Translations under genes and position numbers: made by a program
The notes under the pieces: generated by a model
What the model was told of the DNA's origin: nothing
What the model saw: only the letters and a program-made list of their open reading frames with translations
Database searches by the model: none
Assembly: GCA_902521615.1 (NCBI GenBank)
Contig: CABYSJ010000006.1
Coordinates: forward strand, 16,860 to 80,859
Length of the DNA stretch: 64,000 nt
Origin: an uncultured Pelagibacteraceae bacterium
GTDB taxonomy: Bacteria > Pseudomonadota > Alphaproteobacteria > Pelagibacterales > Pelagibacteraceae
Direction: 5' to 3'
Shown: one piece after another, positions 1-64,000 of the stretch
Layout of the letters: each line of letters begins with the position of its first letter
Position numbering within the stretch: position 1 is the stretch's first letter

Positions 1-537
1 AATTTCTTTGGAAAAACATTTTTGTCTACATCTATTCTTATAATATACATGTTTCCTGCAATAGTTCTTGTTATTCCGTTGTATACAATATTTAGTCAAT
101 TAGGTTTACGTAATTCAATAGAGGGTTTATTAATTGTGTATACAGCAACAACACTCCCAGTAGCTATTTATATGTTACAAGGATACTTCAAAAGTATACC
201 AAAAGAATTAGAGGAAGCTGCAATATTAGATAAATTAAGTTGGTTTGGAATTATAATAAAAATTATAATCCCTTTAAGCATTCCTGCGATATCGTCTGTT
301 GCTTTATATGTTTTTATGATTGCTTGGAATGAGTTTTTGTTTTCATTAATGTTTTTAGATAATCCAAATTCATTTACATTATCTAGAGCTATTCAATACT
401 TAAGTGGAGATGCTGAAACGCCTAGACAATATTTAATGGCAGGATCAGTTGTAGTAACATTACCAGTATTATTTATATTTGTTTATTTTGAAAAATATTT
501 AGTGAGTGGTTTGACAGCAGGAAGCGTTAAAGGATAA
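1..537 (+). CDS. Carbohydrate ABC transporter permease (MalG-like), 5' end cut by window
   Basis: Frame open to base 1 (NFFGKTFLSTS...); EAA-type loop EEAAILDKLSWFGIIIKIIIPLSIPAISSVAL and multiple TM segments. Confidence 0.85.
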   Translation, partial: NFFGKTFLSTSILIIYMFPAIVLVIPLYTIFSQLGLRNSIEGLLIVYTATTLPVAIYMLQGYFKSIPKELEEAAILDKLSWFGIIIKIIIPLSIPAISSVALYVFMIAWNEFLFSLMFLDNPNSFTLSRAIQYLSGDAETPRQYLMAGSVVVTLPVLFIFVYFEKYLVSGLTAGSVKG

Positions 538-1799
538 TGAGTAGGTTTATTAAAAATGCTGAAAGAATTTTAATTGGAAATAGAAAAAGAGGATATACCT
601 TACCTACAAATAATAAACTTTATCCTGCTCAATGGAACTGGGACTCAGCATTTATTGCATTAGGATATTCTTATTTTAATTTAAATTTTGCATTGAAAGA
701 AATAAAGACACTTTTAGATGGACAATGGAAAGATGGAATGGTTCCACATATATTGTTTCATAATACAGATACAAATTATTATCCTAATCATACGGCTTGG
801 AATTGTGGAAACAAAGTTCGCTCGTCTGGGATAACTCAGCCACCAGTGCTTGCGAGTATTTTAAAACAAATAATAGATAAAAACAAAATTTCTCAAAAAC
901 AAAAAAAAGAAATTAAAAAATTTATACTTAAAATTAAAAAATCTCATGAGTGGTTTATTAAAAACAGAGATCCCAAAAAAACTGGTTTAGTTTCAATACT
1001 GCATCCTTGGGAAAGTGGTTATGATAACTCTTCGCTTTGGGATGGACCAATGAGTAAAGTCAAAATTGAAAAAAATATACAATACAAAAGAGCTGATAAT
1101 AAAATTGTTAATCCGGAACATAGACCTTTAAATATTGACTATGATAGATATGTAACAATTAAAAACGACCTAAGAAAAAAAAAGTATAATCCAAAAAAAA
1201 TATTCAATACTGCATTGTTCAATGTCGTTGATATTGGATTTAATTCTATATTTCTTAAAGCTAACAAAGATTTAATAATACTTTTAAATAAATTTAATTT
1301 AGATAGCTCTAAAATAATTAATTATGTAAAACTCACTGAGAGAAATATTTTAAGATATTTTGACAAAAAAAAGGGTATTTTTTTTTCATTTGATTTAAGA
1401 AATAAAAAAAAAATATTAGTCCCATCTATAACAAATTACTTTGTACTATTTGCCGATATTAATAATCATAAGATAAATGATGTTTTAATCAAAAACTTAA
1501 AAAAACATAACATAAAAGAAAAATATTTCTTTTCTTCAATAAAACCTAATCACAAAACCTTTGAAGAAAAACGTTATTGGAGAGGACCTGTATGGGTTAA
1601 TTGTAATTGGTTTATATACAAGGGTCTCATTAACAAGGACGAAAAATACTCAAAAAAAATTAAACAAAGCACTATTAGATTGGTAGAAAAAAAAGGATTT
1701 CACGAATATTACAGTTGCAAAAATGGTAAACCAATGGGTGCAAATAATTTTTCTTGGTCCGCGGCTTTATATTTGGATTTAAAATTAAATAAAGATTAA
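537..1799 (+). CDS. GH63/MGH1-like glycoside hydrolase (trehalase/glucosylglycerate-hydrolase-like fold)
   Basis: QWNWDSAFIALGY, DGMVPHI, WESGYDNSSLWD, RYWRGPVWVNCNWFIYKGL motifs; start overlaps the permease stop. Confidence 0.75.
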   Translation: MSRFIKNAERILIGNRKRGYTLPTNNKLYPAQWNWDSAFIALGYSYFNLNFALKEIKTLLDGQWKDGMVPHILFHNTDTNYYPNHTAWNCGNKVRSSGITQPPVLASILKQIIDKNKISQKQKKEIKKFILKIKKSHEWFIKNRDPKKTGLVSILHPWESGYDNSSLWDGPMSKVKIEKNIQYKRADNKIVNPEHRPLNIDYDRYVTIKNDLRKKKYNPKKIFNTALFNVVDIGFNSIFLKANKDLIILLNKFNLDSSKIINYVKLTERNILRYFDKKKGIFFSFDLRNKKKILVPSITNYFVLFADINNHKINDVLIKNLKKHNIKEKYFFSSIKPNHKTFEEKRYWRGPVWVNCNWFIYKGLINKDEKYSKKIKQSTIRLVEKKGFHEYYSCKNGKPMGANNFSWSAALYLDLKLNKD

Positions 1800-2161
1800 T
1801 CTTTTATTTTGTCCCATTCAGACATTCCGCCAGTAATGTTTTTAACATTTTTTACACCCATGTCTTTCATTGTTTTTGTGGCAAGAGTACCTTGACCGCC
1901 TAAACCACAAAAAACTACAAATTCTTTCTCTGGATTATTTTTAAAAATATCATTTTCTAAAGGACTTCCCTCTGCTAAATAAAATTCAAGCAATCCTCTG
2001 TCCATGTGTATGGCATTTCCTATTGTACCTTTAGAAAAACTATCTTTATCTCTTACATCAATAAATTGAACATTCGGATCATTTAATTTTTTCTTTGCAT
2101 CTTCAGCAGTAATATTTTCAATTTTGCTTCCTACACTCATAAGTTCATCAAATTTTTTCAT
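1796..2161 (-). CDS. Rhodanese-like domain protein
   Basis: VQFIDVRDKDSFSKGTIGNAIHMDRG...VVFCGLGGQGTLAT...GGMSEWDK; Cys loop FCGLGGQG. Confidence 0.85.
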   Translation of the reverse strand: MKKFDELMSVGSKIENITAEDAKKKLNDPNVQFIDVRDKDSFSKGTIGNAIHMDRGLLEFYLAEGSPLENDIFKNNPEKEFVVFCGLGGQGTLATKTMKDMGVKNVKNITGGMSEWDKIKD

Positions 2162-2178
2162 TTTAAATCCCTAAATTA

Positions 2179-3465
2179 TTAGTTTTGAAAACCGTATTTT
2201 CTTAATCTCACATCGCCTGTTCTAGCATGTGCTTCCATTCCTTCGTATCTTGAAATTCTTGCACAAGCAGCACCAACTTCTTTTGTTGCGGCCTTACTCA
2301 TTCTTTGGAAACTTAATGTTTTAATAAATTTTCCAACAAACAAACCACCAGTGTATCTTCCAGCACCTTTTGTTGGTAAAATATGATTTGTACCTGAGCA
2401 TTTATCTCCATAAGCAACGGTTGTTTCTTCACCAATGAATAAAGATCCATAATTTTTTAATCTGTCGTGGTACCATTGTAAATTTTTGGTCTGGACTTCT
2501 AAATGTTCTGGAGCGTATTCATCACTAACTTTAGCAATCTCTTCATCAGTGTCACAAAGAATTACTTCACCATAATCTCTCCATGCAGCACCAGAATTTT
2601 CTCTTGGAAGATCTGGTAAATCTGCAATTAATTCTGGAACTCTTTCCATTACATAATCTGCAACTTTTTTACTTTTAGTAAATAACCAAGCTGGAGAATT
2701 ATAACCGTGTTCTGCTTGTCCAACTAAATCATATGCAACCATTTCAGGATCAGCTGTCTCGTCTGCAATTACTGCAATTTCTGTAGGTCCTGCAAATAAA
2801 TCTATACCAACTTTTCCAAATAAAATTCTTTTTGCTTCAGCAACAAATTGGTTTCCAGGCCCTACTAAAATATCCGCAGGGGCATTTCCAAATAAACCGT
2901 TTGTCATTGCTGCAATAGCTTGTACACCACCTAAATTCATTATCACGTCAGCACCACATAAGTCAGCTGTATAAACAATTGATGGATGCACTCCAACTCC
3001 AGGTTTAGGTGAACTGCAAACTAAAATATTTTTTACACCAGCAACTTTTGCTGTTGTTACACTCATTACAGCTGAAGCTATATGAGCATATCTTCCAGCT
3101 GGAACATAACAACCTGCCGTATTTACCGGAATAAGTTTTTGTCCAGCAAATAAACCATCAGACAATTCAACTTCAAAATCTTGGCCATAATTTTTCAATT
3201 GTGCTTCAGCAAATTTTCTAACTCTTTCATGAGAGAATTGAATATCATCTTTAGTTTTTTGATCTAAATTTTTTTTTATTTCTTCAATTTTTTCTTTTGA
3301 AACAATTACATCACCTTCATATTTATCAAATTTTTTCGAAAGCTCCTTACAACCTTCCTCTTTACTAGTCTCAATATCTTTTAGAATATTTTCAACTATT
3401 TCTCTTGTTTTTGTGTCGTCAGTTGATGATGTTTTTGGTGATTTTTTTAAGTATGTAATTGCCAT
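2179..3465 (-). CDS. Histidinol dehydrogenase superfamily; probably sulfopropanediol dehydrogenase (HpsN)-like
   Basis: HisD-family motifs GPGNQFVAEAKR, DLFAGPTEIAVIAD, QAEHG, YAPEHLEVQ; no other his genes nearby. Confidence 0.75.
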   Translation of the reverse strand: MAITYLKKSPKTSSTDDTKTREIVENILKDIETSKEEGCKELSKKFDKYEGDVIVSKEKIEEIKKNLDQKTKDDIQFSHERVRKFAEAQLKNYGQDFEVELSDGLFAGQKLIPVNTAGCYVPAGRYAHIASAVMSVTTAKVAGVKNILVCSSPKPGVGVHPSIVYTADLCGADVIMNLGGVQAIAAMTNGLFGNAPADILVGPGNQFVAEAKRILFGKVGIDLFAGPTEIAVIADETADPEMVAYDLVGQAEHGYNSPAWLFTKSKKVADYVMERVPELIADLPDLPRENSGAAWRDYGEVILCDTDEEIAKVSDEYAPEHLEVQTKNLQWYHDRLKNYGSLFIGEETTVAYGDKCSGTNHILPTKGAGRYTGGLFVGKFIKTLSFQRMSKAATKEVGAACARISRYEGMEAHARTGDVRLRKYGFQN

Positions 3466-3525
3466 TTCTCTCCTTTAAAATTTCAGTTTATTTAAATGAA
3501 TTTCTTTTTAAATTCAATGAATCAT

Positions 3526-4437
3526 TTAGTCCAAAGCAACTACAGCAGCGGCAATTGAAGCTAAACGTGCTTGAGCTTCATCAGATCTACTTGTTATAAC
3601 GACTGGTACTTTTCCACCGACCACAACTCCTGCGGCACATGCTCCACTAAAATAGATAAGCATTTTTACCAAAGCATTTCCAGTTTCTACACTTGGCACT
3701 AACAATACATCTGCCTCACCAGCAACCAAATTTTTAATTCCTTTTATTGCTGCTGATTTTTTTGAAATACTGTTATCAAATGCTAAAGGGCCAAATACGT
3801 CAGCATTTAAATTTTCCTCTTTTGCTAATTTTGTAATTTCAGCAGCTTCAATTGAACTTGGCACACTTTCTAAAACTTCCTCTGTTGCTGATAAAACAGA
3901 TATTTTTGGTCTTTCTATTCCTATTCTGTGTGAAAAATTTATTACATTTTTCAAGATATGCATTTTAGTTTTTACATTGGGCAATACATTTAATGCTCCA
4001 TCAGTGATTATTAGAGGCTTATCATCTTTACCAATACTCATATGCCAAATATGACTTAGTCTTGTTTTACCTAACAAATTGTATTCACGTTTTAAAACCT
4101 CTTTCATGAGAACATCAGTATGAATGTGTCCTTTGACAATTATTTTAACCTTATCTTCACTTGCAAGTTTAGCAGCAATTTTAGCCGTATCATTCTCTAC
4201 AGGTTCATGAATAAGTTCATATTTAGAGATATCCCATTTAATATTTTCAGCACATTTTTGTATTTCAACTTCATGACCAATAAATATAGGCTCAATTAAA
4301 TTTTCATTAACCGCGTCTTGAACGGATAACATAGGCAAAGGTTTACCAGCATTTACAACTGCAACTTTAACTACTTTTTTTTTATGAGCTAAATCTAATA
4401 AGTTGTTTGGACAGACAATTTCTTTGTTTGAAAGCAT
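3526..4437 (-). CDS. Phosphate acetyl/butyryltransferase family protein
   Basis: PTA_PTB-type motifs: KGHIHTDVLMKEVL, RLSHIWHMSI, ITDGALNVLPN, GEADVLLVPSVETGNALVKML. Confidence 0.85.
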   Translation of the reverse strand: MLSNKEIVCPNNLLDLAHKKKVVKVAVVNAGKPLPMLSVQDAVNENLIEPIFIGHEVEIQKCAENIKWDISKYELIHEPVENDTAKIAAKLASEDKVKIIVKGHIHTDVLMKEVLKREYNLLGKTRLSHIWHMSIGKDDKPLIITDGALNVLPNVKTKMHILKNVINFSHRIGIERPKISVLSATEEVLESVPSSIEAAEITKLAKEENLNADVFGPLAFDNSISKKSAAIKGIKNLVAGEADVLLVPSVETGNALVKMLIYFSGACAAGVVVGGKVPVVITSRSDEAQARLASIAAAVVALD

Positions 4438-4536
4438 TTTTTCTACAAATAAGTGAAAAAACTGAACATGTATATAAAAAAAATTCTTTATATAAATTTA
4501 ACAAGTTTATATAATTGATCTTGAGCGGGGGAGAAT

Positions 4537-5388
4537 TTGGAAATTGTAACTAAAATAGCGCCAATCGTATTGGCATTAATAATGTTAGGCTTAGGCTTAG
4601 GATTAAAACTAGAAGATTTTGGAAGAGTATTTAAAGCACCAAAAGATTTTATTGTTGGTTTTATTTCTCAATTAATAATTCTTCCAATTGTAGCATACAT
4701 ATTAATTTTAATTTTAAAAACACCGCCTGAAATAGCAATAGGGGTTATGATTATAGCTGCAGCTCCAGGAGGTGTAACATCTAATGTAATGACAAAATTT
4801 GCTGATGGAGATGTTGCGTTATCAATATCTTTGACTGCTGTAATTAGCTTACTAAGTATAATTACAGTACCTTTAATAATTTTTACATCTGCAGATATGT
4901 TAGGAATAACAGAGGTTTCTCAAAATATTTCAATGACAGGAATAGCTTTAAAAATGTTTTTAGTTGTAACAGTACCTGTGATTTTAGGAATGATTATCAG
5001 AAAATTTGCTGAAAATTTTATATCTTCTAAAGTTGAAATATTTAATAAACTTAACATAATTTTATTCGCTATTTTTTTCGTAGCAGCTTTTTATTCAGAA
5101 AGAGAAAATTTTATTAGTTTTATTAAACAAGCAGGTCTAATTGCTTTAATTTTAAATATTTCAATGATGGTTACTGCATATTACATTGCAAAAGCTTTTG
5201 CCTCAGGTGTTAAACAAATGAAGTGTATTGCTTTAGAATGTGGATTACAAAATGGTACGTTAGCCTTATTTGTCTCTACGCAAATATTTGGTACTGATAT
5301 ATTATATGCGTTACCAACTGGTGCTTATGCATTAATTATGTATATAACAGGATTTATTTTTATTTATTTTTTAAGAAAATCTAATTAA
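4537..5388 (+). CDS. Bile acid:sodium symporter (BASS) family transporter
   Basis: Hydrophobic, AAPGGVTSNVMTKFADGDVALS and ALECGLQNGTLALF motifs; TTG start preceded by gggggag. Confidence 0.85.
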   Translation: MEIVTKIAPIVLALIMLGLGLGLKLEDFGRVFKAPKDFIVGFISQLIILPIVAYILILILKTPPEIAIGVMIIAAAPGGVTSNVMTKFADGDVALSISLTAVISLLSIITVPLIIFTSADMLGITEVSQNISMTGIALKMFLVVTVPVILGMIIRKFAENFISSKVEIFNKLNIILFAIFFVAAFYSERENFISFIKQAGLIALILNISMMVTAYYIAKAFASGVKQMKCIALECGLQNGTLALFVSTQIFGTDILYALPTGAYALIMYITGFIFIYFLRKSN

Positions 5389-6347
5389 TTATTAATTATT
5401 CTTATTTGATTAAAAATTTTATAAATAAAATGGCTTAAGCTAAGCATATTTTTATTAACCATACCCTTTGTTGTTACAAAAGCACTATCTTTAGCATTGT
5501 ATGTAATTAATTTTTTATCATTTATATGAAGAAATTTTTTATCAACTAAATATTTTATTTTTCTAACAACTGTAGGTCTAGGAATACCAGTTATCTCAGA
5601 AATTGACATGGCATTAACTCCTCTTTTATCTGATCCCTGAATCTCTTTTCTATATGAGTCTAAATTTGGTTTTTTTGGAGTAAATTTTGGATTTTTAATT
5701 GTATTTATTAGCACAACCATACCGATTGCAAAAACTTCTAAATCTTTTAATTCTTCTCTCCATCTTTTTATAAAAATAAACCAAAATTTATTAAATTGAT
5801 ACAAGCAATAAGAAAAATTTTCTTTTATTGCTAATATTATTTCTTTAGGAGAATAAACTTCACTTACTAATTTTTCCTTTTTTAAAATTTTATTAAATTC
5901 ATACAAGATATTTACAACCTCTGTAAGAGTGTCGACCGCTTTAGCTGAGTAAAGCGTATCTCGAACAACAAACATTTTCTTACCAGTTCTTTTAATTACT
6001 TTTAATTTTTCTAATTCTAAAACTTTTCTTCTAATACTTTCTTTCGGAATTCCTAAATCTTTTGAGATGTCTGAAATATTTATTTTATTAATTTCGATTT
6101 GTTTATCCTTATAAAATGTATCGTAATTAATTTTTACTCCATTTTGTCTGAAATATATAAGATCTTGATGTATCAGATATATAATGAGGACAAACTTGTC
6201 TATGTCTTTATAATGATCATAGGCTCTTACAAACCAGTTGCTTGTTAAAGTAAAATAAGCAGGTGCCAGCGCGGCAAAATTATCTTTAATTACTTTATTA
6301 ATTACCTTCTCGTCAATGTGTGCTGATATACTAGGTAAGGTTTTCAT
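5385..6347 (-). CDS. Transcriptional regulator with two winged-HTH-like segments
   Basis: NISDISKDLGIPKESIRRKVLELEKLKVIKRTGKK and SISEITGIPRPTVVRKIKYLVDKKFLHINDKK. Confidence 0.7.
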   Translation of the reverse strand: MKTLPSISAHIDEKVINKVIKDNFAALAPAYFTLTSNWFVRAYDHYKDIDKFVLIIYLIHQDLIYFRQNGVKINYDTFYKDKQIEINKINISDISKDLGIPKESIRRKVLELEKLKVIKRTGKKMFVVRDTLYSAKAVDTLTEVVNILYEFNKILKKEKLVSEVYSPKEIILAIKENFSYCLYQFNKFWFIFIKRWREELKDLEVFAIGMVVLINTIKNPKFTPKKPNLDSYRKEIQGSDKRGVNAMSISEITGIPRPTVVRKIKYLVDKKFLHINDKKLITYNAKDSAFVTTKGMVNKNMLSLSHFIYKIFNQIRIINN

Positions 6348-6360
6348 ATTTTAAAAATAA

Positions 6361-6391
6361 ACCCATTTTGATTTAAAAAAACCCAATCTGA
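6361..6391. promoter_or_regulatory. Two ACCCA-N3-TGA-type sites spaced 20 bp
   Basis: ACCCATTTTGATTTAAAAAAACCCAATCTGA upstream of the wHTH regulator (start 6347, minus). Confidence 0.5.
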
Positions 6392-6438
6392 ACAAATATT
6401 TTTATTTGTCAATCTTTCATTTATTTCTTGAGAATAAA

Positions 6439-6708
6439 CTACTTTTTTTTATCGAATTCTAAACTTCCTCTAGAGTTTACATTATCTTTTACATGTTTGT
6501 AGTAACTAATATCTTTGATTAACTTTAGAAGGTCAATTCCTTTGTTTTCATATCTTCTCTTAATAGTCATTCTTGGAATATTCACAAAATTTATTTGCTC
6601 AACAAAATCTTCTGTCCATTCTTTTTCTATTTTATCTTTAACTAATTTTTTCAAGAAAATTCTAAAGTCAGTACAGGTAATAGATTTTATGTTTTCATTG
6701 ATCAGCAT
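6439..6708 (-). CDS. Hypothetical small protein
   Basis: 89-aa ORF; charged composition more protein-like than the overlapping + strand ORF. Confidence 0.45.
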   Translation of the reverse strand: MLINENIKSITCTDFRIFLKKLVKDKIEKEWTEDFVEQINFVNIPRMTIKRRYENKGIDLLKLIKDISYYKHVKDNVNSRGSLEFDKKK

Positions 6709-6755
6709 AATATATGTTTTTAAGCATATTTAACAAATTTAAATCATTTGAACAA

Positions 6756-8048
6756 TCATTTAGAGTCGATAACAACTATAGTTAAATCATCTTTTTGAAT
6801 ATGACCTTTATTTAAAATATCATCAATCATAATTTTCAATCTTTCATAAGTAGGAGTTGTTTGATATTTTTTGATATAATTTTGAAATCCTTCTGAACCT
6901 AGCATTTCTCCGTTTGGATTTTTAATTTCTGTTATACCATCAGTAAAAATATACATTGAACTGTCATTAAAAGGAATTGTATGTTCCATATATTTTGTAT
7001 TAGGCATAATTCCTAAAGGTGGACCTGCTTCATTATAATTTGAAAACGAACCATCTTTCGAAAATATGATAGGGGGTTCATGACCTGCACTTGAAAGTAA
7101 TAATTCTTTTTTATTACTATCATAAACACCTACTAACATAGTCACAAACATACCTCTTGAAATAGTTTCACAAATTTCATTATTAAGTTGTATTAATAAA
7201 TCAGCAGCAGAAAAATTAGTTTTGCTTAAGCAACGATAAAGACTTGATGCCTTAGACATTAATAAGGATGATTTAATTCCTTTACCAGATACATCTGCAA
7301 CACCAAAACCATATTTTCCATCCCCTAAATCTGAAAAATTATAAAAATCTCCAGAAACTACTTTTGCAGGTATATTGATCCCTGCAATTGGAAAATCTTC
7401 TTTTTTATTTTGTGATAGAAGAGATTTTTGAATTTCTCCAACAATCTCTACTTCTTTTTGAATTTTATTCTTCTCCACCATTTCTTTTGCCATTTTTGCA
7501 TTTCTTATAGCAAGTGCAGCAGGTGCAGATAAAGTTTCAAGTAATTTTCTATCCTCTTCGATAAATAATTTATCATCAGTTTTTTTGTTTAAGCAGTGAA
7601 TAACTCCAATGCATTCATTTGCTGCTATAAGTGGGGAGCATAGAACTGAATAAGTTGTAAAATTTGTTTTATTATCTAAATCAAAATAGAATTCTGCAAT
7701 TTCCCTAACATCTTTTCGAACATTTCCAACTCGGATACATTTTTTTTGCTCTACCGCTTTTGCCATCACTCCATCTGTTAAATCTAACTCATATTCATCA
7801 AGATAATTTTGATTTATGGATGCAATACACTCAAATTTTTTCTTATGATCATTAATTAGAAATATATTTGCAGCTTGAGCATTTATTCTGCCAATAATTA
7901 CTTTAAGTGCTGTATTTAAAGTTTCTTTAAGCTCAAGAGATAAAGCAAACTCTTGATTCATGTTTGTAATGATTTCAAGATCAATGTTTGCTTGAGATAC
8001 CTCTGGTTTTTTTTCTTCTTCTGGTTTTTTGGGTTTAAATAAGAACAT
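6756..8048 (-). CDS. GAF domain-SpoIIE (PP2C-type) serine phosphatase
   Basis: GAF-like N-terminus; PP2C motifs SGDFYNF, GVADVSGKGIKSSLLMSK, SSAGHEPP, IFTDGITE, KDDLTIVVI. Confidence 0.9.
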   Translation of the reverse strand: MFLFKPKKPEEEKKPEVSQANIDLEIITNMNQEFALSLELKETLNTALKVIIGRINAQAANIFLINDHKKKFECIASINQNYLDEYELDLTDGVMAKAVEQKKCIRVGNVRKDVREIAEFYFDLDNKTNFTTYSVLCSPLIAANECIGVIHCLNKKTDDKLFIEEDRKLLETLSAPAALAIRNAKMAKEMVEKNKIQKEVEIVGEIQKSLLSQNKKEDFPIAGINIPAKVVSGDFYNFSDLGDGKYGFGVADVSGKGIKSSLLMSKASSLYRCLSKTNFSAADLLIQLNNEICETISRGMFVTMLVGVYDSNKKELLLSSAGHEPPIIFSKDGSFSNYNEAGPPLGIMPNTKYMEHTIPFNDSSMYIFTDGITEIKNPNGEMLGSEGFQNYIKKYQTTPTYERLKIMIDDILNKGHIQKDDLTIVVIDSK

Positions 8049-8216
8049 TTATATCTAGTATTTTATCCTGATTTTATATAATTTTACAACTATGGAGATT
8101 ATAATTAATAGTCCAAATTTTTACTTACATCTTCAAGATGCCGTATTAATGGTTCAGTTCATAATTGATGGCATTATTCAAGTGACATCGAATTTTAAAA
8201 TATAATTTTTTCATTA

Positions 8217-8978
8217 GTGGATTATTTATTTGTAATCATTTTAGGAGGACTTTGGGGAAGTTTTGCAAATGTTTGTATTTATCGTATGCCTTTGAACAAA
8301 GGTGTAGTTTCTGGAAGATCGTATTGTCCTAAATGCAAAAAACAAATTACTTGGAAAGATAATATACCAATTATTTCTTATTTTTTACTTAATGGTAAAT
8401 GTCGAAAATGTAAAAAACCAATTTCTTCTCAATATACTCTTATTGAGTTTTTGAGTATTTTATTTTTTACAATTATTTATTTTTTATATGGCACAACATT
8501 AACAACTCTTTTGTTAATGATTTTAAGTTTGTCTTTTATCATTATTTTTTTTATAGATCTAAAACATTTCATTATTCCAAATGAAATTACATTTTCTATG
8601 ATGGCTTTAGGATTTATTAAATCTTTTGACCCAAACTTAAATTCACTTTTTCCAAATTATATTAATTCATTAATTGGTGGATTGTTAGGTTATGGAATAA
8701 TTTGGTCAATTATATTTTTTTATAAGCAAGTACGAAAAAAAGAAGGCATGGGATTAGGGGATGCAAAGCTTTTTGCTGTTATTGGTTTCTGGTTTGGATG
8801 GTTAGCTATTCCGTTTATTATCTTTCTATCATCTATCATAGCTTTATTAAGTGTTGTTCCAAGTTTATTAAAAAATTCAAGAACAATGTCCTCACAGATA
8901 CCTTTTGGACCACATATTATTATAGGAACTTTAATTTATCTTTTTTTTGAAAACAGCTTTAAATCACTGCTATTTTAA
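8217..8978 (+). CDS. pilD: Prepilin peptidase
   Basis: GSFANVCIYRMP, four-Cys motif CPKC...CRKC, GLGDAKLFA aspartyl protease motif; GTG start. Confidence 0.93.
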   Translation: MDYLFVIILGGLWGSFANVCIYRMPLNKGVVSGRSYCPKCKKQITWKDNIPIISYFLLNGKCRKCKKPISSQYTLIEFLSILFFTIIYFLYGTTLTTLLLMILSLSFIIIFFIDLKHFIIPNEITFSMMALGFIKSFDPNLNSLFPNYINSLIGGLLGYGIIWSIIFFYKQVRKKEGMGLGDAKLFAVIGFWFGWLAIPFIIFLSSIIALLSVVPSLLKNSRTMSSQIPFGPHIIIGTLIYLFFENSFKSLLF

Positions 8979-9019
8979 AGATTCAATGACAAACGGTCAG
9001 TAGATCTATTTTCTTAAAA

Positions 9020-11599
9020 ATGTTTAAATATTTATATATGAGATATTTTTTAATATTTTTATACCTAATTATTTACAATCAAATATTTTTAAATATTGGA
9101 AAAACTGAAGATATAACAATTTCATCTAATCACTCTAGTCAAATTGTAATGTCAAATAACGATACACTTACAGTTGAAAGTGATGTTACGGTTGATACCA
9201 GTGCTGCAGAACCTGTAGAATTAGAAAGTCATACCTTTACCACTGGCTCAACTACTATAACAAACAATGGTACAATTATTGGCACAACTAAAGGAATTGA
9301 AGCTGATAAAACTACAGATTTTAGCATAAACAATTCTGGCACCGTATCGGTAACCGATAATGCTAATAGTCCTGGATCAGCACTTTCATTATTACAATCT
9401 AGGGGAACGGTATCTATTGTAAATAGCGGAACTTTAGAGTCTGAACGTGCAGATACTATTAAGTTACATCCATCTTATGGAACTGTAACAATTAATAATT
9501 CTGGAAATATTACCTCATCAAAAGATAGAACAATAAATTTTGGTCAACACGCTAATGCAGGAACAATAATTAATTCAGGTACTATTTCAGGAAGAGCTAA
9601 CACTCTATATATATATTCATCAGGAACAGATTATTCTGCAGGTACTATTACAAATTCTGGCACAATCAGCGCATCAGGAGGAAACGGTTTTGAAATTAAT
9701 AATGTCAATGATGTTACAATTACTAATACTGGTACTATATCTGCTACAGCAGATGCAATTTTTAATATCGGGGAAAATAGTTCAAATGGGAATATAATTA
9801 TTAATAAAGGCACAATATCAAGTGGTGCAAGTAATCATGATTTAATAGTTACTACGTCAGTAGGATTACAATCACTAACCAATGATCAAGGAGGAAATGA
9901 TGCTTTAAAATTAGAGGGTTATCTTCCAGTTAATTATGTATTTCTTGCAAATAGCACAACTGATTATGGAAAGCTTGCCGTAGATAATCAAAATGGTGCA
10001 ACCACTTTTAGTATTAGTACAGAATCTAGCTTATCAGCTGGAACATATACTTCTGTTATAACAGGAGTGTCATCTAGCAGATTTACTGCTGGTTCTACAG
10101 GCACTTGCTCTTGTAGTAATGGAAATTTTAATTGGACTTTATCAGAGACTTCTTCTGGTAGTACAAATTGGAATTTAGTAATTACTAATGTCGATCAAAG
10201 CGCTCCAACTTTATCATCTTCTAGTCCTTCTGATAATGCAACACAGGTTGCAACAAATGCAAATATAGTTTTAACTTTTAGTGAAGCAGTTGATGCTGAA
10301 AGTGGAAATATTACAATTAAAAAAACTTCTGATGATAGTACTATTGAAACAATCGATGTAACTGGCGCTAAAGTAAGTGGTAGTGGTTCAACAGAAATTA
10401 CTATTAATCCTGATACAGATTTAACAGCTGATATTGATTATTATATTTTAATAGACGCTACTGCTTTTGATGATACTGCTGGAAATTCTTATGCGGGAAT
10501 TTCAAGCACAACTGCTTTAAATTTTTCTACTAAACCTGGTGAAGTATTTAATGAGACTGTAAAAACTCTTACAAAAAATCAAACTGTAGCTGCAATAAAT
10601 TCTTTAAACCAGTCGTTAAACAGAATTGCTGGACGTATGAATTATATTAGATCTACAAATAACAGTTCCTCAAATCAAAATATTAGATTAGCAATGAATT
10701 TTGATAATCCTTTAGTAACTGAAATGTTAAATTCACTGTCAGCAAAACTCATTAATAAGCAAAAAGAAACGGAAAAATGGGGGGTGTGGAGTGAAGGAAA
10801 TATATCATTTGGTAGAATAGGTCAACAAGATGGAAACTTAGGTCAGGATATTCACAGTGATGGAATAACTTTTGGAATAGATAAGAGAATAAATGAAGAG
10901 AAGACTATTGGATTTGCAGTCAATAAATCTTGGCAAGAAACTGAAGTAGGGAGCAATGAGGCAAATATGGATGCTGCCGCAATTAGCATCATGAATTATG
11001 CAAGTTTAAAAATCGAGGACAAAAGATATTTAGAACTGGTTGCAGGAATAGGAGAAATGGATATTGATTTGAGTAGGGATGTTACAGGTGGAAAAAATAC
11101 TGGTAATAGAAAAGGGAATCAACTTTTTGGAAGCTTTACTTATTTGTTAGAACCTGATGTTGAAATTGTGGGTAGAAATTTAAACTATTATACTAGGCTG
11201 GATTTAGGCTTTACTCAATTAAAGGCATATACAGAAACAGGTGATGGAACAGCTGTAAGTTATAAAAAACAAAACGTTAAAAGCTTATCACTATCTGCAG
11301 GTTTTAATTTAAGCAAAATAATAGAAACCGATAAAGCTATATTAGAACCATCATTAAAATTTGAATTAGGAAAAGATAAAACAATTAATTCTGTATCTGA
11401 AGCGTATTATGTAAATAATACATCTGAAATTTATAGTAATGCTATAGGTGACCAAAATTCAGGGCATTTATTATTTAATTTAGGTATAGGAGCAAAATTT
11501 AAAAATGAATTAAGCATAAATACATCATATGAGCATTACAGGAGCACTGATGATGCTTTTAATAATAATTTTTCTATATATGTTAGAAAACCGTTGTAA
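9020..11599 (+). CDS. Autotransporter-like protein: beta-helix repeats, Ig-like domain, C-terminal beta-barrel
   Basis: Repeated (I/V)TNSGTIS(A/G) units; APTLSSSSPSDNATQVATNANIVLTFSEAV Ig-like region; C-terminal barrel-like WGVWSEGNISFGRIG...SINTSYEHYRS. Confidence 0.8.
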   Translation: MFKYLYMRYFLIFLYLIIYNQIFLNIGKTEDITISSNHSSQIVMSNNDTLTVESDVTVDTSAAEPVELESHTFTTGSTTITNNGTIIGTTKGIEADKTTDFSINNSGTVSVTDNANSPGSALSLLQSRGTVSIVNSGTLESERADTIKLHPSYGTVTINNSGNITSSKDRTINFGQHANAGTIINSGTISGRANTLYIYSSGTDYSAGTITNSGTISASGGNGFEINNVNDVTITNTGTISATADAIFNIGENSSNGNIIINKGTISSGASNHDLIVTTSVGLQSLTNDQGGNDALKLEGYLPVNYVFLANSTTDYGKLAVDNQNGATTFSISTESSLSAGTYTSVITGVSSSRFTAGSTGTCSCSNGNFNWTLSETSSGSTNWNLVITNVDQSAPTLSSSSPSDNATQVATNANIVLTFSEAVDAESGNITIKKTSDDSTIETIDVTGAKVSGSGSTEITINPDTDLTADIDYYILIDATAFDDTAGNSYAGISSTTALNFSTKPGEVFNETVKTLTKNQTVAAINSLNQSLNRIAGRMNYIRSTNNSSSNQNIRLAMNFDNPLVTEMLNSLSAKLINKQKETEKWGVWSEGNISFGRIGQQDGNLGQDIHSDGITFGIDKRINEEKTIGFAVNKSWQETEVGSNEANMDAAAISIMNYASLKIEDKRYLELVAGIGEMDIDLSRDVTGGKNTGNRKGNQLFGSFTYLLEPDVEIVGRNLNYYTRLDLGFTQLKAYTETGDGTAVSYKKQNVKSLSLSAGFNLSKIIETDKAILEPSLKFELGKDKTINSVSEAYYVNNTSEIYSNAIGDQNSGHLLFNLGIGAKFKNELSINTSYEHYRSTDDAFNNNFSIYVRKPL

Positions 11600-11638
11600 T
11601 TATATCTATGAGATATTTAGAAAATTTGTTAATTTAAT

Positions 11639-12142
11639 ATGATGAAATTATCTAACCACACCAAAGGTTTTACTCTTATCGAATTATTAGTTGTTGTAGC
11701 AATTATTGGTATCCTTGCTGCTGTCGGGGTGGTTGCTTACAGTGGATATACGAGCAGTGCAAAAAAAAGTGCTGTAATAGCAAATCATAAGAAGGTTGTA
11801 AAATACATTATGAACGAAACAATGAAATGCTCTACGGGACTAGCTTTTGCAATGGATAATAATTTAGATTGTTCAAAACAATCATCTACTAATTGGAAAA
11901 ATGATGTAGCAGCAGCTGTTGAAACAGCTTTAAAGGATTTTAAAAACCCTTACGATGATGATCCCAAAAAAAAAAAAGTTAGTCATGGAGGAGGCATATC
12001 ACTTGACGATGATGCTGGCTACATTAGGATGTTATCACCACAAAATGGAATTGATGTTCAGGTTTGTTTTATGAAACCATGTGCTGGTAATCGTTGCACA
12101 TCTGATAATCATCTTTGTAGTGGAGATATCGATATAAATTAA
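11639..12142 (+). CDS. Type IV pilin
   Basis: KGFTLIELLVVVAIIGILAAVGVVAYSGYT class III cleavage/methylation signature. Confidence 0.93.
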   Translation: MMKLSNHTKGFTLIELLVVVAIIGILAAVGVVAYSGYTSSAKKSAVIANHKKVVKYIMNETMKCSTGLAFAMDNNLDCSKQSSTNWKNDVAAAVETALKDFKNPYDDDPKKKKVSHGGGISLDDDAGYIRMLSPQNGIDVQVCFMKPCAGNRCTSDNHLCSGDIDIN

Positions 12143-12182
12143 ATTTATAATTCATGAAAATAAAAATCTCTAAAGATATTTT

Positions 12183-14237
12183 ATGAAAAAGATTTCACTA
12201 ATTATATTACTTTTTTTTTCATTCGGCTCTTTAGGTCATGCTACTTGTAATAAAACAATAACATCCGAGATAACAGATAAACAAATTTGTGGGACAAGCG
12301 AAACTCTGACTGTTGAGTCAACTGGTTCAATTATACTTGGTACAAGTAAAGCAGTTGATGCACGTAATGGCGTTGGTGCATCAAATACAACCGTAATCAA
12401 CCATGGTTTGATAAGCGCTACTAGTGAGTCTATAAATATGAAAAGTTCTGGTGGAACAAATAAAATTACAAATACAGGAACAATAAATACAGCTCAAAAT
12501 GAAAATGCTTCAAGTGGAATTGCTGTTGTAGTTCAGAAAACAGATGGGACTGAGATTGATAATAGTGGAACTATTCATGGAGGAAACTATGCTATACAAG
12601 GTCTAGAAACTGACGATATAATCATTACAAACAGTGGTACTATTTCTGCAAATAATACAACTGGTCCTGCCATTTACCTTACCAATGGCACAAATGGAAC
12701 AATAACAAACACTGGAACAATTACAAGTTTAAGACATGGAATTAGACTTGGTAAAAGTCATGGTTCATTCAATAATGCTACAATTATTAATTCTGGTTTA
12801 ATTGCTGGAACAACTCATAATAATAGAAATTCAATATATGTTAGCGATGATAACAATGTAACTTCAGGATTTAATTTAATAACAAAAGGAGAAGGACATT
12901 ATGACGGTAAAATTCTACTTAGTGATCAAAATGGAACAACTGGTGTAACATTTTTCGACTTTACTTTAGATTGCAGTATTTCAAGAGATCAAACTATAGA
13001 AATTCATGAGAAACAAAATGTGAGGGTAATTAATAACTTATGTGGAAACGATACTTATGAAATTCTAGACTCAAATTTAAATCCAGATCCAGATAATTCT
13101 GAAACAAATGGATATTTAAGAATTTATGGAGAAGAATTAGATGTCGTTAGTAATAACAAAAAATACAGAACAGAAATTTTTAGCAACACTTTAAACAGTA
13201 TTTTTAAGTCATTAAGTGATATAAATGAAAGATCAACATTTTATAACCAATCTAAAAGAAATAATATTTATCAAAATTCTACTAAGGGTGTTTCTGGCTA
13301 TTTTTTAAAAAACGAGTACGAGGAAGAAAAGACAAGAGCTTTTTTAGCTTATTTTGAACAAAACGCTAATTTTAATAGTAAAGAAAAAAGTAAAAGTGAA
13401 AACTTAGCCTTTGGTTATGATATAAGCACAAATATAAATAATCTTTCAATAAAGCCATTGATTGGTATTTCTAGTAATAAAATTACTGATATAGAAACTG
13501 AGTCTAATCAAATAATAAGAAATAATTTTATAGGTCAGTTCCTAGCGTTACATTCTGATTATAAATTAACTAGAAAAATTCAAAATAATAATGATTTGTC
13601 TTTAACAATAAATGGAGTGTATGGAGCGCATAGACTTCCAAAATACTTATCTAAATTTGCTCATGGAGATTTATCTGTTGATGAGGCAATAGACCAAGTT
13701 CTTGGTGCAGGTTTTGATGTTGAGTATTCAATTAATAATGAAAATGGCTTTATTTTAAAACCTTATTTTGGTTTAGCTTTTAACAAAACATTGAGTGGTA
13801 AAATTAAAATGAATGATATCAATGGTGCAGGATTAAAAGAAGATATATCGCAAAATCATACAATGAATGGAGCAGTTACAAAAAAAATTGGATTTTCTTT
13901 AACTAAAAATACTGAGGATATTGGTATAAGTTTAAATTTTGAACATAGTAACATGGATAAAATAATTAATAATAATTTAAATTTATCTATTAGTAAAAAA
14001 CTTCAAAGAGTTGCTAAAAAAAGAGCAATACAAAGAAAAGAAGATGAAAAATTAGATCCAGAGCTTGAGAGCTTATTTGATCAGCTTCAAGTCGTGAGAG
14101 AAAATGAAAGACTTGCATTGGTTGCTAACAAATTAAATAAAGAAAATCAGGCAATGAAAGAATTAATTATTCAATTGATCAAAGAAAACCAAAAAATTAA
14201 AACTGAAAATAAGTTATTAATTAAAAATATGAATTAG
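12183..14237 (+). CDS. Autotransporter-like beta-helix protein with C-terminal coiled-coil tail
   Basis: Signal peptide, ITNTGTI/NSGTI repeats, barrel-like segments, then a long charged heptad-like tail after the barrel. Confidence 0.7.
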   Translation: MKKISLIILLFFSFGSLGHATCNKTITSEITDKQICGTSETLTVESTGSIILGTSKAVDARNGVGASNTTVINHGLISATSESINMKSSGGTNKITNTGTINTAQNENASSGIAVVVQKTDGTEIDNSGTIHGGNYAIQGLETDDIIITNSGTISANNTTGPAIYLTNGTNGTITNTGTITSLRHGIRLGKSHGSFNNATIINSGLIAGTTHNNRNSIYVSDDNNVTSGFNLITKGEGHYDGKILLSDQNGTTGVTFFDFTLDCSISRDQTIEIHEKQNVRVINNLCGNDTYEILDSNLNPDPDNSETNGYLRIYGEELDVVSNNKKYRTEIFSNTLNSIFKSLSDINERSTFYNQSKRNNIYQNSTKGVSGYFLKNEYEEEKTRAFLAYFEQNANFNSKEKSKSENLAFGYDISTNINNLSIKPLIGISSNKITDIETESNQIIRNNFIGQFLALHSDYKLTRKIQNNNDLSLTINGVYGAHRLPKYLSKFAHGDLSVDEAIDQVLGAGFDVEYSINNENGFILKPYFGLAFNKTLSGKIKMNDINGAGLKEDISQNHTMNGAVTKKIGFSLTKNTEDIGISLNFEHSNMDKIINNNLNLSISKKLQRVAKKRAIQRKEDEKLDPELESLFDQLQVVRENERLALVANKLNKENQAMKELIIQLIKENQKIKTENKLLIKNMN

Positions 14238-14249
14238 ATTGATTAAATA

Positions 14250-14480
14250 ATGGATCAATTTTTATTTATAAATATTATTATTACTGGGCTAAATCTCTTT
14301 ATTATTGTTTATGCATATTCATTAAGTTTTTTCCCAATTAAATGGAGAAAAAAAGTTAATCAAGATACTCTTGTAGGCCTTGCATTAATTTTTTTTACTA
14401 TGATCACAATGTTTGCATGGATCATTTATTTTTATTTTAAAATATTTAGACCTTTTGACGACATTGGGATATTCACTTAA
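14250..14480 (+). CDS. Small two-TM membrane protein
   Basis: 76-aa ORF, two hydrophobic segments, tightly spaced between the autotransporter and pilin genes. Confidence 0.55.
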   Translation: MDQFLFINIIITGLNLFIIVYAYSLSFFPIKWRKKVNQDTLVGLALIFFTMITMFAWIIYFYFKIFRPFDDIGIFT

Positions 14481-14489
14481 TATAAATTT

Positions 14490-14963
14490 ATGAAAAACAA
14501 AGGCTTCACCCTAATAGAACTCCTGGTCGTAGTAGCAATCATTGGTATCTTAGCTGCAGTAGGGGTTGTTGCTTATAGTGGGTATACAGCAGGTGCAAAG
14601 CATAGTGTTTGCAGGGACAATCACAAAACGATTGTAAAAACTATTGTTGAAAAAAAAACTTTCTGTGAATTTAATGAAACTATTAAATTAAGAAAGTATT
14701 ACACTGGGTTTCAAAAAGGTGCAGAATTTGATTTCAATTGCTCAAGACCATTTTTTGAATTAGGTCAACATGTTGGTTGGCACCTTTCGAATACTTTGAG
14801 AAATCCATATACACCTAATAATCATTGGGGTTATGATTGGGCTGGAAACAGTAGCTCACCAACAACTGAGGGTGTTAGTTACTATCATGATCCTGTGCGT
14901 AATAGTTTTAGAGTCAGAACGCTTTGTGATGGAAAGATAATTGAAAATACAATTGAAAAATAA
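14490..14963 (+). CDS. Type IV pilin (paralogue)
   Basis: KGFTLIELLVVVAIIGILAAVGVVAYSGYTAGAKHS. Confidence 0.93.
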   Translation: MKNKGFTLIELLVVVAIIGILAAVGVVAYSGYTAGAKHSVCRDNHKTIVKTIVEKKTFCEFNETIKLRKYYTGFQKGAEFDFNCSRPFFELGQHVGWHLSNTLRNPYTPNNHWGYDWAGNSSSPTTEGVSYYHDPVRNSFRVRTLCDGKIIENTIEK

Positions 14964-15008
14964 ATCAAAAGGGTTGAAAAAGATGGTTGGTGTAAAAATT
15001 AATTATTG

Positions 15009-18000
15009 CTAAAAGTTATGTCTCCAAGAACTTCTGTAAGTACTTACTTCTCCAGAAGCTGCTTGTAGAGTTACTAAGTCTTTTTTGGCTTGAGTTGATT
15101 GACCAGCAATGTTTGCAAACAATTTTCCCGCAAAGAATACTATTCTTGATAAGACCCCTTGACCAACATAAAAACATTGATCAGATGTAGCTCTTTTCTT
15201 ACCTAGTCTTGAAGAAAAGTTTGTTCCACATTCATCATCTGCTGCACAAATAAATGCATCTCCTAAACTACATTTATTAACAGAAGAAGAGGGTTGGTAA
15301 ATTGGAAAATAAGCTAATCCACTTGAAACAGACGGCTCTGCAGTTACTTTTTGATAATTAGGTAAAGTAATATACCAACCTAAATCTTTTGTTAATTCTG
15401 GACAGTTAGCACCTGTTGTATCGTTAGATGTGTTCTTACATTTCGTAAGATCTGCTGCTTTTGTTGGTTTACTCACTGCTCTATAATTTGGATAATTTGG
15501 ATCTGCAATTCCAAGCATTAAGTTTTGTGTGCCTTTTGAGGCATCTCCAATTCTTTCATAATCTCCTGTTCCTGCATATAACCATAATGAATTAGTAGTT
15601 TGACCAACCGTTGCATCCATTGAATGATACATATACCTTCCATTTGTTGAATTTGATCCTGCAGTAAATAACGTAGTGCTATCATACATATTAATTGCAT
15701 TTCCTTGACCATCATCAGACATATTTGTTAAATTAAATTTAGTAATTTTTCCTTCTAAATCACTTAAGTAAACAAGTGCTCCTCTATAATTCACTCCTCT
15801 TGCAGTATCTGGTGTAATAACCACAGGTGTTCCTGGAGTGGAGTTTACAATGTCATTTGTAGTTAAATCTTCAATAGGAATTACTTTTTGAACTTTACCT
15901 GGATGAGTAGTGTCTTCTAAATTAACTAGAGTTAAATTAGATCCAAAACCTGAATGTTGAGCACCAAATCCGCCGCCCATTACAGCAACATAGATATCAT
16001 CTTCAATATTATTATCCCCAGCTCCATTGTTTGGTAATCTTAATATTCTAGGAGCTGCCCAAGTTTCACCTAAAGCACTATAGTCATATTCTGGTTGAGT
16101 TTGAACTCCCGTTAAAGCAGAACCAGGTTTTAAATATAATCCAAGGTTTGAACTTGATAGCGCATTATTGTTAGGATCATAACCATAATAAGTCATGGTT
16201 TGTCCAAATTGAATATAGCTTTGACCATTTCTTGCACCAGAAGTGTATTTTCCTATTGAGAAATTTGTGTAATTTTTATCATCAAATAGTACTGTTAAAT
16301 CAGATTTTGTTACATTTTGTAAAGCTGCAGGCAGTGTCCATCTATTTGACTCAAAACATCTATTGTTTGCAGTTGCATCACACGTTTCACTTCCCACACT
16401 ATTTTGTGCATTATCAGTTACTTCAATTGCTTCAGTAAATGTACTTAATGGGAATGAAGTTGCAATATAATCATAATCACTAAGATTACCGTTGTGATCG
16501 ATTACGTGAACTTTGTGCTTAATGTGATCATTATAAACAGAATATAAATGTAAAGGTTTTTCAGGATCTGTTACATCAAGCACTGAAAAACCAGGTCCAC
16601 CTCTTCCATAAGGTATCATTAATATAGTGTGCCATTTTTTTGTGATATCATATGCACTTTGGAAATACATATCATGCACTACTGGAGAACCATCAACTCC
16701 ATAAATAGCATTCGATCCACCAACTCCAGATCTGTTCAAGTTAACATTCACCATATTTGGCATATTGCTTGCTACAAATGGAGGAACAAATGCCCATTCC
16801 TCTTTTCCAGTTTTAGAATTAAACGCATGTAACATTCCATCGTTTGCACCAACATAAATAATTTCTTTTCTATTTGCTTTTGACGCTGCCCATGCATCGT
16901 AGCCTTTGATAGATCTATAATAAGCTTCTTGGTTCGTTCCAACAAATGCCGTTTCAGCACTTGGTGCACCGACAACTACCATTTCTGAATGATAAATATC
17001 TCCAAGTGGATTTGGCCTTGTCTCTGTTAAATTGCAATCACCATCATAATCAAAATAATCTTTACCTCTTACAAAGTTTATTAAACCTTTAACATCATCA
17101 TCGGTTCCGTTAGCAACTCCTGAAGTATTTTTACATCTTTGAGAATTAACAGGATTATCAGATATACTATGATAGCCAGATACTTCGTTATTGGTTTGTT
17201 GAAACAATGTATTTATTTCATTCCAGTTTGTGTCGACAAAATTATTATAATTAGTTTTGTAATCTGTTCCTGGAACTTCACTCCAAATTTTTCTAGCATC
17301 CGGTGCAGGCATTACATCAATCGCACTCCAATTCGATTTGTCATTCGTATCAATAACTCCACTTGAGCTAATAGCGGTTCTAGTTAAAGTTCCTTGCCAT
17401 TCTTTGTTTTGTACATAGTCAAATTGTGCTTGGAATAATGATCCACCTTTTTCAATGGTTGCGGTAATTGCAGGTGCAGTAAATGATAATTTAGATGCAA
17501 TAATTTGTGAGATTGCAGCTTTGAGTTGGGATTTTAAGGAAGCAGTAGTGTTAGCAATAATCACATCATTTGTACCACCTACTTGAGCCATTCTTCTAAA
17601 GTTTCTAATTCCACCCCCTGATATTCCACCACCATAAGCAACAGTAAAGGTTTTAATTTTATGTTGGTTTAACAATTTTGAAACTCTACTAGCAGCTTGG
17701 TTATGGTAAGCCCAAGCTCCATCACCTATAACTAAAACATAGCTATTTTGACAAGACAAGTTTTTATCTATTGGAGATAAAGTGCTGTGCAAATAATATT
17801 GCTCTGCTTGTTTTGCCCAATTATCAGCATTGGTTCCTCCACCGGGATTTACACCTGAAATTATTTGATTAATTCTTGATGCACCTTGTTTATGAGCTCT
17901 TACTTTTATACAGGCTCTACTAGTACAAGGCGTAGCCCTTCCAGTAGTTATATTGCCAGACCAAGATCTAAAACCAGACCCACCATTATCCCACGACCAG

Positions 18001-19109
18001 TAACCAAATCCAAAATTTACTCCTGCTGTTAATGAAGAGTCTGTTACAATTGCTTTTATGGCTTCATGAGCACCTGTCATTCTTGTGCTTACCCCACCAC
18101 CAAATTCTTTTAAAAAACCAAGGTTTAAATCAAAAGCTTGAATTGTATTTTTGTAATAATCGGCAACTAATACTCTATTATTTGAACTATCTACAAAAGT
18201 ACCTCTAGGGTAACGCATACGAACATTACTAGTTGTAGATTTTCCACTGCAACATCTACCTACTTTACTATAAGTTGCGCTAGTTTTAGATGCACTAAGA
18301 GTTACTTTATATAAACCATGTTCATAATAACTTGTACCATATAAAATATTATCATCAGTTGGATGGGCAGACATCCCAAAACCAAACCTCCATTGACCTC
18401 TATATATAGTACTAGCTCGGCTTTTATTTACACAGCCATTACTATCTACGGTATATCTGTTCAGATATCTATACCGATGTACATAAAAGTTACTTCCTGA
18501 AGCATCATGGGTTCCATGCATGCTATATCTGATATTTGTGTCATAACCTGCACCACAATTAATATTTGTATTAGTGCTTAGATTTCTAGTAAATGATTCC
18601 CCATAATGATTGAAAGCAGTTAAAATATTATTTTTAATAGATAAGTGTCTTGGATAACGAAACGAAACATTCCAATCACAGGCACCTGTTGTTAAATTAA
18701 TTCTAAAAATTTTGCTGAAATTATAAGATGCAACATACAAAAATCCATTATGTACTTGCATGGCATAATTGTAATAAGACCTACAATTTCCACTTCCTCT
18801 GTAAATTCCTCTAGCTCCAAAAGTACTATCTACAGCACCAGTTGCATAGGTTAATTTTTTAATTCCATATGTCCAATACTGAGCACCATAAATGTCTCCA
18901 TTAGCATCTGCCGCAACAGACAAAGGATACATAAAGCCTGAACCACTGATCATTCTTGCCCCCATGCTTCCAGATTTATCTAGAAGAATCAAAACGTTTG
19001 CAGGAACATCACTAATCCCTGATCCAGGAGGTAAGTTTTTTGCAAATGAATTTTGAGAAAACAAAATCAAAGCAAAGATTAGTTTTAAAATAAATATTTT
19101 AACTTTCAT
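15009..19109 (-). CDS. pilY1: PilY1-like pilus tip/adhesin protein with VWA domain
   Basis: Signal peptide, MIDAS motif LILLDKSGSMG, C-terminal PilY1 beta-propeller (IIYVGANDGMLHAFNSKTGKEEWAFVPP). Confidence 0.92.
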   Translation of the reverse strand: MKVKIFILKLIFALILFSQNSFAKNLPPGSGISDVPANVLILLDKSGSMGARMISGSGFMYPLSVAADANGDIYGAQYWTYGIKKLTYATGAVDSTFGARGIYRGSGNCRSYYNYAMQVHNGFLYVASYNFSKIFRINLTTGACDWNVSFRYPRHLSIKNNILTAFNHYGESFTRNLSTNTNINCGAGYDTNIRYSMHGTHDASGSNFYVHRYRYLNRYTVDSNGCVNKSRASTIYRGQWRFGFGMSAHPTDDNILYGTSYYEHGLYKVTLSASKTSATYSKVGRCCSGKSTTSNVRMRYPRGTFVDSSNNRVLVADYYKNTIQAFDLNLGFLKEFGGGVSTRMTGAHEAIKAIVTDSSLTAGVNFGFGYWSWDNGGSGFRSWSGNITTGRATPCTSRACIKVRAHKQGASRINQIISGVNPGGGTNADNWAKQAEQYYLHSTLSPIDKNLSCQNSYVLVIGDGAWAYHNQAASRVSKLLNQHKIKTFTVAYGGGISGGGIRNFRRMAQVGGTNDVIIANTTASLKSQLKAAISQIIASKLSFTAPAITATIEKGGSLFQAQFDYVQNKEWQGTLTRTAISSSGVIDTNDKSNWSAIDVMPAPDARKIWSEVPGTDYKTNYNNFVDTNWNEINTLFQQTNNEVSGYHSISDNPVNSQRCKNTSGVANGTDDDVKGLINFVRGKDYFDYDGDCNLTETRPNPLGDIYHSEMVVVGAPSAETAFVGTNQEAYYRSIKGYDAWAASKANRKEIIYVGANDGMLHAFNSKTGKEEWAFVPPFVASNMPNMVNVNLNRSGVGGSNAIYGVDGSPVVHDMYFQSAYDITKKWHTILMIPYGRGGPGFSVLDVTDPEKPLHLYSVYNDHIKHKVHVIDHNGNLSDYDYIATSFPLSTFTEAIEVTDNAQNSVGSETCDATANNRCFESNRWTLPAALQNVTKSDLTVLFDDKNYTNFSIGKYTSGARNGQSYIQFGQTMTYYGYDPNNNALSSSNLGLYLKPGSALTGVQTQPEYDYSALGETWAAPRILRLPNNGAGDNNIEDDIYVAVMGGGFGAQHSGFGSNLTLVNLEDTTHPGKVQKVIPIEDLTTNDIVNSTPGTPVVITPDTARGVNYRGALVYLSDLEGKITKFNLTNMSDDGQGNAINMYDSTTLFTAGSNSTNGRYMYHSMDATVGQTTNSLWLYAGTGDYERIGDASKGTQNLMLGIADPNYPNYRAVSKPTKAADLTKCKNTSNDTTGANCPELTKDLGWYITLPNYQKVTAEPSVSSGLAYFPIYQPSSSVNKCSLGDAFICAADDECGTNFSSRLGKKRATSDQCFYVGQGVLSRIVFFAGKLFANIAGQSTQAKKDLVTLQAASGEVSTYRSSWRHNF

Positions 19110-19650
19110 CTTTCGCTTCTGCCTCTTGTTCCAGTTTGTAATAAAATTCTCCTAACTTCATATCATATTCATCATTGGTAATATAAATTTCTTCATCCAC
19201 CAAATTTTCTGAATTTAAAAGTCTTTTATAAATAACTAATTTATTATTTTTTTCCCATGCATAAAAATTATTAAAGATCTGTGGATTTTGTCCAGTATCA
19301 AAGTCTCCGTAAACTTTTTTTGCATAATTCATTAATGTAAGTTTATTTGACTCAGTATTCTCTCCATCATTTAAAGCAATAATTCTAATTGCAGCAAGAT
19401 TTGCTGTTTCTTCCGTTTCACCTAAAAACACATACTCAACGGCAATCATATCATTTAAGTTGTCATTTGGACAAAGCTCAGGTGCTTGAACTGGTAACAT
19501 AAACTGACCTTCAAACATGGGCATTGGAGGTGCAATTTTTTCAAAAATTTTTGTTCCTTTATCACCAATATTGATCATGAAATCACATGCCGCGTTAGCA
19601 GGTGCAATAAATATAAAGAGTATAAATAAACTTTTAAGAATATTTCTCAT
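19099..19650 (-). CDS. Secreted hypothetical protein in minor-pilin operon
   Basis: Signal peptide ILFIFIAPANAA; 11-nt overlap with pilY1 start. Confidence 0.7.
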   Translation of the reverse strand: MRNILKSLFILFIFIAPANAACDFMINIGDKGTKIFEKIAPPMPMFEGQFMLPVQAPELCPNDNLNDMIAVEYVFLGETEETANLAAIRIIALNDGENTESNKLTLMNYAKKVYGDFDTGQNPQIFNNFYAWEKNNKLVIYKRLLNSENLVDEEIYITNDEYDMKLGEFYYKLEQEAEAKDES

Positions 19651-19731
19651 TTATTAAGTCTTTTAATTATCATTATAATAGACAAAATTAGAATTTACTT
19701 AAATGATTTATTGCTCATTTTAGTTCACTTA

Positions 19732-20451
19732 TTACTTAGGAAGAACGATTGTGCTTTCTAATGCGACAATCATGGTTTCTGAACCACTAACATTATGTTG
19801 ATTTCTACTTTTGTTATAACCATGCCCCAAAGCCTTAATACCACAACCATAAATTCGATATGCCATACCGTCATTTCCTGTATCTGTAGCACTTTTTTTG
19901 ATACTTGAGCCATATCCTCTAAATGGGGCTGCTCCAATTCTTGTGATAAAATATTCGTAATAATAACCTTTTAAGGTCTCTGCTTCTTGTTTTTCCTCTG
20001 TAGTTGCTCCTTGAAAACTATCTCTGATAACATCTCCAAAGTTCCAACTTTCACCAGCAACAACTTTAAGATTAGTTTTATCTATATCTCTAAAACTGTT
20101 GTAACAACTTAGGTTAGTATTAAAATAAAAAGAGTCACTTGGTTGATAATTTTTCCTTGTCAAAGTTCCATTAAATACGGCTGTCTGATTTGCAGGCAAA
20201 CTTCTTGCTGCAGTATCTCGTTTATGTGTTGCTGTGTTCCATGGTCCTAAAAATCGATCAAGAACATATTTTTCACCTTCTATCAATGCAGTTTCAGCAA
20301 CATAAAATGTTTGCTGGTACTCATCACTATTATTATTACTTTTATGGTCACCAGCAGAAATCACAATCAATGCACCACCCATCAGTGACATCGCTAACAT
20401 TAAAACTAATGATAAGACTAAAGCAAAACCTTGTTCGTTTTTATTTTTCAT
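19732..20451 (-). CDS. pilX: PilX-like minor pilin assembly protein
   Basis: NEQGFALVLSLVLMLAMSLMGGALIVISAGDHKSNNNSDEYQQTFYVAETALIEGEKY. Confidence 0.8.
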   Translation of the reverse strand: MKNKNEQGFALVLSLVLMLAMSLMGGALIVISAGDHKSNNNSDEYQQTFYVAETALIEGEKYVLDRFLGPWNTATHKRDTAARSLPANQTAVFNGTLTRKNYQPSDSFYFNTNLSCYNSFRDIDKTNLKVVAGESWNFGDVIRDSFQGATTEEKQEAETLKGYYYEYFITRIGAAPFRGYGSSIKKSATDTGNDGMAYRIYGCGIKALGHGYNKSRNQHNVSGSETMIVALESTIVLPK

Positions 20452-21287
20452 TGTAATCCCAGATTTCTTGCATGAGCTGAAACAATAATTGACTCTCTTA
20501 AAAATTTATCAGTATTTGATTTTGTTCTCGAACCATCCATCATTGCTAATACTTTTCTTAATTTTGCATTTCTAAAAAAAGGTTTTGATGATCTAACTGT
20601 TAAAGCAACATCAATTGTTTTAATTGAATATAATTTATCTTTAGTAGCATTCGTTGGAGTAGGAGGTGGATTAATTAATAAACCTTTATCATCAATAGGA
20701 TTAAAAACTAAATCTGACACATAATCTAAAACAATTTCTTCTCCATAGGTTTTTGAATTTCCATCTGTAGATGGATCATCCCATTTATTCGATGTTGAAT
20801 TCCATCCCACTTTAGATTTATAAAGCGCAAATGCTTTAATGGGTGGAAACTTATTACCAGGTAGTGGTTGAGCTGACTTATCAGGTAATTTTGATGCTTT
20901 ACATTCATAAGTAATTTTATATCTCTCAAAAACATATCTTGGTGTTCTGCTACTATTATAATTTACATCACCATAAACTATTTCTAATTTATCACATGCA
21001 GTATTAAAATTTGAGCTTTTGGTAATTATAATAGGTGAGTGTTCATTTGAAGTTTTTATATTATCATTAAAATATTTAAATCCAGCGTTCCTGATATCTC
21101 TTAACATCATTCCAACCACATCTCTTCCTGCAGTTGAAATTTTTGCTCGATCGGCAACTTGAGAGTAAGTATTATTTACAACTTGATAAGAAGTAAACAT
21201 CGCTGCCATCATCACAACAGAAATTAATATTCCAATTAAAATTTCTATTAAAGTAACTCCAGCAATTGAACTAAGTTTTTTTTTCAT
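20448..21287 (-). CDS. pilW: PilW-like minor pilin
   Basis: GVTLIEILIGILISVVMMAAMFTSYQVV; operon position. Confidence 0.8.
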   Translation of the reverse strand: MKKKLSSIAGVTLIEILIGILISVVMMAAMFTSYQVVNNTYSQVADRAKISTAGRDVVGMMLRDIRNAGFKYFNDNIKTSNEHSPIIITKSSNFNTACDKLEIVYGDVNYNSSRTPRYVFERYKITYECKASKLPDKSAQPLPGNKFPPIKAFALYKSKVGWNSTSNKWDDPSTDGNSKTYGEEIVLDYVSDLVFNPIDDKGLLINPPPTPTNATKDKLYSIKTIDVALTVRSSKPFFRNAKLRKVLAMMDGSRTKSNTDKFLRESIIVSAHARNLGLQ

Positions 21288-21895
21288 TAATGAATTTGAA
21301 AATATAAATATTTTTTCTTTGGTTTATTAGAACCTGTACTAACATTTACTTCCATTTTACCGAGATACCATTTTTCATAAATACCCGTGTTGCCATATCT
21401 TTGAGTATTATTATAAGTACAATTGTTTCCCGAAGCTCTATTATTACAAATATCATAAACTTTTAAAAATTTTGTATCTGAGGTGGTATTTCCTCCCGCA
21501 CATTTTAATCTTCTTGTTGAGAAACGATCATCCCATTTTTTAAATTTATTTTGTGCAGCATTAGTAAAAGTTCCAGTGGTCGTCGTTCCTGATGAACAGC
21601 TACCCATATTCCAAGATGTTTTTGAGGTATTCTTATTAGCAAGTAAATAATCCATAAATTTAACGTCCGTTGTTGGAGAATTTGAGTGTTTTTCAGAAAT
21701 TAAATCCTCTGCAACCATACCTGTTAAAAAAGTTGCTTTTGTTCGCTCACCAGAAATATCGATTGATCTTACGGAATACTGAACCATCTGAAACACAGCA
21801 ACAAAGCCAATACCAATGATTGCTGTAGAGACTAAAGCCTCTAATAAAGTCATTCCTCTTTCAGATTTTTTATAATCTATTCCAAGCACTTCCAC
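21287..21895 (-). CDS. pilV: PilV-like minor pilin
   Basis: ERGMTLLEALVSTAIIGIGFVAVFQMVQYSVRSIDISGERTKA. Confidence 0.8.
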   Translation of the reverse strand: MEVLGIDYKKSERGMTLLEALVSTAIIGIGFVAVFQMVQYSVRSIDISGERTKATFLTGMVAEDLISEKHSNSPTTDVKFMDYLLANKNTSKTSWNMGSCSSGTTTTGTFTNAAQNKFKKWDDRFSTRRLKCAGGNTTSDTKFLKVYDICNNRASGNNCTYNNTQRYGNTGIYEKWYLGKMEVNVSTGSNKPKKKYLYFQIH

Positions 21896-22523
21896 CCCAT
21901 TTAAATTTACTTATATTACCAAATCTATTCCACTCTACCAAGTATGCAGGTTTTTCCAATCCGTCAGCTTGGGTTGTGGCACATTTTCCACCAGATTTGT
22001 TAGCATTTTCTGTTGTACAAATAATTATATAATTGTTTGTTAATCTTCCTTCGATCAAAACATTTAATTGTTTAGATAATTTTCCCTCTTTTAAAAAATA
22101 TCTTGTATCTTTTGAAAAACAAACAGCACCGTTATTATTTATATTTGTAGAAACTTCATATTTTGAATATTCAACTTGGTGATTTGTCCAGTAGCCTGAA
22201 TTTACAATTTGGCATGTAACATTCTGACCTGAAGAGTTTGCTATAGTTGACTCTGTACTTTTTGACATTCCTTTTGAAAAAAATTCTGTGGATGTTCCTG
22301 ACGGTTTAACCATAAATTGAACAACTGCATAATTTCCTCTTTGAGCTTGTGTATTGATTGATCTTAACATTGAAGAAACTTTTTCCATTGATCCTCTTAT
22401 TTCACGATCTTTTCGCCAATCCATAAAGTTTGGATAACCAACAGCAGACACCACTGCTACAATTGTAATTACAACAAGTAGTTCAAGAATAGTAAAACCT
22501 TTAATGTCCTGCTTTTGCTGCAC
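21870..22523 (-). CDS. fimT: FimT/GspH-like minor pilin
   Basis: IKGFTILELLVVITIVAVVSAVGYPNFMDWRKDREIRGSMEKVSSMLRSINTQAQRGN; overlaps pilT end and pilV start. Confidence 0.8.
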   Translation of the reverse strand: MQQKQDIKGFTILELLVVITIVAVVSAVGYPNFMDWRKDREIRGSMEKVSSMLRSINTQAQRGNYAVVQFMVKPSGTSTEFFSKGMSKSTESTIANSSGQNVTCQIVNSGYWTNHQVEYSKYEVSTNINNNGAVCFSKDTRYFLKEGKLSKQLNVLIEGRLTNNYIIICTTENANKSGGKCATTQADGLEKPAYLVEWNRFGNISKFKWGGSAWNRL

Positions 22524-23517
22524 CTGGATCTATTTTTCCTGACTTAACCAATTCCTCTAAAGATTTATCCATTGTAATCATACCATCTCTAACTGCAGTT
22601 TGCATGATACTAGGAATTTGGTGAATTTTAGCTTCTCGGATTAAGTTTTGAATTGGTGGTGTACATTTCATTATTTCAAATGCACCCACTCGTCCTTGAC
22701 CATCTTTTGTTTTTAACAATCTTTGTGTTACTACCATTTTCAGCGAAGTTGAAATTTGTGCACGAATTTGTTCTTGCTGTTCAGGAGGAAAGACATCAAT
22801 AATTCTATTAATTGTACTCGGTGCACCACTCGTGTGCAATGTTCCAAAAACCAAATGTCCTGTTTCAGCTGCAGTAAGTGCCAAACTAATTGTTTCTAAA
22901 TCTCTCATCTCCCCAACTAAAATTACATCAGGATCTTCTCTCAAAGCAGCTTTTAAGGCTGCAGCAAATGATTGAGTTTGTTTTCCAACTTCTCTATGAG
23001 AGACAATGCTTTGATTATCAGTATGAATAAATTCAACTGGATCTTCTACAGTTATAATATTTGAAGTTCTTGTTTTATTTATTTCATTTACAATTGCAGC
23101 AAGAGTTGTTGATTTACCTGATCCAGTTGGGCCTGTTACTAAAACTAAACCTTTATGAAAATCTACAATATCATACAGAGCTTGTGGTAAATTAAATTGA
23201 TCCATATCAGGAATTTTACTTTCAACTCTTCTACAAACACACGCAGGTCCATTAATCGTTTTATAAAAGTTTGCTCTAAATCTTAGACCACTTAAATTGA
23301 CAGCTGTATCAAGCTCATGAGTTCGTTCAAATTTTTCTAATTCTTCTTCGTTACAATTCATTGATAGAAGATCTTTCAAATCTTGAGCTGTAACCATCAC
23401 TTCTTGAACTTTTATAATTTCACCTGTTGCTCTATAAGCCAGAGGTGATCCAGCTCTAATGTGAAAGTCTGATATTTTTTTATTATTTTTTGCAAGATCT
23501 TCTAATTTTTCAAACAT
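22501..23517 (-). CDS. pilT: Type IV pilus retraction ATPase
   Basis: Walker A GPTGSGKSTT, EDPVEFIH, REDPDVILVGEMRDLETISLALTAAETGHLVFGTLHT. Confidence 0.92.
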   Translation of the reverse strand: MFEKLEDLAKNNKKISDFHIRAGSPLAYRATGEIIKVQEVMVTAQDLKDLLSMNCNEEELEKFERTHELDTAVNLSGLRFRANFYKTINGPACVCRRVESKIPDMDQFNLPQALYDIVDFHKGLVLVTGPTGSGKSTTLAAIVNEINKTRTSNIITVEDPVEFIHTDNQSIVSHREVGKQTQSFAAALKAALREDPDVILVGEMRDLETISLALTAAETGHLVFGTLHTSGAPSTINRIIDVFPPEQQEQIRAQISTSLKMVVTQRLLKTKDGQGRVGAFEIMKCTPPIQNLIREAKIHQIPSIMQTAVRDGMITMDKSLEELVKSGKIDPGAAKAGH

Positions 23518-23570
23518 GATGGACTAATAATATAAATTCAGCATTTTTTGTCACTTTATTTCTCATAAAA

Positions 23571-23589
23571 ACCCATTTTGATTAAAATT
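23571..23589. promoter_or_regulatory. ACCCA-N3-TGA-type site between divergent pilT and pilMN operons
   Basis: ACCCATTTTGATTAAAATT. Confidence 0.55.
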
Positions 23590-23638
23590 TATTTTTATTC
23601 TAGTAAAAGTTGAGTATAAGCTAAACAAAGAGCTAATT

Positions 23639-25345
23639 ATGAAAAATCCTTTTGCAAATCTTTTTAAGAAAAAAGTAAAAAGTGATGCACCTGTTCCAAA
23701 ACCAGAAGCAGGGAATAAAAAAGAGAGTTTCTTTAGCAAGTTTCTAAAAAACAGATTAGGAAAATCTACTGCTAAAGGGGAGGAAATAATCGGTGTAGAG
23801 CTTACACCTAATGAAATTAGATTATCTCAAGTTTCAAATAATAAGTCTAATCAATGGGTTTTAGATAAATTTCATGTTCACAAGTTTGAAGGAATACCTT
23901 CAGGAGGAACAGTATTAGAAAATCCAGATAAAGTTGCTGATGAGTTAAAAATTGCTCTACAAAAATTAAAAATCAATACAACGAATGCTGCAATAGCGAT
24001 ACCTGTTACTAGTGCAATTATAAGAGTTGTGACCGCTCCATTAATGACAGACGAAGAGTTAAAAACAGCAATAGAATCTGATTCATTGTGGGAAAATTTA
24101 GTTCAGTTAACAGATAATTTGGCTGATTATTCTATTTTTCATCAAGTAATAAATAGAGACACTACTGGAAATACAATGGATATTTTATTCGTTGCCTCAA
24201 AGCTTTCAGACATTAACAATTATACAGATATAATAAAGAAGGGTGGATTAAACGCAGTTATCATAGATGTAAAATGTTTTGCATTAAAATCTGCTGTAGA
24301 TCAAATCAATCAAATAGCTGGTTCAATTGAAGAAAGTAATTTAACTGCCGTTTTAGAATTTGGTTTAGATGAAAACTATGTGATGATTTTATATGAAAAT
24401 AATCCAATCATAACAGATATATTTATTAGAAGCCAAGATAGAAAAACTTTAGAGGAAAGCAATAACCAAGAAGAAATGGATGCGTTAGTTAGAAGATATA
24501 TGACACAAGTTAAGCAAGCCATCCAGGATTTTGAGACAAAATATGAAAAAAGAATTCGAAATTTAAGAGTCACTTCAAACCTACCCAATGTTGAAGAGTA
24601 TTTAGGAAGTTTTAGAAAAAATATGACTAACACAGGTTATCAACTTTTTGATCCTTTTGATGGAATTAAAGTTCCTGCTCAACTTGAAAATGAAATTAAT
24701 ATAAAAAATCGATCTTATTTTTCAACTGTAATGGGTTTAGCTTTTAGAAAGTTAGATGTATTTGGGTATTATAAGTTTGTAACAGCTGTTAAAAATATAA
24801 ACCTTCTTCCCAACAGAGACAACATGATTGCACAGAAAAAAGCAAAAGCTGTTTCAAGTTTCGCTTTTAAAGGAGTTGTTGGAATTGTTGCTATAATTTA
24901 TATAACTTTATTTGGATTTTCTTTTTGGCAAATCACAGAATTAAATAAAAAAATCGTTGATTATGATCAGATAGTTCAGGAACATGAACTTAAAACATTA
25001 GAAAAAAATAAATATGCTAAAGAAATAGGAGTAATTTTAAAATCTCTTAAACTCAGTAAATCAATTAAATCAAATAAAACTGTAAGTTTTAGAGTCCTTG
25101 CACAAATTGCTTCTGCTGTACCTAAAAGAGTTAAATTTAAATCCATTGAATATAATGGTGTAGATCAAATAATAATAGAAGGGTCCGCATTTAGTGATCA
25201 AGACATTCTTAAATTAATTAGTAATTTGAATAATAAAAAACTTATTTCTCAAGCGTCGTTGGCAAGTATGATTCTTCCAGGAGGCGATCAAGGAACACAA
25301 CAAATGAAAGGCTTTAGAATAGCCTGTATATTGGAGAGTGCTTAA
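23639..25345 (+). CDS. PilM-PilN fusion protein
   Basis: N-terminal actin-like PilM region (IIGVELTPNEIRLSQVS) followed by PilN-type INLLPNR, one TM helix and a PilN-like periplasmic region. Confidence 0.85.
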   Translation: MKNPFANLFKKKVKSDAPVPKPEAGNKKESFFSKFLKNRLGKSTAKGEEIIGVELTPNEIRLSQVSNNKSNQWVLDKFHVHKFEGIPSGGTVLENPDKVADELKIALQKLKINTTNAAIAIPVTSAIIRVVTAPLMTDEELKTAIESDSLWENLVQLTDNLADYSIFHQVINRDTTGNTMDILFVASKLSDINNYTDIIKKGGLNAVIIDVKCFALKSAVDQINQIAGSIEESNLTAVLEFGLDENYVMILYENNPIITDIFIRSQDRKTLEESNNQEEMDALVRRYMTQVKQAIQDFETKYEKRIRNLRVTSNLPNVEEYLGSFRKNMTNTGYQLFDPFDGIKVPAQLENEINIKNRSYFSTVMGLAFRKLDVFGYYKFVTAVKNINLLPNRDNMIAQKKAKAVSSFAFKGVVGIVAIIYITLFGFSFWQITELNKKIVDYDQIVQEHELKTLEKNKYAKEIGVILKSLKLSKSIKSNKTVSFRVLAQIASAVPKRVKFKSIEYNGVDQIIIEGSAFSDQDILKLISNLNNKKLISQASLASMILPGGDQGTQQMKGFRIACILESA

Positions 25346-25986
25346 TGGATCTTAAAAATATAACTATGTCAGATATTAAAGCCAAGTTTACAGGAGCTGC
25401 TGATAAAAAAACATTAATAAAATTTGGAATTGGATTTGGTGCTATAATTTTATTCTTAATTATTTATTACGCCATACTCAACCCAATGGTTAAAGAGCGA
25501 AAAAGTAAATATGAAGATAAATTATTGAAACAAAACGAAATTTCACAGTTTGAAAATGAAATAATTCAATTTAAAGCAAAAATTAAAAAGCTGAGACCAG
25601 AATTTGAAGAAAGTTCCACTTTATTTCACTCAAAGGCTGAAGTCGAAGATTTATATCAAAGTCTTAGTAGACATGCAGGTGTGAATGGATTGGTTATTTC
25701 AAAAATTGAAAAGAAAAAAGCAATCCCTGTTTTAAAACAAGGAATTACGCAACAAGCTGAAAATCTAATTACAAAAGAAATGATCTCTTATTACAAGATA
25801 CCTGTAGATTATGAGATAAAAGGTAAGTTTCTTGGCTATATAAAGTTCAAAAGAGCAGTATCTAAGCAAAAGAAAATGCTTAACTTTGACAAAGAGACCA
25901 TAAGTATAGTACAAAACGATTCAACTGGAGCGATAATCGCTACAGGAGAGTTAACAATAGTAGGATTACCAAATGAATTTTTTTAG
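25345..25986 (+). CDS. pilO: Pilus assembly protein PilO
   Basis: Single TM plus coiled-coil; position between PilMN and PilP. Confidence 0.85.
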   Translation: MDLKNITMSDIKAKFTGAADKKTLIKFGIGFGAIILFLIIYYAILNPMVKERKSKYEDKLLKQNEISQFENEIIQFKAKIKKLRPEFEESSTLFHSKAEVEDLYQSLSRHAGVNGLVISKIEKKKAIPVLKQGITQQAENLITKEMISYYKIPVDYEIKGKFLGYIKFKRAVSKQKKMLNFDKETISIVQNDSTGAIIATGELTIVGLPNEFF

Positions 25987-26419
25987 AATTTTATTGGTTT
26001 TAATTATAATGGTGTTTGCCAATGTGACTTTGGCAGATAATCACGATAAAAAAGAAGAGCTCGTAGAACAGGTAAAGGAAATCACAAAAGAATTAGCAGA
26101 TGAGGATGAGGTTCCATTAAACGATCCTTTTGCAGGAAATGAAGGAACTAGCTCAACAGTAGGTATACCAGAAGAAGAACAAGAAGACGAAATGAGTTTA
26201 TATAATTTTAAACTTTCTGGTTTAATCTCTGGAAAAGATCATAGCTATATTTCTGTGGTAAGTTCAGCTGGTGAGGCAATTACTTTAACATTAGGTCAAT
26301 ATTTAGGAAAAAATCAATTTATAGATTTAAGATTAACTGAGGCTATTTTTAAAAAAGAAGATGGTAAATATTTAATTATAGATTTTAACAATCAAATAAG
26401 AGAGGCTGATGACTATTAA
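25973..26419 (+). CDS. pilP: Pilus assembly protein PilP-like
   Basis: Short secreted protein with NDPFAG...YNFKLSGLISGKDHSYISVVSSAGEAITLTLGQYLG; position. Confidence 0.75.
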   Translation: MNFFRILLVLIIMVFANVTLADNHDKKEELVEQVKEITKELADEDEVPLNDPFAGNEGTSSTVGIPEEEQEDEMSLYNFKLSGLISGKDHSYISVVSSAGEAITLTLGQYLGKNQFIDLRLTEAIFKKEDGKYLIIDFNNQIREADDY

Positions 26420-27968
26420 AAAAATATTAAATTTATCAGTTGTTCTTATTTTAGGTTTTATTTTAAGTGGTTGTGCAAATTCTCAATTTGCAAAAAAATA
26501 TAATAAGCCTTTTAAACATAATACTCCTTTGATTAAAAGCAACGATATTACTAAAGCAGGTAAATCTGAAATTTCTAAGACATTAGATATGGGACCAAAG
26601 CCAGTTGAAGGGGATACAAGAAAGTTAGGTAAAAGAAAAAAAATATCTTCAGAGGCACAAAGAAATTATTTAATTATCTCTGACAATTTTCCACTACTTA
26701 AGCAAAGAGTGACTTTGAAATTCAAAAATTTAGATTTTAAAGAAACAATGCAGTTGATGGGTAAAATAGGTGAGATTAATGTTTTAGTTGGTGATGAAGT
26801 TGCTGGAGTAATATCAGCAGAATTAGTTGACGTTCCTTGGGATAAAGCATTCCAGGCTTTATTAGATATGAAAAATTATGCATCTGACGTTGATGTCGCA
26901 AGTAATTTGATAAGAGTTCATTCACCAGAAACTTTGACATCTCAAGAAAACTATAAATCTGAAAGAGCTCAAGCAGTGAAGAAAAAAGTAGAATTGGAAG
27001 ATAGTGTTGAGCCAATATACTCTGAAATATTTAGACTATATTATATATCTCCAGCTCAAGCTAAAGCAACAATTGAAGAGTTGTTTACTCAACAATCTGG
27101 AGATAGTTCATACACACCAATTCAAATTACTGAAGAGATCACTACAAGATCTATAATTGTAAGAGGAAAAGAAAAAGATCTAGATGTAGTTGATAAAGTG
27201 ATTAAAGAAATTGATATCAGAACAAAACAAGTCTTAATAGAAGCATTTATAGTTGAAGCTAATTCAGATTTCGAAAGAGCTCTAGGAACAAGATTGGGTG
27301 GTTATTATCAAAGAGCTGGAAAAGTTGCAGGTGGTACAGCAGGCACAAGTACAGGAAGTGAAACAGGTGCAGATTTAGGTACAGCTGCTGGATTAGGCTC
27401 AGCATCTGATTCTATATCAAATTTTCCAGTGACAGGTGCTACAAGTGGAATAGGGATATTGAGAAGAACAGCAACTGGTGTATTAAAAGCAGAAATTACA
27501 GCTCTTGAAAGTATGGGTATGGGTAAAACTATATCAAATCCAAAAGTGTTTACCTTAGACAATCAATTAGCTACAGTTACTCAAGGTGAAGAAATTCCTT
27601 ATCAAACAACATCTGAAGGTACTACTTCTACATCATTTAAAGAAGCTGCTCTTAAATTAGAAGTAACTCCTAGTATAATTGGCGATGGAAATGTGCTTTT
27701 AACTATTAAAGTTAATAATGATACACCAAATAGAGCAACGGCTTCTGATGAACCACCAATTAATAAAATGGAAATTGTTACAAAATTATTGGTTGCTGAT
27801 GGGGACATCGTAGTCATAGGTGGAATTAAGAAAAATGTACAATCTAATAGTAAAAACCAAACGCCAGGTGTAGGGAATTTGCCTGTGATAGGTAATCTCT
27901 TTAAAGGTAAGGCTAATTCTGATAATCTAGATGAATTACTGGTGTTTATTGCACCAAGAATTTTATAA
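26409..27968 (+). CDS. pilQ: Secretin PilQ, predicted lipoprotein
   Basis: Lipobox LSGC; STN-like region; secretin motifs VLIEAFIVEAN, ISNPKVFTLDNQLATVTQGEEIPY, VPVIGNLFKG-type ending GNLPVIGNLFKGK...LLVFIAPRIL. Confidence 0.9.
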   Translation: MTIKKILNLSVVLILGFILSGCANSQFAKKYNKPFKHNTPLIKSNDITKAGKSEISKTLDMGPKPVEGDTRKLGKRKKISSEAQRNYLIISDNFPLLKQRVTLKFKNLDFKETMQLMGKIGEINVLVGDEVAGVISAELVDVPWDKAFQALLDMKNYASDVDVASNLIRVHSPETLTSQENYKSERAQAVKKKVELEDSVEPIYSEIFRLYYISPAQAKATIEELFTQQSGDSSYTPIQITEEITTRSIIVRGKEKDLDVVDKVIKEIDIRTKQVLIEAFIVEANSDFERALGTRLGGYYQRAGKVAGGTAGTSTGSETGADLGTAAGLGSASDSISNFPVTGATSGIGILRRTATGVLKAEITALESMGMGKTISNPKVFTLDNQLATVTQGEEIPYQTTSEGTTSTSFKEAALKLEVTPSIIGDGNVLLTIKVNNDTPNRATASDEPPINKMEIVTKLLVADGDIVVIGGIKKNVQSNSKNQTPGVGNLPVIGNLFKGKANSDNLDELLVFIAPRIL

Positions 27969-29716
27969 TGATTAATATTAGTAGAGAGTCAGAAATAAAT
28001 TTAATTAATATTTTGATTGATCAAGATATTATTTCTGGAAAAGACTTAATCAATATAAAAAAAGTATCAACAGAGGGACAAAAGTCACAACTAGATGCAG
28101 TTTTTGAACTTAACCTTACAGACGAAAATAAAATTTTAGACTTATTAGTTAAAGAACAATCATTAGAGGTTGTTGATTTAAGCGCACATTCTGTAACTGA
28201 GGAAATAAAATCTGTATTACCCTCAAATTACATAAATATGAATTTTATAGCACCATTTAAAGTTGAGGGTAAAATTTTGCATATTGCAATACCAGATAGC
28301 TCAAAACTTAGTTTAATGAGAAATCTTAAAACAATTACGAAAATGGATATTGAATTACATGCCGCCAAGATTAGTGAAATTTCAGATTTTATTAAAAAAC
28401 TTCATGCAGATGGTGAAACTACAATGCAAACTATTCAACAGAAAAATAAAGAAAAAGTTCAAACTTTTGATTACGATGTAGAAGATAATACTGAAGTGTT
28501 AGATGAGAAACCTGAAGAGGATATAGAGGCTCTAGAAAATGAATCTGAAGTAATTAAATTTTCAACAGCTGTTGTTGCAGAAGCAATTAAATCTGGTGTT
28601 TCCGATATTCATATAGAGCCATATAGATTTTCTTCGAGAGTGAGATATCGATTGGATGGTATTTTACAGGAGCAAGAACAGTTTTCTAAATTTTTACACT
28701 CTAATTATGGTGCAGTTGTAACCCGTTTTAAAATTATGGGTAAACTTGATATTGCTGAAAGAAGGTTGCCACAAGATGGAGCTATACCATTTAAAATAGA
28801 TGGAAAAGTAGTTGATTTACGTCTTTCAATTCTGCCAACTGCAAATAATGAAAGAATTGTTATGCGGGTTTTAAATAAAGATGCAGGAGATATTAGTCTT
28901 GAGCAATTAAATTTTGAAGAAACTGATTTAACGAATTTAAGAAAAGCAATACACGGTACTCAAGGTTTGGTTTTAGTAACAGGTCCTACAGGATCAGGAA
29001 AAACAACTACTCTTTATAGTATTTTAAAAGAGGTTTCGAAACCACATTTAAATATTTTGACTGCAGAAGATCCAGTTGAATATGAATTAGATGGTGTCGG
29101 TCAAGTTCAGATTAAAGATGATATTGGTTTTAATTTTTCTACCGCACTAAGATCTTTTTTAAGACAGGACCCCGAAATAATTCTTGTTGGTGAGATGAGG
29201 GATAAAGAAACTGTGGATATAGGTTTAAAGGCTGCATTAACAGGTCACTTAGTATTTAGTACACTCCACACAAATGATGCGCCAAGTACAATCACAAGAT
29301 TACAAAATATGGGAACACCAGATTATTTAATTAGTGCTGCTGTCACATTAGTTTTAGCACAGAGACTTGCAAGAAAAACATGTCCAGATTGCAGAGTTCC
29401 TGATGATGATATTACTCCAAAAGCTTTAGCTGATCTTGGATTTACAGTTGAACAAGCTTCAAGAGCAAAAGTTCAAAAGGGCAAGGGGTGTCCAAAATGT
29501 AAAGATACTGGATACAAAGGAAGAATGGGTATCTATGAAATTTTAAATGTTACAAAACCAATTAAAGAAGCTATTTTAAGACAAGCTACTACACCTGAAC
29601 TTAAAGAAATAGCAACTAATGAAGGTTTTAGAACAATGCAAGATATGGGTCGTGAAATGATTTTAACAGGAGACTTAAATTTCAGAGAATACGATCGTGT
29701 TTTATCAGTGGAGTAG
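27968..29716 (+). CDS. pilB: Type IV pilus assembly ATPase
   Basis: GPTGSGKTTTLYSIL, SDIHIEPY, AEDPVEYELDGVGQVQ, CPDCR/CPKCK zinc motif. Confidence 0.95.
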   Translation: MINISRESEINLINILIDQDIISGKDLINIKKVSTEGQKSQLDAVFELNLTDENKILDLLVKEQSLEVVDLSAHSVTEEIKSVLPSNYINMNFIAPFKVEGKILHIAIPDSSKLSLMRNLKTITKMDIELHAAKISEISDFIKKLHADGETTMQTIQQKNKEKVQTFDYDVEDNTEVLDEKPEEDIEALENESEVIKFSTAVVAEAIKSGVSDIHIEPYRFSSRVRYRLDGILQEQEQFSKFLHSNYGAVVTRFKIMGKLDIAERRLPQDGAIPFKIDGKVVDLRLSILPTANNERIVMRVLNKDAGDISLEQLNFEETDLTNLRKAIHGTQGLVLVTGPTGSGKTTTLYSILKEVSKPHLNILTAEDPVEYELDGVGQVQIKDDIGFNFSTALRSFLRQDPEIILVGEMRDKETVDIGLKAALTGHLVFSTLHTNDAPSTITRLQNMGTPDYLISAAVTLVLAQRLARKTCPDCRVPDDDITPKALADLGFTVEQASRAKVQKGKGCPKCKDTGYKGRMGIYEILNVTKPIKEAILRQATTPELKEIATNEGFRTMQDMGREMILTGDLNFREYDRVLSVE

Positions 29717-29721
29717 CTTAA

Positions 29722-30963
29722 ATGTCTTCAGAAACTTTTTCTTACAAAGGTATTTCAGCAGGAAAATATATCGAAGGTGAAATTGAGGCTCTTAATCAAG
29801 AAGAAGCTTCATTTAAACTTAAAGAACAAAAAGTAATTATTACTAATTTAACAAAAATTAAAAAGAAAAAAGCTGCTAAAGATAAAAAAAAAGGTGGTGG
29901 TTTTTCTTTTGGAAAGAAAAAAGTAAAGCCTGAAGATGTTGTAATTTTTTCAAAACAATTTGCTACTATGGTTAAGGCAGGTCTACCAATTCTTAATGTA
30001 TTAGGAATGCTGAGAGATCAAATTGAACATCCAACAATGAAAGAAATTATTGAAGATATAAGAAAAAGTTTAGAAGGTGGTATAACACTTTCAAAATGTT
30101 TTGAAAAGTATCCACAAATTTTTGACAGTATTTATATAAACTTAATTAAAGCAGGTGAGGCTAGTGGTAAGCTTGATGTTTTTTTAATGAAATTAGTAGA
30201 ATCTTTGGAAAAAAGAGAAAAGGTTAAAAAGAAGATCAAAAGTGCACTAACTTATCCAGTAGTTATGTTTACAGTTGCTATAACTGTTATGGTATTCATG
30301 CTAATTAAAGTAGTTCCTGTTTTTGCTGAGATGTATGAAGGTATGGGTGTTGCTCTTCCTACGCCTACGGCTGTAATTATGACAGCTAGTAACTTCATGA
30401 GAGGATCTGGTGGTTTAACATTAGGAATTGTTTGTATTTTGCTCTTCGCAATATTTAAATACACAACTACAAAAATTCCAGCTATACGCTACAAATGGCA
30501 TCAAAGAGTTTTAAAAATGCCTGTATTTGGCGACATGATTCTAAAATCATTGATTGCCAGAATTTCATTAATTATGGGTAACTTAAGTTCTGCTGGTGTA
30601 AATTTACTTGAGAGTATTGAAATTGCAAAAGCAGTAAGTAACAACGACGTAGTTACTCTTGCCTTAGAAAATGTAAAAAAAGGTGTTTTTTCAGGAGATA
30701 CATTAACAAAACTTTTTTTAAAAGAACCTGTTTTTCCACCAACATTTAGTCAGTTAATTTCTGTTGGAGAACAAACTGGTAATTTAGATGAAATGTTCAC
30801 TTCAGTATCAAATTATTATGAGGAAGAATTTGATACAGCAGTAGATAACATGTCTAGTTTAATTGAACCAATTATGATTGTATTTATGGGTGGTATGATT
30901 GGTGGTTTGATGATTGCAATGTACTCACCAATCTTTAACGTTGGTGCAATAATTGGTGGTTAA
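29722..30963 (+). CDS. pilC: Type IV pilus inner membrane platform protein
   Basis: VVIFSKQFATMVKAGLPIL, LIKAGEASGKLD, ISVGEQTGNLDEMF, IEPIMIVFMGGMIGGLMIAMY. Confidence 0.95.
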   Translation: MSSETFSYKGISAGKYIEGEIEALNQEEASFKLKEQKVIITNLTKIKKKKAAKDKKKGGGFSFGKKKVKPEDVVIFSKQFATMVKAGLPILNVLGMLRDQIEHPTMKEIIEDIRKSLEGGITLSKCFEKYPQIFDSIYINLIKAGEASGKLDVFLMKLVESLEKREKVKKKIKSALTYPVVMFTVAITVMVFMLIKVVPVFAEMYEGMGVALPTPTAVIMTASNFMRGSGGLTLGIVCILLFAIFKYTTTKIPAIRYKWHQRVLKMPVFGDMILKSLIARISLIMGNLSSAGVNLLESIEIAKAVSNNDVVTLALENVKKGVFSGDTLTKLFLKEPVFPPTFSQLISVGEQTGNLDEMFTSVSNYYEEEFDTAVDNMSSLIEPIMIVFMGGMIGGLMIAMYSPIFNVGAIIGG

Positions 30964-31047
30964 AAAAAAGATCAAATTGGACATATTGATAATCTTTTAA
31001 TTTAAAAAATACTTTTATTTTTATTCTCATTAGTTAAATACCTTAGT

Positions 31048-31341
31048 GTGATTAAAAATTTAAAAATATTAATTATATTTTTTTTTCTTACTGGGTGTGC
31101 ACAGAGCGTAGCAGTTTTAGGTCCAGCAATGACTATTGCTACAACTGGAAGTGTTAATCAAGCGCTTTTATCAGGAACTATAAATACAGGTGTTAAATAT
31201 CAGACAGGTAGGGGCATAAGTGAGCATATGGTTCAGTCTTTAAATGAACCTATTGATTGTTCTATGACAAGCAGCAATGAATTAGCTGAAATGTTTTTTG
31301 ATGATTATAGCAATTTAGATTGTTACGAAGAAAATAATTAA
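31048..31341 (+). CDS. Small predicted lipoprotein
   Basis: Signal sequence with lipobox LTGC; GTG start. Confidence 0.6.
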   Translation: MIKNLKILIIFFFLTGCAQSVAVLGPAMTIATTGSVNQALLSGTINTGVKYQTGRGISEHMVQSLNEPIDCSMTSSNELAEMFFDDYSNLDCYEENN

Positions 31342-31772
31342 TTATTTAAATTTTTGGAAAGTATTAGATGGTTGATCCAAGGTTTTTCACCCTCTTTAAA
31401 AACAACTGCATCCATTATTTGTTGGATAAAAAAAGTTCCTAAACCACCTGGTTTAATATCGTCAATTTTTCGGTGTCTGATTTTATCTTTTTCAACTGGT
31501 CTTCCTTTGTCAAAAAAACCTATTTCAAGATGACCATCACTAACAGATATTTTAATTTCCATTTTATCTTCGGTTTGTTCGTTATTGTAAGCGTGTTTCA
31601 CAATATTTTGCGCAGCTTCAGCAATAGCTAGAACTAATTCATCTTTTAACTCTTGATTAATATTTAATTTTGCAAAAACTTCTCTGCAGAAGGATCTAAC
31701 ATGCTTAAGATTAGATGAGTTTACCTCAAAATCTCTTTTTTCATCTAAGTTGATAATATTTGATTGTTCCAT
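31338..31772 (-). CDS. RsbW/SpoIIAB-like serine kinase (HATPase)
   Basis: N-box LAIAEAAQNIVKHAYNN, G1 FFDKGRP, G2 GGLGTFFIQQIMD. Confidence 0.88.
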   Translation of the reverse strand: MEQSNIINLDEKRDFEVNSSNLKHVRSFCREVFAKLNINQELKDELVLAIAEAAQNIVKHAYNNEQTEDKMEIKISVSDGHLEIGFFDKGRPVEKDKIRHRKIDDIKPGGLGTFFIQQIMDAVVFKEGEKPWINHLILSKNLNN

Positions 31773-32071
31773 TAATCCAGATTTAAGATTTGCTCTAGTT
31801 TTGCCATCATAATCACTTTTAGAACTGATTTACTGATTTCTTTCAGAGTAACTTTTGTTCCAAGCTCCATTGCTTTTTGATGACTTTCAATTAAAACTGA
31901 TATTCCTGAAGAGTCCATGTATTGAACTTCTTTCAAATTTAAGTGAACTTCTTTCTTAGCCTCAATAAGAGGCATTATAATTTCCTTAGCTTTTTCAGTT
32001 ACATCCATGTCAATTTCACCATCTAGATGAACTGTCGAGATATTTCCCTCTTCTGTAACTTTGTAAGTCAT
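31772..32071 (-). CDS. STAS domain anti-sigma-factor-antagonist-like protein
   Basis: LNLKEVQYMDSSGISVLIESHQKA with phosphoacceptor-type Ser; adjacent kinase. Confidence 0.9.
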   Translation of the reverse strand: MTYKVTEEGNISTVHLDGEIDMDVTEKAKEIIMPLIEAKKEVHLNLKEVQYMDSSGISVLIESHQKAMELGTKVTLKEISKSVLKVIMMAKLEQILNLD

Positions 32072-32126
32072 AAAGCCCTTTATTTATCAATTTTTTAGTA
32101 AAATCAATAAAAAATACAATCTATGA

Positions 32127-32156
32127 TTGACCCAAAATGATTAATTGCATTATATT
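32127..32156 (+). promoter_or_regulatory. pilA promoter-like sequence with overlapping ACCCA-N3-TGA site
   Basis: TTGACC-N18-TATATT; ACCCAAAATGATTAATT overlaps the -35/spacer region. Confidence 0.6.
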
Positions 32157-32218
32157 ATTAAATACGATTAAATTATATACAATTTAAAATTATTACAAAA
32201 ATAAAAGAGGTTTTAAAT

Positions 32219-32683
32219 ATGAGAAATAAAAAAAATAAAGGTTTTACATTAATTGAGCTACTAGTTGTTGTAGCAATTATAGGAATTCTTGCAGCTGTTG
32301 GTGTTGTTGCTTATTCAGGATACACAGCAGGTGCTAAAAAACAAGCAGCTAATTCTAATCAAGCTGCAGTTACTAAATACATCGCTGCTGAAGTGCAAAA
32401 ATGTAATATAGGTGAGACATCTGCTATGGGTGGAGAATTAACTTGTGCAGGTAAAGATGGTGGTAAAGTTGTTGATGCGGCAGTTAAAGCATTGTCTGAT
32501 TTTAAAAATCCATATGTTACTTCAAGCGCAGCTGTAGTAAAAGATGGCGATTATCAAAAGGATGGAAATGCTGGAACTACAGGCCTTAGTGCTTCAGGAA
32601 ATACAATCACAGTTGGAACTTGTATTGAAGAGAAATGTAGTGCTTCAGCAAGTCAAAAAACTAATACTGTCACAGTAGAGTAA
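32219..32683 (+). CDS. pilA: Type IV pilin, likely major pilin
   Basis: KGFTLIELLVVVAIIGILAAVGVVAYSGYTAGAKKQAA; strong promoter-like sequence upstream; RBS aagagg. Confidence 0.93.
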   Translation: MRNKKNKGFTLIELLVVVAIIGILAAVGVVAYSGYTAGAKKQAANSNQAAVTKYIAAEVQKCNIGETSAMGGELTCAGKDGGKVVDAAVKALSDFKNPYVTSSAAVVKDGDYQKDGNAGTTGLSASGNTITVGTCIEEKCSASASQKTNTVTVE

Positions 32684-32704
32684 TAATTTTAACTCTTTTA
32701 TTTT

Positions 32705-33118
32705 ATGACTACCAAAAGTTCAGGGTTCACACTCATTGAGCTTTTGGTGGTCGTTGCAATTCTAGGAATTATAGCTGCAATTGGTATTACAAGTTACAAT
32801 GGTTATGTATCAAGTGCGAAAAGAAAATCAGCTGAAAATGTTATGCAGCAAATTTCTTTAGGTCAAACTGAATATTATTCAGATAATGGAATGTATTATA
32901 TGAATAGTACAAGTACCAATTGCACCCCTTCATCATCAACATCTTCTGCAATAGAGACCAACTTGTTAGGTGGATCTGATAACATTACTCCAGAAATGGG
33001 ATATGAATTATGTATTTCTAATGATGCCTCAAATTACAAAATAACGGCTAAAGAAACTGATGGAAACTGTCAGGTTACATTGACCGCTTTAAATGTAACT
33101 GCAAGACAAAACTGTTAA
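32705..33118 (+). CDS. PilE-like type IV pilin
   Basis: SSGFTLIELLVVVAILGIIAAIGITSYNGYVSSAKRKSAENVMQQISLGQTEYY. Confidence 0.9.
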   Translation: MTTKSSGFTLIELLVVVAILGIIAAIGITSYNGYVSSAKRKSAENVMQQISLGQTEYYSDNGMYYMNSTSTNCTPSSSTSSAIETNLLGGSDNITPEMGYELCISNDASNYKITAKETDGNCQVTLTALNVTARQNC

Positions 33119-33128
33119 TAATTTATCA

Positions 33129-33377
33129 ATGAACTTTGAGGAAATTAAAAAGTTTTTATCAAAAATTAAGGAAATTGATTTAACAAATAAATCAAAAATC
33201 TATTTAACAGCTAGTTTAGTATGGATCATTTTTATTGGTTATCTTACCTGGTGGAACGGTCTTAAAAGTTTTGCTTTAGATAAAAGCTTTAGATGGGATG
33301 AGTGGTTTTGGTTTGGAATAGTTCCAGCTTTAGCACCTTATGTTTTTTACTTTATCTGGAGGAAAAAAGATGAGTAA
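33129..33377 (+). CDS. Small membrane protein
   Basis: 82 aa, two TM segments; tightly spaced between the pilin and Amt genes. Confidence 0.6.
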   Translation: MNFEEIKKFLSKIKEIDLTNKSKIYLTASLVWIIFIGYLTWWNGLKSFALDKSFRWDEWFWFGIVPALAPYVFYFIWRKKDE

Positions 33378-33380
33378 AGT

Positions 33381-35531
33381 ATGGATAATGTAGATTTGGA
33401 ATCAGTAAAGTCATTTGTTGATACTCTTTGGGTCATAGATTGTGCTATTTTAGTATTTATTATGCAAGCTGGTTTCATGTGTATGGAAACTGGTCTATCA
33501 AGACACAAAAATAGTATAAACGTTGCTCTTAAAAATGCTGCTGATTTTGGTGTGGCAGTTGTAATATTCTGGATTTTTGGCTTTGGATTGATGTTTGGAA
33601 CCAGTTGGAATGGTTTCATAGGAACTGATTTGTTTTTCTTTAAAACAGAGAATGCAGAATATATGACTTATTTTGTGTTCCAAGCAATGTTCGTAGCTAC
33701 TGCTGCAACGATTGTTTCTGGCGCGGTAGCAGAGAGAATGAAATTTAATGGATATTTAATCATAACAATACTTGCAACGGGTATAATTTATCCAATAGTC
33801 GGGCATTGGGCTTGGTCGTCTAGTTATTTAAATAATGTTGATGCTGTTAGACAATTATTAGCTGTCACAGGTAATCTTAGGGAAACTGGATGGTTAACTG
33901 ATATTGGTTTTGTTGATTTTGCAGGGAGCACGATTGTTCACTCAGTAGGAGGATGGATAGCTTTAGCTGCAGTTTTAATTTTAGGTCCTAGAATTGGTAA
34001 ATATTCTGAGGCAAATAAAGGAAAATTTACAGGCTCAAGTTTTCCATTAGCTGTTTTAGGAACTCTAATTTTATGGTTTGGTTGGTTTGGTTTTAATGGA
34101 GGAAGCAATGGGGCAATGGATGAAACCGTACCATTAATTTTAATTAATACATTTCTTGCTGCTGCATTTGGTTTGTTAACAGGTCTTGGAATTTCATTTG
34201 CTTTCTTTAAAAAACCAGATCCCTATTATGTTATATTGGGTCCGCTTGCTGGGTTAGTAGCAATTACAGCTGGATGTAATTCAATGACATCCGTAACAGC
34301 TATTTTTGTTGGGATTATTGGAGCAATAATATCTATTTTTGTAAATGAAATATTAAATAAATATGAGATAGATGACGTTGTTGGTGCAGTTCCTGTTCAT
34401 TTAGCAGCGGGTATATGGGGAACACTAGCAGTTGGTTTATTCAGTGATTTAGAATTATTAGATACTGGATTAACAAGATTGGAGCAAATTGAAGTTCAGT
34501 TTATAGGAGTAGTTTCAATTGGTGCTTTTTCTTTTTTTGGAGCATATATTTTATTAAAAATTTTAAATTATTTTTATCCTTTAAGAGTAAGTCCTTTACA
34601 TGAGGAGCTTGGATTAAATATTGCAGAACATAACGCAACATCTGTTGAACATGATTTAATCAAAATTTTAGAAAAACAATCAGACAGTGGAGATTTAACA
34701 ATTAGGGGACCACAAGATCCTTTTACAGCTGGAGGAGTTATTGGTTTATATTATAATAAATTGATGAATAAATTAGAGCAAAGTGAGTCAGAAAGAAAAA
34801 TATGGAGTGATAGAATTTCTAATGAAGTGAAACTTGCAGTTAAGGTTCAAGAAAACTTTTTACCAAAAAGAAATTTAGAAAATTATCCTGTTCATGGAAT
34901 TAATTTAGCAGCGAGAGAAGTGTCAGGAGACTTTTTTAGTTTTTATCCTCATAATGATAGTGTTTATTTTATAATTGCTGATGTTGCTGGAAAAGGTATT
35001 CATGCAGGAATGGTTATGGCTAAGGCGTCAACTTTATTTGAAATCATGTCTAGGGATAAAGTGGACCCAGATGAAATGATGTTTCATATGAATAATGATT
35101 TGTTTTTAACAAAAACAGGTGGAATGTTCGTAACTTGCATACTTGGTGAATATAACACAATCACAGATGAAATAAGATGGGTCAATGGAGGACATCAACC
35201 AGCAGTCATTAGAAATGAAAACGGTGAATACGAACAATTTGAGAGCAACTCACCTCCAATGGGTGTTGTTCCTCAAAAAGACAAATCGGTATACCATACA
35301 CATAAAACAAAATTAAATGGACATAGGTTTTATGCTTTTACCGATGGATTATCTGAAAGTGAAAATGAAAGCGGTCAAGAAATAGGAATTGAGGGTTCAA
35401 TTCAAATGATTGAAAAAAATTTCAATAAAGATGTTAAAAAACAACTTTCTGAAATTACAAAGGATGTTGTAAAAGCCGCAGGTGATAATAAACTAAGTGA
35501 CGATTTGACGTTGATTTCAATTGGAAAATAA
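33381..35531 (+). CDS. Ammonium transporter (Amt)-SpoIIE/PP2C phosphatase fusion 1
   Basis: Amt signatures (QAGFMCMETGLSRHKNS, DFAGSTIVHSVGGW, FGWFGFNGGS, DDVVGAVPVHLAAGIWG), then SGDFFSF...ADVAGKGIHAGMVMAKA...GGHQPA...FTDGLSE...DDLTLISIG. Confidence 0.95.
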   Translation: MDNVDLESVKSFVDTLWVIDCAILVFIMQAGFMCMETGLSRHKNSINVALKNAADFGVAVVIFWIFGFGLMFGTSWNGFIGTDLFFFKTENAEYMTYFVFQAMFVATAATIVSGAVAERMKFNGYLIITILATGIIYPIVGHWAWSSSYLNNVDAVRQLLAVTGNLRETGWLTDIGFVDFAGSTIVHSVGGWIALAAVLILGPRIGKYSEANKGKFTGSSFPLAVLGTLILWFGWFGFNGGSNGAMDETVPLILINTFLAAAFGLLTGLGISFAFFKKPDPYYVILGPLAGLVAITAGCNSMTSVTAIFVGIIGAIISIFVNEILNKYEIDDVVGAVPVHLAAGIWGTLAVGLFSDLELLDTGLTRLEQIEVQFIGVVSIGAFSFFGAYILLKILNYFYPLRVSPLHEELGLNIAEHNATSVEHDLIKILEKQSDSGDLTIRGPQDPFTAGGVIGLYYNKLMNKLEQSESERKIWSDRISNEVKLAVKVQENFLPKRNLENYPVHGINLAAREVSGDFFSFYPHNDSVYFIIADVAGKGIHAGMVMAKASTLFEIMSRDKVDPDEMMFHMNNDLFLTKTGGMFVTCILGEYNTITDEIRWVNGGHQPAVIRNENGEYEQFESNSPPMGVVPQKDKSVYHTHKTKLNGHRFYAFTDGLSESENESGQEIGIEGSIQMIEKNFNKDVKKQLSEITKDVVKAAGDNKLSDDLTLISIGK

Positions 35532-35534
35532 TAT

Positions 35535-35564
35535 TTATCCCCCCATTTTGATCTAATTTATAAT
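35535..35564 (+). promoter_or_regulatory. Promoter-like sequence with CCCATTTTGAT upstream of HMA-Amt2
   Basis: TTATCC CCCCATTTTGATCTAATT TATAAT. Confidence 0.55.
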
Positions 35565-35613
35565 GCAAGTTTAAAATTTAAATGGTAGATTTTTAAAAAA
35601 TAAAGAGGAATTT

Positions 35614-35943
35614 ATGTTAAAAAAAATAACGTTAATATTAGGTTTTCTTTTATTTAGTACTAATTTGTTTGCAGCACAAACGCAAATTGCACAAGTAAAT
35701 GGCATGATGTGTATTAAGTGTCAAAAGATGGTTACTGAAGCATTACAAAAGGCTTGTCCAGATGCTACAGTTAAAGTTTCTTGGCCAGAAGGTGTTGCTG
35801 TATCTTCTTTCGCTGATAAATCAAATTTATCTGAGGATGAATATAAGAATGCAATTTTAGGAACTGGATTTGAAGTGGTTAAAGTAATTAGTGTTGATGG
35901 CATAATTACAGACGCTGAGGAAGCTAGAAAACTTGTAGATTAA
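35614..35943 (+). CDS. Secreted heavy-metal-associated (HMA) domain protein
   Basis: Signal peptide; VNGMMCIKCQKMVTEAL CXXC motif; GTGFEVVKV. Confidence 0.8.
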   Translation: MLKKITLILGFLLFSTNLFAAQTQIAQVNGMMCIKCQKMVTEALQKACPDATVKVSWPEGVAVSSFADKSNLSEDEYKNAILGTGFEVVKVISVDGIITDAEEARKLVD

Positions 35944-35952
35944 AAAAATTTT

Positions 35953-38190
35953 ATGACTGTAGCTGAACTCCAAATTTTGGTTGATAAGCTACAGTCTAAA
36001 ATAAGTCAATTAGAGCTCACTAGCAAAGGAGCAATCAAAGCAACAGAATTTAGACTTGAGGCAGTACTTCAAGCAAACTTAGATACATTTTGGTTACTTA
36101 TTTGTGCTATTTTAGTTTTTTTGATGCAAGCTGGATTTATGTGTTTAGAGTCTGGATTGTCGAGAAATAAGAATAGTATTAACGTTGCTCTTAAAAATAT
36201 TACAGATTTTGGAATAGCTGTAGTTACCTTTTGGGCCTTTGGTTTTGCATTAATGTATGGAACCAGTGTAATGGGCTTGTTTGGAAATAAATTCTATTTT
36301 TTCACAACAAAAGTTGCTGGCTATCAAACATATTTTGTGTTTCAGGCCATGTTTGTTGCAACAGCAGCAACGATCATATCAGGGGCTGTTGCTGAAAGAC
36401 TTAGATTTTTCTCATATGTCATAATTACTTTTGTAACTTCAGGAATTTTATACCCAATAGTAGGTCATTGGGCTTGGGCTTTTGATTTTAGTAATCCAGA
36501 AGTTAAATTTGGATGGCTTGGTAAAATGGGTTATTTGGATTTTGCAGGTGCCTCCGTTGTTCATTCTGTTGGTGGCTGGGTTGCTTTAGCGGTATTGCTT
36601 ATTATTGGAAGTAGAACTGGTAGGTTTAGAAAAGATAAGGATAAAAAACTATTTCAGGGAAGCAATACTCCTATGGCTGCTCTTGGTGCCCTAATTTTAT
36701 GGTTTGGATGGTTTGGATTTAATGGAGGTGCAAATGGAGCAATGGATTTAAAAATTCCATTAATATTAATTAATACCTTTTTATCAGCATCATTTGGTTT
36801 AATTTTTTCAAGTGCAATGGGAATTATCGTAATGAAAAAACCAGAACCATTATTTATGATTACAGGACCTTTGGCTGGTTTAGTTTCGATTACAGCAAGT
36901 TGTGCTTATGTTAATCCATCGGAAGCAATATACATTGGAGCAATTGGAGGAATTTTATCAGGCTCAACAATTATTTTATTAGAAAAATTAAAAATTGATG
37001 ATGTTGTTAGTGCTATACCTGTTCACTTAGTAGGAGGTATATGGGGAACTTTATCGGTCGCTATATTTGGCGATTTTGAAATGATGGGATTAGATAAAAC
37101 AAGATTAGAGCAATTAATAATTCAGATTATAGGAACATTTAGCATTGGTGGATTTTGTTTTATTGCAGCTTTTATTATTTTTAAATCTATAAATTATATT
37201 TTTCCACTTCGAGTGGGAAAGATCCAGGAAGAGCTTGGTCTAAATATTTCTGAGCATAATGCATCAACAGATACTCATGAATTGCTCGAAGTATTAACCA
37301 ATCAAGCAAAAACAGAGGATTATTCATTAAGAGCACCGCAAGATCCATTCACTGATAGTGGAATTATTGGCACTCAATATAATTTTTTAATGGATAAATT
37401 GGAACAAAGCGAAAAACAAAAAAATAAATGGAAAAACAGAGTTTCATCTGAAATTAAACTAGCCATGAATGTGCAAAAACGTTTAATGCCAACTAGAGAT
37501 TTGTCTAATTATCCAATTTATGGACTAAATATTCCTGCTAGAGAAATTTCAGGAGATTTTTATGATTTTTATTTGCATGATGATCTTGTTTATTTCACTT
37601 TATCAGATGTATCTGGTAAAGGGGTTAATGCTGGCATGGTTATGGCTAAAGCAATTACTTTATTTAAAATTTTTTCACGATTAAAATTTAAACCTAATGA
37701 AATCCTACTTGAAATGAATAATGATTTAAAAGAAACTAATCCACCCGGTACATTTGTTACATCAATAGTGGGTTGTTATAATATTGATACAGATATTGTT
37801 GAAATAGCAAATGCAGGTCATCAACCTGCTTTGTTGAGAAGAGGAAAGGAATTTGTTGAGTACTCATCTTCTTCAACTCCTCTTGCAATAGTTAAACACA
37901 AAGATGAAAGTGTTTATAAGTTAGATACTTTTAAATTAGATGGAGGGAGAATTTATTGTTTTACAGATGGTTTTTCAGAATGTATAGACGAAAATAAAAA
38001 TGAAATAGGTATTGATGGAGTTAAAAAACTTTTACTTAATCATCAAAATTCTTCTTTACAAAAAGAACTTGAAAATTCTACTGAGGAAATAAGACTTAAA
38101 AGTCTCAAAAAAGATTACAAAGAGACAGGGATAAAAGCAAATAACGATATACTTGATGATGATTTAACTATTATCGGAATAGGGAATTAA
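35953..38190 (+). CDS. Ammonium transporter (Amt)-SpoIIE/PP2C phosphatase fusion 2
   Basis: Amt signatures (DFAGASVVHSVGGW, DDVVSAIPVHLVGGIWG), then SGDFYDF...SDVSGKGVNAGMVMAKA...NAGHQPA...FTDGFSE...DDDLTIIGIG. Confidence 0.95.
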   Translation: MTVAELQILVDKLQSKISQLELTSKGAIKATEFRLEAVLQANLDTFWLLICAILVFLMQAGFMCLESGLSRNKNSINVALKNITDFGIAVVTFWAFGFALMYGTSVMGLFGNKFYFFTTKVAGYQTYFVFQAMFVATAATIISGAVAERLRFFSYVIITFVTSGILYPIVGHWAWAFDFSNPEVKFGWLGKMGYLDFAGASVVHSVGGWVALAVLLIIGSRTGRFRKDKDKKLFQGSNTPMAALGALILWFGWFGFNGGANGAMDLKIPLILINTFLSASFGLIFSSAMGIIVMKKPEPLFMITGPLAGLVSITASCAYVNPSEAIYIGAIGGILSGSTIILLEKLKIDDVVSAIPVHLVGGIWGTLSVAIFGDFEMMGLDKTRLEQLIIQIIGTFSIGGFCFIAAFIIFKSINYIFPLRVGKIQEELGLNISEHNASTDTHELLEVLTNQAKTEDYSLRAPQDPFTDSGIIGTQYNFLMDKLEQSEKQKNKWKNRVSSEIKLAMNVQKRLMPTRDLSNYPIYGLNIPAREISGDFYDFYLHDDLVYFTLSDVSGKGVNAGMVMAKAITLFKIFSRLKFKPNEILLEMNNDLKETNPPGTFVTSIVGCYNIDTDIVEIANAGHQPALLRRGKEFVEYSSSSTPLAIVKHKDESVYKLDTFKLDGGRIYCFTDGFSECIDENKNEIGIDGVKKLLLNHQNSSLQKELENSTEEIRLKSLKKDYKETGIKANNDILDDDLTIIGIGN

Positions 38191-38262
38191 AAATAAATTT
38201 TCTTTTTAAAAAGTAAAAAATTAAAAAAAAACCTATTTTAGACTAAATGTCTCACGAAGATT

Positions 38263-38280
38263 ACCCATTTTGGACATTAG
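38263..38280. promoter_or_regulatory. CCCATTTTGG site upstream of 38321 ORF
   Basis: ACCCATTTTGGACATTAG. Confidence 0.4.
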
Positions 38281-38320
38281 AAATATTTATAAATTAGCCT
38301 AAGCATGATTAATTAAGCAA

Positions 38321-38593
38321 ATGAGTACAGAAAGCTTAAATAGAACATCCGAGGTAATTGAGAACCCCTCTCAACCTGCTGAAGTAAATAATGTCGTGGA
38401 ATTGGATGTTCTTAAGCAAAAGTCTGATGCCCATGAATTTCAAGCTAAAGTTACGAAAGTAGCTAAAAGAGTAAACATTGAGATTTTAAAACAAAGACTT
38501 TACGAAGAGAAAAAAAAGGAGAAGGTAAAAAGAACTATTATTCTATCTTCAGTTATCGTTTCTTTGGGTGCTCTAACGATGTTTACTTATTAA
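38321..38593 (+). CDS. Small tail-anchored hypothetical protein
   Basis: 90 aa, charged N-terminus, single C-terminal TM. Confidence 0.6.
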   Translation: MSTESLNRTSEVIENPSQPAEVNNVVELDVLKQKSDAHEFQAKVTKVAKRVNIEILKQRLYEEKKKEKVKRTIILSSVIVSLGALTMFTY

Positions 38594-39586
38594 GTTTTCT
38601 AAATCTTTCTTTATTATATCCGGTATAGAAATTTCTTTTTTTGAGTTATTTTTATACCGGTTAAATTTATTTTGTCCTGGATACATTATTTCTTTAACTC
38701 CTTTTATCTTTGGAAGTTTTTTTATTGTTTTAATATTATCTTTAATTCGTTGATTATAATTTTTTTGAAATAGATTTGCTTTAAAAGTAATAAATAAATG
38801 TCCAATATTTTGAGGACCTGAAAAATCATCAAATGGATCTTTAACTCTCCCTGCGTGATTTCCACCAGTTAAAACTCCACTTAAAATATCTACCATCCAA
38901 GCAAGTCCCGATCCTCTAAAGCCTGCAATTGGTAATTGAACTCCGGCTAATGCTTTTTTTGCATCAATGGTTGGTTTGCCAAATTTATCTAAAGCAACTC
39001 CCGCAGGAATTGATTGATTATTTCTCGCCGCGACTCTAATTTTACCTCTGTTAATTACTGAAATTGATGTGTCTAAAATAAATGGAATTTTAGAACCAGT
39101 AGGGGATCCAAAACAAATTGGATTTGTTCCAAATAAAGATTTTAAAGCACCATGTGGAGCAACTGCAGGTGGAGCATTTGTATATATCATAGTGATTAAA
39201 TTTTTCTTTATTGCTTGTTCAGCGTAATAGCCCGATAAACCATAGTGACCACTATTTTTAACAGCCACCATTCCTATTCCGGTTTTTTGTGCATGTTTAA
39301 TTGCAGTTTTAATTCCTAGATCAGCAGCAACAAAACCAATACTATTATTTGCATCAATATGAGAAATAGAAGAAGAAATTTTTTTAATTTTAATTTTTGG
39401 TTTTGGATTAATTACTTTTTTAGAAATTCGATCACAGTACATTTTAAGTCTTGATAAACCATGTCCATAAGCACCAACCAATTCTGCATTGATTAATGCA
39501 TTAGTAGAAATTAGAGCATGATCTTTATTTAGACCAAATTTTTGAAATATTTTAATGACTTGTTTTTTTAAAACCGGGGTCTTCAT
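38573..39586 (-). CDS. Malate/L-lactate/sulfolactate dehydrogenase (Ldh2) family oxidoreductase
   Basis: NSGHYGLSGYYAEQA, GTNPICFGSPTG, PIAGFRGSGLAWMVDILSGVLTGG. Confidence 0.88.
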   Translation of the reverse strand: MKTPVLKKQVIKIFQKFGLNKDHALISTNALINAELVGAYGHGLSRLKMYCDRISKKVINPKPKIKIKKISSSISHIDANNSIGFVAADLGIKTAIKHAQKTGIGMVAVKNSGHYGLSGYYAEQAIKKNLITMIYTNAPPAVAPHGALKSLFGTNPICFGSPTGSKIPFILDTSISVINRGKIRVAARNNQSIPAGVALDKFGKPTIDAKKALAGVQLPIAGFRGSGLAWMVDILSGVLTGGNHAGRVKDPFDDFSGPQNIGHLFITFKANLFQKNYNQRIKDNIKTIKKLPKIKGVKEIMYPGQNKFNRYKNNSKKEISIPDIIKKDLENLISKHR

Positions 39587-39602
39587 TTCATCCCCTTAAC
39601 AT

Positions 39603-41528
39603 TTATCCTTTTCCACGCCAAGGAATAGTTTTATCAATTATTTTTCTTAATGTAATATCAAATAAAAGACCTAGTAGACCCATAATAAATATCGTTATCC
39701 AAATTACCTCATATTGAAAGTACTTTTTAGCGACGTTTTCAACAAAACCAATACCGGTTGTACCAGCTAAAAATTCTGCAGCTACAAGTGTTCCCCAACA
39801 CATTCCAACAGCAACTCTAATTCCTGTAAGAATTTCAGGCAGTGAATTTGGGAAAATCACGTGTCTTAATATTTGTTTTTTAGTAGCTCCTAATGAGTGG
39901 GCTGCATGGATTTTTGAAAGTTGTGTTCCTGATGCACCAGCTCTTGCAGAAATAATCATAATCGATAAAGAGACCATAAATAACAAAAATACTTTTCCTG
40001 AGTTATCAATTCCAAGTACAGAAATAATTAATGGTGCCCATGCAAGAGGAGGAACAGGTCTGTAAAGTTCTATTAACGGATCGAAGAAACCTTTTGCAAA
40101 TCTGTTTAGGCCCATAAATAATCCTAAAGGTACACCAATTATAATACCGAAGATTAATCCTAAAAATACTCTCATAAAAGAGTCCCAGATATGTCCGTAT
40201 GGAACAGGTACTTTAAATAATTTAAAGTCACCTGTAACAAATTTTAATACATTGCTTTTAAAGTTTTCTTTTACTACTCCATCTTTAGTATGTACTGGAT
40301 ATTCACCAGGCAATATATCTGCTATCCAATCTGGTAAAATAAACCCTATCATTTTACTCACATCAACCATTTCAATCCATAAAAGAGGAATATTTTTGTA
40401 GCCAACACTTGGTTTTGACATCAGTATAAATTTATTAAAAGTATCAGATGGTTTTGGTAGCCATCTTCCTGATCCTTGCTCAGAACATGTTGGTCCACTT
40501 GCTACAATTGTTCCAGCTGGGAATAAAAGTATATCAATTAATCTTAATCCACCTTGCTCTTTATTTTGCAATTCATCAAATTCAATTATTGCTGCTTGCA
40601 TTTCATTTAATGCATTAGGAGGATAGATACTTGCAAACTCTATTCTTCTTGCAATTTTAACAATATTTTTTGCATAATCTGATGCTATTTCTTCATTATC
40701 ATTTAAACCTTTTCTGTAAGCTTTAATGTCATTTTTAAGTTGTTTAATTGAGCTTTTGAACTGTGGGTTATGATTTTTTAATTTGAAAAATTTGTCGTCA
40801 ATTTTTTTTAGTTCTGCTGCAGCTGCATGAAATTTTAAGCCTTTATTAGTTTGAGGTGCAGTAGGTATTTCAATGGTATTTTCAATTGAACCACTCCCAG
40901 AATCTATTGTTGTAATCCCCCAACCACCTTGTTCATCAATAAGTTTTTGTCTTTCAGTTTTCTGAGCATCTGTTTCAAAAGGATAATCTTTCTTTTGGAA
41001 ATTAGAACTTAGAAGTTTTATTTCTTCTGTCATTTCTTTAAGTTTAATTTTGGTATCCATTTCCATTAATTCTTCACTTGTTAAAAAAGGAATTAATTTA
41101 GAAGTTCTATCAATGTAGCTAACAAGGATTGTTTTTTGTTGATCATTTAGATCTGGAGATGCTTTTATTTCATTTGCAATTTTTAAAAGATTTTTATTTT
41201 CAATTTTAATAATAGATGTGCTTTTGAATTCTCTTTCTTCAATAGGGAATTGGTACTTTAAACCTAATAACGACTCATTAATTTTAGCAACTTGGCATAA
41301 TTCATTTGCTGATTTTGGATAAAAGCCTTTTGCTATATCCCATGAATAATAAAGCCACAGCATCAGGATTGCACTACTACCGACAATTACCCAGTGTGTT
41401 CCACCTTTTGCTCTTTCTGGATTACCAAAGACAGCGTCAACTTTTTCAGTCCTAATTAATCTTCTTCCATAAAGAATACAGCCAATAACAGATACGATAA
41501 TTAATATTGTTACAAATTGGGTTAACAT
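39603..41528 (-). CDS. tauC: Taurine/nitrate-type ABC transporter permease with large N-terminal extracytoplasmic domain
   Basis: C-terminal BPD permease: SLGATKKQILRHVIFPNSLPEILTGIRVAVGMCWGTLVAAEFLAGTTGIG; extra N-terminal region of about 350 aa. Confidence 0.85.
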   Translation of the reverse strand: MLTQFVTILIIVSVIGCILYGRRLIRTEKVDAVFGNPERAKGGTHWVIVGSSAILMLWLYYSWDIAKGFYPKSANELCQVAKINESLLGLKYQFPIEEREFKSTSIIKIENKNLLKIANEIKASPDLNDQQKTILVSYIDRTSKLIPFLTSEELMEMDTKIKLKEMTEEIKLLSSNFQKKDYPFETDAQKTERQKLIDEQGGWGITTIDSGSGSIENTIEIPTAPQTNKGLKFHAAAAELKKIDDKFFKLKNHNPQFKSSIKQLKNDIKAYRKGLNDNEEIASDYAKNIVKIARRIEFASIYPPNALNEMQAAIIEFDELQNKEQGGLRLIDILLFPAGTIVASGPTCSEQGSGRWLPKPSDTFNKFILMSKPSVGYKNIPLLWIEMVDVSKMIGFILPDWIADILPGEYPVHTKDGVVKENFKSNVLKFVTGDFKLFKVPVPYGHIWDSFMRVFLGLIFGIIIGVPLGLFMGLNRFAKGFFDPLIELYRPVPPLAWAPLIISVLGIDNSGKVFLLFMVSLSIMIISARAGASGTQLSKIHAAHSLGATKKQILRHVIFPNSLPEILTGIRVAVGMCWGTLVAAEFLAGTTGIGFVENVAKKYFQYEVIWITIFIMGLLGLLFDITLRKIIDKTIPWRGKG

Positions 41529-42325
41529 TAATTATCTTTCCCCATTATTTCTTCTTCCATATTCCAAATCATGGATAAAATTTCTTCTCTTGTAGATGAA
41601 AATTCTTTATTTTTTTTAATTTCTCTTAAATCTTGAGTAAGACCCATTTCTGCAAATGGAAGATTATACTCTTTATGTATACGCCCTGGTCTTGGTGCCA
41701 TTACATATAATCTTTCTCCAAGTAACAATGCTTCTTCAACAGAGTGAGTAATTAAGATAATTGTTTTTCCAGTCTCTTTCCAAATCTTTAAAACTAATGA
41801 TTGCATTTTTTCTCTAGTTAATGCATCTAAAGCTCCTAATGGTTCATCCATTAAAATTAAATCAGGATCATTTATTAAACATCTTGCAAGAGCAACTCTT
41901 TGCTGCATACCTCCAGATAGTTGATAAGTTGGAGTGTTACCAAAACCTTTGAGTCCAACTATATCTAACCACTCATCAACTTTCTTAGCTGTAACTTCAG
42001 GATCTTCTTTCTTCATCCTAAGTCCAAAATTTACATTCTCAGCTACCGTTAACCATTCAAACAAAGCACCTTGTTGAAATACCATTCCTCTTTCAACGCC
42101 AGGTCCATCAATTTCATTATTATTAAGTGTTATTTTTCCAGAGGTAGGTCTTAAAAATCCTGCGGTAATATTTAATAAAGTTGTTTTTCCACAACCAGAA
42201 GGACCAAGCACTGTAAGCAATTCTCCTTTTTTTAAAGTAAAGCTTACGTCCTTTAAAGCATGAACTGTTTCTCCTTTTGGAGTTTTAAAAATCATGTTTA
42301 GATTTTGAGAAATCAGATCACTCAT
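41528..42325 (-). CDS. tauB: Taurine-type ABC transporter ATP-binding protein
   Basis: Walker A GPSGCGKTT, LSGGMQQRVALARCL, DEPLGALDALTRE, ITHSVEEALLLG. Confidence 0.92.
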   Translation of the reverse strand: MSDLISQNLNMIFKTPKGETVHALKDVSFTLKKGELLTVLGPSGCGKTTLLNITAGFLRPTSGKITLNNNEIDGPGVERGMVFQQGALFEWLTVAENVNFGLRMKKEDPEVTAKKVDEWLDIVGLKGFGNTPTYQLSGGMQQRVALARCLINDPDLILMDEPLGALDALTREKMQSLVLKIWKETGKTIILITHSVEEALLLGERLYVMAPRPGRIHKEYNLPFAEMGLTQDLREIKKNKEFSSTREEILSMIWNMEEEIMGKDN

Positions 42326-42350
42326 AAGTGCGTTATATTAGAAATTTTAT

Positions 42351-42389
42351 AAAAAAAATAGGCACCAATTATAAAATCAGTGCCTATTT
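42351..42389 (-). terminator. Intrinsic terminator/attenuator between tauA and tauB
   Basis: Perfect 10-bp inverted repeat AAATAGGCAC...GTGCCTATTT; on the minus strand followed by a T-tract. Confidence 0.75.
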
Positions 42390-42411
42390 AAAAAGTTTTA
42401 AACCCTTAAAA

Positions 42412-43353
42412 TTATAAAGGTAAGAAACTTGTATCTACAGCTCCTCCTGGAGTTCCCATACCTTTTAGGAAACCATCAAGATTACCACTTTCCATAGATG
42501 CTTTTGTTTCTTCTGGTGTTAAGAATTTGAAACCACTTAAAGTGTCTTTCATATCTGCAACTGTCATTTCAGAAGCTTTCGCCATTGAATTCATGTCAGC
42601 TTTACCAGCTTTGTATCTAGCATTAGCTTCATGTGTAACTTCGATGAAAGTTCTTAACATACCCGGGTTTTCTTTCATGAATTTATCTGTAACAGAAGTA
42701 ATATCTATACCCAAGATACCAGCTGCTCTAGCTTCATCTACAGTTAAAAGTCTTGATCCAACTGCAGTTGCTGCTTTTATAGAGTTACCACCAAATAAAC
42801 ATGCCATTACAACATCGCCACTAACTAATGCAGCAGCACCTTCTTCAGGGTCCATTTGAATAATGTCCATTTTACCTCTGTCAGCACCAACAACTTTCAT
42901 ACTTTCATCAAAAACGTATTCAGCCATTGTTCCTAATGGAACAGCAACTTTTTTACCTTCTAATTCAGTAGCGTTTGCTTTTGTAATTCCAGATGCATTA
43001 GATGTAACACATGTAGTTCCACCCATTCCGTATTCCATAGCAATATCAACTAATTTGATAGGCGCATTAGATTTTACAGCATTGATAAAAGGCACTAATC
43101 CTTGAGAGTAAGAAATATCAATATCTCCTGCTAACATTGCATCAGTCATTGCTCCACCATTAGTGAAATTTGTCCATTTTACTGGAACACCAAGAGCTTT
43201 AGCAAAATTCTTTTTCTGCATGTCTTCTAAATTTGGGCTTGGCCATTCTAGAAAGTATGCAACTCTAACCTCATTTGCAGCTGAATTAGCAACTGAAATT
43301 GATAGGTTAAGTGCAAAAATAGATCCTAGAATAAAACTTAGTATTTTTTTCAT
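42412..43353 (-). CDS. tauA: Taurine ABC transporter substrate-binding protein
   Basis: Signal peptide; VAYFLEWPSPNLEDMQKKNFAKALGVPVKWTNFTNGGAMTDAMLAGDIDISYSQG; adjacent tpa. Confidence 0.88.
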   Translation of the reverse strand: MKKILSFILGSIFALNLSISVANSAANEVRVAYFLEWPSPNLEDMQKKNFAKALGVPVKWTNFTNGGAMTDAMLAGDIDISYSQGLVPFINAVKSNAPIKLVDIAMEYGMGGTTCVTSNASGITKANATELEGKKVAVPLGTMAEYVFDESMKVVGADRGKMDIIQMDPEEGAAALVSGDVVMACLFGGNSIKAATAVGSRLLTVDEARAAGILGIDITSVTDKFMKENPGMLRTFIEVTHEANARYKAGKADMNSMAKASEMTVADMKDTLSGFKFLTPEETKASMESGNLDGFLKGMGTPGGAVDTSFLPL

Positions 43354-43533
43354 TTATTCCCCTATGTTTAATTAATTAAATTCTGGATATTTAAATTCAA
43401 ATTGTCTCCGAAGTAAAACAAAAAAAGAAACTTATACAATCCTTAGTTGTGTCAATAATGTGGTAGTTAATCCATTTATTTTAGTCTAAAGAGGCCTTAA
43501 GATTAAATTAAAATATTTTAAAAAAAAATTTTT

Positions 43534-44880
43534 ATGAGCACACAAAATAAAACAGCAATTCCAAATTCTTTAAATGAGCATTGGATGCCATTTACATCTA
43601 ACAAAGATTTTAAGGAGAACCCAAGATTAATTGTTGAAGCTAAAGGTGTGTATTTAAAAAACCACCAAGGACAAACTCAAATTGATGCAAGCTCAGGATT
43701 GTTTTGTAATCCTTTAGGGCATGGTAGACAAGAAATTATTGAGGCAATAACAAATCAATTGAAAACTTTAGATTATTGCCAACCTTTCCAGCAAGGTTTT
43801 GGTGGATCATTTGAATTAGCGACTAGAATTTCAAAACATACTCCAGGAAACTTAAATAGAATGTTTTATACTATTTGTGGTTCAACAGCTGTTGAAACTG
43901 CAATTAAGATTGCAATCGCTTACCATAGAGCAAGAGGAGATAGTCAAAGATTTAGATTTGTTGGTAGAGAAAGAGGTTATCATGGAATGAATATTGGTGC
44001 GACTTCTGTTGGAGGTATGGTTAATAATGTTAAAACTTTTGCGAGTGTTTTAATGCCGGGCGTAGTTCACATGAGACATACACATTTACCAGAACATAAA
44101 TTTGTAAGTGGTCAACCAGAAACAGGTGTTGAGCTAGCGGAAGATTTAGAAAGAATTTGTATGAACTTTGGAGCTGAAAATATTGCTGCTTGTATTGTTG
44201 AACCTATTGCAGGATCAACAGGTACATTGGTTCCGCCAAAAGGATATCTACAAAGATTAAGAGAGATTTGTGATAAACACGGAATACTTCTAATATTTGA
44301 TGAAGTAATTACTGGATGGGGAAGAACAGGATCTCCATTTGCATCACAAGAGTATGGGGTCACTCCAGACATGATGACAATGGCAAAAGCTACAACAAAT
44401 GGTATTAGCCCAATGGGAGTTGTTGCATGTAAAGAAGATATCTATGATGCAATTGCAGAAAATGCTCCTAAAGGGACTATAGAATTATTTCATGGATATA
44501 CTTATTCAGGAATTCCAATTTCAGTAGCTGCTGGATTAGCAGTACAAGATATTATTGAAAAAGATGATATTTTCAATAGAGCAAAAAATTTAGCACCTTA
44601 TTTCCAAGAAGGTCTAATGTCTTTAAAAGATATCGATGTTGTTGATAATATCAGAGGATACGGAATGATGGGTGGAATTGATATTGTTATGGATAAAAAA
44701 CCTGGTGCAGCAGGTTTGACTTGTTTCAAACATTGCTATGAAGCAGGGGTAAATTTCAAAGCTACTGGTGATTGTTTAATCATTGCTCCAATGTTTATTT
44801 GTGAAAAAAAACACATTGATGAGATTATTGAAAAACTTAGAATAGGAATAACAAATTACGCAAAAAGTAAAAAGAATTAA
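43534..44880 (+). CDS. tpa: Taurine-pyruvate aminotransferase-like class III aminotransferase
   Basis: LNEHWMPFTSNKDFKENPRL, class III PLP motif LLIFDEVITGWGRTGSPFASQEYGVTPDMMTMAKATTNG; divergent from tauA. Confidence 0.85.
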   Translation: MSTQNKTAIPNSLNEHWMPFTSNKDFKENPRLIVEAKGVYLKNHQGQTQIDASSGLFCNPLGHGRQEIIEAITNQLKTLDYCQPFQQGFGGSFELATRISKHTPGNLNRMFYTICGSTAVETAIKIAIAYHRARGDSQRFRFVGRERGYHGMNIGATSVGGMVNNVKTFASVLMPGVVHMRHTHLPEHKFVSGQPETGVELAEDLERICMNFGAENIAACIVEPIAGSTGTLVPPKGYLQRLREICDKHGILLIFDEVITGWGRTGSPFASQEYGVTPDMMTMAKATTNGISPMGVVACKEDIYDAIAENAPKGTIELFHGYTYSGIPISVAAGLAVQDIIEKDDIFNRAKNLAPYFQEGLMSLKDIDVVDNIRGYGMMGGIDIVMDKKPGAAGLTCFKHCYEAGVNFKATGDCLIIAPMFICEKKHIDEIIEKLRIGITNYAKSKKN

Positions 44881-44889
44881 TTTTCGTTT

Positions 44890-46008
44890 ATGAAAATTGG
44901 AGTTCCTAAAGAAATAAAACCTCAGGAAAATAGAATTGGTTTAACACCTGATAGTGTTAAAACTTTAGTTTCAGAAGGTCATGAAGTTTTAGTTGAAAAC
45001 AATGGTGGGTTTGAAGCTGGTTTTGAGAACGATCAATATATAAAAGCTGGAGCTAAAATATCTGATACAGCAGCTGATATTTTTAACGATGCAGAAATAA
45101 TTGTTAAAGTTAAAGAACCTCAAAAAGTAGAAGTTGATATGATTAGAGAAAATCAAATCGTATATACCTATCTACATTTAGCTGCTGCAAAAGAATTAAC
45201 AGAAGGGTTAATAAAATCTAAAAGTATTAATATAGCTTACGAAACAGTCACTGATGATAATGGAAGATTGCCATTACTTGCTCCGATGAGTGCTGTGGCA
45301 GGGAGAATGTCAGTACAAGCAGGTGCTCATTGTTTAGAGAAAAATCAAAGTGGTAGAGGTTTGCTTTTAGGTGGTGCACCAGGTGTAACAGGTGGAACTG
45401 TGGTTATATTAGGCGGAGGAGTTGTTGGAGAGAACGCTGCAGTGATTGCAACAGGCATGCAAGCAAAAGTTCATATTGTAGATAAATCTGAAGCTCGATT
45501 AAGACAACTTGTTGAAATGTTTGGAGATAAAATTATTCCTGAACAAAGTGATAAAACAGATTTAGATAAATTAGTTGCTGAAGCTGATTTATTAGTTGGT
45601 GGAGTGTTAATCCCTGGTGCTGAAGCACCAAAACTAATTACTAAAGAAATGATCAAGACTATGAAAAGGGGTTCTGTAATTGTTGATGTTGCTATAGATC
45701 AAGGAGGATGCGTAGAAACAAGTAAACCAACAACACACGGTAATCCAACTTATATAGTTGATGACGTAGTTCATTACTGTGTAGCAAATATGCCAGGTGG
45801 TGTACCTAGAACATCTACATTGGCGTTGAATAATGCAACCTTACCTTTTTTAGTTAAACTAGCTAACAAAGGTTATCAAAAAGCGTTAAGTGACGATAAA
45901 AACTTTTTAGCAGGGTTAAATGTTCATAAAGGTCAAGTAACATACAAAGCTGTTGCTGATGTATTTGGACATAATTTCGTAGAACCTGGAGAAGCTATCA
46001 AACATTAG
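44890..46008 (+). CDS. ald: Alanine dehydrogenase
   Basis: MKIGVPKEIKPQENRIGLTP, LGGAPGVTGGTVVILGGGVVGENAAVIATGM. Confidence 0.93.
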   Translation: MKIGVPKEIKPQENRIGLTPDSVKTLVSEGHEVLVENNGGFEAGFENDQYIKAGAKISDTAADIFNDAEIIVKVKEPQKVEVDMIRENQIVYTYLHLAAAKELTEGLIKSKSINIAYETVTDDNGRLPLLAPMSAVAGRMSVQAGAHCLEKNQSGRGLLLGGAPGVTGGTVVILGGGVVGENAAVIATGMQAKVHIVDKSEARLRQLVEMFGDKIIPEQSDKTDLDKLVAEADLLVGGVLIPGAEAPKLITKEMIKTMKRGSVIVDVAIDQGGCVETSKPTTHGNPTYIVDDVVHYCVANMPGGVPRTSTLALNNATLPFLVKLANKGYQKALSDDKNFLAGLNVHKGQVTYKAVADVFGHNFVEPGEAIKH

Positions 46009-46010
46009 AA

Positions 46011-48455
46011 ATGGAAAAAAACTATCCTTCAAGCGCAAAGGTAGTTGTAATAGGGGGTGGCGTTGCTGGTACTTCTTGTGCTTATCATTTAGCTAAATTT
46101 GGCTGGAAAGATGTTGTTTTATTAGAACGAGATCAATTAACATCTGGTACAACTTGGCATGCTGCAGGATTAATAGGTCAATTAGGAGCTACTTCTACTA
46201 TAACTAAATTAAGAAAATATTCTTTAGATCTTTACAAAGAGCTAGAAAAAACAACAGGTTTATCAACTGGTCTTAAACAGAATGGAGCAATAACAGTAGC
46301 TTCTTCCAAAGAAAGAATGCAGGAGTTGTTAAGGCAAGCTACAACTGCACAATTATCAAATGTTGAGGTTGAAGTTTTAAACAAAGAAAGAATAAAAGAA
46401 TTATATCCTGTAGTAAAAAACGAAGATCTAGTTGGTGGTGTTTATATGCCTAAAGATGGTCAGGCAGATCCTGTTGGAGTTACCAATGTATTGGCTAAAG
46501 CAGCTAGAATTTTGGGTGTTCAAATATTTGAGAAGACACCAGTAAAAAAAATTTTATTAAAAAATAAACGAATATGTGGTGTTGAAATTTCCCAAGGAAA
46601 AATTGATTGTGAATATGTAGTTTTAGCTACAGGAATGTGGTCTAGACAAATTGGAGAAGATATTGGTGTTAGTGTTCCGTTATATCCTAATGAGCACTTC
46701 TATGTGATTACAGAACCAATGAAAGATCTTCCTAAAGATTTACCTGTTTTAAGGGATTACAATGCTTGTCTTTATTTAAAAGAAGATGCCGGAAAAATAC
46801 TAGTTGGAATTTTCGAACCTAATGCAAAACCTGCTTTTAAAGATAGTGGAAAAGTTCCTGATGATTTTTCATTCGGAGAATTTCCTGATGATTTTGATCA
46901 TTTTGAGCCTTACCTTGAGAAATCTTTTAATAGACTTCCAATGTTAGAAAACGCAGGTATAAGAAAGTTTTTTTCAGGACCCGAGTCGTTTACACCTGAT
47001 ACTCAATATTTACTTGGGGAAACACCAGAAGTAAAAAACCTTTATACGTGTTGTGGTTTTAATAGTATTGGAATAGCAAGTTCTGGAGGTGCAGGCAGAG
47101 TTACTGCTGAATGGATGATTAACGGTCATACAAATGAAGATTTATTTTCTTTAGATATAAAAAGATTTCAAAAGTTTCATTCATCTTCAAAATTTATCAT
47201 GGATAGGGTTACTGAAACTTTAGGGGATTTATATGGGATGCATTGGCCTTATAAACAACACGAAACTTCAAGAAATGAAAAATTACTACCTTATCATGAT
47301 GAGTTAAAAAAAGCTGGTGCATGTTTTGGTGTTACAGGAGGTTTTGAAAGACCCATGTGGTACTCTTTAAACGGTGAAGAACCAAAATATAATTATAGTT
47401 TTAATTATCAAAATTGGTACCCATCTGCAAAACATGAAACCATAAATGCGAGAAAAAATGTCGGACTTTTTGATTTTTCAACTTTTTCTAAATTTGATTT
47501 AAAAGGTGAGAAAGTTCATAGTGATTTACAAAAAATTTGTACAGCTAATATTAAAAATGAAATTGGCAAAACTACCTATACACACATGTTAAATGAGGAC
47601 GGTGGTATAGAAACAGATGTAACAGTTGTCTGTATTGATAAAAATTATTTTAGAATAGTTAGTTCAGCAGTAACTAGAGAAAGAGATAAATTTCATATTT
47701 TAAAATATTTATCTGAAGATGTTAAATTTATAGATGTTACAGAAGAGATTTGCTGTCTTGGTTTATTTGGTCCTAAAAGTAGAGATATGATTCAAAAGAT
47801 TAGTGATGAAGATTATTCATCGGAAAAATTTCAATTTGGATTAGGAAAAAATGTATTGATTGAGAATATAAAAGTTTGGGCACAAAGAATATCTTATGTG
47901 GGTGAACTTGGCTTTGAATTATACGTAAATAAAAATGATGCTTTGGACTTATATAAAATTTTAACTAATGAAGGCAAAAACTTTGGCTTATCTCATTGCG
48001 GTATGCATGCAATGGATATAATGAGAATGGAAAGTGGTTTTTTACATTGGGGCCATGATATTTCACCAGAAGAAAATCAGTATCAAGCAGGTTTAAATTT
48101 TACTATTAGTTATAAAAAAAATGTTAATTTTATAGGTAAAGATGCTTTATTAAAGATCAAAGATAAGCCATTAAATAAAAGAATGATGATGTTTACTCTA
48201 AAAAGTAGTAAACCTGGTGAACCTTTGTTGTTACACGAGGAACCTATTTATTTAGATGATAAAATCATTGGAAGAACCACTTCGGGAAATTATTCATTTT
48301 GCTATGATAAAAATTTGTCATTTGGCTATGTTAATTCAGGAAACACAATAGATACGCTTAAAGATAGAAATTTGTTCATAGAAGTAGAGAAGGTCAAATA
48401 TCCAATCGACATTCTTTCAAAACCACTAAATTCAAAAGATTTTAGAAAAATTTAG
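46011..48455 (+). CDS. FAD-dependent DMGDH/sarcosine dehydrogenase-like protein with GcvT C-terminal domain
   Basis: VVVIGGGVAGTSCAYHLAKFGWKDVVLLERDQLTSGTTWHAAGL; GcvT region CGMHAMDIMRMESGFLHWGHDISPEENQYQAGL. Confidence 0.9.
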   Translation: MEKNYPSSAKVVVIGGGVAGTSCAYHLAKFGWKDVVLLERDQLTSGTTWHAAGLIGQLGATSTITKLRKYSLDLYKELEKTTGLSTGLKQNGAITVASSKERMQELLRQATTAQLSNVEVEVLNKERIKELYPVVKNEDLVGGVYMPKDGQADPVGVTNVLAKAARILGVQIFEKTPVKKILLKNKRICGVEISQGKIDCEYVVLATGMWSRQIGEDIGVSVPLYPNEHFYVITEPMKDLPKDLPVLRDYNACLYLKEDAGKILVGIFEPNAKPAFKDSGKVPDDFSFGEFPDDFDHFEPYLEKSFNRLPMLENAGIRKFFSGPESFTPDTQYLLGETPEVKNLYTCCGFNSIGIASSGGAGRVTAEWMINGHTNEDLFSLDIKRFQKFHSSSKFIMDRVTETLGDLYGMHWPYKQHETSRNEKLLPYHDELKKAGACFGVTGGFERPMWYSLNGEEPKYNYSFNYQNWYPSAKHETINARKNVGLFDFSTFSKFDLKGEKVHSDLQKICTANIKNEIGKTTYTHMLNEDGGIETDVTVVCIDKNYFRIVSSAVTRERDKFHILKYLSEDVKFIDVTEEICCLGLFGPKSRDMIQKISDEDYSSEKFQFGLGKNVLIENIKVWAQRISYVGELGFELYVNKNDALDLYKILTNEGKNFGLSHCGMHAMDIMRMESGFLHWGHDISPEENQYQAGLNFTISYKKNVNFIGKDALLKIKDKPLNKRMMMFTLKSSKPGEPLLLHEEPIYLDDKIIGRTTSGNYSFCYDKNLSFGYVNSGNTIDTLKDRNLFIEVEKVKYPIDILSKPLNSKDFRKI

Positions 48456-48504
48456 ATAATTTTAATTTGATTGTATTTAAGATAATTAGCTGGTTAAATA
48501 AACT

Positions 48505-48714
48505 GTGAAAAAAAGCGATCAAGATACATCATTATTTAATACTGATATTGCTAGAAATAAAGTTTTCGAAGTAGATAAGATTAAAACTACTAATGTAAAT
48601 ATTTTATTAAATAGAGTTCGATTAGATCAAAAAAGAACTTTAAAAAAAAGAATTGTTTTTTCAATTATTTTAGCAGGTTTAGTTAGCTCATTGGCTATTT
48701 ATTTTATTATTTAG
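48505..48714 (+). CDS. Small tail-anchored hypothetical protein
   Basis: 69 aa, GTG start, single C-terminal TM; resembles the 38321 ORF. Confidence 0.5.
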   Translation: MKKSDQDTSLFNTDIARNKVFEVDKIKTTNVNILLNRVRLDQKRTLKKRIVFSIILAGLVSSLAIYFII

Positions 48715-48783
48715 TTTAGAATTTGATTTAAAAAAGTTTATTGAAACAATAAAGATTTATATTATAAATCATTTATCAATTAA

Positions 48784-48860
48784 GGCGGGGTAGCTCAGTT
48801 GGTTAGAGCGCGGGACTCATAAGCCCGAGGTCAGTGGTTCGATCCCACTTCCCGCTACCA
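48784..48860 (+). tRNA. tRNA with CAT anticodon (probably elongator Met; Ile2 not excluded)
   Basis: Cloverleaf ggcgggg-ta-gctcagttggttagagc-...ctCATaa...-ggttcgatcc-...-tcccgct-acca with encoded CCA. Confidence 0.93.
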
Positions 48861-48866
48861 AAAATT

Positions 48867-49385
48867 ATGAAAGATATTTATGTAACTTGGGAAGACTATC
48901 ATAAAAAGATAGAGCAATTAGCTAAAAAAATTCATGATGATAATTTAAAATTTAATCAAATAATTTGTATCGCAAAAGGTGGTTTAAGAGTAGGAGATGT
49001 TTTTAGTAGACTTTTCAATGTTCCTTTAGCGATATTATCTGTTGAATCTTATCATGGCGATAGTGATGATATTAAAAACCAACAAGGACAGTTTACCTTT
49101 TCAAGAGATTTAGCAAAAACTACTCCAAATTTAGGTTCACATGTTTTGTTAGTTGATGATTTAGCTGATTCTGGGAAAACTTTAATAAAAAGTATTAAAT
49201 GGTTAGAGCATTTTTATGGATTTTATTTAGATGAAAAAATTAAAACTGCAGTTATATGGCACAAATCAACTTCAAAATTTAAACCTGATTACTCTGTAGA
49301 TTATTTAAAAGACTCTCCTTGGATACATATGCCTTTTGAGAAATATGAAACTACAAATATAAAAGACTTTAAGTTTGAAAAATAA
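48867..49385 (+). CDS. Xanthine/hypoxanthine phosphoribosyltransferase family protein
   Basis: KFNQIICIAKGGLRVGDVFSRLFNVP, HVLLVDDLADSGKTL; ATG at 48867 chosen because the listed ORF start lies inside the tRNA. Confidence 0.85.
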   Translation: MKDIYVTWEDYHKKIEQLAKKIHDDNLKFNQIICIAKGGLRVGDVFSRLFNVPLAILSVESYHGDSDDIKNQQGQFTFSRDLAKTTPNLGSHVLLVDDLADSGKTLIKSIKWLEHFYGFYLDEKIKTAVIWHKSTSKFKPDYSVDYLKDSPWIHMPFEKYETTNIKDFKFEK

Positions 49386-49386
49386 A

Positions 49387-50421
49387 TTATTTAATTAAGC
49401 TATCGTTAAATTGATTGGATACTCTAACGAACGTTGTACATTTGCTTAATTGTTTGAGTGAGGGCGCACCAACATAAGTACAGCTACTTCTTACACCGCC
49501 AAGAATATTTAAAATAGTATCGTTTATTTTGCCTCTATATTTTACTCTTACTTTTCTTCCTTCACTACTTCGATAATCTGATAGTCCGCCATAGTGTTTT
49601 TTATTAGCAACTTCAGAACTAGATCCATAAAACTCTATATATTTTTCTCCATTAACTTTAACAATTTTACCATTTCCCTCATCATGTCCAGCTAACATAC
49701 CGCCAAGCATTACAAAATCTGCTCCACCTCCAAAACCTTTAGCAACATCACCAGGACAAGTGCATCCACCATCTGCAATTACATGTGCCCCAAGTCCATG
49801 TGCTGCATCAGCACATTCGATTACTGCACTTAATTGAGGGTAGCCAACTCCAGTTTGAATTCTTGTTGTACAAACACTTCCAGGTCCAATACCAACTTTA
49901 ACGATGTCTGCTCCACTTAGAACTAATTCTTGAGTCATATCAGCTGTTACAACATTACCTGCAATTATTGTTTTAGTTGGGTATTTATCTCTTACTGATT
50001 TAATAAAATTGGTAAAATGCTCTGTGTACCCATTTGCAACATCAATACAAATAAATTTAAAAAAACTAAATTCTTTTAATACTTTATCTAAATTTTGAAA
50101 ATCCTCTCTTTTTATACCAACGCTAAGTGCAATATTAGGAAAGATTTTTTTAATATTTTTATTTTGCTTAAGTTTTTTAACATCATGTTGTTTTGTTAAT
50201 GATGTGATCATTCCATATTCATTTAATTTTTCAGCAATACCTAATTCTCCAACACCATCCATGTTTGCTGCCATTATTGGAATACCTGACCATTCATTTT
50301 TGCTATATTTAAATCTATAAGTTCTTAGAAGATTTACGTCCTTACGACTTTTTAATGTACTTCTTTTAGGTCTAAACAGTACATCTGAATAATCTAACTT
50401 AAGCTCTTCTTCAATTCTCAT
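49387..50421 (-). CDS. guaC: GMP reductase / IMPDH family
   Basis: VKVGIGPGSVCTTRIQTGVGYPQLSAVIEC, VIADGGCTCPGDVAKGFGGGADFVMLGGMLAGHDE. Confidence 0.88.
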   Translation of the reverse strand: MRIEEELKLDYSDVLFRPKRSTLKSRKDVNLLRTYRFKYSKNEWSGIPIMAANMDGVGELGIAEKLNEYGMITSLTKQHDVKKLKQNKNIKKIFPNIALSVGIKREDFQNLDKVLKEFSFFKFICIDVANGYTEHFTNFIKSVRDKYPTKTIIAGNVVTADMTQELVLSGADIVKVGIGPGSVCTTRIQTGVGYPQLSAVIECADAAHGLGAHVIADGGCTCPGDVAKGFGGGADFVMLGGMLAGHDEGNGKIVKVNGEKYIEFYGSSSEVANKKHYGGLSDYRSSEGRKVRVKYRGKINDTILNILGGVRSSCTYVGAPSLKQLSKCTTFVRVSNQFNDSLIK

Positions 50422-50492
50422 TGATGATTAAGTTATAATCATAAAAATTAATTTCAAACATTATATAGCCTGTGGATAAGTTTTTTTGCTAT

Positions 50493-51020
50493 TTAATGTC
50501 CTGGAAATTCAATTAAATTCTCAACTTTATAATTACTTTTAACTAAATTATCTGATCCACCTAGATCGAATAGGTTAATTACAAATATAAATGCTGCAAC
50601 TTTACCTTTAGAAATTTCAACCAATTTTGCTGCAGCTTCAGCTGTACCTCCAGTTGCGATTAAATCATCTATAATTAAAACCTCATCTTTTTCATTTATA
50701 GAGTCTTTATGAACCTCAATCGTTGCAGTTCCATATTCAAGCTCAAAATCGACAGAGTGAACATCTGCTGGCAATTTATTTTTTTTTCTAAGCATAATAA
50801 AAGGTTTTTTAAGAACAAACGAAACAGCAGATGCAAACACAAAGCCTCTAGACTCAATAGCTGCTATTTTTGTAAAATTATACTTTTTTGATCTTTCAAT
50901 AATTTGATTAATTGTCTCTGCAAATGCATTTTCATCTTTAATTAACGTAGTTATATCTCTAAATAAAATACCTTTTTTTGGATAATCAGGGATAGATCTA
51001 ATATAATCTTTTAAATTCAT
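50493..51020 (-). CDS. apt: Adenine phosphoribosyltransferase
   Basis: MNLKDYIRSIPDYPKKGILFRDITTLI, AAIESRGFVFASAVS, EVLIIDDLIATGGTAEAA, NLIEFPGH; internal start at 51020 preferred. Confidence 0.92.
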   Translation of the reverse strand: MNLKDYIRSIPDYPKKGILFRDITTLIKDENAFAETINQIIERSKKYNFTKIAAIESRGFVFASAVSFVLKKPFIMLRKKNKLPADVHSVDFELEYGTATIEVHKDSINEKDEVLIIDDLIATGGTAEAAAKLVEISKGKVAAFIFVINLFDLGGSDNLVKSNYKVENLIEFPGH

Positions 51021-51061
51021 AATAGTTAAATATAAAAGTATAAATAAATAATTTTTTAAGT

Positions 51062-51934
51062 ATGACAACAAATAAATTGGCAATAATTGGTGGTAGTGGT
51101 CTTTATGATGTTGAGGAATTCAAAGAAAGAGAATTACTTGATTTACAAACACCCTGGGGGAAACCTTCTGATCAGATTTTAAAAACTAAATATAATAGTA
51201 AGGAAGTTTATTTTCTACCAAGACATGGAAGAGGGCATTTTGTTTCTCCTTCAAATATAAATTTTAGAGCAAATATAGATGCACTTAAACAGTTAGGGGT
51301 AACAGATATTGTTTCTGTGTCAGCTGTTGGTTCTCTTAAAGAAAATTTACCTCCTGGAAAATTTGTAATTGTAGATCAATTTATAGATAGGACTTTTGCA
51401 AGAAACAAAACTTTTTTTGACGATGAGATAGTAGCTCATGTATCAATGGCTCATCCAACCTCAACTGGTTTAATGAATGCATGCGAAGAAGCAATTAAAA
51501 AATCAAATATAGACTATCAAAGAAATGGAACATATGTTGTTATGGAAGGGCCTCAATTTTCTACACTAGCAGAATCTAATTTATATAGATCTTGGAATGC
51601 AGATGTAATTGGAATGACAAATATGCCTGAGGCAAAATTAGCAAGAGAAGCAGAAATTAGATATGCATCTGTCTCTATGGTTACAGATTTTGATTGTTGG
51701 CATCCAGATCATGAAAATGTTGATGTTCAGCAAGTTATTAAAGTTCTATTAGGAAACGCAGAAAAAGCAAAAATTATGATTAAAAATTTGATTGATAATT
51801 TTGAGAGTTATGTTGATCCAAATGATCCCACAAATAATTGTTTAGATGTAGCAATTATTACTGCTCCAGAAAAAAGAACAAAAAAGACTATAGAGAAATT
51901 AAAAACTGTAGCTGGTAGAGCTTTAAATAAATGA
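51062..51934 (+). CDS. mtnP: S-methyl-5'-thioadenosine phosphorylase
   Basis: AIIGGSGLYDV, FLPRHGRGHFVSPSNINFRANIDALK, MEGPQFSTLAESNLYR, VIGMTNMPEAKLAREAEIRYASVSMVTDFDCW. Confidence 0.93.
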   Translation: MTTNKLAIIGGSGLYDVEEFKERELLDLQTPWGKPSDQILKTKYNSKEVYFLPRHGRGHFVSPSNINFRANIDALKQLGVTDIVSVSAVGSLKENLPPGKFVIVDQFIDRTFARNKTFFDDEIVAHVSMAHPTSTGLMNACEEAIKKSNIDYQRNGTYVVMEGPQFSTLAESNLYRSWNADVIGMTNMPEAKLAREAEIRYASVSMVTDFDCWHPDHENVDVQQVIKVLLGNAEKAKIMIKNLIDNFESYVDPNDPTNNCLDVAIITAPEKRTKKTIEKLKTVAGRALNK

Positions 51935-53001
51935 GAATAGAGGGAAAAGAGTACCGAACTATTTGGTTTGAAAATAATGTTGTTAAGATTATTGATCAAA
52001 CAAAACTTCCTCACCAATTTAAAATCAAAGAAATAAAGACAGTTAAAGATGCAATTAATGCAATTAAAACAATGGAAGTAAGAGGTGCACCTCTAATTGG
52101 TGGAACAGCTGCTTATGGTCTAGCTTTGGCAGTTCAAGAAACTAATGATCCAGAATTTATAAAAAAAAGTGCAAAAGAATTAATTCAATCCAGACCTACT
52201 GCTATTAATTTAAAGTGGGCTGTAGACCGAATGATAAAAAAATTAACAGGAATTAATAGTGATCAATTATTAAATATTGCTTTAAATGAAGCAAAAGAAA
52301 TATGTGATGAAGATGAAAAGTTCTGTGAAAATATTGGTATTAATGGATTAAAAATAATTGAAGAAATTTATAATAAAAAGAAAGATACAGTAAATATATT
52401 AACACATTGTAATGCAGGTTGGTTAGCAACTATTAATTGGGGCACAGCAACATCGCCAATTTACCAAGCTCATAAAAAAGGAATACCAGTTCATGTATGG
52501 GTAGATGAAACAAGACCAAGAAATCAAGGTGCAAACTTAACATCATACGAATTAAACGAAGAGGAAATTCCAAACACAATTATTGCTGACAATACAGGGG
52601 GTATTTTAATGCAAAGGGGTGAAATTGATATGTGCATTGTAGGTACTGATAGGACTTTATCTAATGGAGATGTTTGTAATAAAATTGGAACTTATCTCAA
52701 AGCATTGGCTGCTCATGACAATAACGTTCCTTTTTATGTGGCTCTTCCAAGCTCAACAATTGATTGGGACATCAAAGATGCAAAAGATATTCCCATAGAA
52801 GAAAGAAATTCAGAGGAATTATCTCATGTTGAAGGTATAGATGAGAATAATGAAATTAAGAAAGTTTTGATATACCCACTTAAAAGTAAAGCTATGAATT
52901 TAGCTTTTGATGTAACGCCTGCAAAATATGTAACTGGATTAATAACTGAAAGAGGGATTTCTGAAGCTTCTTTTGATGGATTAAGCAAATTATTTAAATG
53001 A
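51931..53001 (+). CDS. mtnA: Methylthioribose-1-phosphate isomerase
   Basis: MEVRGAPLIGGTAAYGLAL, THCNAGWLATINWGTATSPIYQAHKKG, DETRPRNQGANLTSYEL, GTDRTLSNGDVCNKIGTY. Confidence 0.93.
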   Translation: MRIEGKEYRTIWFENNVVKIIDQTKLPHQFKIKEIKTVKDAINAIKTMEVRGAPLIGGTAAYGLALAVQETNDPEFIKKSAKELIQSRPTAINLKWAVDRMIKKLTGINSDQLLNIALNEAKEICDEDEKFCENIGINGLKIIEEIYNKKKDTVNILTHCNAGWLATINWGTATSPIYQAHKKGIPVHVWVDETRPRNQGANLTSYELNEEEIPNTIIADNTGGILMQRGEIDMCIVGTDRTLSNGDVCNKIGTYLKALAAHDNNVPFYVALPSSTIDWDIKDAKDIPIEERNSEELSHVEGIDENNEIKKVLIYPLKSKAMNLAFDVTPAKYVTGLITERGISEASFDGLSKLFK

Positions 53002-53663
53002 AAAATTTAAAAGAAAGAGAAGAGGTAATTGAGTATTCAATTAAACTGAACACAACTAATTTATCTCCTCTAAGATCAGGAAATATTTCTGTGAGAGGAA
53101 TAGATGATGGTATTGAGGGTTTTTTTATAACTCCATCTGGAAAGAAGTATGAGTCTTTAAAACCAGAAGATATTGTTTTTTTGTCTTTAACTGAGGAAAA
53201 AGACTTCTTATCATGGTTTAATTCTGGAAAAAATCCATCATCAGAATGGCGTTTTCACCAAGATATTTATAAAAACAAGTGGGAAGCAAAAGCAATAGTC
53301 CATGCTCATTCACCTCATGCTACAGCAGTATCTACTCATGGAAAATCTATTCCACCATTTCATTACATGATTGCTCTTGCAGGTGGTGAAGATATTCGAT
53401 GCTCTGAATATGCAACTTTTGGTACCCATGAACTTTCGATCAATATGATTAAAGCCTTAAAAGATAGAAAGGCATGTCTTATGGCGAACCATGGACAGGT
53501 TGCATTTGGAGAAAATTTATCAAAAGCTTTCGAGCTTGCTCAAGAGGTAGAAAATATTTGCCATCAATATATTATTGCTTTAAAGATGGGTGAGCCTAAG
53601 AATCTTTCATTAGCTGAAATGAAAAAAATCTTAGAAAAAGTTAAAAATTATAAAAGCAGTTAG
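52998..53663 (+). CDS. Class II aldolase, FucA/Ald2-like
   Basis: GNISVR...FFITPSGKKYESL, VHAHSPHATAVSTHGKSIPPFHYMIALAGGEDIRCSEYATFGTHELS, ANHGQVAFG. Confidence 0.85.
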   Translation: MKNLKEREEVIEYSIKLNTTNLSPLRSGNISVRGIDDGIEGFFITPSGKKYESLKPEDIVFLSLTEEKDFLSWFNSGKNPSSEWRFHQDIYKNKWEAKAIVHAHSPHATAVSTHGKSIPPFHYMIALAGGEDIRCSEYATFGTHELSINMIKALKDRKACLMANHGQVAFGENLSKAFELAQEVENICHQYIIALKMGEPKNLSLAEMKKILEKVKNYKSS

Positions 53664-53667
53664 TTAT

Positions 53668-54708
53668 ATGACTAAAGTTGGGGAGCATATCACTCTAGAC
53701 ATAATTGGAACAACTAAAGAGTATGATCCATCTATATTTGAAAAAGTAATTCATGATATTGCAAAAGCTGCAAAAGTAACAATTTTAAATATTTCAAAAT
53801 ATAAATTTGAACCCCAAGGTTTTACAATTCTTGCCTTATTAGCTGAAAGTCATATTAGTTTTCATACATTCCCTGAAAAAGGAATTATAAGTTTTGACTT
53901 TTTTACATGTGGAAAAGTAAGTCCATCGGTTGCAATTGATATAATAAAAAAAGAATTTGAACATAAAAGAATAGTTAAAAAAGAATTTAATAGAGATACC
54001 AAATCTCTTTATCCTGATATTTATAGCTCACCAGGTTTACAAAAATCTTACGTTGTAAATGATGTTTTGGAAGATTTTAAATCTAAAGTAGGTCAACATA
54101 TTGAAATTTTAGACTTAGAACAATTTGGCAAATCTTTATTTATAGATGGTGAAATACAAGTTGCTGCTACTGATGAACATTTATACAGCTCTACTTTTGT
54201 TGGTTCTGGTTTAAATTTAAACAAAGATAATGAAAGAGCCGCTATCATAGGTGGTGGCGATGGTGGAGTAGCAAGAGAGTGTATTTCAAAAAAATTTAAC
54301 TTTATCGATTGGTATGAGCTTGATCCTGAAGTGGTAGATGTTTGCAATAAACATCTTGGAGATATTGGAAAAAAAGCAACAGAAAAAAATTCAGTGAAAT
54401 GTGTATGGGGTGATGCTTTCGAAAGTATTAAATCAGTAAGTGATGATACTTATGATCATATTTTTGTTGATCTAAATGACGATCAATTTTGTATAGATTT
54501 AGCTGCAAAAAATATGGATTCATTAGTCAGAATATTAAAACCGAAGGGAGTTATTACAGCTCAAGTAGGGAGTCAGGATAAAAAACCACAACAGGTTGAA
54601 AATTGGCTGAATGTATTTAATCAAAATTTTGGAAACGCGAAATTAGCAAGAGTTTACATACCAAGCTTTGATTGCTCTTGGAATTTTTCTTCATCAATTA
54701 ATCATTAA
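53668..54708 (+). CDS. S-adenosylmethionine decarboxylase-spermidine synthase fusion
   Basis: SpeH motif LLAESHISFHTFPEKG (Glu-Ser cleavage site) and FFTCG; SpeE motifs AAIIGGGDGGVARECISKK, YELDPEVVDVC, DHIFVDLND. Confidence 0.93.
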   Translation: MTKVGEHITLDIIGTTKEYDPSIFEKVIHDIAKAAKVTILNISKYKFEPQGFTILALLAESHISFHTFPEKGIISFDFFTCGKVSPSVAIDIIKKEFEHKRIVKKEFNRDTKSLYPDIYSSPGLQKSYVVNDVLEDFKSKVGQHIEILDLEQFGKSLFIDGEIQVAATDEHLYSSTFVGSGLNLNKDNERAAIIGGGDGGVARECISKKFNFIDWYELDPEVVDVCNKHLGDIGKKATEKNSVKCVWGDAFESIKSVSDDTYDHIFVDLNDDQFCIDLAAKNMDSLVRILKPKGVITAQVGSQDKKPQQVENWLNVFNQNFGNAKLARVYIPSFDCSWNFSSSINH

Positions 54709-54768
54709 TTTTACTTTTTTCTTATTAAAAATTGTGAAATAATTCCTCTTAAATTAAAGGAGAAAATA

Positions 54769-55620
54769 ATGAATATATTCAAAAAAACTATTTTAACAGT
54801 TCTTGCTTCTTTATTTATCGTCGGAAATGTTTCTGCTGAAAAAATAAAAATTGGAACTGAAGGCGCTTACCCTCCATGGAATTCAAAAGATGCATCAGGT
54901 AATCTAATAGGTTTTGAAGTCGAGCTTGCTCAAGAACTTTGTACAATTATGAAGTATGAGTGTACAATTGTTGAACAAGACTGGGACGGTATGATACCAG
55001 CTCTAGTTATGAGAAAATTTGATGCAATAATGGCTGGAATGTCAATTACTGCTGAAAGACAAAAAACAATTACGTTTTCACAAGGTTATGCTGATGAAGT
55101 AGCTTCTCTTGCAGTAATGAAAGGTTCAAGCTTAGAGGGCATGGATACACCAGAAGGTATTAATTTATCATTGGGTGGATCTGATGTTAAAAAAGCTCTT
55201 AAAACTTTAACAGGCGCACTTGCTGGTAAAACTGTTTGTACTCAAACAGGAACAATTCACCAAAACTTTTTAGAGTCTGGTGATGTAGGAAGTGTGAATG
55301 TTAGAACTTATAAAACTCAAGATGAAGTTAACCTAGATCTAACTTCTGGAAGATGTGACGTTGCTTTAGCTGCAGCAGTAGCATTCACAGATTATGCAGA
55401 TAAATCAGGTAAACCAGTTGTATTAGTTGGACCAACTTTTTCAGGTGGTGCATTTGGTAATGGTGTAGGTGTTGGTATCAGACAAGCTAGCGATAGTGCT
55501 ATAGGAAAAAGAGATGCCAAAATTCTAAAAGACTTCAACAAAGCAATTAATAAAGCGAGAAAACAGGGAATTATTAGCAAACTTGCTATTAAGCACTTTG
55601 GTTTCGACGCTTCTATGTAA
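54769..55620 (+). CDS. Polar/basic amino acid (opine-type) ABC transporter substrate-binding protein
   Basis: Signal peptide; KIGTEGAYPPWNSKDASGNLIGFEVELAQELC, DWDGMIPALVMRKFDAIMAGMSITAERQKTITFS. Confidence 0.92.
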   Translation: MNIFKKTILTVLASLFIVGNVSAEKIKIGTEGAYPPWNSKDASGNLIGFEVELAQELCTIMKYECTIVEQDWDGMIPALVMRKFDAIMAGMSITAERQKTITFSQGYADEVASLAVMKGSSLEGMDTPEGINLSLGGSDVKKALKTLTGALAGKTVCTQTGTIHQNFLESGDVGSVNVRTYKTQDEVNLDLTSGRCDVALAAAVAFTDYADKSGKPVVLVGPTFSGGAFGNGVGVGIRQASDSAIGKRDAKILKDFNKAINKARKQGIISKLAIKHFGFDASM

Positions 55621-55634
55621 TTCATTTCAGATCT

Positions 55635-55657
55635 GGCGACTATAATATATAGTCGCC
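55635..55657 (+). terminator. Hairpin between amino-acid SBP gene and permease gene
   Basis: Perfect 10-bp stem GGCGACTATA-ata-TATAGTCGCC; no long T-tract, so attenuator or 3'-stabilising hairpin. Confidence 0.7.
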
Positions 55658-55664
55658 AATCTAT

Positions 55665-56357
55665 ATGGAACTTCTCGCATTTGGAAAAACAGGTTGGGGT
55701 GACGAGTTATTTTACGCAACCTTGATGACAATCGCTGTATCTATTACAGCAATGTTAGTTGGTTTTTGTTTTGCATTAATTTTTACTCCTTTAAAACTTT
55801 CTAAATACAAAACTCTGAATTTAGTTGGCAATTTTTACACAACGGTAATTCGAGGTGTACCTGAACTATTAGTAATTTACCTTTTCTTCTTTGGAGGAAG
55901 TGGAGCTATCATGTATGTGGCTTCTATTTTTGGTTATTATGAATATATAGAAATTAATGCTTTTATTACTGGCTCAATGGCTATTGGTATTATTTCAGGA
56001 GCTTATTCAACTGAAGTATTTAGGGGGGCAATTCAATCAATAGACAAAGGTCAATTTGAAGCTGCAAAGGTTCTTGGAATAAATAAGTTTGCTCAATTTT
56101 ATAAAATAATACTACCACAAATGTTAAGACTTGCTATTCCAAACTTAAGTAATGTTTGGCAAATAACTCTAAAAGATACTTCTCTGATTTCAGTAACAGG
56201 ATTAGTTGAAATAATGAGACAGTCTTATATTGCAGCAGGATCTACTAGAGACCCATTATATTTCTATTCATTTGCAGCAGTTTTATATCTGTTACTTACT
56301 TACGTGAGTATGAAGTTAATTAACAAGTTAGAAGTAAGATATAGCAGGGGGTATTAA
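55665..56357 (+). CDS. Amino acid ABC transporter permease (HisQ-like)
   Basis: VIRGVPELLVIYLFFFGG, EVFRGAIQSIDKGQFEAAKVLGINKFAQFYKIILPQMLRLAIPNLSN. Confidence 0.92.
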   Translation: MELLAFGKTGWGDELFYATLMTIAVSITAMLVGFCFALIFTPLKLSKYKTLNLVGNFYTTVIRGVPELLVIYLFFFGGSGAIMYVASIFGYYEYIEINAFITGSMAIGIISGAYSTEVFRGAIQSIDKGQFEAAKVLGINKFAQFYKIILPQMLRLAIPNLSNVWQITLKDTSLISVTGLVEIMRQSYIAAGSTRDPLYFYSFAAVLYLLLTYVSMKLINKLEVRYSRGY

Positions 56358-57031
56358 TGGATTTTGATTTAATGGTTACTAGTTTCCCTAAACTTTTAGG
56401 AGCAACAGTTGTTACTTTAAAATTATTATCTGCATCATTATTTTTTGGATTATTCCTAGGTCTTTTCTTTGCAATTTTAAGATTAAATAAAAATATATTT
56501 ATTAATAAATTTGCCTATGGCTATTCATATATTTTTAGAGGAACACCATTACTAGTCCAGATTTTTATAATTTATTTTGGATTAGGACAAATCGAATATT
56601 TAAGAACAACATTTCTATGGGTAATTTTAAAAGAACCTTATTGGTGTGCAATAATAGCATTTACTTTAAATACTGGCGCATATACCTCTGAAATTTTAAG
56701 ATCTGCATTTCAAACTATTAAACCAGGTATAATTGAGGCTGGAAAAAGCTTAGGAATTTCAAACAAAATAATCTTTTATAAAATCCAAATTCCAATTGCC
56801 ATTCGACAATCTTTACCTGCTTATGGAAACGAAATCATATTAATGATGAAAGGAACTTCTTTAGCAAGCACAGTAACTTTAATGGATTTAACTGGTGTTG
56901 CCAAATATATAATTTCAACAACTTTTAAACCAATCGAAGTATTTATTGTTGCTGGTGGAATATATTTGTTCATGACTTTTATAATTCATAATGTGATTAA
57001 ATATTTGGAGAAAAAGTATAGCTTTCAATAA
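56357..57031 (+). CDS. Amino acid ABC transporter permease (HisM-like)
   Basis: FRGTPLLVQIFIIYFGLGQ, TSEILRSAFQTIKPGIIEAGKSLGISNKIIFYKIQIPIAIRQSLPAYGNE. Confidence 0.92.
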   Translation: MDFDLMVTSFPKLLGATVVTLKLLSASLFFGLFLGLFFAILRLNKNIFINKFAYGYSYIFRGTPLLVQIFIIYFGLGQIEYLRTTFLWVILKEPYWCAIIAFTLNTGAYTSEILRSAFQTIKPGIIEAGKSLGISNKIIFYKIQIPIAIRQSLPAYGNEIILMMKGTSLASTVTLMDLTGVAKYIISTTFKPIEVFIVAGGIYLFMTFIIHNVIKYLEKKYSFQ

Positions 57032-57036
57032 TAAAA

Positions 57037-57825
57037 ATGTTTTTATCTGATAGACAAATTAAAGATTATCAAAACGATGGTGTGATAATAATTAAAGATA
57101 TATTTAAAAATTGGATTGAGCCACTTAGAAAAGGATTTCAAAAAGTATTAGATAGTCCAAGTAAGCATGGTAGAGAAAATGTGAGTAGCGATAAAGGAAG
57201 ATTTTTTGAGGATTATTGCAACTGGGAAAGGATAGAAGAATTTAAGGATTGTTTATATAATTCACCCGGAGCTCAAATATTTGCAGAAGCAACCAATTCT
57301 AAATCTACTCAAATTTTTCATGAACATATTTTTATAAAGGATCCAGGTACTCACAAAGAAACTCCTTGGCATCAAGATATGCCTTATTATTGTGTTGATG
57401 GCAATGATACTGGAAGTTTTTGGATACCATTAGATGAAGTTGACCAGAAAAATAATCTTAAATTAATTTTAGGCTCTCACAAATGGTCAAAGTTAATTAG
57501 ACCCACAAAGTGGTCCAATAACCAATCTTGGTATGACGATGATAGTGCTTTTATGGATTTACCTCCATCAAAAGAATTTGAAAAAAATATTTTAATTCCA
57601 GAACTAAGTTTAGGGGATGCTGTTTTATTTAATTTTAAAATTGTACATGGTTCAACAGGAAATAATTCCTTTAAGTCACGAAGAGCATTTTCAATGCGAT
57701 TTATAGGAGATGATGTGAAGTATATTGATAGAGGAGGACCAACTTCACCCCCATTTGATGGAATTAATTTAAAAACAGGAGATTTGATGAGAGATGATTG
57801 GTTTCCTAAAGTTTTTAGTAGCTAG
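57037..57825 (+). CDS. Phytanoyl-CoA dioxygenase (PhyH) family protein
   Basis: ETPWHQDMPYY HxD motif, distal His in FNFKIVHGSTGNNS, Arg in RRAFSMRFIGDDV. Confidence 0.85.
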   Translation: MFLSDRQIKDYQNDGVIIIKDIFKNWIEPLRKGFQKVLDSPSKHGRENVSSDKGRFFEDYCNWERIEEFKDCLYNSPGAQIFAEATNSKSTQIFHEHIFIKDPGTHKETPWHQDMPYYCVDGNDTGSFWIPLDEVDQKNNLKLILGSHKWSKLIRPTKWSNNQSWYDDDSAFMDLPPSKEFEKNILIPELSLGDAVLFNFKIVHGSTGNNSFKSRRAFSMRFIGDDVKYIDRGGPTSPPFDGINLKTGDLMRDDWFPKVFSS

Positions 57826-58204
57826 TATATTCTTTAATTTCTTTGATACTTGATCCAGTGTGATTATTCATTTCTAATTTAATTTTTGCCCGGTCATCAT
57901 TTAAAAAATGAACATCTCTTGATAATTTTATAAATTTATCACCAAAGTCCTTATTTTTTTCACAATCTCTTTTGTCATCTTCTATAACCCATAACTTGGC
58001 ATTAATTTCTTTTAAATTTTGGAATAATTTATTTAGTTTATCGTCAGATTTAACATTTTTTTCTAATTGATCTTTAAGAATCGAATGTTCATTCGATATG
58101 AATTTTAGTTTTTCAGGGTCTTTAATTTTTTCTTTTTTAATTTCTAAGATTGAAATTTTGTCTAAAAGCTCACCAACCGATACTTCTACTATAATTTTAT
58201 TCAT
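57815..58204 (-). CDS. Hypothetical protein (resembles DUF6165-type small proteins)
   Basis: VEVSVGELLDKISILEIKKEKIKDPEKLKFISNEHSIL...LWVIEDDKRDCEKN. Confidence 0.6.
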   Translation of the reverse strand: MNKIIVEVSVGELLDKISILEIKKEKIKDPEKLKFISNEHSILKDQLEKNVKSDDKLNKLFQNLKEINAKLWVIEDDKRDCEKNKDFGDKFIKLSRDVHFLNDDRAKIKLEMNNHTGSSIKEIKEYTSY

Positions 58205-58236
58205 TAAATTTTATACTATGTTAAATTGTTAAAAAT

Positions 58237-59178
58237 ATGTCTAATATTTTAATCATTAAACATGGATCTTTGGGTGATATAGCTCAAGCTTGTGGTGCAA
58301 TTCAAGATATTTCTGAGAATCACAAACAAGATGAAATTTATTTACTAACAACCAAACCGTATTTTGATTTATTTAAAAAAAATCCACATATTTCTAATGT
58401 TATTTTGGATAAGCGATTATCAAGACTGAACTTGATTTACTTATATTCATTAATGAAAAGCATAAAAAAATATAATTTTTCTAAAGTTTATGATCTTCAG
58501 AACTCAAGTAGAACAGTCTTTTATAAAAAAATTTTATTTCCAAAAGCAACTAAAGATACTTGGTCATCTACTGATACAACATTACCCAAAGGAACCACAA
58601 AAGAGGATTTTGATAAAGACTCTGTTTTGTCTAGATTTGATTATCAATTAAAAAATTCAGGCATAAATACAAATCATACTTTAAAACCTGATTTTTCATG
58701 GAGCACAACTGACATATCTCAAATAAAAAATCACCATCAATTAGATAAATATATTCTGCTTTTTCCTTTTTGCTCGCCTCATTTAACTTCAAAGAAATGG
58801 CCTTATTATAATGAGTTAATTGCTATAATTAATGAAAAATTAAGTAACAAATTAAAAGTAATAATTGCACCTGGACCAAGCGAAATTAAGGAAGCATCAA
58901 ATATTAATGCACTCTGTGTTTTAGATAATGGTAAAGCTTTAGATATTTCTCAGTTAGCAGCATTAATTAAAGATAGTTCATTTGTTATTGCAAATGATAC
59001 TGGACCAGCACATATCACAGCTCATTTGGGATCAAAAGGAATTGCTTTATTTGGATCTCATACAACTCCTTTTAAAGTAAGTATCGAAAGAGAAAATTTT
59101 AAAGCAATACAGGCCCCAGAATTATCTAAACTTTCTGCAGAAAAAGTTTTTGAGAGACTTTCTGAAATTATTTCTTAA
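58237..59178 (+). CDS. Glycosyltransferase family 9 / heptosyltransferase-like
   Basis: ILIIKHGSLGDIAQACGAIQDI, FVIANDTGPAHITAHLGSKGIALFGSHTTP. Confidence 0.88.
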   Translation: MSNILIIKHGSLGDIAQACGAIQDISENHKQDEIYLLTTKPYFDLFKKNPHISNVILDKRLSRLNLIYLYSLMKSIKKYNFSKVYDLQNSSRTVFYKKILFPKATKDTWSSTDTTLPKGTTKEDFDKDSVLSRFDYQLKNSGINTNHTLKPDFSWSTTDISQIKNHHQLDKYILLFPFCSPHLTSKKWPYYNELIAIINEKLSNKLKVIIAPGPSEIKEASNINALCVLDNGKALDISQLAALIKDSSFVIANDTGPAHITAHLGSKGIALFGSHTTPFKVSIERENFKAIQAPELSKLSAEKVFERLSEIIS

Positions 59179-60244
59179 TTTTTTCAATTACTCTTAAAAA
59201 TACAGGGACTGTGAAAAGTATGAAAAGCAATCTTATTATATGGTGAAAAGCAACAAAGTCTGGGTCTAAATCAAAAGCTATTGCTATAACTGCCACCTCA
59301 TAAATTCCTCCAGGACTAAAAGATAAGATTAAAGTCAAAATATTTGTCTCAACAAAGAATGTTGCAACATAGGCTGCTGCCAAACCTAATACTACCAAAA
59401 TAGTAGTGGCCACAATACTATGAAGAGATTTATTAGCTATCTCATTAACAGTTTTTTCAGCAAATTTACAACCAACTGAAGAACCAAGAATTAGTAAACA
59501 AAAATTCACCGTTTCATCTGGTAATTTATATGAGGCTATATCTGTAATTTGCAACAAACCACTAGCAAATAATGTTCCAGATAGTAAAGCTGCAGGAATT
59601 CTAATTTTATCAAAAACAAAAATAAAAAACAAAGATGCAATTATAAGTAAAATTAAATTTAAATGATTTTGAGCTAAATAACTGAAGTCATCGTTTAATA
59701 AAATATTGTTGTCAGTATTATTAACTATAATAAATGGAATGACAGTTATTATGATGATTAATCTAATTAAGTGAGAGGTTGCAACTTGAGATAAATCTGT
59801 TTTCTCATTTTCAGCTAAGATCATTAAAGGGCCCAATGCACCAGGAGCTGCTGAAAATATTGAGGCTTTTTCACCATAACTTGCAAATTTTTGAAGGTAT
59901 TTAGCGACAACTAAAATACAAATTATTATGTAAATTAACATAATTAATGAAGTCCAAATCCAATCAAGCATTTGATTAAATAGATTTTGGTCTATGTAAT
60001 TTCCAATATGCAAACCTAAAATTATCAAGATAAAACTTAATACAATTTTAGGCATGGTAATTTTTAGGCCTGATAGGGCAGCAATTGACGTGATAATCAT
60101 AGGTCCTAAAAACCAAGCAAGAGGAATTTTAAAATAGTCAGCAATGATTGCGCTAGGAAAAGAAATTATTAAAACAGAAATAAATTTAATTGAAAATACT
60201 TGTTTTGCATTTTCAAGATAAGATTTGATTTGATGATTAATCAT
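59168..60244 (-). CDS. AbrB family (YbbC-like/ammonia monooxygenase-related) membrane protein
   Basis: LAWFLGPMIITSIAALSGLKI, FSAAPGALGPLMILAE, FSPGGIYEVAVIAIAFDLDPDFVAFHHIIRL. Confidence 0.8.
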   Translation of the reverse strand: MINHQIKSYLENAKQVFSIKFISVLIISFPSAIIADYFKIPLAWFLGPMIITSIAALSGLKITMPKIVLSFILIILGLHIGNYIDQNLFNQMLDWIWTSLIMLIYIIICILVVAKYLQKFASYGEKASIFSAAPGALGPLMILAENEKTDLSQVATSHLIRLIIIITVIPFIIVNNTDNNILLNDDFSYLAQNHLNLILLIIASLFFIFVFDKIRIPAALLSGTLFASGLLQITDIASYKLPDETVNFCLLILGSSVGCKFAEKTVNEIANKSLHSIVATTILVVLGLAAAYVATFFVETNILTLILSFSPGGIYEVAVIAIAFDLDPDFVAFHHIIRLLFILFTVPVFLRVIEKIKK

Positions 60245-60467
60245 TTATTAAGCTTCTATCATCAACTTTTTAAAAGATAAGAAAAAAGAAATTAGAAACT
60301 AGTGAATAAAGTGAAACTTTAATCTATAAAAAAAATTAAATATCACAATTGTTTAATATTTTTTTTATTAAATCAGCTTCAATTATAAGTTGTGTTACTT
60401 AATTACAGGTTGAATAAATATTAAGACTATAATTAACTACATTTTTTAAATTAGAGAGGGATAAATA

Positions 60468-61448
60468 ATGAAAAACTTAAAAAAAATAGTTTCAGTATTA
60501 TTCTCAGCAATCCTATTATTCTCAGCAACAACTACAAGTTCGATAGCAATTGACAAATTGCACTTTGTAATTGGTGGTGGTGCTGGTGGTGGTTGGGATG
60601 GAACTGCTAGAGGTACTGGAGAAGCTTTAACAAAAGCTGGAATGTTAAGTAGTGCATCATTTGAAAATATGTCAGGTGGTGGTGGTGGTAAAGCGTTAGC
60701 TTACATGATTAATACTAAACCTGCTAATACAGTTTTAGTTCAATCAACACCATTAGTATTAAGATCAATTACTAGACACAAAGGTTACGTAAAAGGTAGC
60801 GGAACTTTATCTTATAAAGATGTTGTGCCAATCGCTGGTGTAATTGGTGATTATGGTGCTATCGCAGTTGCAAAAAGTTCATCTTTTAAAAACTTTAAAG
60901 ATGTAGTTGATGCTTATAAAAAAGATCCAAATTCAGTTAAAATGGCTGGAGGATCAGTAAGAGGAAGTATGGACCATTTAATTGGTGCTTTAGCTTTCCA
61001 AGCTGCAGGCGCAGATCCAAATGCTGTTCAATACATTCCTTATGATGCTGGTGGAAAAGCTTTGGCTGGACTTTTATCTGGAGAAACTCAAATCATTTCA
61101 ACTGGTTTAGGTGAATTGATGGGTGCAAGAGACCAAGTGAGAATTATTGGTATTACTGCTCCTTCGAGAGTTTCTGATGCACCAGATGCACCAACTCTTA
61201 AAGAACAAGGATATGATGTGCAATTCGTAAACTGGAGAGGTTTCTTTGGGCCTCCAGGTATGAGCAATGCTGATAGATCAGCTATTGCAAAAATGCTTGG
61301 CGATGTACAAAAAACTCCTGAATGGGAAACTGTCAGAGCAAGAAATGCTTGGGTTAATATTTATAATCCAGAAGGTAAGTTTGTTTCTTTCTTAGAAAAA
61401 CAAACTCAAGAAATGACAGCTCTTATGAAAAAACTAGGAGTTATATAA
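60468..61448 (+). CDS. tctC: Tripartite tricarboxylate transporter substrate-binding protein
   Basis: Signal peptide; LHFVIGGGAGGGWDGTARGTGEAL, WRGFFGPPGMSNADRSAIAKML. Confidence 0.9.
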   Translation: MKNLKKIVSVLFSAILLFSATTTSSIAIDKLHFVIGGGAGGGWDGTARGTGEALTKAGMLSSASFENMSGGGGGKALAYMINTKPANTVLVQSTPLVLRSITRHKGYVKGSGTLSYKDVVPIAGVIGDYGAIAVAKSSSFKNFKDVVDAYKKDPNSVKMAGGSVRGSMDHLIGALAFQAAGADPNAVQYIPYDAGGKALAGLLSGETQIISTGLGELMGARDQVRIIGITAPSRVSDAPDAPTLKEQGYDVQFVNWRGFFGPPGMSNADRSAIAKMLGDVQKTPEWETVRARNAWVNIYNPEGKFVSFLEKQTQEMTALMKKLGVI

Positions 61449-61470
61449 TCCTTAGGATTATTTGAAATTA

Positions 61471-61523
61471 GAGCAGTGAATATAAATACTACAAAAATTA
61501 TATCACTGCTCTTTTTTATTTTT
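61471..61523 (+). terminator. Intrinsic terminator overlapping the tctB start
   Basis: GAGCAGTGA...TCACTGCTC (perfect 9-bp arms, extendable by TATAA/TTATA across a bulge) followed by TTTTTTATTTTTT. Confidence 0.8.
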
Positions 61524-61946
61524 TCAGCATTTTACTTATATACTGCTTACCAAATTCAAGTATTTGCATTTGATGAAAATGCACCATTTAATGCACGAAC
61601 ATTTCCAATTTATTTAGGTTATGCAGGATTATTTTTTTCTGGATTAAAACTTATTTTACCAGACCCAAATACTATTAAAGTTGATCATAAAAATTTAGAA
61701 TATAAAAAAACAGGTATACTTATACTTATTGCTATTATTTATGGAGCTACAATTTTAAAGGTTGGTTATTTTTTAACCACTTCATTATTTTTATTTGCTT
61801 CTTATTATTTTTTAGGAGAACGAAGATGGATTTTAATGTTTTTATTATCATTTCCATTTGTTGCTGCCTTTATGTATCTCCTACACGGTATTCTTGATAT
61901 ATATTTGAGGGATCCATTCTTACAATCAATAGGAGTCATGGGATGA
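61476..61946 (+). CDS. tctB: Tripartite tricarboxylate transporter small membrane subunit
   Basis: Four-TM small protein between tctC and tctA; GTG start inside a hairpin. Confidence 0.82.
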   Translation: MNINTTKIISLLFFIFSAFYLYTAYQIQVFAFDENAPFNARTFPIYLGYAGLFFSGLKLILPDPNTIKVDHKNLEYKKTGILILIAIIYGATILKVGYFLTTSLFLFASYYFLGERRWILMFLLSFPFVAAFMYLLHGILDIYLRDPFLQSIGVMG

Positions 61947-63442
61947 TTGAAGGAATATTAATTGGATTAACAACAGCGCTTACTTTTCAGAACATATTAA
62001 TGGTTATGGTTGGTTGTTTTTTTGGAACAATCATTGGAATGCTTCCTGGTCTTGGGCCAATGACAGCTATCGCATTGATGATACCAATTACCTATGGTTT
62101 CGATCCTGCAACAGGATTAATTTTGATGGCTGGTGTTTATTATGGAGCAGTATTTGGTGGTTCTACTTCTTCTATATTGTTAAATGCACCCGGTGTTCCT
62201 GGAACTGTTGCAACTTCATTTGATGGTTATCCTATGGCACAACAAGGTAAGGCAGGTAAGGCTTTAGCGATTGCAGCATGGAGTTCGTTTGCAGGTGGAA
62301 CATTATCTGCAATTTATTTATTATTCATGGCACCAAGTTTATCAAAAGTAAGTTTATCCTTTAGATCACCAGATTATTTTGCTTTAATGATTTTAGGTTT
62401 AACTGCAATCGCTGCTTTTTCATCTAAAGGACAATTTTTAAAAGCTATGATGATGGTAGTACTTGGCTTGATGTTAGCATCTGTTGGTCAAGATAGCTTA
62501 TCTGATATTACAAGATTTACTTTTGATAATATGAATTTAACAGATGGTATAAGTTTTGTTCTAGTCGTGATGGCAACTTTTGCAATGAGCGAAGCTCTAA
62601 CAATCATTTTAAAAAGAAATGATCCAACCAGTGCTGCTAAACAAGTTTCATTAACTGAATTAGGCTCAATTAAGATTAATAAAGAAGAACGAACAAAAAT
62701 GTATAAAACAATCCCAAGATCATCAGTAATTGGTTTTTTAATTGGTGTTTTACCTGGAGCTGGTGCAACAATTGCATCATTTTTAGCTTATGGAATGGAA
62801 CGAAATGTTGTTAGTGATGAGGAAAAAGAAAAATTTGGTAAAGGCAGTGTAAATGGTTTATCTGCACCAGAAACTGCAAACAACGCTGCTTGCTCAGGTT
62901 CTTTTGTGCCAATGCTCACTTTAGGAATTCCTGGGAGTGGAACTACAGCTGTAATGCTAGGGGCTCTTTTAGGTTTTGGGGTTCAGCCCGGTCCCAGACT
63001 TTATATGACTAATCCTGAGATTTTTTGGTCAATAATAATGTCTATGTATATTGGAATGGTAATTTTGCTGATATTAAACTTACCACTTATTCCTTACATA
63101 GCTAGAATTCTTGCTGTTCCTAAAAATTATTTAATTCCTCTTATTTTATTTTTCTCCGTCACTGGGATTTACGTAATGTCATTTAATAATTTTGATATTT
63201 ATTTAATGATTGGGATTGCTGTAGTTGCAACTTTTTTAAGATTATATGATTTTCCAATGCCACCTTTAATATTAGCTTTTGTTTTAGGTGGATTGATGGA
63301 GGAAAACTTGAGACGATCTTTATTATTAAGTAATGGTTCATGGGAATTTTTATGGGACAGAACATTAACTGCATGTATCTTAGCAACTACAATTTTAATT
63401 GTAGTTTGGCATATTTACAAAACTTTTAAGAAGAAAAATTAA
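61943..63442 (+). CDS. tctA: Tripartite tricarboxylate transporter large membrane subunit
   Basis: GTIIGMLPGLGPMTAIALMIPITYGFDP, YYGAVFGGSTSSILLNAPGVPGTVATSFDGYPMAQQGKAGKAL. Confidence 0.95.
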   Translation: MIEGILIGLTTALTFQNILMVMVGCFFGTIIGMLPGLGPMTAIALMIPITYGFDPATGLILMAGVYYGAVFGGSTSSILLNAPGVPGTVATSFDGYPMAQQGKAGKALAIAAWSSFAGGTLSAIYLLFMAPSLSKVSLSFRSPDYFALMILGLTAIAAFSSKGQFLKAMMMVVLGLMLASVGQDSLSDITRFTFDNMNLTDGISFVLVVMATFAMSEALTIILKRNDPTSAAKQVSLTELGSIKINKEERTKMYKTIPRSSVIGFLIGVLPGAGATIASFLAYGMERNVVSDEEKEKFGKGSVNGLSAPETANNAACSGSFVPMLTLGIPGSGTTAVMLGALLGFGVQPGPRLYMTNPEIFWSIIMSMYIGMVILLILNLPLIPYIARILAVPKNYLIPLILFFSVTGIYVMSFNNFDIYLMIGIAVVATFLRLYDFPMPPLILAFVLGGLMEENLRRSLLLSNGSWEFLWDRTLTACILATTILIVVWHIYKTFKKKN

Positions 63443-64000
63443 GATTTAATATCTATTCGTTTTCTAATAATTTCTTTATCAAGCTTCATTTCACGATATG
63501 ACATGATTAAAACACCTAAAAATATAACACTAGCACCGATCCAAGTAAGGAGATCAGGGGTTTCACTAAAAACATAATATCCAATTAAAGAAGCAAAAAC
63601 TAAACTTAGAAACGAGTATGGTTGTGTCATACTAACATCTACTAATTTGTATGCGTGATTTATGCAAAGATGTAGCAATGTACCAAACAAACCTGCAAAA
63701 AATAGATAAATCAAAGTTTGAAAACTAGGTGTTTGCCAATAAAACAACGCAATAATGAAACTAAAAATTGTCATATACGTATATCCATAAGATAAAATCG
63801 TAATCGAACTATCATTTTTTGCGATAGTTTTTGTAATTATAATTACTATTGACCACATAAAAGACGATGCCAGTGCCATATAAACTCCAAGAGAGATTTC
63901 AATTATTCCTGGTCTTAAAATTATTAACATTCCAATAAATCCTAAAACTAGTGCAAAACTTCTATATATGTAAATTTTTTCTCCCAGAAACAAAACTGCC
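63439..64000 (-). CDS. EamA/DMT family transporter, truncated by window end
   Basis: EKIYIYRSFALVLGFIGMLIILRPG, ALASSFMWSIVIIITKTIAKNDS; frame open beyond 64000 (AVLFLGEKI). Confidence 0.85.
   Translation of the reverse strand, partial: AVLFLGEKIYIYRSFALVLGFIGMLIILRPGIIEISLGVYMALASSFMWSIVIIITKTIAKNDSSITILSYGYTYMTIFSFIIALFYWQTPSFQTLIYLFFAGLFGTLLHLCINHAYKLVDVSMTQPYSFLSLVFASLIGYYVFSETPDLLTWIGASVIFLGVLIMSYREMKLDKEIIRKRIDIKS

Follow-up and report, generated by a model that had tools for sequence, protein, structure and literature searches.

Internal terminators after the genes of solute-binding proteins are already known, and so are mRNA hairpins that sequester a start codon and serve as translational operators or in translational coupling. 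The SAR11 bacteria combine an extreme investment in periplasmic binding proteins with scarce intergenic DNA and only a small set of regulators. In cellulolytic Clostridia, stem-loops located after the binding-protein genes of ABC importers were found by northern blots to terminate transcription partially (PMC9045158). A survey of RNA motifs in Candidatus Pelagibacter ubique, thus in the same group of organisms as the hairpin described here, reported one motif that is a bulged hairpin, followed by poly-U in about half of the cases (Meyer et al. 2009; PMC2704228). It searched long intergenic regions, with a table of those above 100 bp, and could therefore not find a hairpin that overlaps coding DNA; the term "tct" is absent from its text (PMC2704228).

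The present hairpin is situated at the boundary between tctC and tctB, two genes of a tripartite tricarboxylate transporter (TTT). With hairpins sequestering a start codon or Shine-Dalgarno (SD) sequence it shares a start codon (and in relatives an SD) placed in a stable stem, as well as the use of early coding DNA, but it differs in being followed by a U-tract, by which it also becomes terminator-grade. Neither a sensor domain nor a regulator was identified for it. Like the clostridial stem-loops it stands immediately behind the 5' binding-protein gene and thus separates it from the permease genes, lower levels of the downstream transcripts being expected in both cases, and some of the clostridial types have a U-rich tract that is partly paired, as in the deeper relatives of tctB (PMC9045158). 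The clostridial stem-loops are predicted to be intergenic, however, while the tctB stem holds a start codon and coding DNA, and a search of the text of that study revealed no mention of a start codon or coding sequence (PMC9045158). They also belong to ABC importers, whereas the transporter here is a TTT in which the read-through mRNA is predicted to be translationally restricted as well. A single element being terminator, start lock and coding DNA, together with a family-wide codon constraint, was not found in the literature searched, which was mostly without subscription journals.

The window, i.e. the whole stretch of 64,000 nucleotides that was analysed, comes from a genome of 1.2 Mb and contains tctC-tctB-tctA, the TTT operon in Pelagibacter (SAR11), with all three genes on the plus strand. 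tctC (60468–61448, stop codon TAA at 61446–61448) encodes the periplasmic solute-binding protein (Pfam PF03401, E 3e-12), tctB (61476–61946) the small membrane subunit with a GTG start (PF07331, E 9e-14) and tctA (61943–63442) the large membrane subunit (PF01970, E 1e-153), the latter gene having a 4-nt overlap with the tctB stop. The divergently oriented gene at 59168–60244 belongs to the AbrB family of membrane proteins (PF05145) and has a 223-bp upstream region in common with tctC, and the tct promoter is therefore most likely located in 60245–60467.

The first-pass annotation had proposed an intrinsic terminator at 61471–61523 that at the same time encodes the start of TctB, and the hairpin and its tail have the sequence described there, the interval being one base short at each end. 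The hairpin, 61470–61512, consists of 10+5 bp and is followed by the U-tract TTTTTATTTTTT at 61513–61524. The 5' arm of the lower stem (61470–61479, AGAGCAGTGA) holds the tctB start codon GTG (61476–61478). After a one-base bulge at 61480 follow the two arms of the upper stem, identified by folding and alignment (TATAA at 61481–61485 and TTATA at 61498–61502, enclosing a loop of 12 nt), and the 3' arm of the lower stem (61503–61512, TCACTGCTCT), which contains the codons TCA CTG CTC T for Ser10-Leu11-Leu12-Phe13 of TctB, while the U-tract encodes Phe-Phe-Ile-Phe of the first transmembrane (TM) helix. The stem begins 6 nt ahead of the tctB start and the U-tract occupies codons 13–17, hence it is not intergenic; the gap from the tctC stop to the stem is 21–22 nt (21 nt in the window). 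When folding the RNA of 61440–61530 an energy of -22.7 kcal/mol was obtained (z = -4.4), and none of 200 shuffles was as stable. A mechanical terminator scan lacked the hairpin because it restricts loops to 3–8 nt. A known RNA family was rejected, as the Rfam models gave only a chance match to mir-6 on the opposite strand, far below the gathering score.

Folding and comparison of loci revealed a second conserved structure at the junction, a 7-bp hairpin at 61445–61461 (ATAATCC-TTA-GGATTAT), the 5' arm of which holds the tctC stop codon. With regard to an attenuator, which would have an alternative anti-terminator fold excluding the terminator, this is the only further conserved structure noticed in the fold and the loci compared, and it does not overlap with the terminator hairpin. 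Of 205 distinct loci, 193 have 5 bp or more of it, compared to 65 of 205 shuffled spacers, and many compensatory forms occur. Its role may be to delay or free the ribosome that terminates on tctC, or to keep it from re-initiating. In a complete relative (G082), hairpins of this kind over the stop codon are also predicted ahead of several further terminators, e.g. after the rhodopsin gene.

The relatives of this tctB come from Pelagibacteraceae and Candidatus Pelagibacter. In total, 264 orthologous tctC/tctB junctions were gathered, 207 of them distinct, and in all 207 the gene starts with GTG in the 5' arm of the hairpin, corresponding to GTG 61476 and to the start given in the first-pass annotation, which the search for a different one did not refute. 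Alternative starts were rejected since the open frame upstream of GTG 61476 is short, varies in length and contains no ATG, GTG or TTG, and the next ATG is situated far inside the protein, at about codon 121. That the hairpin is coding DNA is secure from the Pfam match to TctB and the conserved N-terminus. The codons of the 3' arm deviate strongly from the rest of the tctB genes, where TTA is the dominant Leu codon: 205 of 206 genes use CTG for Leu11, a codon that makes up 1.5% of the remaining tctB Leu codons, and 179 of 206 use CTC for Leu12 (2.0% of the remainder); when Leu12 is instead CTT the opposite base is A and not G. The GTG start and the rare Leu codons are kept for the sake of the base pairs, being forced by the fact that the same bases encode both the first TM helix of TctB and the hairpin.

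Among 89 distinct hairpin regions the pairs of the lower stem are all kept with three single exceptions (two sequences at the inner pair and one at -3/+34), and the start-codon pairs +1/+31, +2/+30 and +3/+29 are intact in every region. At -5/+36, 74 of the 89 regions have G-C and 15 have A-U, without a single mixed or broken pair, and on a tree made from tctB codons 21–155, with the hairpin columns excluded, this pair has changed four times, at least three times on supported branches, both sides switching each time. Across 37 diverse sequences the lower stem is paired in 99.5% of cells, and sliding the partner strand 1–3 bases lowers the pairing from 91% to 40–62%. For the same sequences the covariation score is 0.163 against 0.110 in shuffles with 0 of 500 as high, a count that is no probability because the sequences are related. 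Since a sign test with three independent pairs cannot reach significance, the covariation claim rests on the preserved pairing and on the codon evidence, which is independent of the shuffles. The stem, whose conservation across relatives was thus upheld with compensatory changes, is a selected RNA element and no coincidence; a chance hairpin or a pure codon effect was rejected by the frozen rare codons, the invariant GTG and the compensatory changes. Only a single ortholog (L118) has lost a lower-stem pair through a change in the 3' arm, with CTGATT for CTGCTT and Leu12 replaced by Ile; the break is close to a contig end and may be a sequencing error or real decay.

The near-perfect inverted repeat could also take a dimeric protein and thus be the DNA operator of some regulator, or its conservation could reflect protein constraint plus chance, the residues SLLF being conserved. 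The tolerated G-U pairs (among others +2/+30, which is T-G in 12 of 89) point to RNA and not to a DNA palindrome, and on this ground a DNA operator was rejected, while protein constraint and chance are opposed by a codon choice frozen beyond the amino acids, as for CTG at Leu11, and by two-sided changes that preserve the pairing. Both explanations are considered highly improbable.

The strength of the terminator was addressed with a standard d'Aubenton-type score, compared with its threshold. Of 148 close orthologs, 146 score above it (d = 12.9 in the window), and transcript 3' ends are predicted at about 61517–61521. Among the deeper orthologs, only 3 of the 27 A-U-type loci and 8 of the 32 others do so, the U-tract of those below (24 of 27 and 24 of 32, respectively) being interrupted by C, A or G, and termination may therefore be absent there. 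The hairpin itself was found in orthologs of eight genera of the family (g1, g2, g3, g4, g6, g11, g12 and g14); across orthologs the start-covering hairpin is constant and the terminator strength variable.

These differences bring in the main rival explanation, a purely translational operator that hides the SD and start of tctB, so that synthesis of TctB and TctA is slow or depends on translation of tctC, the U-tract representing Phe codons with little termination. It is favoured by the hairpin over the start being universal while the terminator scores are not, and by the composition of the tract: codon 13 is TTT in 88% of cases, compared to a background of 86% TTT for Phe elsewhere in these tctB genes, so the U-run by itself adds little, and the U-tract as a selected feature was rejected for lack of enrichment. 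In two genera, g2 and g4, a clear SD (GGAGG or GGAAG) can be identified inside the 5' arm, which is extended there, and TTC is frequent at Phe13, its C being paired to the SD (G-8). The clade of the window lacks this clear SD of its relatives, with a weak AGAG in the arm of the window, a point that counts against the reading preferred below. Two orthologs from f27, a different family within the class (G730 and G765, 42–43% identity), have a hairpin of unrelated sequence in the same place, which pairs an SD and a TTG start with codons of the first TM helix. Within that family this tctB is present in only 2 of 52 genomes (L407 and L409), and its acquisition by gene transfer is possible. A third TctB type (L131, L132, L133 and L148; genera g7, g9 and g12) carries a strong hairpin at its ATG (GAGAAAGCAAG / CTTGCTTTCTC), in which G-C pairs are replaced by A-U from one genus to another; it is not immediately followed by a U-tract, as would be the case for a translational operator. 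Against that explanation stands the tract of the window's clade, which is unusually complete and nearly always terminator-scoring, and in addition two features of the same genomes, namely plain terminators outside coding DNA at other binding-protein/permease junctions and a perfect terminator near the start of a second tctB. A purely translational operator is therefore regarded as rather unlikely.

The terminators of the same lineage were studied in the complete relative G082, of which 1.2 of 1.44 Mb were read (L289–L348). This revealed 19 strong gene-end hairpins with U-tract, few for the genome. Nine of them come after genes of solute-binding proteins, i.e. PstS-like, SBP_bac_3 of amino-acid type, two DctP, two of Peripla_BP_4 type, TAXI type, TctC1 and TctC2, with a permease gene next in most cases; the Peripla_BP_4-type gene at 399057, and the two genes after DctP that crossed locus borders, were judged by sequence only. 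Others follow genes that are presumably highly expressed, those of rhodopsin, GroEL, porin, cold-shock protein and ammonium transporter. The distance from stop codon to hairpin is mostly 21–25 nt, which the spacing after tctC matches, and the share of about half of the listed terminators coming after binding-protein genes fits differential expression.

The second operon, tctC2-tctB2, is located in the same genome as the window (G000 contig 10, L162). Its terminator, AAAAAAGGGCAAAC-AAAA-GTTTGCCC-TTTTTTTTT, is perfect and lies entirely in coding sequence, at about codons 7–18 of tctB2 (KKRANKSLPFFF), and it is present in 31 of 31 loci examined (L162 and the set L349–L378), a few with a one-base change. 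The ATG of tctB2 is placed in the loop of a small conserved hairpin (GTACATT...AATGTAC), and this start is fixed by a stop codon directly 5' of the ATG in some relatives. As tctB1, tctB2 and the third type each have a hairpin at the start, such hairpins arose in several settings in the lineage. When analysing about 20 loci of other alphaproteobacterial families, mostly no comparable hairpin was found at the tctB start (z about -2 to +2.5); two exceptions, L413 (z -3.1) and L420 (z -2.7), have folds unlike the SAR11 hairpin, and a general alphaproteobacterial feature was thus rejected.

Taken together, of the three roles in the first-pass annotation, which had one sequence acting as terminator, start-codon sequestrator and coding DNA, the coding role holds throughout. 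Termination is well supported as a prediction in the clade of the window, from the scores, the spacing and the same layout after other binding-protein genes, but the claim may not carry over to most of the deeper relatives, in which the start-covering hairpin persists; the roles are not equally old or certain. Start sequestration may have come first and termination may have been added later, since the terminator-grade U-tract is confined to the clade of the window while deeper relatives keep the hairpin, often with both SD and start in the stem.

The reading that we prefer is that the hairpin acts as a cis-acting RNA setting TctB and TctA well below TctC, which we consider likely. Transcription from a promoter upstream of tctC would meet the hairpin about 21 nt past the stop codon, beyond the stretch covered by the ribosome that terminates on tctC. 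In the clade of the window most polymerases would then stop in the U-tract, yielding a monocistronic tctC mRNA in large amounts, protected at its 3' end by the hairpin, and the read-through fraction would constitute a tctB-tctA mRNA with its GTG start paired in the stem and only weak translation of tctB. Ribosomes coming from tctC are the most plausible means of opening the hairpin and allowing tctB to be translated. By analogy, the hairpin is in this way probably linked to the ratio of the subunits.

Differential decay of a polycistronic mRNA is a known route to unequal expression, and the hairpin could also be a stabiliser or processing point, the tctC-tctB-tctA transcript being cut or decaying from the 3' side with tctC protected. 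A stable stem at the end of tctC, together with the small stop-codon hairpin, would suit this function, which on the other hand needs neither a start codon or SD in the stem nor a U-tract, and for which a plain intergenic hairpin would suffice without the burden on the codons; we find it improbable.

The preferred cis-acting RNA may be extended, tentatively, to a double gate responding to ribosomes, in which the nascent hairpin terminates after tctC and the hairpin of the read-through mRNA keeps the start of tctB closed. The amount of permease would then depend on ribosomes that come in from tctC or, for tctB2, initiate on this gene ahead of its internal terminator. Gates embedded in coding DNA would in that case have evolved at least twice in SAR11 (tctB1 and tctB2), as a low-cost tuning of stoichiometry with few regulators.

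The locus is a clear case of a membrane protein that has its start codon, always GTG and never ATG, and some rare codons dictated by RNA structure, and codons dictated in this way can bias tests of synonymous rates and the prediction of gene starts. With the hairpin present in a large fraction of Pelagibacter genomes, tctB being carried by 138 of the 399 sampled in the genus, its transcript ends can be searched for in existing marine transcriptomes. If a terminator at the permease start is indeed present, a streamlined genome would fix the excess of its binding protein without any extra bases.
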